Positions 1-44,983 of a stretch of 44,983 nt of DNA are shown piece after piece. A program made the position numbers and the translations under genes. Position 1 is the stretch's first letter. Each line of letters opens with the position of its first letter. Source of the DNA: Eubacterium sp. ER2 (GTDB lineage Bacteria > Bacillota > Clostridia > Lachnospirales > Lachnospiraceae); NCBI RefSeq assembly GCF_000765215.1, contig NZ_JPJE01000014.1, positions 1-44,983 on the forward strand, written 5' to 3'. The notes under the pieces were generated by a model. It was not told the origin of the DNA. It was given only the letters and a program-made list of their open reading frames with translations, and did not search any database.

Positions 1-12
1 GTATACTTTTTG
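1..12. repeat. Left terminal inverted repeat
   Basis: The first 12 bases, GTATACTTTTTG, are the exact reverse complement of the last 12 bases of the window. The match stops at base 13. If the molecule is circular the junction is a perfect 24-bp palindrome. It may be a real end (hairpin telomere half-site or element end) or a by-product of where the record was cut. Confidence 0.7.
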
Positions 13-85
13 ATAATTATAATTTCTGATTTTGTCTTTGACAAGACTTTTTTCAAGAAAGTCAATGTGAACTACGAATTTATTA

Positions 86-116
86 AAAAAGCACTGCGTT
101 TTACGCAATGCTTTTT
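86..116. terminator. Bidirectional hairpin terminator
   Basis: A stem with left arm 86-98 and right arm 104-116, one mismatch (C94/A108) and a 5-base loop, has an A-run on the left and a T-run on the right. It can stop transcription both ways and lies downstream of the 207-398 gene. Confidence 0.7.
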
Positions 117-164
117 AATTACTTATAAGGTGTAGCTTTAAAGACAGCTAAATACTTTTCCAGA

Positions 165-182
165 GGTGCCACTTTTGGCACC
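165..182. repeat. Dispersed GGTGCCA hairpin, copy 1
   Basis: GGTGCCA (165-171), loop CTTT, TGGCACC (176-182). It begins 24 bases past the stop codon of the 207-398 gene. No U-tract follows in the direction of that gene, so it is not a standard terminator by itself. Confidence 0.75.
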
Positions 183-206
183 GTGACATACAACCATATT
201 TTACTA

Positions 207-398
207 CTAATTTACTTTGGATTGACTTAGTTCTCTTTCGTGTAATTGGTCAGCATAGGCAAATCCATATTCCTGCATAGCAATCCGTTCCAATCTTGCC
301 ATAGTCTTTCTCGCTTCCCACTGTTCACCCTCATTTTGGGCGGTCTTAAAATCAAGCAACGCCAGATGGTACTGATCTTCAATATACTTTTTATTCAT
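207..398 (-). CDS. Small hypothetical protein, 63 aa
   Basis: This is a 63-residue, highly charged, probably helical cytoplasmic protein with no signal peptide or membrane segment. The ATG start has an AGGAGG ribosome binding site at 404-409 (minus strand), five bases away, which makes it a credible gene despite its size. It follows the peptide exporter gene (453-2591) on the same strand after a 54-base gap and is closed by the hairpins at 165-182 and 86-116. I do not recognise the family. Its place at the end of the peptide cassette would fit an accessory or immunity role, but it lacks the membrane segments usual in immunity proteins, so this is only a guess from position. Confidence 0.6.
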   Translation of the reverse strand: MNKKYIEDQYHLALLDFKTAQNEGEQWEARKTMARLERIAMQEYGFAYADQLHERELSQSKVN

Positions 399-452
399 TA
401 GAACCTCCTGTTATAAGTATGGACTTTATAGACATTCTCCGTAGTCTTAATT

Positions 453-2591
453 TTATTGTTCAATCTCTTTCATCAAAGATCTTGGCGTTTCCACTTTTGT
501 GATTTCTCCTGCATCAAAAACAAATACTTCATCACATTTCTGGATAGTCTGTAATCTGTGTGCAACAAAAATACAAGTAATGTTTTGGCAATTTTTATAT
601 ATCATATCAATAATTTCTTTTTCAGTAATAACATCTAAATTACTTGTTACTTCATCAAATATTATAATATTGGGATCCTGAAGTAAAGCTCTGGCTATTC
701 CTAACCGTTGGCGCTCACCAGCCGATAAGTTATGAGCATTTTCAGAAAGAACGGTAAATAATCCATCTTCTTTCTTATTAATGATTTCTTCCAATTGGCA
801 ACCATGTATGATTTTTTCCAGTTTCTCTTCAGAAATACCGCTCCTTCCCAAAAGCAAATTGTCTAAAATAGTTTTAGAAAACAAAAAGATATCTTGCGGC
901 ACATATGCAATTTTTTTATGCAGAGTATCAGGGTCAATATTATTTATATTTTCACCGCAAATGGAAATACTTCCCGTTTCTAATTTACGCAAACCCAATA
1001 GTAAATTAATCAACGTTGTTTTCCCACTCCCACTTTTCCCAATAAAAGCAACTTTACTCCCCTTCGTAATGTCAATATTAATATTTTTTAATGTTTCATC
1101 AGAATAGCCATATGAAAAATATAAGTTCTTGACTTCTACATCAATATTGTTACATTTATTTTCATTAGCCTTTTTAATATTTTCTGTATTCGTTTTATAA
1201 ATAACGTCATTTAATCTTTCTATGGATACAATAAATCTCTGGATTTTATCCTGTGTGTCTATTAAACTTCTGACTGGAATTAACATATTCTGTGCTAATA
1301 TTAACACCACCAGTAGTTCTCCAATTGTTATAAATCCTTTCAAATTAAAGGAAAACCCACACCAAAATATAACTATAATTCCGATAGCTTCTATCGATAA
1401 AGAGAGTCCCTGATTAAAAAATGAAATTTTTGAATTCTTATAATTAGAATTTATCAATTTTTTAATTCTTTTATTATTCTCTTGTTTAATGAAATTTTCT
1501 GCAACAAATGACTTTATAGTAGTAAATCCATCAATGGTTTCCTTAAAGACAGATAGTATATTTCCATGATTTTGCGCAATTTCTCGATTAGTACCATAAA
1601 ATATTTTATTAAAACATAATACCTCGATAATATAAACGATAATAATAATGCACGTAATCATAAATAATGGAGGACTTTTTGTTAATATAATAATCCCAGA
1701 GGTTATAGCAGTAACTAAATCCAAAATAATATTAATAATTGTTGAACATAGAGTTTCTTTGATATGTTCAATATCGTTTAATCTCTCAAGCACTTCACCA
1801 TTTGTTCGGCTGTCAAAATAGGACAACGGTACTTTGAGTAGGTTTTCCTGAAAATTTTCAAGAAAATCCTTTTCTATATTGCGAGAAAGCATGGCTACGA
1901 TAATACTCCTGAAAAGGTAAATCCCCAACCTTAAGATATAAAGACCTATTATGATAGCGAAAATCGTATTCACTTCCCTCATTAATTCATAATTCGGGTG
2001 CATCATAAAATGATCAATAATGTGTTGGAAAATGAGGGTACTTACTATTGTAATTCCCGCAATTAACAAAGAGGTTCCCAGAATAGTAAAAAATTCTTTT
2101 CTATATTTTTTAAATAATAAGGAATAATTTTGATAAGCTCCTTTTTTTAAATTTTCTTTTTTGAAAAGAGGCGTCAATTGAAAAGCAATAAAATAGCCTG
2201 TCCAGATCTTTGCAAATTCGTCCAATTTTATTTTTCTGTTTCCTTCATCTGGATCAAAAAGCCATACTGATTTTGTGCTTATCTTTTTTACGACCATAAA
2301 ATGATAAAGATCATCTTTTATGGTATGCACTATAAATGGAACTGCTATTTCCTTTGTCTCGTTTACATTAGAAAGTAAATCTTCGATTTCTCCTTGATAA
2401 GCGTCCGCTGTCATTCCAAGTACCTCGGCAGCTTTGCAAATTCCATAGATACTAGATCCATTCATATTCACCTTTTCTAACTCTCGAATGTAAGATAATG
2501 GAACGTTTAATCCATAAAAATTGCAGATTGTAGCCAAGCATGCGACTCCACAATCCCTTGTATCATGTTGATAGACTCCACGAAACCGCAT
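453..2591 (-). CDS. Peptidase-containing ABC exporter (C39 protease, PCAT type)
   Basis: A 712-residue bacteriocin-type exporter that cuts a double-glycine leader and pumps the peptide out of the cell. Residues 1-130 are a C39 peptidase domain with oxyanion Gln8, catalytic Cys14 (RDCGVAC), His97 and Asp113. Residues 160-450 hold the membrane domain with about six hydrophobic segments. The C-terminal ATPase has Walker A GKSGSGKT (518-525), the signature LSAGE (622-626) and Walker B IIIFDE (643-648). Length and domain order are normal for the family and all catalytic residues are present. It starts 4 bases after the ATPase gene at 2596-3273, so it is the last main gene of the cassette led by the GG-leader peptide at 5921-6061, its obvious substrate. 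Base composition is clearly AT-richer than in the transfer genes, which suggests separate acquisition. Confidence 0.95.
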   Translation of the reverse strand: MRFRGVYQHDTRDCGVACLATICNFYGLNVPLSYIRELEKVNMNGSSIYGICKAAEVLGMTADAYQGEIEDLLSNVNETKEIAVPFIVHTIKDDLYHFMVVKKISTKSVWLFDPDEGNRKIKLDEFAKIWTGYFIAFQLTPLFKKENLKKGAYQNYSLLFKKYRKEFFTILGTSLLIAGITIVSTLIFQHIIDHFMMHPNYELMREVNTIFAIIIGLYILRLGIYLFRSIIVAMLSRNIEKDFLENFQENLLKVPLSYFDSRTNGEVLERLNDIEHIKETLCSTIINIILDLVTAITSGIIILTKSPPLFMITCIIIIVYIIEVLCFNKIFYGTNREIAQNHGNILSVFKETIDGFTTIKSFVAENFIKQENNKRIKKLINSNYKNSKISFFNQGLSLSIEAIGIIVIFWCGFSFNLKGFITIGELLVVLILAQNMLIPVRSLIDTQDKIQRFIVSIERLNDVIYKTNTENIKKANENKCNNIDVEVKNLYFSYGYSDETLKNINIDITKGSKVAFIGKSGSGKTTLINLLLGLRKLETGSISICGENINNIDPDTLHKKIAYVPQDIFLFSKTILDNLLLGRSGISEEKLEKIIHGCQLEEIINKKEDGLFTVLSENAHNLSAGERQRLGIARALLQDPNIIIFDEVTSNLDVITEKEIIDMIYKNCQNITCIFVAHRLQTIQKCDEVFVFDAGEITKVETPRSLMKEIEQ

Positions 2592-2595
2592 TTTC

Positions 2596-3273
2596 TCACC
2601 GCCTTATATCTTCTATGATCTTCCCGTCTTCAATTCGAATAGTCCGGCTGCTGTTTCCGGCAATCTTCTCGTCATGGGTGATCAGCAAAATAGTTTGTTT
2701 GTAGACCTCGTTTAATTCTTTAAAAAGATTGATAATTTCCAAACTGTTTTTCTGGTCCAGATTTCCAGTAGGTTCGTCAGCCAGAATCAACTGGGGCTGG
2801 CTGATCAGCGCCCGCCCGATCGCCACCCTCTGCTGCTGGCCTCCCGACAGTTCGTTTGGCAGATGGTCGGCCCTCTTTTCCAGTCCAAGTATCTCCAACA
2901 GCTTCTGGAGCTCCTCCTGATCCACCTTCTTATGATCCAAAAGCACGGGAAGGCTGATGTTTTCTTTTACATCCAGCACGGGAATGAGATTATAAAATTG
3001 ATAAATCTGTCCAATCTCCCGTCTGCGGAATACGGTCAGATCCCGGTTTTTCATTTTGTAAATGGATTGCCCGCCTATAAAGACCTGCCCGTGTGTCGGT
3101 CTGTCCACGCCGCCGACCAGATGGAGCAGCGTGGACTTCCCGGATCCGGATGGGCCCAGGATCGTAACAAATTCTCCCTTTTCCACGGAAAAGGATACAT
3201 GGTCTAATGCGATGACTTTATTTTCTCCAAAGCCATATTCTTTTGTCAGCTCTTCTGTCCTTAACACTTCCAT
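2596..3273 (-). CDS. ABC transporter ATPase, MacB/LolD-like
   Basis: A 225-residue ATPase of the family that powers FtsX-type permeases. It shows Walker A GPSGSGKS, a Q-loop, the signature [15 protein letters not shown], Walker [13 protein letters not shown] and the switch histidine in [10 protein letters not shown] chose the ATG at 3273, preceded by a GGGGGC ribosome binding site. The in-frame ATG at 3300 would overlap the end of the permease gene and has no good site. It follows the permease gene 3287-5863 after 13 bases and precedes the C39 exporter, so the two halves form one transporter. In peptide cassettes such a pair gives either self-protection (expelling the peptide from the membrane) or a second export step; the sequence does not decide between them. 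Confidence 0.93.
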
Positions 3274-3286
3274 CTTATCTGCCCCC

Positions 3287-5863
3287 TTACATATTTTCAT
3301 CCCGGATGGAGTCTATAATATTTAAATTTTTCAGCTGGGACATGGCACAAACAACAGGTACGACAATGATTAGGATTGCAAACACGATCTGTACAGGAAC
3401 CATATCCCACGGCATTTCCCAGCGGAGCGCATAATTTACTTTAAAACTAAGGTATACCTGATACAGGAGAAGAAAGCTTAGTGGTATGCCTGCTAGGCAA
3501 CCGCTCACCCCATATATGGCGGCCTCGAAAAGCAGCATATTTCTTAAAGAAGCCGGAGACATTCCTATGGACTGATAAGCCGAAAACTCCTTCCTTCGCA
3601 TCCTCATAGATGTAGAAATATTCTGGAAAATATTGGTTAAAGACAGTATTGTGATCAACAATACCAGCCCATATCCCAGGATCAGCTGGAAGAATTTTTC
3701 CGAATGGAAGTACTGGTTCCTCTGCCAAAGCAGCCGGCTGTTAAAAACAAAGGTGTCATTTTCCGGCAATACCCTTCCGTCCGCAAGCATGTAATTATAA
3801 TCCGCCGCTTCTCCCTGCGTAAGCCCTACATCCTCGGCAATTTTTTTGATTTTTTCTCCTATCCGCTTCTCCTTTTCCATTTGAGAAGATGACTCTGCTC
3901 CGTACAGTAGTTGGCTTAATAAGCCGCTCTCATCGTTTTTTCTCGACCCTTTTATTTCGAATTTTACATAAGTTGCAATGCTTTTGCTTTCATAATTAGA
4001 AGCATACGTATCCGTTGGATGTTCTCCATAAGTCTCATGATAAGCAGGGTCCTTCAGCAGCTTTTTAAAATCACTCATAGACATATAAATGTGACAAATA
4101 CCCAGCGTTCTTTCCTGATAGCCATCTATATTATCTTGCATACCAGAGAAATAAGGATACGGCGGGGGGGCCTGCGTGGTCCCTATTACCGTAAAATTTC
4201 CCTGTCTTATTTCATCAAGTTCGCTATACCATTTTCCTATCGTATAGGCTTCCATATCCCCATATCTGCTGTAATAAAAGGATAAGCTATCTCCCGGACG
4301 CAAATCCAGGATGCTCCGCTGATCCACGCCCTGGGGAGTCAGGACCTCTTCATAATCTTCTATCAGCACGGAGTAAGCCCCTCCCGTCTGACGCGGGATC
4401 TGACAGCCCGCCGCTTCCACATAATTCTGGAACGTATTGTCATCTAACCCAACAATCACCGTACGCAGATAATATCCCTCTATCCATTTTCCTGAGTGCA
4501 TATCCTTCACACCCTTAATCTGTGACATTTCTTCTTCCCGTGAAAGCCCACCAAAGCCAGTTACACCCGATATCTCAAATTCCTGCAAGTCCTTTTGGAT
4601 CTGTCCGGGCTGTAATAATATCCCGCCCCAATCCAGATTTCGTTCCAGTGAAACGGAAGTGACTTCCGGGAGATCTTTTACTTCCTGATAGAATTTTTCG
4701 ATTTTATCCTGATCCATTGTATATAATTCTGCCCATAGCTGTAATTTCTCACGCCTCCGGTCATCCCTTGGGTAGTAGTCCCCGTTGATCCCCCGCATGG
4801 CAGCCGCCCCATCCAGGATTACACAAAAGCTAAGGGTAATCAGTATTCCATTGGATATATAATTTTTCCGGCGTATCCAGATGTTTTTTGCCGCCAGCAT
4901 CCCTACCGTCCCCAATATACGGTGTTTTCCGAGTAAATTCGTCCTCTGGCGGATTTTTATCCCTATGGTATAAGGGCGCACAGCCAGGTCTAATCCTGAC
5001 GCCTGGACAGCTTTCCACGCCGGAAACAGACAGGCGAAAAAGATCATGATAAATCCGAGAAGAACAAGCAGGAGTATCTCCTTTACCGTCACGGTCACTA
5101 GGAGCGTATCTTCATAAAAGAAAAGCTTCCGAAGAGCAAGGATGATGCCTTTTACCAGCAGCACCCCTGCACTAATCCCTACAGGTATGCCTGCTATCCC
5201 CTCCAGGATGCCTTCACAATAGACCACGCTTGCCTTTTGGAAGTCGGTGGCCCCAATACTGCCAAGCGTTCCCAAATACTTTAGTTTTTCAAATGTCGAG
5301 ATGGCATAGGCATTATAAATTAAAACGCTTCCCATAAGCATTACGAGAAAGAGAATTAAATTGATTAATACCCCCACGCCAAATTTCCCCACCTGGTTAA
5401 TGCCATAATATTGCAAAAGCTCCATATGATATGTAACATCGTATTTCCCGGACACCCGGTATGGCAATTCTGTCCTTTCATTTTCCGGAAGCTGTCGCAT
5501 TCCAAGCTGTTCTGCTATCTTCTGTGTAGTCGAAAAAATAAGCCAGTTCACCTTCTTCAGTTCCACTCTGGCGCACAAAGCACTTTTCCCATCATGGCTA
5601 CTGCAGTTCTCCAATTGAACATGCTTGATCTTTTTGTCCTGGCTTAACTTCAAATATTGCTCTTGATCCAGTTCGTGGAAAACGGCATGATAGCCGCCCT
5701 GCTCGTCTATAATACTGCTTCTGATTGCGCCTAACAGAGTCTGGGAGAAAAAATAGATGGCGCTCAGGACGGCCAGAGTACAGACAATTCCCAAAATCGT
5801 CGCCTTTGTGCGTTTCCTATTTTTTTTCATATACTGCCATGTCAGTTTATAAATGATATTCAT
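3287..5863 (-). CDS. FtsX/MacB-like ABC permease, 858 aa
   Basis: A large permease with two FtsX-type modules. There is one membrane segment near the N-terminus (about 20-45), a group of three (about 160-290), another near 335, a long extracytoplasmic region, and three C-terminal segments (about 725-845). The ATG at 5863 follows a GGGGGAAAAT stretch. It is the first gene after the GG-leader peptide, 57 bases downstream, with a hairpin (5881-5909) between, so transcription into the transporter genes may be only partial read-through. With the ATPase at 2596-3273 it forms a MacB-type or BceAB/LanFEG-like transporter. Known relatives expel antimicrobial peptides or act in envelope stress. A role in immunity to the cassette's own peptide is the simplest inference. 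Confidence 0.88.
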   Translation of the reverse strand: MNIIYKLTWQYMKKNRKRTKATILGIVCTLAVLSAIYFFSQTLLGAIRSSIIDEQGGYHAVFHELDQEQYLKLSQDKKIKHVQLENCSSHDGKSALCARVELKKVNWLIFSTTQKIAEQLGMRQLPENERTELPYRVSGKYDVTYHMELLQYYGINQVGKFGVGVLINLILFLVMLMGSVLIYNAYAISTFEKLKYLGTLGSIGATDFQKASVVYCEGILEGIAGIPVGISAGVLLVKGIILALRKLFFYEDTLLVTVTVKEILLLVLLGFIMIFFACLFPAWKAVQASGLDLAVRPYTIGIKIRQRTNLLGKHRILGTVGMLAAKNIWIRRKNYISNGILITLSFCVILDGAAAMRGINGDYYPRDDRRREKLQLWAELYTMDQDKIEKFYQEVKDLPEVTSVSLERNLDWGGILLQPGQIQKDLQEFEISGVTGFGGLSREEEMSQIKGVKDMHSGKWIEGYYLRTVIVGLDDNTFQNYVEAAGCQIPRQTGGAYSVLIEDYEEVLTPQGVDQRSILDLRPGDSLSFYYSRYGDMEAYTIGKWYSELDEIRQGNFTVIGTTQAPPPYPYFSGMQDNIDGYQERTLGICHIYMSMSDFKKLLKDPAYHETYGEHPTDTYASNYESKSIATYVKFEIKGSRKNDESGLLSQLLYGAESSSQMEKEKRIGEKIKKIAEDVGLTQGEAADYNYMLADGRVLPENDTFVFNSRLLWQRNQYFHSEKFFQLILGYGLVLLITILSLTNIFQNISTSMRMRRKEFSAYQSIGMSPASLRNMLLFEAAIYGVSGCLAGIPLSFLLLYQVYLSFKVNYALRWEMPWDMVPVQIVFAILIIVVPVVCAMSQLKNLNIIDSIRDENM

Positions 5864-5880
5864 ATTTTCCCCCTATGTAA

Positions 5881-5909
5881 AAGAACCATGGCCTTTAGCC
5901 ATGGTTCTT
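5881..5909 (-). terminator. Hairpin between peptide gene and transporter genes
   Basis: A perfect 12-bp stem (5881-5892 with 5898-5909) and 5-base loop lies 11 bases after the peptide gene. On the minus strand it is followed by a short T-rich tract (TTCTTTT). It probably acts as a partial terminator, giving much peptide message and less transporter message, a common arrangement in bacteriocin operons. Confidence 0.7.
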
Positions 5910-5920
5910 CAGTTCTCCAG

Positions 5921-6061
5921 TTACTGCCATGTAATATTATGCAGTCCCTTATAATGCATAACCATTACATCATGACTGTCTGTGGAAAAACTGCAATAAT
6001 CACAGTGATACTTCTTTCCACCCATTACTTTTTTGGCTTCTTTTTTAGACAGTTTTTTCAT
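5921..6061 (-). CDS. Double-glycine leader peptide with C2H2 zinc-finger-like core
   Basis: A 46-residue precursor. The 15-residue leader MKKLSKKEAKKVMGG fits the double-glycine pattern recognised by C39 exporters (Leu -12, Ser -11, Glu -8, Val -4, Gly -2, Gly -1). The 31-residue core (16-46) has Cys20, Cys23, His36 and His41 with spacing C-x2-C-x12-H-x4-H, Tyr two residues before the first Cys and Met33 at the usual hydrophobic position: the layout of a classical eukaryotic C2H2 zinc finger. The ATG at 6061 has a perfect AAGGAGG site. The longer in-frame ATG at 6127 overlaps the promoter -10 box and cannot be the start. Its own promoter (6128-6156), a terminator (5881-5909) and the downstream transporters make a complete secretion cassette. 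Export by the C39 exporter is well supported; zinc binding and biological activity are inferred. Confidence 0.85.
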   Translation of the reverse strand: MKKLSKKEAKKVMGGKKYHCDYCSFSTDSHDVMVMHYKGLHNITWQ

Positions 6062-6127
6062 AATCAGCACCTCCTTCCATACTATATTTCCATCCTGGTT
6101 ATTGTTAATATAATTGTACATCTTCAT

Positions 6128-6156
6128 ATTATATTTTTCAACAATTTTATAGTCAA
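6128..6156 (-). promoter_or_regulatory. Promoter of the GG-leader peptide gene
   Basis: On the minus strand TTGACT (6151-6156), a 17-base spacer and TATAAT (6128-6133) form a near-consensus vegetative promoter. It starts RNA near 6121, leaving about 60 bases of leader before the ATG at 6061. Confidence 0.8.
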
Positions 6157-6348
6157 CTCAATAAAATTCCAAAAATTATATTCATACAGTTCTTTCACAC
6201 TTTTATTTGTCGAAACAAAAAAGGCAGTAACCACACTTCCAAACCCTAGAAAAAGTTCCCACTCTCCTGTGGTTATCATCATCACAAACATAATGATTAT
6301 AGCCCTGCCACTCTTTTCTACTCTTTCTCACTTCTAATGTTTTTCTGA

Positions 6349-6366
6349 GGTGCCAAAAATGGCACC
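6349..6366. repeat. Dispersed GGTGCCA hairpin, copy 2
   Basis: GGTGCCA, loop AAAA, TGGCACC. It directly abuts the plus-strand promoter at 6367 and has no U-tract on either side. Confidence 0.75.
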
Positions 6367-6394
6367 TTGACACACGAGTAAAGTCTGCTATAAT
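6367..6394 (+). promoter_or_regulatory. Plus-strand promoter of a candidate small RNA
   Basis: TTGACA (6367-6372), a 16-base spacer and TATAAT (6389-6394) are both consensus boxes. No gene follows on this strand, only a terminator at 6494-6520. Confidence 0.75.
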
Positions 6395-6400
6395 TACAGT

Positions 6401-6520
6401 CAGTTAGTAGAATGTAAATCATAGCCCCTTGTACTATTTGTATCATTCTGCTACACATTCACGACGGCTGTGACGGCTTAATGTTTGGAGGAAGGATTAG
6501 CTTTATGCTAATCCTTTTTT
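6401..6520 (+). ncRNA. Candidate small RNA, about 115-120 nt
   Basis: The segment lies between a consensus promoter and a strong terminator and has no credible reading frame. A 10-bp stem with one G-U pair forms between 6405-6414 and 6444-6453 around a 29-base loop. A second stem (6494-6501 with 6507-6514) followed by six T forms the 3' end. No known RNA family is recognised. It could be a regulatory or antisense RNA; the peptide gene and the 6519-6896 gene, both on the other strand, are its neighbours. Confidence 0.55.
6494..6520 (+). terminator. Intrinsic terminator
   Basis: GGATTAGC (6494-6501), 5-base loop, GCTAATCC (6507-6514), then TTTTTT. It is a strong plus-strand terminator ending the candidate small RNA and may also slow transcription leaving the 6519-6896 gene. 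Confidence 0.85.
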
Positions 6521-6896
6521 AACGCAAATTTCCATGTTCGTCATACCTGTACCAATACGCTTCCCCCGGATATGCCCTCGCTTGAGCAACTCTGCGGTAC
6601 GCCGTTCTCCTTGATATATGATATTTTTCTTCCAGAAAGCCAACCCCCTTCTCCTCGTACTCCTTTAAAAACGTTTCCGGCATAACATTTTTAAAGCCCA
6701 TAATTTTCTTCTTTTGTCCTGCCTTTCTCTTTGTTACATTTTGAAACTGTTCTGTATCCAAAGCTATACGCAAAACAACATCATCCTTAATCTCACAGGA
6801 TACACCCACATTAGATAATAGCTCTGATAATTTCTGCGCAGCTGCCTTGTTGTCTTCGACACCTTTTTGTAACACAAAATAGATCACTTCATCCAT
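6519..6896 (-). CDS. Hypothetical HTH-like protein, 125 aa
   Basis: A soluble 125-residue protein. The first 55 residues look like a small alpha/beta fold. A lysine-rich stretch (about 56-66) follows, and a C-terminal segment (about 88-105, ISRRTAYRRVAQA) looks like the helix-turn-helix found in recombinase tails and small regulators. It has its own promoter (6932-6960, TTGACA-17-TACAAT) with a 22-bp dyad over the -35 box (6954-6975) and a second one between the -10 box and the ATG (6909-6930). That arrangement is typical of a self-repressing gene, so this protein may bind those dyads. It lies just after the split recombinase gene. I do not recognise the family. Confidence 0.65.
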   Translation of the reverse strand: MDEVIYFVLQKGVEDNKAAAQKLSELLSNVGVSCEIKDDVVLRIALDTEQFQNVTKRKAGQKKKIMGFKNVMPETFLKEYEEKGVGFLEEKYHISRRTAYRRVAQARAYPGEAYWYRYDEHGNLR

Positions 6897-6908
6897 GACT
6901 CCGCCTCC

Positions 6909-6930
6909 GTGCCTTTTTTAATTCTGACAC
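6909..6930. promoter_or_regulatory. 22-bp dyad, site A
   Basis: On the minus strand it reads GTGTCAGA, ATTAA, then AAAGGCAC, matching sites B and C in inverted orientation. It sits between the -10 box and the start codon of the 6519-6896 gene, a typical repressor position. Confidence 0.5.
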
Positions 6931-6931
6931 C

Positions 6932-6960
6932 ATTGTACACCAATACCAGGGGTGTGTCAA
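6932..6960 (-). promoter_or_regulatory. Promoter of the 6519-6896 gene
   Basis: On the minus strand TTGACA (6955-6960), 17 bases and TACAAT (6932-6937). The -35 box lies inside dyad site B. Confidence 0.75.
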
Positions 6961-6975
6961 TATTAATTGTGGCAC
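6954..6975. promoter_or_regulatory. 22-bp dyad, site B
   Basis: GTGTCA, two bases, ATTAAT, two bases, TGGCAC. The site is nearly palindromic (16 of 22 positions symmetric) and overlaps the -35 box of the 6519-6896 promoter. Sites A (6909), C (7127) and D (9151, inside parB) are relatives. Confidence 0.6.
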
Positions 6976-7019
6976 AAAGTTAAATATCTTATTTGCTGGA
7001 ATATCCTCCAAGCTGACAC

Positions 7020-7082
7020 TTGCCCCGGTGCCCCGCCGCCCCATGGGTTCCCGGCATCCGGGCCATGCCGTTGGCACCGCTG
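7020..7082. repeat. 63-bp GC-rich dispersed repeat, copy 1
   Basis: A very GC-rich 63-bp block in an AT-rich setting, matching 24693-24755 at 57 of 63 positions by eye. It includes CCCATGGG and an imperfect hairpin around CCCGG/CCGGG. It lies between dyad sites B and C. No coding function is seen. Confidence 0.7.
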
Positions 7083-7126
7083 TATGTTGCGCAAAGCAAT
7101 CAAAGGAGAAAAAAATTCCTTCTCCA

Positions 7127-7148
7127 GTGTCAGTATTAATTATGGCAT
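7127..7148. promoter_or_regulatory. 22-bp dyad, site C
   Basis: GTGTCA, two bases, ATTAAT, two bases, TGGCAT. It overlaps the stop codon of the split recombinase gene and is a direct repeat of site B, 173 bp away. Candidate recombinase res subsite, ParB site or operator. Confidence 0.5.
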
Positions 7149-7765
7149 ATATTCCTTCATATATCTTTTCAATGTAGCACGAGATATATGGGCCTCTTCA
7201 CAGACAGCCGTTTCCCATTCCGGAGTATCCTTATATGCTTCGTAAAGCTGTAAAAAAGCCTCTTTATCCAGCTTGCGGGGCCTTCCATACCGTTCCCATT
7301 CTCCCCGCTTCTTCATGGCTTCGATGCCCTCTCTCTGTCTCTTCGCCCGCTTTTCTGTTTCCCATTGTGCCACGGCAGAAAAGACCTCTATCAAGATCTG
7401 ATTGACCATCTCCATAATCAAAGAGACCATAGAGCTTTCATATTTGGATGGATCGATTAGAGTGGTGGGGATCTCCAAGATCCATATTATTATCTTTTTC
7501 TCCTGGAAATATCTCAATTCCCGCAGGATTTCATCTCGGTCCCGTCCAATCCGATCCACCTCAGTAAAGATAATAATATCTCCTTTTTTACACGGCGCTT
7601 CAACCTCACATATTCTGCACGATCAAAATTTTTTCCGGTAGCCTTGTCACAATAAATTTTTTCTAATCGCAGGCCATGCTCATCACAGTATTGTGTGATC
7701 TGGAAAATACCACGGTCAAGATGCTGGCCTTGACCGGATACTCTATGATATCCATATATTTTCAT
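7140..7765 (-). pseudogene. Serine resolvase gene split by a -1 frameshift (possibly programmed)
   Basis: The N-terminal frame (7514-7765) carries the serine recombinase catalytic start YGYHRVSGQGQ with the active Ser. The C-terminal frame (7140-7559) carries DRIGRDRDEI, the long connecting helix region and an HTH tail. Together they make a resolvase of about 208 residues. The break falls at a run of six A on the minus strand (7584-7589), in the zero-frame context A-AAA-AAG (7583-7589), the classic -1 slippery heptamer. Slipping back one base gives the conserved KKGDIIIFTEVDRIGRD exactly. So this is either a pseudogene or sequencing slip in a homopolymer, or true programmed frameshifting. It lies five bases after the SprT-like gene. 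A resolvase would serve plasmid dimer resolution. Confidence 0.8.
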
Positions 7766-7770
7766 GTCCC

Positions 7771-8361
7771 CTATGCCTCCCTTTCCCTAAAGGCTATCAT
7801 TTCCATATAGCAATACCCGCATATAACTTTTGTGTCCTTGTCTCCTGTCACTTTTCTCTTACAGGCAGGACATATATAGGCATGTGCCTGTCCATCACTA
7901 TCCTGTATAAGCTTTTTCACTTTTTGTACATCGCTTTCAAACTCTGGAAGCTGACTTTGCTGGAGCTCTCTCACCTGCTCCTGACATCCCGTAACGATCG
8001 CCCCAAATTTGAGGTCTGGCTGAACAATAAGACCATAATCCTTAGCTACCTTGCGAAAATTCTCATTATGATAGCGTCCCTGTCGAGTAGTATCCTTAAT
8101 CTCATATATGTAGCAATAGATATGGACCATTTGATGAAGCAGCTCCTGCAGAATAGTGCCCTGCTCGATGCTTTTCATCAGACTGTCATAAGTGATCCGT
8201 ATCGTGATCGTTCCTCCAAAGATCAGCCCCCACTCATTTTTCCGTTCAATTTTCGATTGAACAATCAGAAAATCCGGAAGCGGCAGCATGCCATGGTATA
8301 GCTCCTTATTCAGAACTCTATATGTACGTAAAAAGAAATGTTGAATGTCATTTGTTGTCAT
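7771..8361 (-). CDS. SprT-like metalloprotease-fold protein with altered active site
   Basis: A 196-residue SprT-like (zincin) protein. The zinc motif region reads LLHQMVHIY (about residues 75-83) where the family normally has H-E-x-x-H, so the catalytic Glu is Gln; a third ligand His follows in RYHNENF. The C-terminus has a zinc ribbon with CPAC (about 164-167) and CGYC (about 181-184). SprT relatives act near DNA, cutting proteins attached to it. With Glu replaced, catalysis is doubtful while zinc and DNA binding may remain. It overlaps the upstream 123-residue gene by 14 bases and is followed by the recombinase, so the three are likely one operon. Confidence 0.75.
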   Translation of the reverse strand: MTTNDIQHFFLRTYRVLNKELYHGMLPLPDFLIVQSKIERKNEWGLIFGGTITIRITYDSLMKSIEQGTILQELLHQMVHIYCYIYEIKDTTRQGRYHNENFRKVAKDYGLIVQPDLKFGAIVTGCQEQVRELQQSQLPEFESDVQKVKKLIQDSDGQAHAYICPACKRKVTGDKDTKVICGYCYMEMIAFREREA

Positions 8362-8719
8362 TATTAATAATCCGTCCTGTTATTCCTAAAAGATTAGCCT
8401 GGATACACGTGTAGTTCAGCACAGCCTGGAATAGAACCACCGAAATTTTCACTCCCTCTGCTTCTGCCACCTTCTTAATCTCCTGATGCTGCACAGGATC
8501 CAGATAGATCTGATCTCTCACATCCCGATGGACATAGAGGGGATTGGTCCGGGCGGTGATCTTTAAACGGTCATCAATTTTTCTGTCTCCAGACAGAAAA
8601 TAATCCAGGGCTTTATATTGATACATTGTCTTTGTATAGCCTGTAATCTGCAGCACTTCGTTCTGCAGATATTTCAAGGCGGCTGTGACCGTATACTGTG
8701 ATGATTTTTTTTTCGCCAT
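8348..8719 (-). CDS. Hypothetical protein, 123 aa
   Basis: A soluble, mainly helical protein of 123 residues. I chose the ATG at 8719 because it has a GGAGG site at proper distance; the longer in-frame ATG at 8815 adds 32 residues without a ribosome binding site. The middle part (VRDQIYLDPVQHQEIKKVAEAEGVKISVVLFQAVLNY) has the look of a ribbon-helix-helix or related DNA-binding fold, but I am not certain. It is the first gene of a three-gene group with the SprT-like protein and the resolvase and reads away from parAB. Confidence 0.65.
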   Translation of the reverse strand: MAKKKSSQYTVTAALKYLQNEVLQITGYTKTMYQYKALDYFLSGDRKIDDRLKITARTNPLYVHRDVRDQIYLDPVQHQEIKKVAEAEGVKISVVLFQAVLNYTCIQANLLGITGRIINNDNK

Positions 8720-8921
8720 ATAACGTCCTCCGTTCCTTTCGTTCCAATCTATACGAAAAATAAGAATTTTACGTACAAAACGCACCGGTATTGTAAGACA
8801 ATAAAGGATACTCAAAAAAGCAGCGTTTTTTATGTCTACTTATTTTCCCGGCTTTCCGCTCCTTTTTTGAATTGTGTACACACTTTTGTTATGTCGCCAC
8901 TATCCTGCTGTTATGGAAGGA

Positions 8922-8939
8922 GGTGCCATTTCTGGCACC
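8922..8939. repeat. Dispersed GGTGCCA hairpin, copy 3
   Basis: Stem arms 8922-8928 and 8933-8939; the loop is TTTC on the plus strand, GAAA on the minus strand. It sits 7 bases after the parB stop codon. There is no clear U-tract in the parB direction. Confidence 0.75.
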
Positions 8940-8945
8940 CTTCCT

Positions 8946-9938
8946 TTACGCTAATAATTTTTCAAGATTTCTTAAGGCCTTCAGATAGCTCATGTACTGC
9001 TTTTCGTCCAGATAGACCGCCTTTTTCTCGATCCCGGCAGTGAGCTCTTTGATATCCTCCGCCCATGTTCTTGCGTCAATCTTGTGCTCCTCTGTCTTCT
9101 CCTCTTTCCCGCTCTGCTTCTCTTCCTTTTTCTTCTCATGAACAAGCAGAGTGTCAGAATTAATTACGTCATTTTTGGCAAGGATCTCCTTCTGCTCTTC
9201 TGGCTCCATCTTGGCAATCTTTTCTGCAGTCTGGATATTGACCTTGTTATCCAGCATAGCATTTTTCAGCTCCTCGACACCCTTTTTTTCTACGGTCTCG
9301 TACTTGCTGATCTGGCCAGTAGATACGCCCATGGCGCCGGCGACAAATTCCCTCTTCTTCACGCCCTTCAGCTCCTGTGTAACCTCCTCGCCATCCTGAT
9401 CCACGCCAACGGGGATACAGGTCACTCCCTGTGCCTTCAGTTCCTTATAGATTTCGGTAAACATCCGGTACTCCAGCAGCTTATCAGCTTCCGTCTTCTC
9501 CCTTGTCTGGTTCGTGGACAAGATCGCCAGATTTTCCTTCAGGTCCTCGGAAAGCGGCAGCTTGATATCATCCAGATTTTTCACCACGCAGGGTACACTG
9601 TCAATAGCCCACTTGCCTTCTTTCTGCAGCATCTGTATCGCCTTCAGTCTTCTATGTCCGGTCAGCAGGACATAGCCGCCCTTTCCATCCTTTCGTACAA
9701 CAAGCGGCTGCTCCAGTCCGTTCTGGTCAATAAGCTGTGCCAGCTCCTCAATCCCGTCCATGGAAAACTGATTTTTCTTGTTCGGGATAATATCCGAAAT
9801 CTTGATATATTCAATCTCCATTTTGACAGTCTGCATTTTTGTGGACTCCCCATTTAAAAGTCCTGTTCCAATACCGCCCTGCGGCTTTTCCATCTTTTTT
9901 TCTATTTCTCCACCCATAGGGATCTTAAACTTTCCCAT
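8946..9938 (-). CDS. parB: ParB-family partition protein
   Basis: A 330-residue ParB/Spo0J-type protein for plasmid partition. After a variable head, residues 40-150 form the N-terminal ParB domain with the CTP-binding motif LTGHRRLKA (about 92-100). A central helix-turn-helix region follows (about 200-230, GAMGVSTGQISKYETV), then a Glu/Lys-rich linker and a C-terminal dimer region. It follows parA by 16 bases in one operon. A copy of the 22-bp dyad (site D, 9151-9172) lies inside the gene, which recalls the parS site inside spo0J of Bacillus subtilis; whether this dyad is the centromere is an inference. Confidence 0.93.
   Translation of the reverse strand: MGKFKIPMGGEIEKKMEKPQGGIGTGLLNGESTKMQTVKMEIEYIKISDIIPNKKNQFSMDGIEELAQLIDQNGLEQPLVVRKDGKGGYVLLTGHRRLKAIQMLQKEGKWAIDSVPCVVKNLDDIKLPLSEDLKENLAILSTNQTREKTEADKLLEYRMFTEIYKELKAQGVTCIPVGVDQDGEEVTQELKGVKKREFVAGAMGVSTGQISKYETVEKKGVEELKNAMLDNKVNIQTAEKIAKMEPEEQKEILAKNDVINSDTLLVHEKKKEEKQSGKEEKTEEHKIDARTWAEDIKELTAGIEKKAVYLDEKQYMSYLKALRNLEKLLA
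9151..9172. promoter_or_regulatory. 22-bp dyad, site D, inside parB
   Basis: GTGTCA, GA, ATTAAT, TA, CGTCAT: 19 of 22 bases match site C at 7127. The core TGTCA...ATTAAT...CGTCA is symmetric. Chance alone is unlikely but the site is constrained by coding sequence. Candidate parS. Confidence 0.4.
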
Positions 9939-9954
9939 ATATCCGTCATCCTTT

Positions 9955-10857
9955 CTATTCCTCTTCTAAAACTTCCTTTACAAAGGCTCTCTCTTCCTGG
10001 AGCCGATCAGAATTTAAAAAGCTCTCCCTGTCCTCTGCCATGATATACTCGGCCAGCTTCCAATAGCTCTCTGTCACACTGCTGGGGTTTTTCTTGCTGT
10101 CCAGCTCCAAAAGCGGCTCCGCCTGGAAGCTGTTCTGCTCCAGCAGCTTGGATGTCCCTATGAAAATGGGGAGCAGCACCTTGTCCGGGAGTACGTTATA
10201 TAAGAACTTGAATGTTTCTCTGGAAACCCTCTTATTTTTGTTAAACTGTGTAAAGAAGATCCCTGCCACCTTCAGCCTCGGGTTGTAGGACTGTACGGTA
10301 TTGATCAGATTGTAGGAGATTGCAATACCCAGGCAGGAGTTTCCATCCGTCCTGGTAGGTATGTAGACCTCATCCGCAGCCACCAGACCATTGATATTTA
10401 AAATATTGATGGATGGCGAGCAATCGATCAGGCAATAATCATATTCATCCTCTACCTTCTCCAGCTGCATCCGGAGCCGGAACTGCTGTGGCGTTGTGAT
10501 ATCGGCCTGCAGCCTGTTTTCCACTTCCGCCAGCGTCAGATAGGATGGCACGATGTCCAGATTATCATAGTTGGTCCGGATGATGCATTTATGGATATCC
10601 AGCTTCGGATCCATGAGTGCGTCCTCCACAGAATAGAGCTCCTTGTTTTTCCATTCCCCATTCCAGATATTGAGGAACATGCTGTAAAAATCCATGTTCG
10701 GATTGAACATGCCCGATGTGTTCCCCTGGGGATCCAAATCGACAACCAGGACCCTTTTTCCCTTGTGCGCAAGCATGTCTGACAATGTAGTGATAGATGC
10801 GGTCTTCCCCACACCCCCCTTATTGTTCAGCATGGCGCAGACTTTCATTTTTCCCAT
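9955..10857 (-). CDS. parA: ParA-family partition ATPase
   Basis: A 300-residue ParA/Soj ATPase. The deviant Walker A motif is KGGVGKT (13-19) near the N-terminus, with VVDLDPQGNTSG (about 38-49) as Walker A' and CLIDCSP (about 138-144) as Walker B. There is no N-terminal HTH, so it is the short (Ib/Soj-like) type, with a long C-terminal tail. It binds nucleoid DNA and moves ParB-bound plasmid copies. The ATG at 10857 has an AAGGAGG site. It is expressed from the promoter at 10898-10926 and followed by parB after 16 bases. Confidence 0.95.
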   Translation of the reverse strand: MGKMKVCAMLNNKGGVGKTASITTLSDMLAHKGKRVLVVDLDPQGNTSGMFNPNMDFYSMFLNIWNGEWKNKELYSVEDALMDPKLDIHKCIIRTNYDNLDIVPSYLTLAEVENRLQADITTPQQFRLRMQLEKVEDEYDYCLIDCSPSINILNINGLVAADEVYIPTRTDGNSCLGIAISYNLINTVQSYNPRLKVAGIFFTQFNKNKRVSRETFKFLYNVLPDKVLLPIFIGTSKLLEQNSFQAEPLLELDSKKNPSSVTESYWKLAEYIMAEDRESFLNSDRLQEERAFVKEVLEEE

Positions 10858-10897
10858 TGTTTAACCTCCTTAAAGATGTATTATTTATTACACTAAC

Positions 10898-10926
10898 ATT
10901 ATACCGCATTTGCAGTCATTTGTCAA
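10898..10926 (-). promoter_or_regulatory. parAB promoter
   Basis: On the minus strand TTGACA (10921-10926), 17 bases and TATAAT (10898-10903), full consensus. The spacer holds a dyad ACTGCA-AA-TGCGGT (10903-10916) that recurs in the ssb promoter, so the two may share a regulator. Confidence 0.85.
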
Positions 10927-10944
10927 GAAAGCGGTAAAACTTAA

Positions 10945-10962
10945 GGTGCCAAAAATGGCACC
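10945..10962 (-). terminator. Dispersed GGTGCCA hairpin, copy 4, after the relaxase gene
   Basis: The relaxase stop codon TAA runs straight into the hairpin; the stem extends to 10 bp (TAAGGTGCCA with TGGCACCTTA) around a TTTT loop on the minus strand and is followed by AGTTTT. Likely a weak terminator between the mob operon and the parAB promoter. Confidence 0.65.
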
Positions 10963-12189
10963 TTACTCTCTGCCGGGAAGATCTATTTCATCTATACTCC
11001 TGCCCTGCAGTAAGGCTTCATGTATCCGTTCATTCAAATAGTCTTCATAGGTATTTTTCATGCTATTATTCATTTGCCTCATCACAAAAAGGAGGCTTCC
11101 CCGTGATGCGGTCCTTCTTCCAGAGCCTTTTTCCTCCGGAGGGGCGCTCCGGTTCATCCTGTCATATTCTCTTACCTCTTTAAGGATAACATTTCCCATG
11201 CGTGTATACAAATCATTTATTTTATTATCCATGTATTTTCTGTCCGTCCGGCCATAAGCTCTCTGATATGCCTCGGACTGTCTGGCGATGACCTGCTTCA
11301 GACTGTTCAATTCATCTTCCCTGTACCTTCGCATGAATTGACTGCTCAGCCTGTCGATCAGTTCTCTTTTGTCCGCCATGATGGGGTTGTTATAGTTCCA
11401 CAGCTTTCTGTCACAATCCGGCATGTTCTTGTAAAGCTCCAGGAAGAGATCCCGCAGCTGCGGGTCCCGGTGCAGGTCTTTCTTTCCTGCCACGATGTTC
11501 TCCCGTATCATATGATTGATCTGATAGTTCACTTCCCTTGTCCGGAGGATCTCATTGACTACGGTGCTCTTACAAGCAGCTATACTCTTGTACTGGAACC
11601 GCCCCACATATTCCAGGTGTGTCACGGGCCGTCCGGCCTGATCCAGCAGAGGCTCCCGGCTCTTGCCGCTTTTGTACACAGGAAACTCCTTTTTTCGCCT
11701 CTGTGGGACCGGCTCCGCTGTTGCGACATGGATATGGATGTTATCTGTGTTATAGTGGATCGCAGCTGACCAGATGGCATTTTCAAGGCCTTCCTTCTTC
11801 AGCATTTTTTCCACGGCGTTCCTCGTGATCTCCTTGATCCGCTTTTCATCCAGGCTATGGTCCTCCGGGCTGTATAGGCCATTTTCAGCAAGCCAGTTAT
11901 TATCAAAGGAAATAACGGTCTGCCACATAAGGGAGCCATTTTCCTGGGCTGTTTCAAAGAGCTTTTTCAGCCCCCTTTTATCCTGCTTGGTAAGGGCGTC
12001 CTGATGCCTGGTAAAAAGTCCCGTGCTCTTTTCGGGATTTCCCATATAATCCTGGTATAAGTTCCAGCTTTTTGTGCCATTTTTAATTTTGGCATTTTTC
12101 CGGTCTATATAATCCACATAGCTCTGGTACGCATCTGATCCGGGCCGGCAAAATTTAGTGACCACCACAACACCTGGTTTTGTATCCAT
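10963..12189 (-). CDS. mobL: Relaxase, MobL/MobP family
   Basis: A 408-residue DNA relaxase that nicks oriT and leads the strand into the recipient. The N-terminus reads VVVVTKFCRPGSDAYQSYVDYIDR, typical of MobL/MobP relaxases of Bacillota. A histidine cluster, His145, His152 and His154 (HYNTDNIHIH), forms the HUH metal site. The catalytic Tyr is probably one of those in the SYVDYI region (about 24-27). Residues after 200 are helical and highly charged. It follows two small DNA-binding genes closely (6 bases after the 12196-12591 gene). Length is normal for mobilisation relaxases without a fused helicase. Confidence 0.9.
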   Translation of the reverse strand: MDTKPGVVVVTKFCRPGSDAYQSYVDYIDRKNAKIKNGTKSWNLYQDYMGNPEKSTGLFTRHQDALTKQDKRGLKKLFETAQENGSLMWQTVISFDNNWLAENGLYSPEDHSLDEKRIKEITRNAVEKMLKKEGLENAIWSAAIHYNTDNIHIHVATAEPVPQRRKKEFPVYKSGKSREPLLDQAGRPVTHLEYVGRFQYKSIAACKSTVVNEILRTREVNYQINHMIRENIVAGKKDLHRDPQLRDLFLELYKNMPDCDRKLWNYNNPIMADKRELIDRLSSQFMRRYREDELNSLKQVIARQSEAYQRAYGRTDRKYMDNKINDLYTRMGNVILKEVREYDRMNRSAPPEEKGSGRRTASRGSLLFVMRQMNNSMKNTYEDYLNERIHEALLQGRSIDEIDLPGRE

Positions 12190-12195
12190 GCGCTT

Positions 12196-12591
12196 CTATC
12201 CTTTCCTGCGATTATCCTTCTGCTGCTTAAAGTGAGCCAGCTTCCTTTTCAAAATATCCCTTGACCGTGCCAGCACAGGGCTTTCAATATCCTCCACAGG
12301 GATACAATCCTCAATCCCCTGCTGGAACAGAAAGGTATTGGCCACGTCCAGAAGCATAGTCGTGTTCCTCTCAGCCATGGTAGAGGACCACTTGAGCCTC
12401 TCATGGAAACCCTTGGCCTCTGCTTCATAGGTTTGGATCGCTTCCTTGATCAGTTCCTTCTGATCCTCCTGCTCCTGATAACGGCACAGGATATACCGTA
12501 ATGCGGCCACTTCGCTTCCCAGCTCCTGCTCCTTCTTCACCCTGTCCAGCAGGGCCACTTCCTGCTCCGATAGCTCAAATAATTTCCGCAT
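12196..12591 (-). CDS. Mobilisation accessory protein, 131 aa
   Basis: A 131-residue helical, charged protein. The ATG at 12591 (MRKLFELSEQEV) has an AAGGAGAAG site; the longer frame from 12627 would run through the GGTGCCA hairpin and is unlikely. It lies between a ribbon-helix-helix gene and the relaxase with short gaps, so it is most likely a MobC-like relaxosome part that helps open or bend oriT. Similarity to a named family is not certain. The hairpin at 12611-12628 lies just upstream of its ribosome binding site. Confidence 0.75.
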   Translation of the reverse strand: MRKLFELSEQEVALLDRVKKEQELGSEVAALRYILCRYQEQEDQKELIKEAIQTYEAEAKGFHERLKWSSTMAERNTTMLLDVANTFLFQQGIEDCIPVEDIESPVLARSRDILKRKLAHFKQQKDNRRKG

Positions 12592-12610
12592 GCTCTTCTC
12601 CTTCTTTAAG

Positions 12611-12628
12611 GGTGCCATTTCTGGCACC
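12611..12628 (-). repeat. Dispersed GGTGCCA hairpin, copy 5, inside the mob operon
   Basis: The hairpin starts within the TAG stop codon of the upstream gene. On the message strand the loop is GAAA, a GNRA-type tetraloop, and no U-tract follows. It sits between two co-oriented genes, so it is unlikely to be a plain terminator. Confidence 0.75.
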
Positions 12629-12879
12629 TACAATTTTTCTACAACCCTCTGCAGGAGCAGATTATTTTCTTCCATGCAGGCGTGGAGGGAGGAGACTACC
12701 TCCGCCATATCACGCACCAGATTTTCATAGCGGTCCTGCGTCCGGATGAGATCCTCCGACAGCGCCGCCTGTTCAAGCAGATCTTTAATATATTGCTCTC
12801 TGCTCAGATTTTTCTTTTTTGCCAAGCTGCTCAGCTTAAAAGCCACATCCTCTGGCACGTTCCGTAAAGTGATCACCAT
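12628..12879 (-). CDS. Ribbon-helix-helix mobilisation accessory protein, 83 aa
   Basis: An 83-residue protein beginning MVITLRNVPEDVAFKLSSLA, the pattern of an Arc/MetJ/CopG-type ribbon-helix-helix (one strand then helices, residues 1-45), followed by a helical tail. I chose the ATG at 12879 because the GGAGGTG site sits just before it; the in-frame ATG at 12894 overlaps that site. As the first gene of the mob operon next to the hairpin-rich region 12996-13167 it probably binds oriT and represses its own promoter (12906-12934). Confidence 0.8.
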   Translation of the reverse strand: MVITLRNVPEDVAFKLSSLAKKKNLSREQYIKDLLEQAALSEDLIRTQDRYENLVRDMAEVVSSLHACMEENNLLLQRVVEKL

Positions 12880-12896
12880 ATTTAGCACCTCCATCA

Positions 12897-12910
12897 GCTA
12901 TAAATACAGT
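12897..12910. promoter_or_regulatory. Candidate operator in the mob promoter
   Basis: On the minus strand ACTGTATTTATAGC, matching the ACTGYAATTRCAGT dyad of the ssb promoter at 11 of 14 positions. A half-related copy (ACTGTAAATA) lies at 12945-12954. It overlaps the -10 box. Confidence 0.4.
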
Positions 12911-12934
12911 AACATATTTAAAGGAAAAGGACAA
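12906..12934 (-). promoter_or_regulatory. Candidate mob operon promoter
   Basis: On the minus strand TTGTCC (12929-12934), 17 bases and TACTGT (12906-12911). Each box matches consensus at four of six bases, so this is moderate. Confidence 0.45.
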
Positions 12935-12960
12935 TATTTATATATATTTACAGTCATTTA

Positions 12961-13190
12961 TATATACATTACTTCTCCACTGCATCCAAGAAAACCCCAG
13001 GCTTTGCCTGGGCTGCACGCATGCGTGCAGTCAGTTTTCCCTTATGCTCTTTTTTTGCCTCCGGGTGCAGCTCTTCTCCTTACGTGCCATTTCTGGCACC
13101 TTTTATCTGAAATGCCCCTTCCGGGGCTCCAGTATGAAAAAGGACAGCATCTGTAAGGTGCTGTCCTGCGCTTATCTTTCCATGATGGCA
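12961..13190. other. Hairpin-rich region, candidate oriT
   Basis: Upstream of the mob operon lie CCCAGGC-TTT-GCCTGGG (12996-13012), a perfect 18-bp palindrome (13013-13030), a GGTGCCA-type hairpin (13083-13100), GCCCC-TTCC-GGGGC (13114-13127) and AGGACAGCA/TGCTGTCCT (13141-13167). Inverted repeats next to the relaxase operon are typical of oriT. No nic site can be named from sequence alone. Confidence 0.45.
13083..13100. repeat. Dispersed GGTGCCA hairpin, copy 6 (outer pair lost)
   Basis: GTGCCA (13084-13089), loop TTTC, TGGCAC (13094-13099); the outermost G is C here. T-rich sequence follows on the plus strand. Confidence 0.65.
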
Positions 13191-13219
13191 TTGTATACGG
13201 GCTCCCCCTGTGTTATACT
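13191..13219 (+). promoter_or_regulatory. Promoter of the type I toxin message
   Basis: TTGTAT (13191-13196), 17 bases, TATACT (13214-13219). Expected start near 13226, about 40 bases before the toxin start codon. Confidence 0.65.
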
Positions 13220-13266
13220 TCTTCATGTTACCGCCCCTACACTGGTACAGGAAGGGGGTGTTTCTG

Positions 13267-13353
13267 GTGGAATATGTAATATCTTTTCTTATCGCCGTTA
13301 CGGCTGGTGTAGCCTGCCACTACATCATCAAATGGTTAGATGGCGATCAGTAG
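13267..13353 (+). CDS. Small membrane toxin, par/Fst-like type I system, 28 aa
   Basis: A 28-residue peptide starting with GTG (13267) after a GGGGGTG ribosome binding site. It has one membrane segment (ISFLIAVTAGVACHYI) and a short charged tail KWLDGDQ, the design of type I toxins in Clostridia and of Fst. Bases GCCCCT (about 13231-13236) can pair with AGGGGG at the ribosome site and may hide it. A perfect 13-bp bidirectional terminator follows (13395-13426), and an opposing promoter (13476-13504) drives a short antisense-side RNA. A sequence around the toxin start (13264-13296) is repeated within that RNA (13435-13468). Convergent RNAs, a shared terminator and direct repeats match the par locus of pAD1. 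Toxicity is inferred. Confidence 0.75.
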   Translation: MEYVISFLIAVTAGVACHYIIKWLDGDQ

Positions 13354-13394
13354 ACGGTAACTAGCCTGGGCCTAAGCCACCCTTAACGGAATAG

Positions 13395-13426
13395 AAAACC
13401 CCGGAGAGTGCCATCTCCGGGGTTTT
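13395..13426. terminator. Shared bidirectional terminator of the type I locus
   Basis: AAAACCCCGGAGA (13395-13407), loop GTGCCA, TCTCCGGGGTTTT (13414-13426). The A and T runs let it stop RNA from both sides. Confidence 0.85.
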
Positions 13427-13434
13427 CGCTGCTC

Positions 13435-13468
13435 CTGGTGGAACAAAGCATAATATCTTTTCTTTGCC
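13435..13468 (+). repeat. Direct repeat of the toxin start region
   Basis: CTGGTGGAA, seven variable bases, then TAATATCTTTTCTT and TGCC repeats the toxin initiation region at 13264-13296 with a few differences. This corresponds to the paired direct repeats of par-type loci. Confidence 0.65.
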
Positions 13469-13475
13469 TACAGGC

Positions 13476-13504
13476 AGTATAGCACATCCGCCTGTCATAT
13501 GCAA
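13476..13504 (-). promoter_or_regulatory. Promoter of the RNA antitoxin
   Basis: On the minus strand TTGCAT (13499-13504), 17 bases, TATACT (13476-13481). Confidence 0.65.
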
Positions 13505-13964
13505 GTATATGTCCCCAACTCGTTTTTTATACTCGTAAATTCTCTAAAAGATAATCCCGGAATGTCTTTTTTCGTCCTACGGCATATTCCATGAAAAATA
13601 GAAAAGGCACTATTAAGAAAGAGCAGCACAGCACAGATTGCTGTTCTGCTCTTGTCTGTCCATCCGTCACGGGCGGACCGGCAGGTCAAGGGCGGCCGCC
13701 CTGCGGACGTGCATTTTACCCTTTACCTCCCGGGCTGGCTGTGACACCTCCCGCAGCCGCTCCTCTCTTTATCTGAGAAAAAACGGCTTATTCACTTTTG
13801 TGTTATACTGTATCATTTGCCTCTGGACACTTTTTCCGCTTTGGACGTGCATTTCTACAGGTGGCTTTTTAAACTTACGGCAGAAAATCGACCGTTTTTC
13901 GTTTATGCTATGCTCTTTTTGTAACTTATTAATGTTGTTTCAAATTTACCGGGAGGTGATATAT
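13505..13964. other. Non-coding region between two small-peptide loci
   Basis: No credible gene. Seen here: a 14-bp palindrome AGGGCGGCCGCCCT (13689-13702), a direct repeat GGACGTGCATTT (13705-13716 and 13843-13854) and an extended -10 TGTGTTATACT around 13799-13809 that could start the message of the next peptide. Confidence 0.5.
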
Positions 13965-14075
13965 ATGCTTACGCTACAGGAAGTATTCCTCTACGTATTG
14001 GCGAATGTAATCGTCTACTTAATAAATTCACAGCTGGATACAATACGTAAGAGGAAAGCCTCAAAGGCCTCCTAG
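13965..14075 (+). CDS. Second small membrane peptide, type I toxin-like, 36 aa
   Basis: A 36-residue peptide with a GGGAGGTG ribosome binding site 7 bases before ATG. It begins MLTLQEVFLYVLANVIVY, one hydrophobic helix, and ends with a strongly basic tail (IRKRKASKAS). A strong bidirectional terminator follows at 14092-14122, as in the 13.3-kb locus. Short hydrophobic peptide, basic tail, long untranslated leader and GC-rich terminator are all typical of type I toxins. I could not find a convincing antisense promoter, so the antitoxin is not identified. Confidence 0.6.
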   Translation: MLTLQEVFLYVLANVIVYLINSQLDTIRKRKASKAS

Positions 14076-14091
14076 GCCAGCTCTCCAGACG

Positions 14092-14122
14092 AAACGCCCC
14101 GGAGATAAGCTCCGGGGCGTTT
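14092..14122. terminator. Bidirectional terminator
   Basis: AAACGCCCCGGAG (14092-14104), loop ATAAG, CTCCGGGGCGTTT (14110-14122) followed by more T. It ends the 13965-14075 message and may serve leftward transcripts too. Confidence 0.85.
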
Positions 14123-14138
14123 TCCTTTTCCAGCAAGC

Positions 14139-14180
14139 TAAAGCCCCTCTTTGGGGGAGAAAGAGGGGTTGGGGGAGTTT
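14139..14180. repeat. REP-like hairpin repeat, copy 1
   Basis: AAAGCCCCTCTT, spacer, AAGAGGGGTTGGGGG. The same hairpin and G-rich tail occur at 19414-19449. Its form resembles short extragenic palindromes. Confidence 0.55.
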
Positions 14181-14253
14181 GGGTGGGAAGCTGATAGAGC
14201 ATAAAGATCACTACTTTCTCCCTGGATCAGATCCTCCCCTTTATGAGAAGGAT

Positions 14254-14565
14254 CTATGCCTCGTCACCCTCCTTTTTTTTCGGGAAGAAAAGCCGTTCGG
14301 CCCTGTAGGCATCCCTCAGTCCTGCAATATACGCAAACGTGCTGTATTCATCCCACTGCTTATCCCGACACTCGATAAAATGATCGCAGACTTCTCTCTG
14401 CTCGGGCTCCAAGTACAGATCAAGATAAGCTCTATCCGCTTTTCCTTCCTCCTCGGTCGTTCTCTGGTACTGCTCGTCATTTTTGGTCAGCTCAAAGATC
14501 GTCTCATCCTTCATCTTATCTATACAGATCATTACCAATTCCTTAAATTCTTCATCATTCATCAT
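14254..14565 (-). CDS. Hypothetical acidic protein, 103 aa
   Basis: A 103-residue soluble, acidic, helical protein with an ATG at 14565 and a GGAAG-type ribosome site. The middle reads LEPEQREVCDHFIECRDKQWDEYSTFAYIAGLRDA, a pattern I associate with a small family of uncharacterised Lachnospiraceae proteins (possibly DUF6664; not certain). It is divergent from the XRE regulator at 14723-14953. No motif suggests catalysis. Confidence 0.65.
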   Translation of the reverse strand: MMNDEEFKELVMICIDKMKDETIFELTKNDEQYQRTTEEEGKADRAYLDLYLEPEQREVCDHFIECRDKQWDEYSTFAYIAGLRDAYRAERLFFPKKKEGDEA

Positions 14566-14722
14566 AAATGCTCTTCCTCATTCCTACAGCTCCCGCTTAT
14601 ATACTCTTGAAAATACAGATGTCCTTTGGAATATTGTTTCTAATCAGTGGCAAGAATATCTCAAACGGAAAATATACTAAAATCAAAGTTTCTAAATAGT
14701 GGCAAACGGAGATAGAAAACCT

Positions 14723-14953
14723 ATGCAATGGATTTTACAGGATATACCTCTCGGACGTAATCTGCAGACGATCAGAATGTCCAGAAATATGACACAGATG
14801 CAGGTCGTTGAAAAGATGCAGCTGCTCGGTAGTACCATGTCCCGCAGTACATACGCCAATATAGAAGCTGGCCGTCGAAATATAAAAGCAAGTGACTTAA
14901 AAGCACTACAGAAAGTATTCAACGTCAGCTATGATGAACTTTTTAGGGATTGA
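14723..14953 (+). CDS. XRE-family HTH regulator, 76 aa
   Basis: A 76-residue single-domain Cro/C1-type regulator. Residues 11-70 form the helix-turn-helix: LGRNLQTIRMSRNMTQMQVV, then a recognition-helix area MSRSTYANIEAGRRNI, ending DLKALQKVFNVSYDELF. The ATG at 14723 has a GGAG site at about 10 bases; an upstream in-frame GTG at 14699 has none. It is the only classical regulator on the plasmid, so it is a candidate for binding the shared dyad in the parAB, ssb and mob promoters. A 22-bp palindromic terminator follows at 15027-15048. Confidence 0.88.
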   Translation: MQWILQDIPLGRNLQTIRMSRNMTQMQVVEKMQLLGSTMSRSTYANIEAGRRNIKASDLKALQKVFNVSYDELFRD

Positions 14954-15026
14954 GCCAGCATTGTTTCCATCTAGTAACAATGGTAGCATAGACACTACAT
15001 CTATTTCAATACCTCAAAGATAATAG

Positions 15027-15050
15027 AAGGCAGGAAATTTCCTGCCTTTT
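15027..15050 (+). terminator. Terminator after the XRE gene
   Basis: A perfect 22-bp palindrome, AAGGCAGGAAA joined to TTTCCTGCCTT, is followed by T-rich sequence. Confidence 0.8.
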
Positions 15051-15086
15051 ATCATTTTATCTCTTAAAATATTTTTCCTTAATACA

Positions 15087-15114
15087 TTGTAATAGCAGGG
15101 ATATATGCTATGAT
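15087..15114 (+). promoter_or_regulatory. Possible promoter of the protease operon
   Basis: TTGTAA (15087-15092), 16 bases, TATGAT (15109-15114), about 60 bases before the ATG at 15174. The boxes are moderate. Confidence 0.4.
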
Positions 15115-15173
15115 ATTCTTAATTAATATCAAGCTTTTCTTTCCCAAAATCCAAATGAAAGAAGGTGCATTGT

Positions 15174-15515
15174 ATGAAAAAATGAAAGATACTGACATGC
15201 TTTTTTCTTCTATTTGTTGTAGTTTTCTTCTGCGTTCTCTTTAATAAAATTAATAGAAATGGTTCAACTGACACTACGAAAACAGAATACTACGAAATGA
15301 CAGGGATTGTAAAAGAAGTTCATGCGAGTTATTTGATGGTCGATCGGGACGAATATCCTATAGATTATCCTCCAATACTAGTGTCCATCCGTAAGCTACA
15401 TTCAGATACTGCTTTTCAAATAGGAATGACCGTGATAGTGAAATATGATGGACAAATGACTGACTCAAATCCTCCTGCACTTCGCCATGTTTACAGCGTA
15501 GAAGTAAAGGAGTAA
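15174..15515 (+). pseudogene. Small membrane-anchored protein gene with in-frame TGA at codon 4
   Basis: The frame starts at ATG 15174 with a GAAGGTG ribosome site, reads M-K-K, meets TGA (15183-15185), and then stays open for 109 codons: a hydrophobic segment LTCFFLLFVVVFFCVLF and a small soluble domain (VKEVHASYLMVDRDEY, then ILVSIRKL and MTVIVKYDG), like an OB-type fold. So a signal-anchor protein of 113 codons has lost its start to one TGG-to-TGA change, unless TGA is read through. A shorter product from ATG 15297 (72 residues) would lack the anchor and has no good ribosome site. It precedes the serine protease by 4 bases and would be co-transcribed with it. Function unknown. Confidence 0.7.
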
Positions 15516-15519
15516 CGAT

Positions 15520-16380
15520 ATGAAAAATATTTCAAAAAAAATCTTTGCATGTTCTATAGTGTTCGCTATGCTGCTCGGGCTTTTTTCTGCTAGTATGCCT
15601 GTACAGGCGAACGAGGATGACTGTACAAATTATGTGTCAATAAATCTTTCTACTGGAGAAGAAGAGATCATTCCTATTTCTAATACTGCAACAGAAACGG
15701 AGGCAGCGGGGTATACACCTGCCGGGGCAAAACAGCCAAGACTGATCATCGGTATTGATGACCGGATACCAGTATCTGATACCTCTTATGATCCCTATCC
15801 AAAAGTTGGTCTTATAAGAACCACCTGGAGAAATGGTGTCACTACTACCGGGACTGGCTGGATGTTCGGACCTAATGATGTGGCGACCGTTGCACACAAT
15901 CTATACAGTGCAGAAAGGGGAGGGGCTGCACAATCTATTCAGTATTATCCCGCTTATAATCCAGGACATATTCCCTATGGTGTTCTGACCGCAAGAAATA
16001 TCATCATTTGTGAGGATTTTGTTACGCAAGACGACAGCCAATATGATTATGGTGTTTTCGACTTAAACAATAATGTAGGTAATTCAACAGGCTATTTTGG
16101 CTGGAATAGCAATGTTATTCCTAATTCAGTAGTAGCATCAATAGGGTATCCTGAAGATTATCATACTCAGATGGTTCACAGCTTTGGAGATGTATACAAT
16201 GTTTACAGTAATTACTTTACACACAGTATTGACACTCTTGCAGGAGATAGCGGGGCACCTGTACTTTTCGGTAGTAGCGTCATAGGAATACATTCTGGAA
16301 GTACCAGTATCCTCAATACTGCAACCAGGATTTCCGGATCTGTAGCCAATTTACTGCAAAATAGACGGCTTGCGCCTTAA
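15520..16380 (+). CDS. Secreted V8-like (glutamyl endopeptidase-type) serine protease
   Basis: A 286-residue secreted protease with a signal peptide (about 1-30, ending near VQA-NED) and a propeptide-like stretch. The trypsin-fold triad is visible: His126 in VATVAHNLY, Asp176 in YDYGVFDL and Ser244 in LAGDSGAPV. Length and motif spacing fit the S1B V8/glutamyl endopeptidase family. The start has an AAAGGAG site and the gene is tied to the interrupted small gene before it. It could cut host or competitor proteins or mature other secreted plasmid products; the target cannot be told from sequence. A very long hairpin (16408-16457) ends the message. Confidence 0.92.
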   Translation: MKNISKKIFACSIVFAMLLGLFSASMPVQANEDDCTNYVSINLSTGEEEIIPISNTATETEAAGYTPAGAKQPRLIIGIDDRIPVSDTSYDPYPKVGLIRTTWRNGVTTTGTGWMFGPNDVATVAHNLYSAERGGAAQSIQYYPAYNPGHIPYGVLTARNIIICEDFVTQDDSQYDYGVFDLNNNVGNSTGYFGWNSNVIPNSVVASIGYPEDYHTQMVHSFGDVYNVYSNYFTHSIDTLAGDSGAPVLFGSSVIGIHSGSTSILNTATRISGSVANLLQNRRLAP

Positions 16381-16407
16381 TGCAGCACATACATATCGTA
16401 AAAAAAC

Positions 16408-16457
16408 ATAGCAAGAGAAGGAAGGTGCCAAAAATGGCACCTTCCTTCTCTTGCTAT
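16408..16457. terminator. Long terminator built on GGTGCCA hairpin, copy 7
   Basis: A perfect 23-bp stem (16408-16430 with 16435-16457) and AAAA loop, with the repeat unit at its tip (16424-16441). It lies between convergent genes (protease and RelE-like toxin) and can serve both. Confidence 0.85.
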
Positions 16458-16495
16458 ATATACGCTCTTCCAATTCATAAATTACTTTTTATTTT

Positions 16496-16852
16496 CTATA
16501 ATTTATCAAAAATGTCCTGGAAGATCTCTGCACCGTACTTCTCGTACATCTGCCAGGCAAGATCGTAGCAGTAATTGTCATCACGCTGGGCTATGACCAC
16601 GATATTCATGACATGGGCCTCAAGATTGAGGGTGTAGACCACCCGTATCCCGACTCCCCTGTACTTGATCTTAAAAAAGCCTGTCAGATTGTTACCGCCT
16701 TTGTTTCCCAGGGGCTTGCCATATCCGTCCGGGGACGGCAGCGGCGCTCTTGACACCTTGGATATTCCGGCCAGTACCTGTTTTCGAACACTCCCTTCCA
16801 GCTTCTTAAATTCCTTCCTTGCCTCTTCCGTAATCCTTACATCCCACTTCAT
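16496..16852 (-). CDS. RelE/ParE-superfamily toxin (phage-derived Gp49/HigB-like type)
   Basis: A 118-residue protein of the RelE superfamily: MKWDVRITEEARKEFKKLEGS at the N-terminus, a central GNNLTGFFKIKYRGVGIRVVYT strand region and a C-terminal VVIAQRDDNYCYD. Such toxins usually cleave messenger RNA at the ribosome. The start overlaps the end of the antitoxin gene by 4 bases, the usual toxin-antitoxin arrangement with antitoxin first. It stabilises the plasmid by post-segregational killing. It is longer than typical RelE (about 90) because of a helical C-terminal extension. Confidence 0.88.
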   Translation of the reverse strand: MKWDVRITEEARKEFKKLEGSVRKQVLAGISKVSRAPLPSPDGYGKPLGNKGGNNLTGFFKIKYRGVGIRVVYTLNLEAHVMNIVVIAQRDDNYCYDLAWQMYEKYGAEIFQDIFDKL

Positions 16853-17193
16853 TCGATTTCCACACCCGCTTCCAGTGCTTCCACGTCCTCCATGGTCATT
16901 CCTTCTTCCTCCACCAGGGCTTCAAAGGATGTGGTTGCAGAATTTTTTCTGCTTTCGGCCAGCTTCAGCAGGGATGCTGTCTCGATCTCATCCAACAGCT
17001 TCTCCAGCCGCCGTGCCTTTTCGGATACTTCCCTGTACTCATCAAGGGACATGATGACAGCCGTGGGCCTGTTGTTTCTAAGTATCACATACTCCGTGTG
17101 GTTTTCTGTCACGTCCGTGCAGATCTTCCCTGCCTTTCCATTACTCAGATCGGTAATGGACACCAGCTTGTCAGTAAAATCTGTCAGTACCAT
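16849..17193 (-). CDS. Phd/YefM-family antitoxin
   Basis: A 114-residue antitoxin. Residues 1-60 form the Phd/YefM DNA-binding fold (VSITDLSNGKAGKICTDV, then YVILRNNRPTAVIMSLDEY) and the rest is a helical, acidic toxin-binding tail. It is expressed from the promoter at 17270-17298, which carries the palindrome TATTGTACAATA, likely its own operator. The start has an AAAGGTG site. It overlaps the toxin gene by 4 bases. Confidence 0.9.
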   Translation of the reverse strand: MVLTDFTDKLVSITDLSNGKAGKICTDVTENHTEYVILRNNRPTAVIMSLDEYREVSEKARRLEKLLDEIETASLLKLAESRKNSATTSFEALVEEEGMTMEDVEALEAGVEIE

Positions 17194-17269
17194 ACAATCA
17201 CCTTTCCTTACTTTCTTTTACAAATGATTAAAATATTGCTTAAATTCTATATATTATTTTATATATTAT

Positions 17270-17298
17270 ATTGTACAATAAGTTGTGCTTTTATACAA
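17270..17298 (-). promoter_or_regulatory. Promoter of the RelE/Phd-like operon
   Basis: On the minus strand TTGTAT (17293-17298), 17 bases, TACAAT (17270-17275). The -10 box lies in the perfect palindrome TATTGTACAATA (17269-17280), and further AT-rich dyads (17248-17268) lie downstream; they may bind the antitoxin. Confidence 0.7.
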
Positions 17299-17306
17299 GT
17301 TTTTTC

Positions 17307-17335
17307 AAAAAAGGAAAGGTGCCAGAAATGGCACC
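17307..17335 (-). terminator. Terminator with GGTGCCA hairpin, copy 8
   Basis: On the minus strand the hairpin (17318-17335) follows the RadC-like gene by 12 bases and is followed by CTTTCCTTTTTT, a good U-tract. It separates that gene from the toxin-antitoxin promoter. Confidence 0.8.
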
Positions 17336-17347
17336 TTCCTTTTAGGA

Positions 17348-17821
17348 TCACTTTTCCTCCTCAAACATATATCTTTTGTGTTCCCTCATGGAGTAATAAT
17401 CCTCCCGGGTCACAATGATATGATCCAGAAGATCCAGACCAAGCAGCCTGCCCGCATCACAGAGACGCCGGGTCACCCGCAGGTCCTCTCTGGACGGATC
17501 CGGCTCCTGGGACGGATGATTGTGTACCAGGAGGAACTGGCATGCACCCATGAGAAGAAGTTTCATCATGATTTCCTTCGGGCGGATCATGGCGGCATCC
17601 GTGATCCCGTGTGATACTTCAAAAATCCCGAGCAGCCTGCTCCTGCCATTCAGCCCGAATACATAGGCGTATTCTTCTGTATAGTCCGTAATTCTCAGCA
17701 CGTCCCGGCAGATCTGATGGACGGTTTCCGGACTGGAAATACAGGACACCATGAAGTCTATTTTTTTCTCTTTTATGAGTACCGGCCTGTTTTCTCTCAA
17801 TACTGTATTATATAAGATCAT
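17348..17821 (-). CDS. RadC-like JAMM/MPN-domain protein
   Basis: A 157-residue protein with the JAMM metal motif HNHPSQEPDPSREDL (His100, His102, Ser110, Asp113) and an upstream Glu in GIFEVSHG (Glu68). It is the RadC-family JAMM domain common on plasmids, phages and conjugative elements; the biochemical role remains unsettled, possibly a peptidase or an anti-defence factor. It lacks the N-terminal helix-hairpin-helix of chromosomal RadC. It is the third gene of a group with the DUF5688-like gene and the 95-residue gene. Confidence 0.85.
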   Translation of the reverse strand: MILYNTVLRENRPVLIKEKKIDFMVSCISSPETVHQICRDVLRITDYTEEYAYVFGLNGRSRLLGIFEVSHGITDAAMIRPKEIMMKLLLMGACQFLLVHNHPSQEPDPSREDLRVTRRLCDAGRLLGLDLLDHIIVTREDYYSMREHKRYMFEEEK

Positions 17822-17865
17822 CTTCTCTCCTTTCTGCCGGGGGAATGGATCCCCCGGCCTGCAGT

Positions 17866-18738
17866 CTATTCTATCCTTGTCATGTTCCTGCCGTCATATA
17901 TGTAGGCATGGTCAGCCAGCCATTCCTCTTTTCTCACAGCTTCATGATTCACTTCCTGTACCATCATCGTGTAGAAAAGAGGGTCCTCCACATCCGCCAG
18001 GGAAACAGCCAGACATTCATGCAGGGAGGACGGCAGAACGACAAATTTCTCTCCAAACGCAGCGGAAAGCTGCCTGTAAACGGAGCTGCACAGGATTCCC
18101 GCAGCGCCGTATTCCCTGTCTCTGCCTGTCACTACGTACACCGGAAGGACCTGTGTATCCGTGTCCGGCTCAAAGATGCCTCTCAGCGCATCTGACAGAA
18201 GTATTACCTCCGTCTGCCTGGCCATGTTTTCAAAAGCCAGGGTATGCAGTTCCTCTTCGGACAGCCCCGTCATTCTGAACACCGGATAAGTGAGCTTTAA
18301 CGTGCCATCCTCAAGGCTATCCGGGCCTGGCCCGTTTTGTATTTTCACCTCCACATAGTACATGATGAGAAAGTCATCCCGCAGCCTGTAGAGGAAATTT
18401 CCTCTTTCAACCTGTTCCCTGCAGGAGGCTCCAATCATGAGCGGATATACATGAGAACGGACATACTCCGGATCCATATACTTATCCAGGTCAACACTCA
18501 CCTCCTTTTTTCCCAGCTCTTCCAGATAAGCAGCCACCTCCTCATCCGGCAGGTCGTACCACCTGGGTGCATAGGATACACTTGGTATCACCTTGCTATC
18601 GTTGTATTTCACCATATAGGCATCAATAAGCTGGTTCCCATGGTTTTTTTCCACATACTCAACTCTGACTCCGCTTCCCTGCAACAGGGCGTTCAGCCTG
18701 TCTGCTCTCTTGACCATTTCCTCTTTCATTCTTTTCAT
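17866..18738 (-). CDS. DUF5688-like protein, 290 aa
   Basis: A 290-residue soluble protein. The segments VEYVEKNHGNQLIDAYMV, FVVLPSSLHECLAV and VQEVNHEAV and WLADHAYIYDG match my memory of the uncharacterised DUF5688 family, frequent on Lachnospiraceae plasmids and conjugative elements. No catalytic motif or membrane segment is seen. The ATG at 18738 has an AAGGAG site. It sits in a minus-strand group of three genes. Function unknown. Confidence 0.8.
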   Translation of the reverse strand: MKRMKEEMVKRADRLNALLQGSGVRVEYVEKNHGNQLIDAYMVKYNDSKVIPSVSYAPRWYDLPDEEVAAYLEELGKKEVSVDLDKYMDPEYVRSHVYPLMIGASCREQVERGNFLYRLRDDFLIMYYVEVKIQNGPGPDSLEDGTLKLTYPVFRMTGLSEEELHTLAFENMARQTEVILLSDALRGIFEPDTDTQVLPVYVVTGRDREYGAAGILCSSVYRQLSAAFGEKFVVLPSSLHECLAVSLADVEDPLFYTMMVQEVNHEAVRKEEWLADHAYIYDGRNMTRIE

Positions 18739-18789
18739 CTTTCCATTCTCCTTTTCTGTATGAATATTGTATATAAATACAGGAACCGG

Positions 18790-19077
18790 CTACTGCCAGT
18801 TCCTGTATCTTGTACTGATTGTTGTGATGCTTCCTGTGACTGCCGCCAGGGCTTCGCCCCAGGTCCTTGCCTGTCTTGCTGCCTTCTGGCTTTTCAGCCA
18901 GCTCCGGAGATAGAGATAATCTCCTTTCCGGACAGTGTCAAACACAAATTCAACGATTGTTTCTGAAGCATCATCCCGGAGCCGTTCCAGTCTCCGCAGG
19001 TTCTGATCGGAGACATCAACGGCCAGTATCTTTACGATACCGTGATCCACTTCACACGAAATGATTTCAACATCCAT
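18790..19077 (-). CDS. Hypothetical protein, 95 aa
   Basis: A 95-residue soluble protein, MDVEIISCEVDHGIVKILAV at the N-terminus (two strands) followed by helices and a tail ARTWGEALAAVTGSITTIST. The ATG at 19077 has a perfect GGAGG site. It leads the group with the DUF5688-like and RadC-like genes and is preceded by the inverted-repeat region 19106-19239. I do not recognise the family. Confidence 0.65.
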   Translation of the reverse strand: MDVEIISCEVDHGIVKILAVDVSDQNLRRLERLRDDASETIVEFVFDTVRKGDYLYLRSWLKSQKAARQARTWGEALAAVTGSITTISTRYRNWQ

Positions 19078-19105
19078 CTTTCCATCCTCCTTTTTGGCCG
19101 GTCCA

Positions 19106-19160
19106 GCTTATGAAGTTGTCAAGGTTCCTGCAACATTCTGTTGTCTGGCACCTCATAAGC
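19106..19160. repeat. Inverted repeat, 8-bp arms
   Basis: GCTTATGA (19106-19113) and TCATAAGC (19153-19160), 39 bases apart. Confidence 0.45.
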
Positions 19161-19173
19161 CGCACTCCTGGCT

Positions 19174-19239
19174 GGAAGTCAAGGGAACGTGGAATATGTG
19201 TCCGCAGGACATTTATGCCGCGAAAGTCCCTTGACTTCC
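19174..19239. repeat. Nested inverted repeat, 13-bp arms
   Basis: GGAAGTCAAGGGA (19174-19186) and TCCCTTGACTTCC (19227-19239) are perfect, 40 bases apart, and enclose the small hairpin TGTCC-GCA-GGACA (19199-19211). Such a structure could be an origin (oriT or single-strand origin), a recombination site or an RNA fold. Confidence 0.6.
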
Positions 19240-19413
19240 GGACCGGGGTGTGGCACCCGTCCAACGCACATGCGCAGATACCGTTTCCCGGGTGGAATAA
19301 ACAGGCAACAGATTTTGCAGGGACCTGCAGCACGGTGCGGGGCCGGACAAAAAAGCAGGGATGGAGATGGATGTGTACATCTGCCCGTGAAGCCGGACTG
19401 CCACAAACAAGCC

Positions 19414-19449
19414 AAAGCCCCTCTTATGTAAGAGGGGTTGGGGGTGTTT
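19414..19449. repeat. REP-like hairpin repeat, copy 2
   Basis: AAAGCCCCTCTT, ATGT, AAGAGGGGTTGGGGG, related to 14139-14180. Confidence 0.55.
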
Positions 19450-19534
19450 CTTGCATGAAGATACCGGATCTTTTCCGGTATTCCGGAAGAGGGAGTGCCC
19501 TTTTGCCCTCCCGGGACTGCATGTCCTCTGGAAA

Positions 19535-19560
19535 TAAAAAAAGGTGCCAGAAATGGCACC
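19535..19560 (-). terminator. GGTGCCA hairpin, copy 9, with U-tract
   Basis: On the minus strand the stem (19543-19560) is followed by eight T. It is the second of two tandem terminators after the 19662-20252 gene. Confidence 0.8.
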
Positions 19561-19610
19561 AGGGGAAAAGGGCTTCCCTCTTCCTTCCTTTTTATCTTTT
19601 TTCTACAATA

Positions 19611-19633
19611 AAAAAGGTGCCATTTCTGGCACC
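19611..19633 (-). terminator. GGTGCCA hairpin, copy 10, with U-tract
   Basis: On the minus strand the stem (19616-19633), with a GAAA loop, is followed by TTTTTTATT. It lies 28 bases after the stop codon of the 19662-20252 gene. Confidence 0.8.
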
Positions 19634-19661
19634 TAAAAATCTCACTCTCATCTACACAGAC

Positions 19662-20252
19662 TTATAAGATATTAATATATTTTGTTGATGTAACAACTCC
19701 CGAAGGCGGATAGTACCCTGCAGGGGCTTCCACAACGCCGTAAAAATATACTTGATATCTCCGTCCAGAAATTAAACCTGTCCTTGCATTGGCCACAGTT
19801 ACTTTTGTGGAATTATATCTGGTATTACCCATAGCAGATACAACCGTACCTGTTATACTTTCACTAGCCGTTGCACCTAAATATAAGGATTTAGAGACCT
19901 CACTAGCCTCTAATGTACCGGAATATGCCAGATGACCGACTCCCGAGCTTGAAACATCACTGCTAATTGCGGCAGCATAGGGTAATATAATCTGCCTATT
20001 AGTAGGCGCCATCTGTATACTTTCATTTCCTTCTTCGATGTCTTCAAGCTTTATCGTATTCATCTGAAACCGTATATTATCACTAAAAGAATAATATGCG
20101 GCCGGATCAAGATCCTGTATCATTTCTCCCAGGGTCTCGTAATCATTTACATTTTTCTCTCCCTCTGCGATGTCATCAGCCGCATATGACTGAAACGCAG
20201 TTGCAAATAATATCATGAATACTGCACACAAAGATAATACTTTCTTTTTCAT
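19662..20252 (-). CDS. Secreted hypothetical protein, 196 aa
   Basis: A 196-residue protein with a clear signal peptide (MKKKVLSLCAVFMILFATAF, cleavage near SYA-ADD). The mature part has an acidic N-terminal half and a Ser/Thr/Gly-rich C-terminal half that looks beta-rich (GHLAYSGTLEASEVSKSLYL, then YQVYFYGVVEAP). The start has an AAAGGAAG site. It follows the 138-residue membrane protein gene (20347-20763) by 94 bases on the same strand, forming a secreted/membrane pair, and ends with two tandem terminators. No family recognised. Confidence 0.7.
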   Translation of the reverse strand: MKKKVLSLCAVFMILFATAFQSYAADDIAEGEKNVNDYETLGEMIQDLDPAAYYSFSDNIRFQMNTIKLEDIEEGNESIQMAPTNRQIILPYAAAISSDVSSSGVGHLAYSGTLEASEVSKSLYLGATASESITGTVVSAMGNTRYNSTKVTVANARTGLISGRRYQVYFYGVVEAPAGYYPPSGVVTSTKYINIL

Positions 20253-20346
20253 AATTCTTCCTTTCTGTCGCTTTCCCTTTACGACACAGATGACAATTTA
20301 CAGCTTCATTTCTCATACTACATCCCTTTTATATATCCCATTGCTA

Positions 20347-20763
20347 TCACCTCCGTTTTTTTTCGATAACGATCATTAGGATATGGGAAACAATAATCAA
20401 AATGAGAAGCCGTAATTGTAAACTACTAAAAGTAAAGTAAGATGATGGGAAAGAAATAAATTGCGATGAATACCCGTCTGTATTATTTCGATAAAAATCT
20501 AAAATCTTAAACCTATTTATCATATCTAAAAAAGCTGTAACAAAAAAACCCACTACTGAAATCAGTCGGATCATGGCTATAATAAAATAAATGATATATA
20601 TTTTAACTGACATTACTAAATTCAGTTTTTTCATTTCTTGTAATATCTGTTCGTCTGTTTCAAAATTCTTCTTTTTTTCTACTATTATTTTTTTCGTAAA
20701 AAGAGGTGTATGCATTTTGTACGCCTGTATCATTAAGGAAAGCCTGTTAAAGTTCGTAAACAT
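20347..20763 (-). CDS. Small membrane protein, 138 aa
   Basis: A 138-residue protein with a soluble N-terminus (about 1-48), a hydrophobic hairpin (about 52-85, IYIIYFIIAMIRLISVVGFF) and a C-terminal membrane segment (LRLLILIIVSHILMIVI). The ATG at 20763 has an AAAGGAG site. The promoter at 20805-20833 is flanked by a 9-bp inverted repeat. It precedes the secreted protein gene 19662-20252. It could be an immunity protein or a partner in secretion; there is no direct evidence. Confidence 0.65.
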   Translation of the reverse strand: MFTNFNRLSLMIQAYKMHTPLFTKKIIVEKKKNFETDEQILQEMKKLNLVMSVKIYIIYFIIAMIRLISVVGFFVTAFLDMINRFKILDFYRNNTDGYSSQFISFPSSYFTFSSLQLRLLILIIVSHILMIVIEKKRR

Positions 20764-20804
20764 TTCACCAGCACTCCTTTCTGTTAATTATCTATCTTTC
20801 TTTA

Positions 20805-20833
20805 TAAATATCAGATAATTAATCCATTGTCAA
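20805..20833 (-). promoter_or_regulatory. Promoter of the 20347-20763 gene
   Basis: On the minus strand TTGACA (20828-20833), 17 bases, TATTTA (20805-20810). The inverted repeat TTAATTATC/GATAATTAA (20784-20792 and 20814-20822) brackets the -10 box and may be an operator. Confidence 0.55.
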
Positions 20834-20965
20834 TTATTTATCGGTATTTTATTGTCTCGTCTGCGTTTTTTAGTATAACTATATAATACAGAGACAAAAG
20901 AAGATCCCATTTCTGGAACCGGTGAACAAGATTTATTTCTTTCGTTTATATTTATCAGAAAATAT

Positions 20966-20985
20966 TTTGTATATTATTATACAAA
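20966..20985. promoter_or_regulatory. Dyad upstream of the 21103-21861 gene
   Basis: TTTGTATA, loop TTAT, TATACAAA, perfect 8-bp arms, about 120 bases before the start codon. Possible operator. Confidence 0.4.
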
Positions 20986-21102
20986 TTCCAATTTTACTTA
21001 TTTTTTATCTTTTGCAAATATATTTTTCACACAATTATGTTATTATCTAACAAATTATAAATCCGGATTATAAACAAAATTTAATGAGAAAGAAGGGATA
21101 AA

Positions 21103-21861
21103 ATGAAAAAGAATTTCAAAAAGGTAATTGCTTTTGTACTATGTACTGCCAGCGTAATAAGCTTTGCAGGGCCTGCCACTGTTTTTGCTTCTGAAGAAAA
21201 TCCAATAATAAGTAATGCCGACTCTCCTAGAGAAAATCTTACTATGGAAAGTCAGACGGGAACCATAGAAGAAGGCAACTATGTATATACATACGATGAG
21301 AACGGCATACATTACAAAGTTGTAGAAGAGACCCAAAATTCTTTAAACACTGTAACAAGCCAAACATATGCTATGGATCAAAATGGTAACTATGTTTTAG
21401 AAAAGACCGTAAAGTCTACTATTAATGGCAATGATGTTATAGTGGAAACCACTACTCCAGACGGTCAAACTACAAGCCAGACAATTTCTCCGCAGCAAGG
21501 TAGAGTAATGCCATACTCTGACGGTACAACCGGAGAATGGAATACATCGTCCTATGATGGGAGTGTATATATCTGGAATTTTTCCATTGCAACTATTGCC
21601 CAGGTATTATTCATGGCCCTTGGTCTCTATTTAGCAGAGAAAGTTCCTCAAAAGCTTTATACGATTGCTGAATTTTTCTTCTCTCAAAATTGCGAAATGG
21701 CTTACTATCATGATACATATAGTTACATGTTAAGTGATACTAACCAATTTGTCATCGTGAGAGAAGCCATATCTGTAATGTATTTCTTAGATAGCGCTCA
21801 CAATTACTATGTTGACAGCTATTACGAAGAATTTGACGGACGAGGAGTTATTATTTCTTAA
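21103..21861 (+). CDS. Secreted hypothetical protein, 252 aa, with internal hydrophobic segment
   Basis: A 252-residue protein with a typical signal peptide (MKKNFKKVIAFVLCTASVIS, cleavage near VFA-SEE). Residues 55-130 look like a beta-rich domain of repeating strands (YVYTYDENGIHYKVVEE; YVLEKTVKST). A hydrophobic segment at about 160-185 (FSIATIAQVLFMALGLYLAE) is followed by a Tyr-rich C-terminus. The ATG has an AAGAAGGG site. A 160-residue membrane protein gene follows closely on the same strand. The plan, a secreted protein with a membrane-active-looking segment next to a small membrane protein, resembles large bacteriocin and immunity pairs, but no family is recognised with confidence. 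Confidence 0.7.
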   Translation: MKKNFKKVIAFVLCTASVISFAGPATVFASEENPIISNADSPRENLTMESQTGTIEEGNYVYTYDENGIHYKVVEETQNSLNTVTSQTYAMDQNGNYVLEKTVKSTINGNDVIVETTTPDGQTTSQTISPQQGRVMPYSDGTTGEWNTSSYDGSVYIWNFSIATIAQVLFMALGLYLAEKVPQKLYTIAEFFFSQNCEMAYYHDTYSYMLSDTNQFVIVREAISVMYFLDSAHNYYVDSYYEEFDGRGVIIS

Positions 21862-21872
21862 AAGATGCAGAT

Positions 21873-21905
21873 AAGTATTACCACTCTTAAAGAGTGGTAA
21901 TACTT
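21873..21905 (+). terminator. Hairpin after the 21103-21861 gene
   Basis: A perfect 15-bp stem (21873-21887 with 21891-21905) and a 3-base loop. There is no strong T-run, so termination may be partial. Confidence 0.65.
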
Positions 21906-21950
21906 AATCATTAATTAATATTGATATAATACAAACAAATGGGGTTTTTG

Positions 21951-22421
21951 ATGGTAAACAAAATACAAAAATATTCTTTTTTTTTATACAGATTATTTCA
22001 AATAACTTTCATAATAATAACCATTTTATGTGCATTTATTTTATGTGTTATTATCCTGTTTTTGCTGATGCCCTTTATTTCCACATCACAGTTTAGTGAT
22101 GGTATAGATAAATTAAATACACTAACTCCAAATATTAGTTACCAATCATTTATTTTTTCTCTTGTACTTTGTTTTATTAAACTTCTATTGTTATTATTAT
22201 TTGCTAGAAATTCAAAAAAATTATTAAAAAATATTTCGGAAAAAGATACTCTTTTTATATCAGAGAATAAAACGGCACTTAAATTTAGTAGTATTTTTTT
22301 CTTTTTATATTCTATCACACCCATATATCCTTATGAAACATTACAATTATCTCATATCATAACTAGCTTTTTAATCTGTTCCCTTCTGTATCTTCTTTCT
22401 TTTGCTACGGCTGAAAAATAA
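21951..22421 (+). CDS. Membrane protein, 156 aa
   Basis: About 156 residues with four hydrophobic segments (about 12-45, 70-90, 118-132, 137-150) and a very AT-rich sequence. I chose ATG 21951 because TGGGG lies just before it; an in-frame ATG at 21939 is also possible. It follows the 252-residue secreted protein. In size and topology it resembles immunity proteins that protect the producer from membrane-active bacteriocins, but this is inferred only from context. A hairpin follows its stop codon (22429-22446). Confidence 0.6.
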   Translation: MVNKIQKYSFFLYRLFQITFIIITILCAFILCVIILFLLMPFISTSQFSDGIDKLNTLTPNISYQSFIFSLVLCFIKLLLLLLFARNSKKLLKNISEKDTLFISENKTALKFSSIFFFLYSITPIYPYETLQLSHIITSFLICSLLYLLSFATAEK

Positions 22422-22428
22422 AGAAAAA

Positions 22429-22446
22429 GGTTCTAAAAATAGAACC
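22429..22446. terminator. Hairpin with compensatory changes to the GGTGCCA family
   Basis: GGTTCTA, loop AAAA, TAGAACC. The stem length and loop match the dispersed hairpin, with paired changes in both arms (GCC to TCT, GGC to AGA). It lies 7 bases after the stop codon of the 21951-22421 gene and is followed by TTCTTCT. Confidence 0.65.
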
Positions 22447-22506
22447 TTCTTCTGTCAGATACAGTCTAAAAGGATGTCAATCTGGATTGACATTTACCTA
22501 ACTTCA

Positions 22507-22531
22507 GAAAAAAGGTGCCAGAAATGGCACC
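22507..22531 (-). terminator. GGTGCCA hairpin, copy 11, after ssb
   Basis: On the minus strand the stem (22514-22531) is followed by a run of T. It lies 20 bases after the ssb stop codon. Confidence 0.8.
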
Positions 22532-22551
22532 CTCTTTTTCCTGCCTTCCCC

Positions 22552-22911
22552 TTATGCGAAAGGAGGTTCATCATTCTGTTGCTGCTGGTCCTTTTTAGCC
22601 TCGGCAAATTCCTGTTCCTCAATGACAACCTCGACCGTATAGACCTTGGTTCCCTCACTGTTGACGTAGCTTCCTGTCTGAAGACGCCCGCATACTGCTA
22701 TCTTAAGTCCCTGCCTGTAGTATCTCTCCGCATGCTCGGCCTGCTTTCCGAAAGCCACACAGGAAATGAAATCAGCAGAAGCCTCTCCCTCTCTTTTGAT
22801 CCGTCTTTCAACTGCCAGTGTGTACCTGGCTATGGCAAGGGGTTTTTCGCCCTGGCTGTATCTCACTTCCGGATCCCGGGTAAGTCTTCCTATCAGAATA
22901 ACCTTGTTCAT
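22552..22911 (-). CDS. ssb: Single-stranded DNA-binding protein
   Basis: A 119-residue SSB. The OB fold spans residues 1-100, starting MNKVILIGRLTRDPEVRYS, with DFISCVAFGKQAEHAERYYRQGLKIAVCGRLQTGSY in the middle. The C-terminal tip DEPPFA is the acidic partner-binding tail in slightly altered form. I chose ATG 22911 (AGGTGG site); a longer frame to 22968 has no support. It is shorter than chromosomal SSB because the linker is short, usual for plasmid copies. It coats the single strand during transfer and replication. It has its own promoter at 22984-23012, sharing a dyad with parAB. Confidence 0.95.
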   Translation of the reverse strand: MNKVILIGRLTRDPEVRYSQGEKPLAIARYTLAVERRIKREGEASADFISCVAFGKQAEHAERYYRQGLKIAVCGRLQTGSYVNSEGTKVYTVEVVIEEQEFAEAKKDQQQQNDEPPFA

Positions 22912-22983
22912 ACGCCACCTCTTTTCGCTCGCTGTTTTTTCCGGCCGTGACAGGACGGCCAATGACATTCAACATCCTTCTTC

Positions 22984-23012
22984 ATTATACTGTAATTGCA
23001 GTTATTTTTCAA
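22984..23012 (-). promoter_or_regulatory. ssb promoter with dyad operator
   Basis: On the minus strand TTGAAA (23007-23012), 17 bases, TATAAT (22984-22989). The spacer contains ACTGCAATTACAGT (22989-23002), an almost perfect 14-bp palindrome; over 30 bases the promoter matches that of parAB at 25 positions. Confidence 0.8.
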
Positions 23013-23019
23013 TCCCGTC

Positions 23020-23048
23020 TTGTCTTTTCCTGCCCCCTGTGTTACAAT
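23020..23048 (+). promoter_or_regulatory. Plus-strand promoter near the origin
   Basis: TTGTCT (23020-23025), 17 bases, TACAAT (23043-23048). It shares CCCCCTGTGTTA with the type I toxin promoter. Only a terminator follows. Confidence 0.6.
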
Positions 23049-23055
23049 CAAGCTA

Positions 23056-23117
23056 CCTTAAAGGTATTATTTATTACGCAAAAAAAGTCTTGGGAGTTTC
23101 TCCCGGACTTTTTTTGT
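23056..23117 (+). ncRNA. Candidate short RNA next to the replication origin, about 60 nt
   Basis: It lies between the promoter at 23020-23048 and the terminator at 23080-23115. It contains a small hairpin (TACCTT/AAGGTA) and the terminator stem. It is antisense to any repA read-through message crossing the origin, so a role in copy control is possible. No known family is recognised. Confidence 0.45.
23080..23115. terminator. Bidirectional terminator
   Basis: Seven A, GTC and TGGGAG face CTCCC, GGAC and seven T around a short loop. The runs on both sides suit both directions. Confidence 0.75.
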
Positions 23118-23132
23118 ATGCAGAGTGTCTTT

Positions 23133-23409
23133 CAAAACTATCAAAATGTAATAGTTTAATTTCTGTTCCCGTCCCCTTTTTTCTGCTGCCACATCTTCCA
23201 GGGACCTGCCCGGCCTTTCAAAAGTATCAAAACGTAATAATTAAAATTCCGCTCCCGGCTCACTGCAAACCCTGTTTTTTCCCGAAAAGCGGCGCTCAAA
23301 AGTATCAGAACGTAATAGTTAAAATTCCGTTCCCGTTCGTTTAAAACTATCAAAACGTAGCAGTATCAGTATCAATTTGTAATATTATTGCTATCAAAAC
23401 GTAATTTTT
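23133..23409. repeat. Iteron cluster downstream of repA (six units)
   Basis: Units based on CAAAAGTATCAAAACGTA followed by ATAGTTTAA occur at 23133-23159, 23219-23245, 23297-23323, 23341-23364, 23369-23389 (degenerate) and 23391-23409 (short), all in the same orientation. Three are spaced 78-86 bp apart with similar flanks (ATTCCG or TTCTG, then TTCCCG). They are the likely RepA binding sites of the origin. Confidence 0.88.
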
Positions 23410-23540
23410 CGTTTTTTTTGTCGAAAGGCTGAAAGCCTTGATTTTACTGGCTTTCCCGTCACTTTACAGAGCCCTTTTTTTGCCCCCTAATTATAAATTA
23501 TAAATTAGGATATATATTATATATTTATATATATGCCTCT
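23410..23540. other. oriV: Candidate oriV with AT-rich unwinding region
   Basis: Between iterons lies a very AT-rich stretch (23487-23535), a typical DNA unwinding element. With the iterons on both sides and repA adjacent it is the likely replication origin. Confidence 0.65.
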
Positions 23541-23567
23541 CAAAAGTATCAAAACGTAATAGTTTAA
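23541..23567. repeat. Iteron overlapping the repA stop codon
   Basis: A full 27-bp iteron, the best match to consensus. The repA stop codon (23564-23566) lies within it. Confidence 0.85.
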
Positions 23568-24319
23568 TGATAGCTCATATTGATGTGGAAGATGATTCCC
23601 ACCACGGCACGGCTTTTTTTCACATAGGAAAAGGAGATGGTATAGCTGGTGACACGCTGGATCTCGCTGACCGCTATATCAATCACCCGGGCCTTGAAAT
23701 TCGCAAAGGTTTTATATTTATCTACGCAGTCGCAGCACTCCCTTATCTGGTCTACGGACAGCTCCACATCCAGTCCCTCGAGAGGGATTTTCTTGTACAG
23801 GATCTTTTCCTGCAGCAGCTCAAAAATGCGGATCGCATATACGGACTTCATGGAGAGTACATTGTCAAGCTCATACTGTGTGTACCTTTCCTTCAGATTG
23901 AGGAGGAAAGGTGTCAGCTCGTCATTCAGCTTCAAGGCCACCCCTATGTCAGAATGATACTCACATCGTTTAACCCAGGGAATTTTGATCCACCTTACCT
24001 TACCGGATGATTCCTGCCGGATGTAGACAGGATTCCGGAGGATGTCATCCGTGATCTTTTCGATGTCCCGGTAAATATTGCTGCGGGATATGTTTAAGAG
24101 CTTGGCAAGATCGGGAATACTGATGACGTAGGGATGCAGCTCCTTGTCATCGTACTGGATCTGCATGATCGCTGCCCGGATCAGTTTTGCGCTATTAAGT
24201 GACAGGGCCTGCCTGCCACCTACCAGGGTGTTAGCCTGGCATACGTATTTTGTTGTGTCCAGACAGAAATCAAAACTTAACTGTCCTTCAATCATTTTAT
24301 TTTTTTTTCCTCTGGCCAT
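23564..24319 (-). CDS. repA: Replication initiator, Rep_3 family
   Basis: A 251-residue initiator of the Rep_3 (RepB/RepE-like) family with two winged-helix domains. The N-terminal one includes SIPDLAKLLNISRSNIYRDI (about 80-99); the second covers about 140-250 and includes LKERYTQYELDNVLSMKSVYAIRIFELLQ. The protein binds iterons and opens the origin. The ATG at 24319 has an AAAGGACG site. Iterons lie on both sides of the gene, and its promoter (24365-24393) is embedded in an inverted repeat of iteron half-sites, so the protein very likely represses its own synthesis, as in other iteron plasmids. Confidence 0.93.
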   Translation of the reverse strand: MARGKKNKMIEGQLSFDFCLDTTKYVCQANTLVGGRQALSLNSAKLIRAAIMQIQYDDKELHPYVISIPDLAKLLNISRSNIYRDIEKITDDILRNPVYIRQESSGKVRWIKIPWVKRCEYHSDIGVALKLNDELTPFLLNLKERYTQYELDNVLSMKSVYAIRIFELLQEKILYKKIPLEGLDVELSVDQIRECCDCVDKYKTFANFKARVIDIAVSEIQRVTSYTISFSYVKKSRAVVGIIFHINMSYH

Positions 24320-24364
24320 AAAAAATTACGTCCTTTCAAATGTGTAATATTTAATGGTATTTAG

Positions 24365-24393
24365 ATAATACATTATCTATTACATGTTGTCAA
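24365..24393 (-). promoter_or_regulatory. repA promoter
   Basis: On the minus strand TTGACA (24388-24393), 17 bases, TATTAT (24365-24370). The -35 box lies in the centre of the inverted repeat 24377-24404. Confidence 0.8.
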
Positions 24394-24404
24394 TCATGTA
24401 ATAG
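24377..24404. promoter_or_regulatory. RepA autoregulation operator
   Basis: CTATTACATG (24377-24386) and CATGTAATAG (24395-24404), perfect 10-bp arms, 8 bases apart. Each arm resembles the TGTAATAG part of the iteron, so RepA dimers could bind here and block the promoter. Confidence 0.75.
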
Positions 24405-24507
24405 TTAAAATGTAAAACTATCAAAATGTAATAGTTTGACGAAGAATGTCGCATGTGCAAAAATGGAGGTTTTCTTATTCCAAAAGTATCAAAACGTAAT
24501 AGTTAAA
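24390..24507. repeat. Iterons upstream of repA (three units)
   Basis: Units at 24390-24409 (partial), 24414-24439 and 24481-24507, same orientation as the downstream cluster. Confidence 0.8.
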
Positions 24508-24812
24508 AGGAACTGTCAAGGATGATATGGATGCAGGAGAGAATAGTTTTCCAGGACTGCTTACAGACCCTGTATTCTGCCCGTGGAGGCGTTTTTTGGG
24601 GCAGAGGCGGGGAAAATCACAGGAACGGCAAAAAAACGGCTGTAAAGGCGTTTAAACGCTTTCTTTCCGGTCATGGATCCGGCTGTGGACGCTTGCCCCG
24701 GCGCCCCGCCGCCCCATGGGTTCCCGGCACCCGGGACATGCCTGCGGCACCGCTGGCAGAAAAAAACAGCACCCAGGGAAGGGAGAAGAGTACCGGACGG
24801 TCCGGTCATTCC
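24508..24812. other. GC-rich non-coding region
   Basis: No credible gene. It includes the palindrome GCGTTTAAACGC (24648-24659) and copy 2 of the 63-bp repeat (24693-24755). Open frames on both strands here come from the GC-rich composition. Confidence 0.5.
24693..24755. repeat. 63-bp GC-rich dispersed repeat, copy 2
   Basis: It matches 7020-7082 at about 57 of 63 bases in the same orientation. It sits between the repA control region and the end of the transfer operon. Confidence 0.7.
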
Positions 24813-25871
24813 TTACATGGAACGCTCCTCCAGCGGAAAAAAGGCTCTCTCCATGTACTTTCCGGACAGTTTTTCTGCTCCTGTTTTTAGGGACCTCTGC
24901 TGATCCAGCGTCTGCAGATGTTCCTTTGAGATATATTTTTCTATGCACTCATCCATCAGCGGTCTGTACTCTTTGTACGTGCCATATACGCTGCCAAAGA
25001 CCGTGTCCAGAGTTGATTCGCTGAAGTTCTCAAGGGAAGTGACCATGGAGGTATAATGGTCCTTCAGATGCTGCTTCCGGGTGTCAGAGATCTCAAGACC
25101 AAGAGAGGACTGGATCATAATGGACATGGCATCTGCCTCCCATTCGATCTGGGAAGCGGATTTATTTTTTCCAGGCTGGTGATCCATCAAGGCGTGTCCT
25201 AGTTCATGGGACAGGGTGGAGAGCCTCCCGGTGGAATTGAGTTTTTCATTGATGACGATTTCCCTGTACTGCGGGCGGTAAAAGCCCCGCAGGGAAATGG
25301 AATTAAGATCCTGGAAATAAACAGGCACGTTTAAGTGCGTTACGGAAAATTCAGCCAGTCCTTTTGTGACCTGTTCATGTGTCTCGGAAGGGTAGCCCAT
25401 GGAATAGAGCTGCGGATACTTTTCCGGCGGGAACGTGGTCTGGGAGATGTCAAAGGTCAGACCACGGCAGAAGCGCAGCTTCTGGATGGCTTCCAGTTTT
25501 CCGGCTTTGTAGTCCTCGACCTGTTCCTTTGTCGCCTTGCTTAATTTGACATACTCATCATCTATCTTCAGATATGTGGTCTTGACCGGGACGGATATGG
25601 TCATGCTTTTTCCCTGTCTGCGGACAGGATATCCCATATCTTTCCAGGCTTTATAGGACTGTACAAAGGTTGCTCCCGGATTCTGGGAATGGATCAGCAT
25701 GGTGTTGTTAAGGCTGTATGTGTAGAAATTGGACGAAAACTGGACAAGTTCCAGTATGTGGTCCGGGTTGGTCTTGTATTCCTCAGAGAGGGCCCGGATC
25801 TCTTCCCGGAGATCATCCTTTTCTTTACTGGATGTCTTCCCTTGGTCTTTTTTTGAATTTCTGCGGGTCAT
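24813..25871 (-). CDS. ArdC-like antirestriction protein with zinc metallopeptidase domain
   Basis: A 352-residue protein. The N-terminal part (about 30-110) contains FSSNFYTYSLNNTMLIHSQN and FVQSYKAWKDMGYPVRRQGK, typical of the ArdC N-terminal single-strand DNA-binding domain. The C-terminal part has the zinc motif LSHELGHALMDH and a downstream Glu (IEWEAD), as in the M78/ImmA-IrrE peptidases fused in ArdC proteins. Such proteins protect entering plasmid DNA from restriction. I chose ATG 25871 (AGAGGTG site); the frame runs further but without a start signal. It is the last gene of the transfer operon. Confidence 0.85.
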   Translation of the reverse strand: MTRRNSKKDQGKTSSKEKDDLREEIRALSEEYKTNPDHILELVQFSSNFYTYSLNNTMLIHSQNPGATFVQSYKAWKDMGYPVRRQGKSMTISVPVKTTYLKIDDEYVKLSKATKEQVEDYKAGKLEAIQKLRFCRGLTFDISQTTFPPEKYPQLYSMGYPSETHEQVTKGLAEFSVTHLNVPVYFQDLNSISLRGFYRPQYREIVINEKLNSTGRLSTLSHELGHALMDHQPGKNKSASQIEWEADAMSIMIQSSLGLEISDTRKQHLKDHYTSMVTSLENFSESTLDTVFGSVYGTYKEYRPLMDECIEKYISKEHLQTLDQQRSLKTGAEKLSGKYMERAFFPLEERSM

Positions 25872-25885
25872 GGTTTTCACCTCTT

Positions 25886-26116
25886 TCAAAGATATATTTT
25901 CTTGATCTCGTCCTGTTCCTCTTTCTGCAGGACGGAGAGGGGAGTGAGTTCGTTGCTTGCAATCACAGTTCCTTCCGGCGCATGTGCTTCCTCGCACTGC
26001 ATGAAACACAGGTCACCAAAGGCATTGCGGATGATGGCTTTTCCGTGGTAGTATCCGATGACCAGGTTGTCATCCACGTTGGTTTCAAAATTCTTGGGTG
26101 TGGTGCGGTAAATCAT
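25886..26116 (-). CDS. Hypothetical protein, 76 aa
   Basis: A 76-residue soluble, acidic, beta-rich looking protein (VIGYYHGKAIIRNAFGDLCF). The ATG at 26116 has an AAAGGA site that lies directly after a GGTGCCA-type hairpin. It sits between a one-pass membrane protein gene and the ArdC-like gene, all on one strand. Function unknown. Confidence 0.65.
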   Translation of the reverse strand: MIYRTTPKNFETNVDDNLVIGYYHGKAIIRNAFGDLCFMQCEEAHAPEGTVIASNELTPLSVLQKEEQDEIKKIYL

Positions 26117-26130
26117 AGGTATGTCCTTTC

Positions 26131-26148
26131 CGTGCCATTTCTGGCACC
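26131..26148 (-). repeat. GGTGCCA hairpin, copy 12, inside the transfer operon
   Basis: It starts in the TAG stop codon of the upstream gene. Stem GTGCCA/TGGCAC (26132-26147); the loop on the message strand is GAAA. The next ribosome site follows directly and no U-tract is present. Confidence 0.7.
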
Positions 26149-26453
26149 TACATGCTAAAATAGAGTTTTAAAGAGTCATAATACTGCAGAAGCACGGTCA
26201 GAAGCTCACTGCGTATGTTTGGATAAATGATGGACAGAAGCCCGATGGCAGCCAGGACAAGGATCATGGTGGTTGTGACAAATTTAATAATGGCACTAAG
26301 CTGGCGGATCATGAATTTTACCATGTTGCTTTTTTCAACCACTATGACATTTTTATCCTGGATACCATGCTGTTGCCGCAGGCTTTCCTGCTGTATGGCT
26401 GTTTCCTGTTCCTGGCGTATGTCCCCTACTAATTTTTTCTTGAATTTACTCAT
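26148..26453 (-). CDS. Small one-pass membrane protein, 101 aa
   Basis: A 101-residue protein with a charged, Gln-rich N-terminus (about 1-45) and one long hydrophobic segment (about 52-85, IIKFVTTTMILVLAAIGLL). The ATG at 26453 (GAGG site) overlaps the end of the preceding gene by 8 bases. Short tail-anchored proteins of this kind occur in T4SS operons of Bacillota, but its exact role is unknown. Confidence 0.65.
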   Translation of the reverse strand: MSKFKKKLVGDIRQEQETAIQQESLRQQHGIQDKNVIVVEKSNMVKFMIRQLSAIIKFVTTTMILVLAAIGLLSIIYPNIRSELLTVLLQYYDSLKLYFSM

Positions 26454-27519
26454 GTTTTTTTCCTCGCAGCCGTGAAAATAAGGTCCTGCGGCGGGCAGGC
26501 AGATCCCCCGGCTTGTCCGGGATCTGCAGCAACGCATCATAAAGGGATGTATCATGCAGCACAAAGGGATCCGGGATGAAGGAGGAGCAGATCAGTGTCC
26601 TGTCTGCCTTGTCCTCCATCAGTTCTAAGATGTCGCTGCGTTCCGCCTCGGGTATCATGTTAAAAATGTAGAACACATCGGAGTAGAAACTGTTCTTGAT
26701 AATGTCATAGGTGGCGGGCAGCTCCACCGGGTTACTGCCGCAGACCATGAGGCGGAAGTCCTTTTCCAGGTAGGAAGTCCGGTTAAAGTCCGCATCATGG
26801 TATGCCCCGTAGTCATACACATAGAAGTCGTAGCCCATGGTCATGATTTCCGGAAGGCTTTCCGGCCTGTAGTACATCTTGACGGATTCATATGTGATCT
26901 CCCCGATTTCCTCCCTTTCCTCCACATCGAACCATTCCTTAAGTTTCTGCAGATAATCACTGCCGTTCATCTGGATGTAACAGGCATCGTATCCCTTAAA
27001 GCGGAGATATTTCACAAGCTGGATGGCATGTGTGGTGGTGCCGATCCGGTGCATGGCCCCGGTAAGGCCGATCAGTTTATGGCTGGTCTTAAGAGCCGGA
27101 GCTGCAGCCTTTCCGGATACAGGAGCTTCCTGCGGTGTGTACGTACCGGAAAGGAAAGCCTCAAGCATGTCTTTCTGATCAGACAGGACTGTATGTGTGA
27201 TGAAGCAGGAAAAGCCTTTCTGTTCCAGTGCCAGGAGTGCTCTGGCATCCGGCAGGTAGCCGGGAGCGTAGATGATGGTCTGTACACGGGAGGCCTCCCC
27301 GATCTGCAGGATGGCGTCCGCAATTTCAAACGGAGACATGTCGTACTGATCGATGTCATATATGATATGGGTTGCGCCTTGGCTGATAAGGTCAAGGATG
27401 GACTGTTGCTGCATTTCAATCCGGGGAGCGGGATCTATGTATGAATAGGGGAGGGACAGTTTTCTTGCCACATCCTCCATAAAAAAACCTTGCTGTGATT
27501 GTCCGACAAATATGATCAT
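26446..27519 (-). CDS. CpaE/MinD-like protein with degenerate P-loop
   Basis: A 357-residue protein. The first 125 residues look like a receiver-type alpha/beta domain. Residues 150-340 resemble a MinD/ParA-type ATPase, but the P-loop region reads LTGAMHRIGTTTHAIQL, lacking the lysines of KGGxGKT, so nucleotide hydrolysis is doubtful. FYVYDYGAY could be the Walker B strand. Proteins of this plan occur in transfer operons of Bacillota and in CpaE pilus systems, where they position the machine. The start overlaps the stop of the coiled-coil gene (ATGA). Confidence 0.7.
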   Translation of the reverse strand: MIIFVGQSQQGFFMEDVARKLSLPYSYIDPAPRIEMQQQSILDLISQGATHIIYDIDQYDMSPFEIADAILQIGEASRVQTIIYAPGYLPDARALLALEQKGFSCFITHTVLSDQKDMLEAFLSGTYTPQEAPVSGKAAAPALKTSHKLIGLTGAMHRIGTTTHAIQLVKYLRFKGYDACYIQMNGSDYLQKLKEWFDVEEREEIGEITYESVKMYYRPESLPEIMTMGYDFYVYDYGAYHDADFNRTSYLEKDFRLMVCGSNPVELPATYDIIKNSFYSDVFYIFNMIPEAERSDILELMEDKADRTLICSSFIPDPFVLHDTSLYDALLQIPDKPGDLPARRRTLFSRLRGKKHE

Positions 27520-28343
27520 TTTTCTGTTTCCTCCAAGTCCTTTAGTCGTTTCTTTAGCATTTCAATTTTTTCCTGGCTTTCCTCGATATCTTCTCCTGTG
27601 TCCGTGTTTTCCTGGATGAGCTTCTGGATATTGGAATTGGCCGTTTCGATCAGATGGCGGCTGTTTTCCTGTTCCCGGGCTGTCTGATAGATCATGTCAT
27701 CCTCAATGGACTTGATTTCCTGCTCAAAGGTGCGGATCTGCTCGTTGTTGTCCTCTATTTTTTTCTGTGCAGTTTCTATGTCACTTTCCGCATAGGTGAT
27801 GTCCCGTTCATATTTTTCAATCCGGTAGCCTGTTTCCGTCAGCGTCTTAATGCTGGCAGTCTGGACGGCGTCACGGTTCATGTAGAAAGATCGGAAATCT
27901 CCTTCGGCAACTTCATCCGGGAAGTAAAGCTGCAGGGACAGGGACTGCCAGGAAGCCGGTACGTGGAACTGCAGGACTACCAGGTCTGCAGACTCCACTA
28001 CGGGATCAACGGACAGAAAGCCGTGTTCCCGGTCAATGGCCTTGAATGTGTACTGGTCATGTCCGTCCATGGCATTATTCTGGATGGAAAGCGCCACTTC
28101 CATGAGGTTCTGCTCTTTGTCGTATTTCCAGGTATCCAGTGTCATGTCCCGTTCATGCTCCGTGATGGTCGTAGCGTAGGGGGTGGCCTTTACCACGTCC
28201 TGTTCACCCCAGAGAGTGGAAGTGAAGAAGAAACCATACCCGGCTATGAGGATGACAAGAAATGTCCGGATTATAAGATTTTTATGCCGTAGCTTTTTTT
28301 CTTTCTGCAGGAAGAAAAGCCTGCTTTTCGTTTCGTTGTCCAT
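27516..28343 (-). CDS. Membrane-anchored coiled-coil protein, T4SS accessory
   Basis: A 275-residue protein with one N-terminal membrane segment (about 25-45, IIRTFLVILIAGYGFFF), an extracellular beta-rich domain (about 55-175) and a long coiled coil (about 180-272). I chose ATG 28343 (GGGAGCGG site). It starts one base after the 28345-28668 gene. The build resembles T4SS stalk or channel proteins (VirB8/VirB10-like in position), but no family is certain. Confidence 0.7.
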   Translation of the reverse strand: MDNETKSRLFFLQKEKKLRHKNLIIRTFLVILIAGYGFFFTSTLWGEQDVVKATPYATTITEHERDMTLDTWKYDKEQNLMEVALSIQNNAMDGHDQYTFKAIDREHGFLSVDPVVESADLVVLQFHVPASWQSLSLQLYFPDEVAEGDFRSFYMNRDAVQTASIKTLTETGYRIEKYERDITYAESDIETAQKKIEDNNEQIRTFEQEIKSIEDDMIYQTAREQENSRHLIETANSNIQKLIQENTDTGEDIEESQEKIEMLKKRLKDLEETEK

Positions 28344-28344
28344 G

Positions 28345-28668
28345 TTACCGCTCCCTGTCATTTTCAAATGAATACTGATGGTCGTACAGTCTGTTATCAA
28401 GCAGAAGAGCCATAAGATGGCGGTTCATCATGTTCCTGTCAACTGTATGGACAGGGATCCTGCGCTGCCCGGCTATGGAAAGTTCCTGGCATATTTCCGG
28501 ATCAGACCGTCCGTCCTGGATATGGAGGACTGCATCCGCCTCATAGATATCATCGGAAAGCAGGATTCCCTCCAGATAAAAGTTTCGTATTCTGGCCTTG
28601 TAATACTGCCGTTTTGATTTTGGACAGCACACATAAAGTCTGGTATCGGTTATATGTTCATTACGCAT
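28345..28668 (-). CDS. Hypothetical protein, 107 aa
   Basis: A 107-residue soluble alpha/beta protein: RLYVCCPKSKRQYYKARIRN, then ADAVLHIQDGRSDPEICQEL and RIPVHTVDR, which looks like a Rossmann- or TIR-like fold. The ATG has a GGAGG site. It lies within the transfer operon with 2-base gaps on both sides. Function unknown. Confidence 0.65.
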   Translation of the reverse strand: MRNEHITDTRLYVCCPKSKRQYYKARIRNFYLEGILLSDDIYEADAVLHIQDGRSDPEICQELSIAGQRRIPVHTVDRNMMNRHLMALLLDNRLYDHQYSFENDRER

Positions 28669-28670
28669 TA

Positions 28671-29156
28671 TCAGTTTGCCTCCTTCAGATCATTGGTTCT
28701 TCCCGGTGTCCCTTCCGGCATGTAGAAATCAAAAGAGTCGGTATCGGAAGTGTAGGTACAGTTGATGTAGTGATCCGATCCATCCAGGCTGTACCGGATG
28801 ATAAAATCGGCCCGTGCATCATTAAAGGAAAATCCGTCCTCCATGACGGTGGCGGCATCCACGTCTATATGATTGTTATACAGATACTCGTAAAGACTGT
28901 TTCTGAGAAAGTCGTACCGGTCCGATCTCTGCTCCGTAAAAAAACCGGATTCATCAGTCAGCTCAAAGCTCTCCAGATCGTAGTCCTCCTTGTAATTTGT
29001 CGGAACGTCCTGGAAAGATTCCCCGGCTGCAGCTTCCACGGAGCTGTCTGCAGCCTGTGGATCCGGATGTCCGGATCCGGGATCTATGGACTGGCAGAAT
29101 ATGAAAATGAGAACGAAAACAATTCCAAGAAGAAGAACACTGGTTTTAAATTTCAT
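28671..29156 (-). CDS. Membrane-anchored hypothetical protein, 161 aa
   Basis: A 161-residue protein with an N-terminal hydrophobic segment (about 5-22, TSVLLLGIVFVLIFIF) followed by an extracellular domain of about 110 residues (YDFLRNSLYEYLYNNHIDVD; DFIIRYSLDGSDHYINCTY). The ATG at 29156 has a GGGAGG site. Its place next to the VirB1-like hydrolase suggests a part of the outer channel. The fold is unknown, possibly NTF2/VirB8-like. Confidence 0.68.
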   Translation of the reverse strand: MKFKTSVLLLGIVFVLIFIFCQSIDPGSGHPDPQAADSSVEAAAGESFQDVPTNYKEDYDLESFELTDESGFFTEQRSDRYDFLRNSLYEYLYNNHIDVDAATVMEDGFSFNDARADFIIRYSLDGSDHYINCTYTSDTDSFDFYMPEGTPGRTNDLKEAN

Positions 29157-29169
29157 GGATATCCCTCCC

Positions 29170-30285
29170 TTACAGATAATTTCTCGGATCAACGGGCGTA
29201 TCGTTTTCCCATACCTCAAAGTGCAGATGCGGGCCGGTGGATGCTCCCGTGTTTCCCACGTAGGCAATGACCTGTCCTTTATTGACATGCTGGCCGTTCT
29301 GTACGATGATGCGGCTGCAGTGCTGATACAGGGTCTTAAGACCGTTCCCGTGATCGATCTGCAGATAATTTCCACGTACACTGTTATAAGTGGACTGGAT
29401 GACGGTGCCGTCTGCAGCGGCATAGATTGGTGTTCCTGCAGGGGCAGCGTAGTCCCTGCCCTTGTGGTTGGTGCTGCCGATCCCGCCCGGTGACGTGCGG
29501 CCGCCGAACTCGCTGGAAATGGATGCTGCAGGACAGGGGTTTGCCAGGTAGCCGCTTCCCGGTGTTCCGCCGCCTCCGGATGGTATCTGTCCGGCCTGGT
29601 AGTCTTCCCAGGTCATGTTGTCAAACTGGTACAGGTTGTATGTGACCATATGGTTGATACAATTGGTTACATACGAAGAACTGGTGGCCCATCCGGCCTC
29701 TTTGATGCCGTTCATGAAGCCATTGGCCTGTGCGGTGGTATAGGATCCGTCACAGGGATTTTTGTATCTGGCTATGGTGCGGCTGTAATATGGCTCCAGG
29801 CTGAGCATCCGGCCACGTTGGCGGATGCAGTCCCCGTAGGTGGCATAGATGGAAAAAGCAGCAGTAGTGACCTCCAGATCTCCTCCGGGTGTTTCCTCGC
29901 CGGTGATCATATCGACAGATCCGGTTGCGTACTGATCCCCGGAAAAATACTTGATCCCGAAAAGGTTCCGGTAGTTGTAGGCAAGACCGGACAGACCCTG
30001 CCCGGATTCGCCGCCGGGACCGTAGGATCCGAAACCGGATTCCGCTATAAGCTGGGCCACTCCGGTGCTGACCGGGATTCCGTAGGTTTCCTGTGTCTTA
30101 AAAAAAGCCTGCATCATGTCAGTGGTGACGAACGGTGGCAGTGTGTATCCTGCAGGCTGGCTCTGGCTTCCCAAGACGGACATGGCAGAAGCCAGTGTTT
30201 CGTATAAGACCGTGATGGTGATAAACAAAATGAGGACTCCCAGGACTGTTGGTATAGTCAACCATTTCAAAAGGCGTTTCATCAT
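29170..30285 (-). CDS. VirB1-like cell-wall hydrolase (glucosaminidase plus M23 peptidase)
   Basis: A 371-residue two-domain wall hydrolase. A membrane anchor (about 5-35) is followed by a glucosaminidase/lysozyme-like domain (about 50-225) with the catalytic Glu in QLIAESGFGS and the motif NYRNLFGIK, a Gly-rich linker, and an M23 metallopeptidase domain (about 250-370) with zinc ligands in NHKGRDYAAP and GPHLHFEVW. It opens peptidoglycan for the transfer channel. It overlaps the VirB4 gene by 4 bases. Confidence 0.92.
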   Translation of the reverse strand: MMKRLLKWLTIPTVLGVLILFITITVLYETLASAMSVLGSQSQPAGYTLPPFVTTDMMQAFFKTQETYGIPVSTGVAQLIAESGFGSYGPGGESGQGLSGLAYNYRNLFGIKYFSGDQYATGSVDMITGEETPGGDLEVTTAAFSIYATYGDCIRQRGRMLSLEPYYSRTIARYKNPCDGSYTTAQANGFMNGIKEAGWATSSSYVTNCINHMVTYNLYQFDNMTWEDYQAGQIPSGGGGTPGSGYLANPCPAASISSEFGGRTSPGGIGSTNHKGRDYAAPAGTPIYAAADGTVIQSTYNSVRGNYLQIDHGNGLKTLYQHCSRIIVQNGQHVNKGQVIAYVGNTGASTGPHLHFEVWENDTPVDPRNYL

Positions 30286-32186
30286 ACACCGCCTTTGAAG
30301 AGAACTTGTTCCTCTTCCGTGAGATGAACCTTCAGCTCCAGGTTCTGGTCACTGTCTATGACAAGGATGCATTGACCCATCTCCAGGCGTGGGATCCGGT
30401 TTTTTAGGGAGGGGGTCAGTTCATTCTGAAATACCCGGTCAATCAGAGGCAGTACATTTGAGTTTTGCCGGAAAAGAAATTTATACTGCGAAAATTCAAA
30501 AATAGTCTTGAGCTTATCTATGTTTTCGTTGGTGGAGCCTTCCGGGATCAGATCCCGGATGGACTGTGTCGCAAGCAGGATCCCTCCGAAGTATTTCCGG
30601 GCTTCCCTGGCATATACGGTAATCTGATCCAGAATAAGCGGCTTTTTAGCGTTGATCCAGCGGTGGGCCTCATCAATAAGGATCATGGTATGCACGATAT
30701 CAGAAAAAGCTAATTTTTTCGCATCGTATAAATCCATCATGGTTTTTCCGTTCGTGACGCAGTTGTCCCAGCAGAGCGCAAGGATCGTATACAGGTAGGC
30801 ATCGAAGATCTCTGCAGGAAGGGACTTGAGCTGCGACAGGTTGAAAGTTACGATCTGCTCATCCGTGATGTTGTCCATGGTCGTATGCCCGTTGAACAGG
30901 GAGCCGTAAATGTTCACAAGGACATCCAGCGTATTTTTCACCCTTTGATACTGCAGAAGCGCATGCTGGATAAGATACATTTCATTCTCGTTTCCTGTAG
31001 TCGCAATGTAGGACTGCATCTTGCGGTCGATCAGATCCCGGAGATCCTCCAGTGTGGGATAGCTTGATGCAGGAAGTCCGGTTACCTTTGTTTCCTTGCC
31101 ATCTGTCAGCTTGACGGACAGCCCGCAGGATTCATACAGTTCATGGAGCGACCGGACAAAATAATTGACTTCCTCGTTATCCGGTTTCCCGGACACAAGC
31201 CTGTAGAAGGTTGTCAGTTTAGAAATATGATTCTGGAAGTTTTTCCCTTCACTTTCGTCTGTACTCTGCAGGATTTCAAGAGGATTCAGCAGTGTGCCGG
31301 CTGCGTCTATCACCTTTCCGCCAAGTGTCCTGGTCAGCAGGGTAAATTCGCCGGAGATATCAAAGGTACGCAGGTAATCTCCCCGGATTGCCCGGCTTTT
31401 CAGCCGCTTTTTAAGGAGCGTGGATTTGCCGGATCCCATGAGACCGAAAAGAACGCCGTTATAGTACATGCGTTTTTCTGTTTTGTGAAATTCATCGAAA
31501 ATGACGTTGCCTCCGGTCGGTGTCTCTCCAAGGTAATCCCCGTAGGGATCTTCCAGGGCGGAGAAATGGAAGGGATTGCCTGCAGCCAGGGTCTCGCTTG
31601 TAATGGGGATGCCCGGGATCTGGAAGGTGTCAGCCTGTGCCGTCATACTGATAAGGCGGCTGTCCCATTCCGCCTTGCCCTCATTGAGGAACACGGAATT
31701 TTTATATCCGCTGGTCTCGAGGTAGGTCATGATGTGCTTGGTACGGTTCTCCAGGTCAAAAAAGGTCCTGGCAGATATATAGATCCGTATATGTATGGTT
31801 TTCATGACCTCATCCATGGTCTCCAGCTCATCGTACAGCTTCTTCATGCGGCGGTACTGGTATTCCGCATCATGACGCTCCGCAAAGGTATTGGCGCTGT
31901 TGTAGCGCATTTCCTGCTCCTGCAGGGAGCGGTTAATGTTCTGTTTGGTTGTAAAAAGATCTTCCGTATGGATATCAACGGTGGTAATCACATTCTCAAT
32001 GTTGCATACCTTTGTCAGCCAGTGGTCATCCACACCCGCTTTTGGAAGCTTATAGACATGGACGCACTGGATATAGCCGTTTCCGGTTTTGATGTACGTC
32101 TCATCCCGGAAATGGATGCCGCCCTGCGGCTGTATGTATGCCATGAGGGAAAGATCCTGTTGTATGGTATTTTTCTTCTTTCGCAT
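30282..32186 (-). CDS. virB4: VirB4-like T4SS ATPase
   Basis: A 634-residue ATPase that drives assembly of the channel. Walker A is GLMGSGKS (248-255) and Walker B is MILIDEAH (501-508). The N-terminal 230 residues are the VirB4-type assembly domain, and the C-terminal motif GGILLATQSIRDLIPEG is typical. The ATG at 32186 has a GGAGG site. Length and motif spacing are normal for VirB4 of Bacillota elements. It follows the 211-residue membrane protein gene by 9 bases. Confidence 0.95.
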   Translation of the reverse strand: MRKKKNTIQQDLSLMAYIQPQGGIHFRDETYIKTGNGYIQCVHVYKLPKAGVDDHWLTKVCNIENVITTVDIHTEDLFTTKQNINRSLQEQEMRYNSANTFAERHDAEYQYRRMKKLYDELETMDEVMKTIHIRIYISARTFFDLENRTKHIMTYLETSGYKNSVFLNEGKAEWDSRLISMTAQADTFQIPGIPITSETLAAGNPFHFSALEDPYGDYLGETPTGGNVIFDEFHKTEKRMYYNGVLFGLMGSGKSTLLKKRLKSRAIRGDYLRTFDISGEFTLLTRTLGGKVIDAAGTLLNPLEILQSTDESEGKNFQNHISKLTTFYRLVSGKPDNEEVNYFVRSLHELYESCGLSVKLTDGKETKVTGLPASSYPTLEDLRDLIDRKMQSYIATTGNENEMYLIQHALLQYQRVKNTLDVLVNIYGSLFNGHTTMDNITDEQIVTFNLSQLKSLPAEIFDAYLYTILALCWDNCVTNGKTMMDLYDAKKLAFSDIVHTMILIDEAHRWINAKKPLILDQITVYAREARKYFGGILLATQSIRDLIPEGSTNENIDKLKTIFEFSQYKFLFRQNSNVLPLIDRVFQNELTPSLKNRIPRLEMGQCILVIDSDQNLELKVHLTEEEQVLFKGGV

Positions 32187-32195
32187 GCTTCCTCC

Positions 32196-32831
32196 TTATA
32201 TCACGTTAGTCTGGTTGGAAAGTTTAAAGAGGATGTTGTGTTTTTTCTTGGCGTCAATGACGATGGCAAGGCCATCCACACCGGTGCCGAGACTTTCCAG
32301 AATGACATTCAGATTTTTATGCTGCATCTCCAATGTTCCGGAAAAATACATCAGATAATATTCCCGGAAAGTCTTGTTTTTTTCCAGCCATTCCAGTTCC
32401 TTACGGCTTTTTTCCAGCCAGTACTGATACTGCTTGTTGTGTGTGTTCTGTATCCTGTGTGTCAGATATTTCTGCTGTTCCTGTGTGTTGCAGGGGTAGT
32501 TCAGTGCCACGATCTTACAGTCACTTCCAAGCATGCGGAACATTTTCATGATCCGCCCCATGTCATAGGAACGCTCGTCAGCATCAATGCTGTTGAGATC
32601 CTTTGTACGTATCTGTACTATGTCCATGTAGGAATTGTCCTTCAGAAGATAGCACTGACAGTCTGGCATATAGCGGACAATGGGAATGGTTTCCAGAACA
32701 GATCTGCTGATTTTTTCCGGCTGTTCCTTGCTGCCCTTTTTCCTGGATATGATGAAACGGATCAGAAAAAATAGGTACAGGAAGAGGACCGCCAGGATGA
32801 ATACGCCGGAGATAATGATTACAGGTGTCAT
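32196..32831 (-). CDS. Membrane-anchored T4SS protein, 211 aa
   Basis: A 211-residue protein with an N-terminal membrane segment (about 4-27, IIISGVFILAVLFLYLFF), a basic stretch and a cytoplasmic domain (VRYMPDCQCYLLKDNSYMDIVQIRTKDL). That domain resembles the N-terminal region of VirB4-type proteins, and it lies between PrgI and VirB4, so it may be a detached VirB4 partner. The ATG has a GGAAAGGA site right after the hairpin at 32849-32866. Confidence 0.7.
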   Translation of the reverse strand: MTPVIIISGVFILAVLFLYLFFLIRFIISRKKGSKEQPEKISRSVLETIPIVRYMPDCQCYLLKDNSYMDIVQIRTKDLNSIDADERSYDMGRIMKMFRMLGSDCKIVALNYPCNTQEQQKYLTHRIQNTHNKQYQYWLEKSRKELEWLEKNKTFREYYLMYFSGTLEMQHKNLNVILESLGTGVDGLAIVIDAKKKHNILFKLSNQTNVI

Positions 32832-32848
32832 GGTTATAATCCTTTCCA

Positions 32849-32866
32849 GGTGCCATTTCTGGCACC
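32849..32866 (-). repeat. GGTGCCA hairpin, copy 13, inside the transfer operon
   Basis: It follows the TAA stop codon of the PrgI-like gene directly. The loop on the message strand is GAAA; the next ribosome site lies a few bases further on. There is no U-tract in the operon direction, but the other strand carries TTATTTTTTG. Confidence 0.75.
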
Positions 32867-33166
32867 TTATTTTTTGTACTGGTCCTTGTCGAATACGGGT
32901 TCATAGATGTAAGGATCCTTTTTAAATACAAAGTAAATGGACTGCCAGTTGCGGCGGTTCTTGTTGTAAGGGGATGGCAGGGACAGCAGCAGTGCGGCCA
33001 CTGCGGAAAAAATGTAGTAGGCCATGTGTAGATCATCCCGTACCAGCCCGGATAACAGATAGGCCACGCCTATGTAGCCGATCACAAAGAAGAAATCTGT
33101 CAGAAAGATATGGTTGGTGACCTTGGTCTCGGACCGGATCTCTTCGGTGGTTGTATATTTTCCCAT
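32867..33166 (-). CDS. PrgI/VirB3-like T4SS membrane protein
   Basis: A 99-residue protein with two membrane segments (about 22-42 and 48-66) and the motif PSPYNKNRRNWQSIYFVFKKD after the second, as in PrgI/TcpE and DUF5592-type transfer proteins that stand in for VirB3. Its position just before the VirB4 pair is as expected. The gene starts 3 bases after the VirB6-like gene. Confidence 0.82.
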   Translation of the reverse strand: MGKYTTTEEIRSETKVTNHIFLTDFFFVIGYIGVAYLLSGLVRDDLHMAYYIFSAVAALLLSLPSPYNKNRRNWQSIYFVFKKDPYIYEPVFDKDQYKK

Positions 33167-33169
33167 GGC

Positions 33170-34987
33170 TTATTTAGCTCCTTTCGGTGTGTCGGATGGT
33201 GTGTTTCCTGTTCCCGGTGTATGTCCTTCCCCGGATAAAGGAGAGTCCTGTGTGTGTCTGTAATGTACAATGTTTTCCTTTTCCATGCCGGAAGATCCGT
33301 AGGTGCTGCCTGTATTCGGGGAATGCAGGTCTGCATCCATTTTCTCGAATGTATGATCTGATGAGGACGGGGCTCCTTCCGGATTAAAGGTATGGAGCGG
33401 ATCGTCAGATGGATTCTGCCCGTCTATATCCGGATCCACATGTCTGGATGCCTGGATGTAAGCCTCATCCCTGCTGTCCATGCCCGGGGCTGTTCCGGCC
33501 GGAGATGCTCCGGCAGAAATGTCCGTGTCTGCAGATCTTTCTGTATCGCCATCGCCTGGAGAAGTACTGTCCGGGGATGTGCCGGCAGGAATGTCTGTAC
33601 CGGAAGAGTTGTCCGGTCCCTCGGCAGAAGCGGACATGGTGGTAGCGTCCATACTGGCTGCCATGTTCGGATCATTTGTATCAGTGGTTTCATCCCGTGA
33701 GTATGCAGAGGAAACATGGTCGGTATCCGTTCCCTCTCTGTCCTGCATCGTATTGTCTCGTTCTGTAGAGGATACGTGATGATGTCCGGCGGCAGCCATG
33801 GAATGCCTTGCCACGTTAGACGCGGTATGTACACCGTGACTAAACACGGAAGCCAGCATTTCGGAGCCTTTGGCTGCAGCATACAGTTTCCCGAAACCGC
33901 TCTGCAGACCAGCATCGACACCAGTAAGCTGCTGGATGAAATTCGGACCGTCTATGATGGCAAAGGCAAGGAAGAGGGTCATAATAGCCTTGACAAGTGC
34001 CCCGGCATCTATTTGTGTGTCAATATATAGCTGCGCCAGGATGTAGATTTTCACAAACACGGTAATGAGCAGCAGAACAAAATAGCTGTCCCGGATCGCA
34101 CACAGGATCCTTGCAGTTTTCTGATGTGAGGTCATGTCTGCAGCGTACAGCACGGAAACCACCCGGGCCTGTACGATTTCAATAATCAGCCGCACCACCT
34201 TGTAAGCCATGCACAGGTAGACAATCAGCAGAGCCAGGAGCTTGAGGTAAAGTGTGAAAAAGTCTATATGGTAACGGTAGTAAAACTCACTGAAAATTCC
34301 TGTTCCCAGCACGCCGTCACTGACTTCGGCAAGCTTTCCGTCAGCTCCATAGGCATATACAAGTTTCTGGCTGAAAATGGACTGTGCATCAGCACTTATA
34401 TCCGCCTCATCGTAGTCTATGGTTTCGTTAATATCGATCATTTCAATATCCCTGTCAGTAACGGATGGATAGACATGTGATTCAATGTTGTCTGAATTAA
34501 TCCCGGCTATGGATGCTGTGTCATCTATGTACAGCCAGTCAAGCATACTGCCCCGGATCAGCTCACAGGAAGAGGTTGTTTGCGTGTCAAGAAGCGCATT
34601 GTTCCAGACCTTTAAGGCATCATTGATTCCGGATAATACGGCTGTAGATCCGCAGAGAATGAAAGCAGCCAGACACAGGTTGATGATGATTTTCGGCTTT
34701 TTTTCATGATTGAATATCAGCATGATTCCCAGCGCAAATAAGGCAAGTGCCAGAAATGCGGTAAATGCATACCGGAACTGGCTGAGGAAGTTCTCCAGAC
34801 TGTCCCAGGTTGTGAAATCAATAAGCTGAAACACCACACGATATAAGGATTCACAGGCATCCGCCAGAGACTGAAGAAGTTTGACAAGCATCCAGCCTAT
34901 GGAGTGCAGTGCATCGGTGATAATATCGCTGTTGACAACGTATGAGCTGTTTTCTAACAGCCATTCTCTTACTAAAGTATCATTCAT
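33170..34987 (-). CDS. VirB6/TrbL-like T4SS channel protein
   Basis: A 605-residue polytopic protein. About seven hydrophobic segments fill residues 25-385. The C-terminal 200 residues are hydrophilic, rich in Ser, Thr, Asp and Pro, with an internal repeat (SGTDIPAGTSPDSTSPG and SADTDISAGASPAGTAPG). I chose the ATG at 34987 (MNDTLV), which overlaps the stop codon of the AP2-domain gene (ATGAATGA), a sign of translational coupling. The longer in-frame start would lie inside that gene. In T4SS this protein forms the inner-membrane channel. Confidence 0.85.
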   Translation of the reverse strand: MNDTLVREWLLENSSYVVNSDIITDALHSIGWMLVKLLQSLADACESLYRVVFQLIDFTTWDSLENFLSQFRYAFTAFLALALFALGIMLIFNHEKKPKIIINLCLAAFILCGSTAVLSGINDALKVWNNALLDTQTTSSCELIRGSMLDWLYIDDTASIAGINSDNIESHVYPSVTDRDIEMIDINETIDYDEADISADAQSIFSQKLVYAYGADGKLAEVSDGVLGTGIFSEFYYRYHIDFFTLYLKLLALLIVYLCMAYKVVRLIIEIVQARVVSVLYAADMTSHQKTARILCAIRDSYFVLLLITVFVKIYILAQLYIDTQIDAGALVKAIMTLFLAFAIIDGPNFIQQLTGVDAGLQSGFGKLYAAAKGSEMLASVFSHGVHTASNVARHSMAAAGHHHVSSTERDNTMQDREGTDTDHVSSAYSRDETTDTNDPNMAASMDATTMSASAEGPDNSSGTDIPAGTSPDSTSPGDGDTERSADTDISAGASPAGTAPGMDSRDEAYIQASRHVDPDIDGQNPSDDPLHTFNPEGAPSSSDHTFEKMDADLHSPNTGSTYGSSGMEKENIVHYRHTQDSPLSGEGHTPGTGNTPSDTPKGAK

Positions 34988-35732
34988 GGTTATGCTCTTT
35001 TCTGATGTATAATTTGTGATTTTTCCGATATACTTCAAAGACGAACGGGGTCTGCCCGGTCGGATCTGTGTCCTTCCACTTCCTCCAGGCATCCAGGAAA
35101 CCACCGTAAATGAGGTTTTCGGCGTTTATCCTGGCAGTGACGGCAGCATCAAGATCAGAATAGGAACCAAGATAGTACCGTTTGCCCTTAAAACCGATAT
35201 ATGCGATATAACGTCCGGTTTTTTGTCTGCAGACGCCCTGGAAACCGCTGGTATTGTCTTTCCTGTATTTCCGTTTTTCCAGGATCTCAATACAGGTTCC
35301 GTCTATCCGGTGGAGCATATTTCCGATATTCTGCTGAACTTCTTTCTGCCGACAGCCACAGCTGATCGTGTTTCCCTGTACCAGGGCATCCTCTGACACT
35401 TCCACCGTCCTGCCACAGCTGCAGCGGCACAGCCAGACAACAGATCCATTTGGTTTTCTCTTTTCTGTTGCTTTCAGCGCTGTCAGTCGCCCAAACCTTA
35501 TACCTGTAAGATCTGCCTGGTTATGGCTGGGCATATGTGCCCGGCAGCCGCAGCTCTTTACTTTTCCGCTTTTCAGATAACTGGCCAGTACAGGTTTTTC
35601 CTTTCCGCAGCTGCAACGGCACATCCAGCACGTCCGTCCGTGCATGTTGGCGGTCCGATACAGGACAGTGAGGGCTCCGTATGTTTTCCCTGTAAGATTC
35701 TCGGCCCTGTTTACGTCCATATGGATATTCAA
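34980..35732 (-). CDS. AP2-domain DNA-binding protein with two zinc-knuckle repeats
   Basis: A 250-residue protein. Two similar N-terminal repeats each have G-x-LT-x-L, then CRCSCG and SCGC (about 13-60 and 72-125), likely zinc-binding. A C-terminal AP2/ERF-type domain (about 165-225) reads GFQGVCRQKTGRYIAYIGFKGKR, then YLGSYSDLDAAVTARI. Such proteins are usually homing-endonuclease relatives; no HNH or GIY-YIG nuclease motif is seen. The start is probably TTG at 35732 because GGAGG sits 7 bases before it; ATG 35720 is too far. It lies between VirD4 and VirB6 genes and its stop overlaps the VirB6 start, so it is built into the operon. Confidence 0.82.
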   Translation of the reverse strand: MNIHMDVNRAENLTGKTYGALTVLYRTANMHGRTCWMCRCSCGKEKPVLASYLKSGKVKSCGCRAHMPSHNQADLTGIRFGRLTALKATEKRKPNGSVVWLCRCSCGRTVEVSEDALVQGNTISCGCRQKEVQQNIGNMLHRIDGTCIEILEKRKYRKDNTSGFQGVCRQKTGRYIAYIGFKGKRYYLGSYSDLDAAVTARINAENLIYGGFLDAWRKWKDTDPTGQTPFVFEVYRKNHKLYIRKEHNHE

Positions 35733-35750
35733 GGATCATCCTCCTTTCTG

Positions 35751-38105
35751 TCAGATTGAATTGATGACAGCTATGAGAGAAGCTCTGTGGCTGTCATGTA
35801 TGGCCGGGTTATGCGATATATCAGCTACCAGTTCTGACAGCGGTATATCATCCGGCAGATGTTTTCCGGTATATTCAAAGTATTTCTGTTTGATCTGGTC
35901 ACGGATAATCTTGTTGGTATCTTCAAGAACACGGCACGGGGGTGTGTCATGTCCCTGGTTATCAGTAACTTCGGCCAGATATTCAAACGTGATATCCGGG
36001 TCCCAGATCCGTTCCCGTATGTTGATATGGCTGCGGTCTTCATCACATATACTGTAGAAATCAACGGTATCCGGATCCGGAAACTCATCAGCTAAATACT
36101 GATAGCGGTACTTGAAGCGGGAGTTGGTTTCGTCACTGCAGTAAATTGGCCAGGGGCGGATGGAATTACCCTTCAGATCCCGGCGTTTCATAGTTCGCTT
36201 AATGACGCAGCAGCCTTCTTCCAGCTCCATGAGCTGGTTAGGATTCAAAAGCGGTTTTTCCTGCAGGGTTTCTGTGATGTTTTTCTCCAGGGAAAGTTTC
36301 TGCCCGGATCTCTGCAGGTCTGTATCGGTCTTGTTTCCTATGTCCTTCGCAAAGGGTTCTGTAGTCCTGGCTGTGTTGGAAAGGATATAAACCTGGTTGC
36401 CACAGTTTGAAATGATCGTTTCCGCATTATCCCCGTACAGGTTTTCAAGCTGGCTGTAAGCCTGGATGATGATGTCAAATGATATATTTCTGCCGTTGCA
36501 TACAGTTACGATATTGGACATACCGTTTACGGGCGGCATGTTGCCTGCCTCCTCGCACAGGAACTTTACATGGCGTCTGCAACGCCCGCCCGAGAAGGTG
36601 GCTTTTTTGGCCAGGACAAAATACAGCTGACTGATAAAGGCGGTCACAAAGAAATTCTTCGACCTGTCATAATCCGGAACGCCGATAAAGACAGCTTTCG
36701 GACGGTCACCAAAACCGATGCTCTCCAGGTCTATGGTATTTTCGGCTGTCATCCTTGCCAGACTCTGATATGTGAAAAGAGTCAGCTTTGAGAGCATTTC
36801 AGAATAAATGGATCCCTTGGTACGGTCACCGGTTACTTCGACAGAAGCATATTTCAGCTTTGCCCGGTCCATCCGGGGACGTTCCGAAAAATAGATGTCA
36901 AGTTTGGTGGTCATAGGACCAAGTTTGGTCATACCAAGTTCCGTAAAGGTATTGATGATACTGAACATGTTGATTTTCTTCTCATTTTCAGTCGTATATT
37001 CAAAAGCATAAGTATCTGGTATGTACTGTATTTTCAAATCGGTTAGAGGATCTGTTTCCTCCTGCAGCTTTTCATAGAACAGGGATTTCTGCAAATCCTT
37101 CTCTTTTTCGGACAGGCTATCAAATTTATTACGCTTGATCTTATACAGTTCATAGCGGCGCTCATTGACTTTCTGGTCTTCCCGGATGCAGTCCTCCGTA
37201 TGTGCCAGGATCATGGCCGTAAGAAGTGTTGCGGCGTTCTGCGCAAAAAAGGCAGATTCCCCGGGAGCATTGTCCGGGTTGAAAATACTGTAGGCAAAGG
37301 TAAGAGCCAGTGTTTCCGCATCATCGTACTCCTTGTTCTTGTATGCCTGTGTGATGATGTCCAGAGGGTTAAAGCCCATGGATTTATCCGGTTCGATCAG
37401 ATTTAAAAGGTAAATGTCATAGCCTCTTTCTGTCAGTGTATGGAAAGAAGACTTGTAAAGCTCAAGCTTCGGATCTGTAATAACCATGGAGGCTTTTTCT
37501 GCAGCCCGTGAAAGAATATCTATGATAGGAAATACAAACATTTCACCTTTTCCGGACCGGGTCATGCCGATAATCAGCGTATTTGTTATGCTGTCATCAA
37601 TATAGAGTCTGTCTCCCTGCCGGAATACCGGCAGGCCGCCTCGTCCTGGAAACGGTGTTTTGCTTTCTGCAATTTCCTTATATTGTTCTTTGATTTCCTC
37701 CACGGTTGCAAAGCGTTCATCACCTTTCTGCCCCACATTGAAAGTGGCGTCAGACAGATATGTCCGGATCTGAAAGACCAGGCTGAGATCAAGAATAATC
37801 AGTAAACAGGCCAGGGCCGTATATAAAAATTTCCCTGTACTGGTATGGATCACACTGACCTGGAACCCGATATTTCTGATGGACAGGCAGTCAAGGAGCG
37901 GAACTCCGGTTCTGAGACCTGTGAACAATGCAATAAAACTGTTTACGATGTAATTAAAGAGCAGGAAAAAAAAGAGATCTGCCAATATGAGCAGCACGAT
38001 AACAATGTACTTGTTGGCCAGAAAATAATTGAGCCGCATGGCCCGTGTTTTATCTCTGGCAGGCCGGATCACGTTATTTTTAATGTCACTTTTAAGCCTT
38101 TTCAT
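35751..38105 (-). CDS. virD4: VirD4/TraG-type coupling protein
   Basis: A 784-residue coupling ATPase that brings the relaxase-DNA complex to the channel. Two membrane segments (about 32-60 and 93-113) are followed by the ATPase domain with Walker A IGMTRSGKGE (179-188) and the Walker B/EEAGN motif FLCEEAGNMPP. The C-terminus is longer than in minimal TraG. The ATG at 38105 has a GGAGAT site. Length and order are normal for Bacillota T4SS. Confidence 0.95.
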   Translation of the reverse strand: MKRLKSDIKNNVIRPARDKTRAMRLNYFLANKYIVIVLLILADLFFFLLFNYIVNSFIALFTGLRTGVPLLDCLSIRNIGFQVSVIHTSTGKFLYTALACLLIILDLSLVFQIRTYLSDATFNVGQKGDERFATVEEIKEQYKEIAESKTPFPGRGGLPVFRQGDRLYIDDSITNTLIIGMTRSGKGEMFVFPIIDILSRAAEKASMVITDPKLELYKSSFHTLTERGYDIYLLNLIEPDKSMGFNPLDIITQAYKNKEYDDAETLALTFAYSIFNPDNAPGESAFFAQNAATLLTAMILAHTEDCIREDQKVNERRYELYKIKRNKFDSLSEKEKDLQKSLFYEKLQEETDPLTDLKIQYIPDTYAFEYTTENEKKINMFSIINTFTELGMTKLGPMTTKLDIYFSERPRMDRAKLKYASVEVTGDRTKGSIYSEMLSKLTLFTYQSLARMTAENTIDLESIGFGDRPKAVFIGVPDYDRSKNFFVTAFISQLYFVLAKKATFSGGRCRRHVKFLCEEAGNMPPVNGMSNIVTVCNGRNISFDIIIQAYSQLENLYGDNAETIISNCGNQVYILSNTARTTEPFAKDIGNKTDTDLQRSGQKLSLEKNITETLQEKPLLNPNQLMELEEGCCVIKRTMKRRDLKGNSIRPWPIYCSDETNSRFKYRYQYLADEFPDPDTVDFYSICDEDRSHINIRERIWDPDITFEYLAEVTDNQGHDTPPCRVLEDTNKIIRDQIKQKYFEYTGKHLPDDIPLSELVADISHNPAIHDSHRASLIAVINSI

Positions 38106-38143
38106 GGCCGTTCTATCTCCTTCTTTTTCAAATTCTGATAAGA

Positions 38144-38161
38144 GGTGCCAATTCTGGCACC
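38144..38161 (-). repeat. GGTGCCA hairpin, copy 14, inside the transfer operon
   Basis: It lies 7 bases after the stop codon of the pilin-like gene. On the message strand the loop is GAAT. No U-tract follows. Confidence 0.72.
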
Positions 38162-38168
38162 TCGAATT

Positions 38169-38396
38169 TTAAAAAACAAATGCACTTGAGATTTCTTCTG
38201 CCAGTGTCATGGCTCCCAGGACGATTCCAACGCCGACTATGATAAATGGGATAGTTGGCTTGACAAATTCCTTCAATTTCTGCGATGGAATAATTAGACA
38301 TACTCCGCAGAACATCAGACACACAGCGGCAAGGAGCACTACGGTAGGACTCCAGGTATTACAGAGGTTGTAAAGCGATTGCATGAATTGCTGCAT
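38169..38396 (-). CDS. VirB2/pilin-like small membrane protein, 75 aa
   Basis: A 75-residue protein with two membrane segments (about 18-36 and 48-66) joined by a short basic loop (SQKLKEFVKP), the shape of VirB2/TrbC-type or Maff2-type proteins in conjugative elements. The ATG has a GGAGAG site that lies in the end of the lipoprotein gene. It is the likely major pilin or a channel subunit. Confidence 0.75.
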   Translation of the reverse strand: MQQFMQSLYNLCNTWSPTVVLLAAVCLMFCGVCLIIPSQKLKEFVKPTIPFIIVGVGIVLGAMTLAEEISSAFVF

Positions 38397-38398
38397 GG

Positions 38399-39439
38399 TT
38401 AAGACTCTCCTTTTTTCTTGTTTTTTCTTGAAATCATGAACAGTAACACTACAACAACCACGGCCAGGATCAAGAACCCGACTCCGGCCACGATCAGAGC
38501 AGAATAGGATGCCTGTTCCACGTAATGAGCGGTAGCCATGATCTTATAGTCAAACCCGGCGCTTTCGTCCGCTACAGATCCCGTGTAAGTTGATACGTAT
38601 TTTGTGCCGACGACAGCCTCATGCTCTAAGGATCCGCTGTAATCTGCCCGGTAATAATTCACCAGCCGGCGGACGTCCGCCCTGGCGTTCCTGCAGAGGA
38701 CACCAGCCGCATCAGTGTAGGGCTGGCCTGTCCAGTATACCCGCTGCACATCACAGCTTTCCGGATCTGCTCCGACAGATGCAAGAAGCTGGTTCTCGTC
38801 AATCTCCGGCGTGATTTCATTTTTTGATACAACGGTGTCGCCCCAGATAAACTGATTGGCGTCATAGGATTCGTAAACAATGTCTATGTAAGTATTTTCA
38901 TATTCGGCCGGAAGTCTTGAAACACCCGTCAAGCTGCAGGTGACTGTCTGCTCCTGCCCGGTTTTGACATTCGTGACAGTCACATCCTTAGTGGCTGGTA
39001 CAGAGCTGGAAGATACCTGGTAAGAATAGTCTGTATAGCCGGTCACTGGCTGGGAATAGGCTTCCTCCAGGACACCCTCCTGTGTTTCCGTGGATTCAAG
39101 GGTGTATGTTACCCCGTCTTCCTCGATGGTATCCTGTGGTGTGTACGTCTGATCTGTAGGGAGGATGTCACTCTCCACGGTTTTGGTGACCTTGGTCTCT
39201 TTCGGGGTCTTATCTATGATGTCGTAGGTGATCTCGTCAAGCTGGTATGTCTGGCCGTCCTCTTCAATCGTGGCTGAAAAATCATCATCCCGTTTTTCAT
39301 CCATGTCATCTGCAGTGAATACGATTTCCCTGGTCACTTCTTCAGACTGATCAGAACTGGTGCTGGTGCTGCCGGAACATCCGGCAACACCAAACACACA
39401 TAAGAGGAGGAGAGCAAATAACTTTCTGTATTTATTCAT
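38399..39439 (-). CDS. Lipoprotein with C-terminal membrane anchor, 346 aa
   Basis: A 346-residue surface protein. The signal peptide ends in lipobox VAGC (Cys21), a long extracellular Thr/Glu-rich region follows, and a C-terminal membrane segment (about 308-335, LIVAGVGFLILAVVVVVLLF) precedes RKNKKKGES. It overlaps the SpaA-like gene by 8 bases. Having both a lipid anchor and a membrane helix, it may span the wall beside the adhesin or stabilise the channel. Confidence 0.78.
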   Translation of the reverse strand: MNKYRKLFALLLLCVFGVAGCSGSTSTSSDQSEEVTREIVFTADDMDEKRDDDFSATIEEDGQTYQLDEITYDIIDKTPKETKVTKTVESDILPTDQTYTPQDTIEEDGVTYTLESTETQEGVLEEAYSQPVTGYTDYSYQVSSSSVPATKDVTVTNVKTGQEQTVTCSLTGVSRLPAEYENTYIDIVYESYDANQFIWGDTVVSKNEITPEIDENQLLASVGADPESCDVQRVYWTGQPYTDAAGVLCRNARADVRRLVNYYRADYSGSLEHEAVVGTKYVSTYTGSVADESAGFDYKIMATAHYVEQASYSALIVAGVGFLILAVVVVVLLFMISRKNKKKGES

Positions 39440-42400
39440 CTGTATTCTCCTTTTTCTTCGCTGTGTTCAATCGTGATTCTGTACGTGCCAGGCGTACTAA
39501 AAGGGTAACGCCCACAGCTCCGGCTGCACATAAGACAAGAACCATGTAAAGAAGCAGATCGGAAGTATCTCCCGTTCTTGCACCTCCGTGGAAATTATCC
39601 GGAGTGGAGGTGCGGATGGTTCCCTCTTTGCGCTCATCCTGCATGACAACTTTCTGGATCTCCCCGGTTTCCTCTACGGTGAAGCTGATGGATTCAGCAA
39701 CTTTATAGCCCTGAGGAGCGGATGTTTCTGTCAGACGGTACTGTCCTGGGATCAGCTTTTCAAAATACTCCGGCTGATCGGAAGAGATCCATTCCCGGAT
39801 CAGTGTAGCGGATCCGTCTTCCTCGATTTTCTCCAGTTTCATGCCTGCACCCGGCAGCTCTTTTCCAGTAGTGATGTCCGTTTTGGACACATACAGTTTT
39901 GTGTAATCGTTATCTACTTCGTAAGTGAAAGTTTTCTGGTTCATGATGGTGCCGTCCATTGCCACATAGATCTTATGAATGGTCGGATCAAGCACATAGC
40001 CATCAAGAGTCTTGGTCTCTTGGAAATAGTAGGTTGTGTTGGGCTGCAGGTGAGTCAGAAGGATCTCTCCGTTTTCATCTGTTACCAGTGTGGTGGGACT
40101 TACTGAAAAACCAGGATCCACCGGATCTTCCAGACCTTCCATGTCCGGATCCAGAGTAAATCCGGGATCCACCGGATCCTCTTCCTGCTCCAGCCAGAAA
40201 TCAAATTCAACCCCGGCCAGAGGCTGGTCTTTGTTCCCTTTTTCATATTTCACGACAAGCAGCTTGGTTACATCATTGACTCTGGACATATCCGCATAGA
40301 CAAGCGGTGTTACCTGGTCTTTATACTTCAGCTCCACCTCACGGGGAGTTGTGTCCAGGACGTAGCCGGGGGCCTGCCGGACTTCTTTAACTGTGTATTT
40401 ACCAAGGAAAAGTTCCTTGGAAATGGCCTCACCCTTGTCTGTGGTTACCGTGTCAGCCAGCTTGCCCTTCTCCAGGCGGACGGTTCCGTCTGCTGTCATA
40501 ATATCTTCTGCAGCACGGATCTCAAATACAGCTCCTGTGATGCCTGTTCCGTTATCGGCATCTGTCTTGTGGATCCGGATCTGACCCATGACCACATCAT
40601 CCTGCATGTCAATTTTCTGGACTTCTCCGGTATTCGGAATAACAAACTCAATATCCTGTGCTACCAGGTAACCATCCGGCGCCATTTTTTCAATCAGTAC
40701 ATATGTCCTGCCTACCACCAGATCTGTGATCCGATGGGGTTCCTTGGTGGATGTCCAGGAGTCGATCAGCTTCCCGGTATCCTTCTCTCTTACTTCCATC
40801 TGTGCGCCAGGAACTTCCTGCCCGGTAGTCAAATCGGATTTTGTAATATCATATTTGGTGTAATCATTCTCCAGCTTCATCGTGTAAAGTTGTTCGCCTT
40901 CAACGTAACCATCCTTATCTACAGTTACCTTGTGGATGGTATCATCCAGTACGTATCCGGGAAGTGTCTCTATTTCCTGGATACAGTAAACAGAGTCCGG
41001 GAGCAGATATTTGATAGTGATACTTCCCTCATCATCTGTAGTGTAGATCTGCTTGTCATCCGGTGTTTTTTCGTTCCATACCTGGAATTTCACCCCGGCC
41101 AGCGATATATCCGCCTCGCCTTTACGGTATTTCTCAATCCGTAAGGTAGTTGCTTTGTTGTACACGGTTTCGCTTTCTATCACTACCGGCGTCACCTGGT
41201 CTTTATACTGCAGCGTGACAGGATACTCCTTGTCTGACAGTACAAAACCATCCGGCTGCTTTATTTCCTTTAAGATGTACTTACCAAGAAACAGTTCTTT
41301 GGAAATCACCGGGCCTTCCCCGGTCGTAGTAATCGTGTCGGCCAGCTCACCTTTCTCAAGCCGTACGGTTCCATCCGGTGTCACAATATCCTCTGCAGCA
41401 CGGATCTCAAATACAGCGCCTTTCAAGTGCTGAGAATATCCTTCCTCAAATTTTGAGAGTTCGATCTTACCCATTGCATTTTCATCGGCAAATTTAACTG
41501 CCACTGGATTATCCCATCCGGCTTCCTCGGTCACTGTGAACTGCAGATCCTCTCCGTTCAAAATATACCCTTCCGGCGCCTCCAGCTCACGGAGATAATA
41601 GGAGCCATACCGCAGCAGTTCCGGGAACACAAACTGTCCGTTTTCATCAGTCGTAAACCGGTCTAGGGTTTCCTCTGACGGATAGTGTGTTGTAAATGTA
41701 ATGACTTCCTTATTTTCATCCAGAAGCTGGAAGGTGGTTCCCGCCACAGGAATGGTTTTTCCTGTGGATGCATCCACTTTCACGACCTGGATCGGGCTGG
41801 TGATCAGTGTGTCCTGCTTATAGATGCCGGTTAAAACGACTCCTTCATCTTTGATGGTCACCTCAAAGGGCTTGATCGGGTTGTATCCCTCGGGTGTCTT
41901 TGTCTCGGTTATCACGTAGGTATCAAACACCAGGCTGCCTCTGGGGTACTCGTCACTTTTTGTAGTAGCCTTTCCTTCCTCATCCGTGACAATCTTCATG
42001 ACCTCTTCGCCAGTGGTCTTGGAAGTAATCGTGAACTCCACTCCTTCGATCCCCTGCAGTGTGTCATCCTTCGGGTCATCCGGCTGGTACACCTTGATGA
42101 TCTCCAGGTCTCCACGGATGACATCCTCCTTGATTTCCGGCATATTGTACGTCCGGACATCCTCGGCGTCTCCGGATGGTGTGATCTGGCGGATAAATAA
42201 CTCATCATTGATGTTGTATCCTTCCGGCGCCTTTACCTCCTGGATGGTCACCGTACCGATAGGCAGGGTAATATTGCCGCTTGTGTCCCGGTAAAATTCA
42301 TCTCCGGACACCAGAAAGTCCTCGCCAAAATAGGCAAAACCATTCACATTTGTTTTAAAGATCCAGCTACGCAGTGGTGTCTGCCCTGCCAGATCTTCCA

Positions 42401-43949
42401 CGGTGTCATACATGCTGCCATAGAATTTCACTTCAAACTCAGCTCCGGCCAGTGTGGCGGATCCCTGCGGAAGGTTGGCTTCACCGTTATAGGTTTTTTC
42501 GCCGTCATATTTTCCAAGCAGCATATTGACAGGGTCATTTTGCGGAATATCCCTTACCCGTACGGTGGCCGTCTGTCCTGGTTGTATGGTGACAGGGTAC
42601 GTATTTCTGTCCAGGGCAAATCCTTGTGGTGCCTGGATTTCCTTCACGTAGTATTGCCCTGCATCCAGGGTCAGTGTATTGGTGTTGCCCGCTGCATCCG
42701 TGCGCAGCTCTCCTACTTTGTTCGTGCATGCACTGTCTGTATATACACCGTACACAGCTCCGGCCAAGCTGTAGCAGCTATTTCCTTCGGTGATGGACGG
42801 ATTGGCTGAAGTTTTTACAAGATTGACGTATCCCTCTGGGTTTTCCTCGCACCACACTATGTCCTGCAGGCCATTAATAGCAATGTAGCATTCATACCTG
42901 GAGAGATCCACGCCATAGCCTTGACCGTATCCGCCTCCTGTTCCATTCATAACATTAGTTACTAATCCAGTCATAGTGCGAATGCCCTGGGCGTAGGAAC
43001 TGCTCAGACCCGCCAACGAGCCTGTGTAGATATATCCAATCACTGCATGGGCATTTTGATATTGATTTCCATTCACCACGCTTGGATTGTTATCCCAATA
43101 TATACTTCCGTTTGTATAACCTGGTATCTTACCATCTAGCGGACCTCCCGGAGCTAAGAGTATAGCTGTACGCAACAGTGGATTATTATCAATCTTATAC
43201 GCCGCATACTGCCCATCTGATGGACTGGTCACATTAGGCTCGGCGCAATAAGCAGTTCTTCCATTCGCCGTAAATCGGTGAGTGAACCAGCCGCCGTAGT
43301 TGATGGGATCTCCCTTGATGATCGTGACGGTTTTCTCCGGCGTATTATTAGAAACGCTATACGTGCTGACGCCGCTGTACTCGCTGGAGCTTGCCTCCCT
43401 CATTCCGGCATACTGCTGTGCCTGGTTCCAGAGAGCTTCGATCTCTTCCTCTGAAAGACCACCTATTGTCTTTTCTTCTGAAGAGTCTGCTTCTTCTCCT
43501 GTCTCCTCTGGCTCAGATTCAGATACTGTAGTGGTGGTTTCAGTCTCTGTCTGCTCTTCTTGTGTGACTGCAGTATCTTGTTGTGCTACAGCATATGAAG
43601 CAGTGATCTGTACATTTTCATCCGGCATCTGGAAAGTGTATGTATCTGCTTCTGCTTCGGTGGTCGCTACGTCAGAACCCGTAGCTTCTCCTGTAACTGT
43701 CACAGTATCGGTCTCATAGCCGTCTGCCGGCTGTGATATGATCGTGACTGTCTCGCCCGCCAGGAAGGACATCTGATTGTCCTTGACTGAAACGGATCCG
43801 TTTTCAGACGGATTTACTGTGATGCTCCAGCTTGTATCTGCCGGAACACTTTCCTGTCCGTCTGCAGCCAGAACACTGTTGGCCGCCGTGGAAACCAGTA
43901 AGGCTACTGCCATCACCAGGGACAGGATTCTTCTTTTTCCTGTTTTCAT
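39432..43949 (-). CDS. Giant SpaA/Cna-B-type surface adhesin, 1505 aa
   Basis: A 1505-residue surface protein. After a signal peptide (1-28) come an InlB B-repeat-like domain (about 38-120), an acidic linker, a thioester-domain-like region (about 210-370, with YCAEP at the expected Cys; the partner Gln is not evident) and about ten Cna-B/SpaA domains, each ending with an isopeptide Glu motif such as VKEIQAPQG, IQEVKAPEG and LRELEAPEG. Two blocks, FEIRAAEDIVTPDGTVRLEKG and its near copy with IMTADGT, are duplicated. The C-terminus has ARTGD then a membrane segment and basic tail, a sorting-signal layout without a classical LPxTG. It probably brings donor and recipient together. An AGGAGAGG site supports the ATG at 43949. 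Confidence 0.93.
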   Translation of the reverse strand: MKTGKRRILSLVMAVALLVSTAANSVLAADGQESVPADTSWSITVNPSENGSVSVKDNQMSFLAGETVTIISQPADGYETDTVTVTGEATGSDVATTEAEADTYTFQMPDENVQITASYAVAQQDTAVTQEEQTETETTTTVSESEPEETGEEADSSEEKTIGGLSEEEIEALWNQAQQYAGMREASSSEYSGVSTYSVSNNTPEKTVTIIKGDPINYGGWFTHRFTANGRTAYCAEPNVTSPSDGQYAAYKIDNNPLLRTAILLAPGGPLDGKIPGYTNGSIYWDNNPSVVNGNQYQNAHAVIGYIYTGSLAGLSSSYAQGIRTMTGLVTNVMNGTGGGYGQGYGVDLSRYECYIAINGLQDIVWCEENPEGYVNLVKTSANPSITEGNSCYSLAGAVYGVYTDSACTNKVGELRTDAAGNTNTLTLDAGQYYVKEIQAPQGFALDRNTYPVTIQPGQTATVRVRDIPQNDPVNMLLGKYDGEKTYNGEANLPQGSATLAGAEFEVKFYGSMYDTVEDLAGQTPLRSWIFKTNVNGFAYFGEDFLVSGDEFYRDTSGNITLPIGTVTIQEVKAPEGYNINDELFIRQITPSGDAEDVRTYNMPEIKEDVIRGDLEIIKVYQPDDPKDDTLQGIEGVEFTITSKTTGEEVMKIVTDEEGKATTKSDEYPRGSLVFDTYVITETKTPEGYNPIKPFEVTIKDEGVVLTGIYKQDTLITSPIQVVKVDASTGKTIPVAGTTFQLLDENKEVITFTTHYPSEETLDRFTTDENGQFVFPELLRYGSYYLRELEAPEGYILNGEDLQFTVTEEAGWDNPVAVKFADENAMGKIELSKFEEGYSQHLKGAVFEIRAAEDIVTPDGTVRLEKGELADTITTTGEGPVISKELFLGKYILKEIKQPDGFVLSDKEYPVTLQYKDQVTPVVIESETVYNKATTLRIEKYRKGEADISLAGVKFQVWNEKTPDDKQIYTTDDEGSITIKYLLPDSVYCIQEIETLPGYVLDDTIHKVTVDKDGYVEGEQLYTMKLENDYTKYDITKSDLTTGQEVPGAQMEVREKDTGKLIDSWTSTKEPHRITDLVVGRTYVLIEKMAPDGYLVAQDIEFVIPNTGEVQKIDMQDDVVMGQIRIHKTDADNGTGITGAVFEIRAAEDIMTADGTVRLEKGKLADTVTTDKGEAISKELFLGKYTVKEVRQAPGYVLDTTPREVELKYKDQVTPLVYADMSRVNDVTKLLVVKYEKGNKDQPLAGVEFDFWLEQEEDPVDPGFTLDPDMEGLEDPVDPGFSVSPTTLVTDENGEILLTHLQPNTTYYFQETKTLDGYVLDPTIHKIYVAMDGTIMNQKTFTYEVDNDYTKLYVSKTDITTGKELPGAGMKLEKIEEDGSATLIREWISSDQPEYFEKLIPGQYRLTETSAPQGYKVAESISFTVEETGEIQKVVMQDERKEGTIRTSTPDNFHGGARTGDTSDLLLYMVLVLCAAGAVGVTLLVRLARTESRLNTAKKKENTDE

Positions 43950-43984
43950 TTTTTCCTCTCCTCTCTTTTAGAAATTTGGAAATA

Positions 43985-44013
43985 AAAAAAGCAGACCACT
44001 TTCGTAATCTGCT
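43985..44013 (-). terminator. Hairpin with U-tract between secreted-protein and adhesin genes
   Basis: On the minus strand AGCAGATTAC, loop GAAA, GTGGTCTGCT (with two G-U pairs) is followed by seven T. It lies in the leader of the adhesin gene and may act as an attenuator. Confidence 0.7.
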
Positions 44014-44020
44014 CATTTAT

Positions 44021-44041
44021 AAAAAGGTGTTAGACCTTTTT
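44021..44041. terminator. Bidirectional hairpin after the 44085-44852 gene
   Basis: AAAAAGGT, loop GTTAG, ACCTTTTT. Together with 43985-44013 it makes a double stop between the first transfer gene and the adhesin gene. Confidence 0.7.
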
Positions 44042-44084
44042 ATCTCAAACATTTTCTATTTTAAATAAACTGTATTATCTGATA

Positions 44085-44852
44085 CTACTGTACAGCTCCG
44101 CAGCTGCACTTATACCCGACTACCCTTTCCTCTGTCCAGGGAGCTTTAATCATCACGTCCTCTGTCCAGGCAGCTTTGTCAATGACCCAATCGCTGTAGG
44201 TTCCGCTGTCCTCTCCTGCAAGCGCATGCGCTTCTGCATGTGCGCTGTCCGGGTTGATGGCGTTACATGTCTTGCAGCGTTGTACTTCGTGTCCCTCTTC
44301 TGGATGATAGACCTGCGTGTATTCTGCCGGATGGTTAATGGTCTGCGTGATCGGAATTGAAAAACTATGTGTATGGGACGGTTTGCTGGGCTGATTCTGG
44401 GAGCCGCCGGAAGACCCACCGGAAGATCCACCAGAAGATCCAGATGAGCCGGTTGATCCAGAAGATGATCCCGAAGAGCCTGATCCTGCCGATCCGGTCC
44501 CGGATGTTTTCTTACCCGTATCCGTGTTTTTTGCTACTGTGGTATCAGACTTCTTGCTGCTGTTTTTTTCTGTCTTTTCTGCCTTATTTTCACTTTTCTT
44601 CTCTGTCTTATTCTCTTGAGATTCCTGTATATCCTCTATCTTATCTGTCTTATCTGAACTGTCTTCCTTTTCCTCGGTCGTATCAGTATCTTCCCTGTCC
44701 TGTTTATCATCCTCGGTTACTACCGCCACATAATCTTCCGGATCCGGCTGTCCTTCCGGGTTAGCCATGACCACGCTGGAAATCAGCATGCACGTACATA
44801 CGGCAGTTACAAATGCTGATCCAAGTCTCTTTTTAAGCTTTTCATTTAACAT
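44085..44852 (-). CDS. Secreted protein with low-complexity stalk and Cys-rich end, 255 aa
   Basis: A 255-residue secreted protein. The signal peptide (about 1-31) is followed by a Glu/Lys/Asp-rich stretch (about 40-110), a Gly/Ser stretch (about 115-152) and a C-terminal domain with CKTC (about 193-196), several His (HAEAHAL) and CSC near the end, probably a zinc ribbon. APWTEERVVGYKCSCGA and related motifs occur in many clostridial surface proteins. The ATG has a GGGGGA site. It is the first gene of the transfer region, separated from the adhesin gene by two hairpins. Role unknown; perhaps a wall-facing part of the mating apparatus. Confidence 0.75.
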   Translation of the reverse strand: MLNEKLKKRLGSAFVTAVCTCMLISSVVMANPEGQPDPEDYVAVVTEDDKQDREDTDTTEEKEDSSDKTDKIEDIQESQENKTEKKSENKAEKTEKNSSKKSDTTVAKNTDTGKKTSGTGSAGSGSSGSSSGSTGSSGSSGGSSGGSSGGSQNQPSKPSHTHSFSIPITQTINHPAEYTQVYHPEEGHEVQRCKTCNAINPDSAHAEAHALAGEDSGTYSDWVIDKAAWTEDVMIKAPWTEERVVGYKCSCGAVQ

Positions 44853-44915
44853 ACAAATTCCCCCTTTAATGATTTTAGCATATTAATAGATAAACCTACA
44901 AAGTATTTCTGAGCG

Positions 44916-44944
44916 GCATTACACAGTAACTATTCAGTTGTCAA
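44916..44944 (-). promoter_or_regulatory. Candidate promoter of the transfer operon
   Basis: On the minus strand TTGACA (44939-44944), 17 bases, TAATGC (44916-44921, poor). Because the -10 box is weak the promoter may need an activator. It is the only good -35 box upstream of the transfer genes. Confidence 0.35.
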
Positions 44945-44971
44945 AGTACACCTTTTGCATTACGTCCGAAA

Positions 44972-44983
44972 CAAAAAGTATAC
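44972..44983. repeat. Right terminal inverted repeat
   Basis: CAAAAAGTATAC, the exact reverse complement of bases 1-12. Confidence 0.7.

Follow-up and report, generated by a model that had tools for sequence, protein, structure and literature searches.

Typical class II bacteriocins are cationic and amphiphilic, and we take LSxxE(L)xxIxGG to be the pattern of their double-glycine leaders; among C2H2 zinc fingers, the single fingers of ZFY fold alone with zinc. In the part of the account cited here, the bacterial C2H2 protein Ros is an intracellular regulator with a 9-residue spacer and a larger, 58-residue globular domain (PMC9779718). A preview article on the IIBacFinder gut atlas reports 6,238 gut sequences (PMC12648078), a set that, going by the preview, may well contain the present peptide unnamed, and a term search of the main text of the Hungate1000 bacteriocin paper (PMC13289728) did not return the word "zinc." Within the open-licence PMC literature we found no paper on a zinc-finger bacteriocin, which does not by itself prove absence in print. 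The four-gene cassette considered here lies near one end of the window (the whole 44,983-nucleotide stretch of DNA that was analyzed), and we regard as evenly balanced the proposition that it is mobile and makes an unmodified double-glycine peptide, which would have a zinc-folded core, would probably serve as a bacteriocin, and would have an FtsX/ATPase pair as protection.

The precursor peptide gene occupies positions 5921..6061 of the minus strand (stop included) and encodes 46 amino acids, a 15-residue double-glycine leader (MKKLSKKEAKKVMGG) followed by a 31-residue C2H2-type core (KKYHCDYCSFSTDSHDVMVMHYKGLHNITWQ), with GGAGG located 8 bases before the ATG at 6061; the codons of the predicted mature core, given a cut after the Gly-Gly, span 5924..6016 on the same strand. 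Rereading the sequence bore out what the original prediction had described, namely, the 15-residue leader, the 31-residue core, the spacing C-x2-C-x12-H-x4-H, and a Tyr two residues before the first Cys. The leader LSKKEAKKVMGG fits the double-glycine pattern in all three known members (in Merdimonas, Ile replaces Leu), and a longer in-frame start at 6127 is disfavored, relative to that at 6061, by the leader, the Shine-Dalgarno sequence, and conservation. Bacteriocin precursor models in Pfam and NCBIfam gave no match above cut-off for the precursor, the lanthipeptide-leader model reaching an E value of 0.02 (15 versus 27 bits).

The promoter that had been proposed for this gene corresponds to two overlapping sigma-70-like sites upstream of it (6113..6156, minus strand), TTGACT-17-TATAAT at 6156-6128 with 11 of 12 consensus matches and TTGAAA-17-TACAAT at 6141-6113 with 10 of 12; both are consensus matches only, and 13 promoter-like sites of such kind occur in 701 AT-rich bases, versus 3.3 expected. 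By eye, ATTGTT and AACAAT (AACAAA in Merdimonas) are present around the promoter region in all three members (window 6080-6150), forming a possible operator. The hairpin that had been noted after the gene is likewise present, between the peptide and permease genes (5881..5909, minus strand), and recurs in all three members; it may be an attenuator or a terminator, its T run is short, and it is absent from the output of the terminator scan.

A two-row alignment scan of 84,980 species genomes (the window's own genome possibly having been left out) yielded two relatives of the peptide, in Merdimonas faecis BR31 and Lachnoclostridium sp. An118. The members known are only these two and the window copy, and they were found with short exact patterns, by which distant members would be missed. 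Identity to the window peptide is 82% over 45 residues in An118 and about 76-78% in Merdimonas. In the genus, the peptide is present in 2 of 11 genomes, those of the window and of what is taken to be An118, with a third giving a weak chance match only (E = 0.29). The search for homologues that had been suggested as a check of the prediction thus returned members that, without exception (3 of 3), keep both Cys and both His.

Other searches added no member. Among 397 genomes of the family (E ≤ 0.1), 16 matched besides that of the window; all 17 matches were aligned and none keeps the leader together with both Cys and both His: they are pieces of longer frames, frames interrupted by stops, or chance matches. 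Of the 295 genomes of the order (E ≤ 0.05), 21 matched besides that of the window, and none of the six inspected (L033-L036, L038, and L042) is a member: by eye, L033-L035 are HNH-like Cys/His proteins, and the other three are frames with stops or chance, L036 having GVKYQCDYCSYSSNS in a 26-residue frame without a leader. A single match besides the window's, containing three stops, came from 391 genomes of the class (E ≤ 0.001). The phage collection held no relative of the peptide (one phage row at an E value of 10), and the viral contigs held none by peptide alignments, DNA pattern, or permease or exporter scans; the 12 viral-contig matches to the DNA pattern were all translated, and none is a leader-plus-finger peptide. 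One viral contig has a frame (L065:289-324) with a C2H2-like stretch (ECAYCEF...HVERAH) and no evident leader.

The cassette of Merdimonas faecis is complete, with four genes in the same order and open frames, and is 76.6% identical to that of the window in DNA over 5,668 columns; amino-acid identities between the two are 76% for the peptide, 76% for the permease, 88% for the ATPase, and 79% for the exporter. By the Nei-Gojobori method, dN/dS of the peptide is 0.182/0.926 between the window and Merdimonas, 0.113/0.299 between the window and An118, and 0.204/1.668 between An118 and Merdimonas. For the window and Merdimonas, the ratio is approximately 0.1 for the exporter and 0.2 for the peptide, the permease having reached saturation under this method and the ATPase giving no defined value. 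Taken together, the conservation of the cassette and the dN/dS of the peptide indicate that the peptide gene is very probably translated and under selection. In An118, the peptide, permease, and ATPase frames are intact and the exporter frame is broken (L025:12608-13273): it diverges after about 155 residues and terminates at residue 192, with unrelated DNA beyond, and the alignment to the window DNA runs out near codon 221. Between the window and An118 (L025), the mid-permease and ATPase region (window positions 2600-5600) is 98-100% identical; the peptide end is about 88-91% identical and the exporter about 94-97%, a distribution that we read as a recombination mosaic. A fading or nonfunctional cassette carried along by a mobile element would account for the broken exporter of An118 and for there being three members found, but we consider this quite improbable, since Merdimonas, at about 77% DNA identity, retains the peptide and the other three genes along with the ribosome-binding site and the hairpin, with the dN/dS ratios just given for peptide and exporter.

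The preferred reading, that of a peptide exported with a zinc-folded core, leads to the sequence of that core. The classical pattern C-x2-4-C-x12-H-x3-5-H is satisfied by all three members, in which Y18, C20, C23, F25, M33, H36, and H41 are invariant and the nonligand residues His 19 and His 30 vary. With 15 variable columns out of 46 (31 invariant), chance alone would leave four preselected columns without variation about 0.19 of the time; ligand invariance taken alone is modest evidence, and resemblance to genuine fingers carries more weight. Searched against PDB sequences, a profile built from the three cores produced 13 distinct matches at E values of ≤1, every one a zinc-finger protein (of the C2H2 kind by name). 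The best match is 1klr (ZFY; E = 0.0076), in which KTYQCQYCEF.. aligns against KkYkCqYCSF.. and F25 falls on the Phe of the ZFY finger. The best-matching stretches end between core residues 12 and 22, always short of the second His, so the profile search is better evidence for the Cys half than for the His half. In the single-sequence PDB search, ZHX1 ranked at the top (E = 8.4e-4 as the sum of two fingers, the better one alone reaching 0.21), and a lone ZFAT finger (2rsh; E = 0.0063) aligned over residues 14-42, covering both His; 4 of the 36 rows up to an E value of 10 are not named finger or transcription-factor proteins (FKBP2 and three neuraminidase entries).

The Pfam model zf-C2H2_ZNF462_11 matches all three members, the window copy best (E = 6.3e-5), and Pfam C2H2 scores lie under the curated cut-off, again with the window copy best (23.2 versus 27 bits). 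Ten shuffled controls were scored, half of them with the four ligands left in place: one gave a match to a C2H2 model (E = 0.019) and a different one to a RING-type zinc domain (E = 0.042). The C2H2-like core of the original prediction holds up, in that its similarity to true C2H2 fingers exceeds the level of the ten shuffles. The combination of a double-glycine leader with a C2H2 pattern behind it is found a single time in the window, not at all in 200 mononucleotide shuffles of the window, and not at all in 62 loci set apart as nonfamily (315,435 bases, some overlapping). The bare C-x2-C-x12-H-x3-5-H pattern turned up 19 times in the 200 shuffles and 3 times in the 62 nonfamily loci, and because it recurs in shuffles, Cys/His spacing alone is weak and the case rests on conservation and the operon.

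These data bear directly on the possibility that the Cys and His residues hold no zinc in life, the peptide being a bacteriocin with a C20-C23 or an intermolecular disulfide and its C2H2 look being due to convergence. Extracellular peptides often carry disulfides, the C2H2 model scores are modest, the PDB profile matches fall mainly over the Cys half, and one of the ten shuffled peptides touched the C2H2 model as well; yet the ligand spacing comes together with Tyr and Phe at Cys-2 and Cys+2, respectively, and with a hydrophobic side chain at His-3, and all 13 profile matches at E values of ≤1 are finger proteins of the C2H2 type. Moreover, the two ligand His residues would be without a role in a disulfide-linked peptide and are nevertheless invariant in all three members, whereas the two other His residues vary. 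We consider the disulfide account unlikely, and a core that folds around one zinc likely.

The core is hydrophilic in all three members (GRAVY, -0.73, -0.92, and -0.56) and near neutral in charge in two of the three, the window copy having 3 K/R and 3 D/E and, hence, no surplus; with such a core, a receptor or cell-wall target is expected rather than simple membrane piercing. At what we take to be the DNA-contact helix positions of TFIIIA-type fingers, counted back from the first ligand His, the residues are Ser, Asp, Val, and Met. The suggestion in the original prediction that the peptide might bind nucleic acid found no support in these contact residues, in the lack of a charge surplus, or in the presence of a single finger, and DNA binding by the core appears unlikely. 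If the target were nucleic acid or zinc-finger partners in the host, the resemblance of the core to the animal fingers of ZFY, ZHX1, and ZFAT would count in favor; this account is opposed by the same single finger, contact positions without basic residues, and balanced charge, and because we know of no route by which the peptide would enter host cells, we give it very little credence.

Turning to export of the zinc-folded peptide that we favor, the C39 peptidase-containing ABC exporter is encoded at 453..2591 (minus strand; 712 amino acids) and comprises C39, ABC-membrane, and ABC-ATPase domains (Pfam C39, E = 3.1e-36). Its catalytic residues are present: C14, H97, and D113, which had been listed as intact, are confirmed, and Q8 is also in place. 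The model closest to the protein is TIGR01193, for bacteriocin exporters (479 bits versus a cut-off of 524), and the protein is the sole C39 match of more than 100 bits in the genome, the second match, of 24 bits, lying in a 309-residue frame. An exporter with the catalytic residues adjoins the peptide in the window and in Merdimonas, and An118 has the broken frame. Cleavage of the precursor after the Gly-Gly by the C39 domain, with release of the 31-residue core, is a step that we hold to be highly likely.

In the 397 genomes of the family, the exporter has 35 nonself matches at E values of ≤1e-90, and 17 such loci were examined with their flanks. A candidate double-glycine peptide, for which the motif and Shine-Dalgarno-like bases were required at any position in the retrieved sequence, is found in 13 of the 17, and many of these peptides look like ordinary hydrophobic, Gly-rich bacteriocin cores; at none of the 17 loci is there a double-glycine candidate with a C-C-H-H arrangement. 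Beside a related C39 exporter in genome G189 is a double-glycine peptide (L109:9194-9364, minus strand) with the core YQC-x4-H-x14-H-x6-H, which, on its Cys and His content, could be a second metal-binding export peptide; it has no relative in 60 other genomes or plasmids and no Pfam match.

The MacB-like transporter that had been reported beside the peptide is present as an FtsX/MacB-type ABC permease at 3287..5863 (minus strand; 858 amino acids) and its partner, a LolD-type ABC ATPase, at 2596..3300 (minus strand; 234 amino acids). In the permease, 8 hydrophobic membrane segments and two outer domains are predicted, with one short and one long outer stretch, and the protein is a probable immunity pump. 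The ATPase matches TIGR03608, a model for lactococcin-972-type bacteriocin ABC proteins, with 186 versus 255 bits, and the pair scores below the curated cut-offs of both this model and those of the MacB/LolCDE type. A relative of the pair in one genome (G007) is 51% identical over its full length, with no peptide or C39 exporter in view and no double-glycine peptide upstream of the pair by script or by eye. Another genome (G326) has a relative of the permease (37% identity over 350 residues of a 515-amino-acid permease), again with no peptide or C39 exporter in view; this pair follows an ECF-type sigma factor and a protein of the zf-HC2 kind, that is, an ECF sigma/anti-sigma pair. Resistance pumps are often arranged behind sigma/anti-sigma pairs, without peptide or exporter. 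Because relatives of the pair occur without peptide or exporter, and because An118 keeps the pair alongside a broken exporter, as a strain might that is still protected after losing export, immunity is the preferred role for the FtsX/ATPase pair and is probably its function. None of the five proteins scanned matched an immunity-protein family or an antimicrobial homologue.

Two other proposals hinge on this pair. In the first, the peptide is a double-glycine pheromone, an exported, zinc-folded signal whose sensor is the FtsX/ATPase pair or a receptor located elsewhere. The core is small and soluble, a relative of the pair adjoins the ECF sigma/anti-sigma pair, and FtsX-type ABC pairs can act as sensors (Bce-type); set against this, the four cassette genes are contiguous in two complete copies and include no kinase or regulator, and we judge signaling to be improbable. 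In the second, the peptide is a secreted zinc scavenger (zincophore) that feeds neighbors with zinc or starves them of it. C2H2 sites are capable of very tight zinc binding; against scavenging, making 31 residues for each metal ion carried is expensive, the four genes include no zinc importer or Zur-type regulator, and, to our knowledge, FtsX/LolD pairs are not metal importers, so that we rate scavenging as very unlikely. Antagonism, with the FtsX/ATPase pair as protection, is the role toward which we lean, if only slightly.

Elsewhere in the window (8946-38105) are encoded a Rep3 initiator, ParA, ParB, a MobL relaxase, a type IV secretion system coupling protein, an M23/glucosaminidase lytic protein, and an ArdC-like protein. 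Given this conjugative, plasmid-like backbone, a conjugative plasmid or element probably carries the cassette; among the plasmids searched, none matched the peptide, and none matched the permease at 1e-30. A serine resolvase in two overlapping frames adjoins the cassette (window 7140-7765), and in An118 the C-terminal portion of this resolvase recurs upstream of the cassette. The same element encodes a protein with a trypsin-like peptidase domain (PF13365) and a signal-like N terminus (window 15520-16380). Both complete cassettes, those of the window and Merdimonas, are near a contig end, and further downstream genes could be missing.

We propose that the system would work as follows. The C39 domain of the neighboring exporter would cut the precursor after the Gly-Gly, and the exporter would release the 31-residue peptide, which, judging from its sequence, would then probably adopt the beta-beta-alpha fold of a single C2H2 finger, either outside the cell or while still within the exporter cavity. 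One zinc ion would be bound by C20, C23, H36, and H41 over a small hydrophobic core of Y18, F25, and M33, the metal standing in for the disulfides of other small bacteriocins, an arrangement that would suit the anaerobic, reducing gut. The peptide would then most likely act as a narrow-range bacteriocin on related bacteria via a surface receptor, and not as a simple membrane-piercing helix, with the FtsX/ATPase pair removing it from, or otherwise protecting, the producer.

Should the core bind zinc, this bacterial export peptide would consist entirely of one eukaryote-type C2H2 finger and would represent an uncommon type of bacterial antimicrobial, folded around a metal. It would offer a metal-held alternative to disulfide and thioether links for small secreted peptides in anaerobes, would tie peptide warfare to the gut zinc supply, and would bear on the question of whether C2H2 folds originate repeatedly; the 31-residue core would be an easily synthesized test object. 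Going further, we advance, as a tentative and rather doubtful extension, a class of zinc-finger bacteriocins in which zinc replaces disulfides in a peptide secreted by anaerobes, activity follows free gut zinc, and the finger arose, perhaps, by convergence on, or capture of, the animal-type C2H2.

Among the described systems closest to the cassette are class II double-glycine bacteriocins, with which it shares a double-glycine leader, an adjacent, dedicated C39 exporter, a short core, and carriage on a mobile element; the cassette genes include no modification enzyme, the contigs ending beside the exporter gene. It departs from them in its core, which is C2H2-finger-like and hydrophilic, in contrast to the typical cationic, amphiphilic bacteriocin, and in having a precursor to which the models do not match above cut-off. 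The FtsX/ATPase pair resembles ABC systems of the MacB/LolCDE type in its 8 predicted membrane segments, FtsX domains, and LolD-like ATPase, but differs from them in scoring below the curated cut-offs and in being joined to a C39 exporter and a peptide.

The core has two points of reference. With eukaryotic C2H2 fingers (the ZFY/ZNF462/ZHX type), it has in common the spacing C-x2-C-x12-H-x4-H, a Tyr at Cys-2, an aromatic residue at Cys+2, and a hydrophobic residue at His-3, whereas here a lone finger stands behind an export leader in a bacterium, with no neighboring fingers, linker, or DNA-contact pattern. With Ros/MucR, it would share a bacterial C2H2 zinc site (predicted here), but its spacer is 12 residues and its 31-residue core follows an export leader, versus the 9-residue spacer and larger domain of Ros, and an origin from Ros/MucR is disfavored by the spacing (12 versus 9; PMC9779718). 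In kind, then, the system is already known, as a class II double-glycine, C39-exported, bacteriocin-like one; the C2H2 core is its new part.
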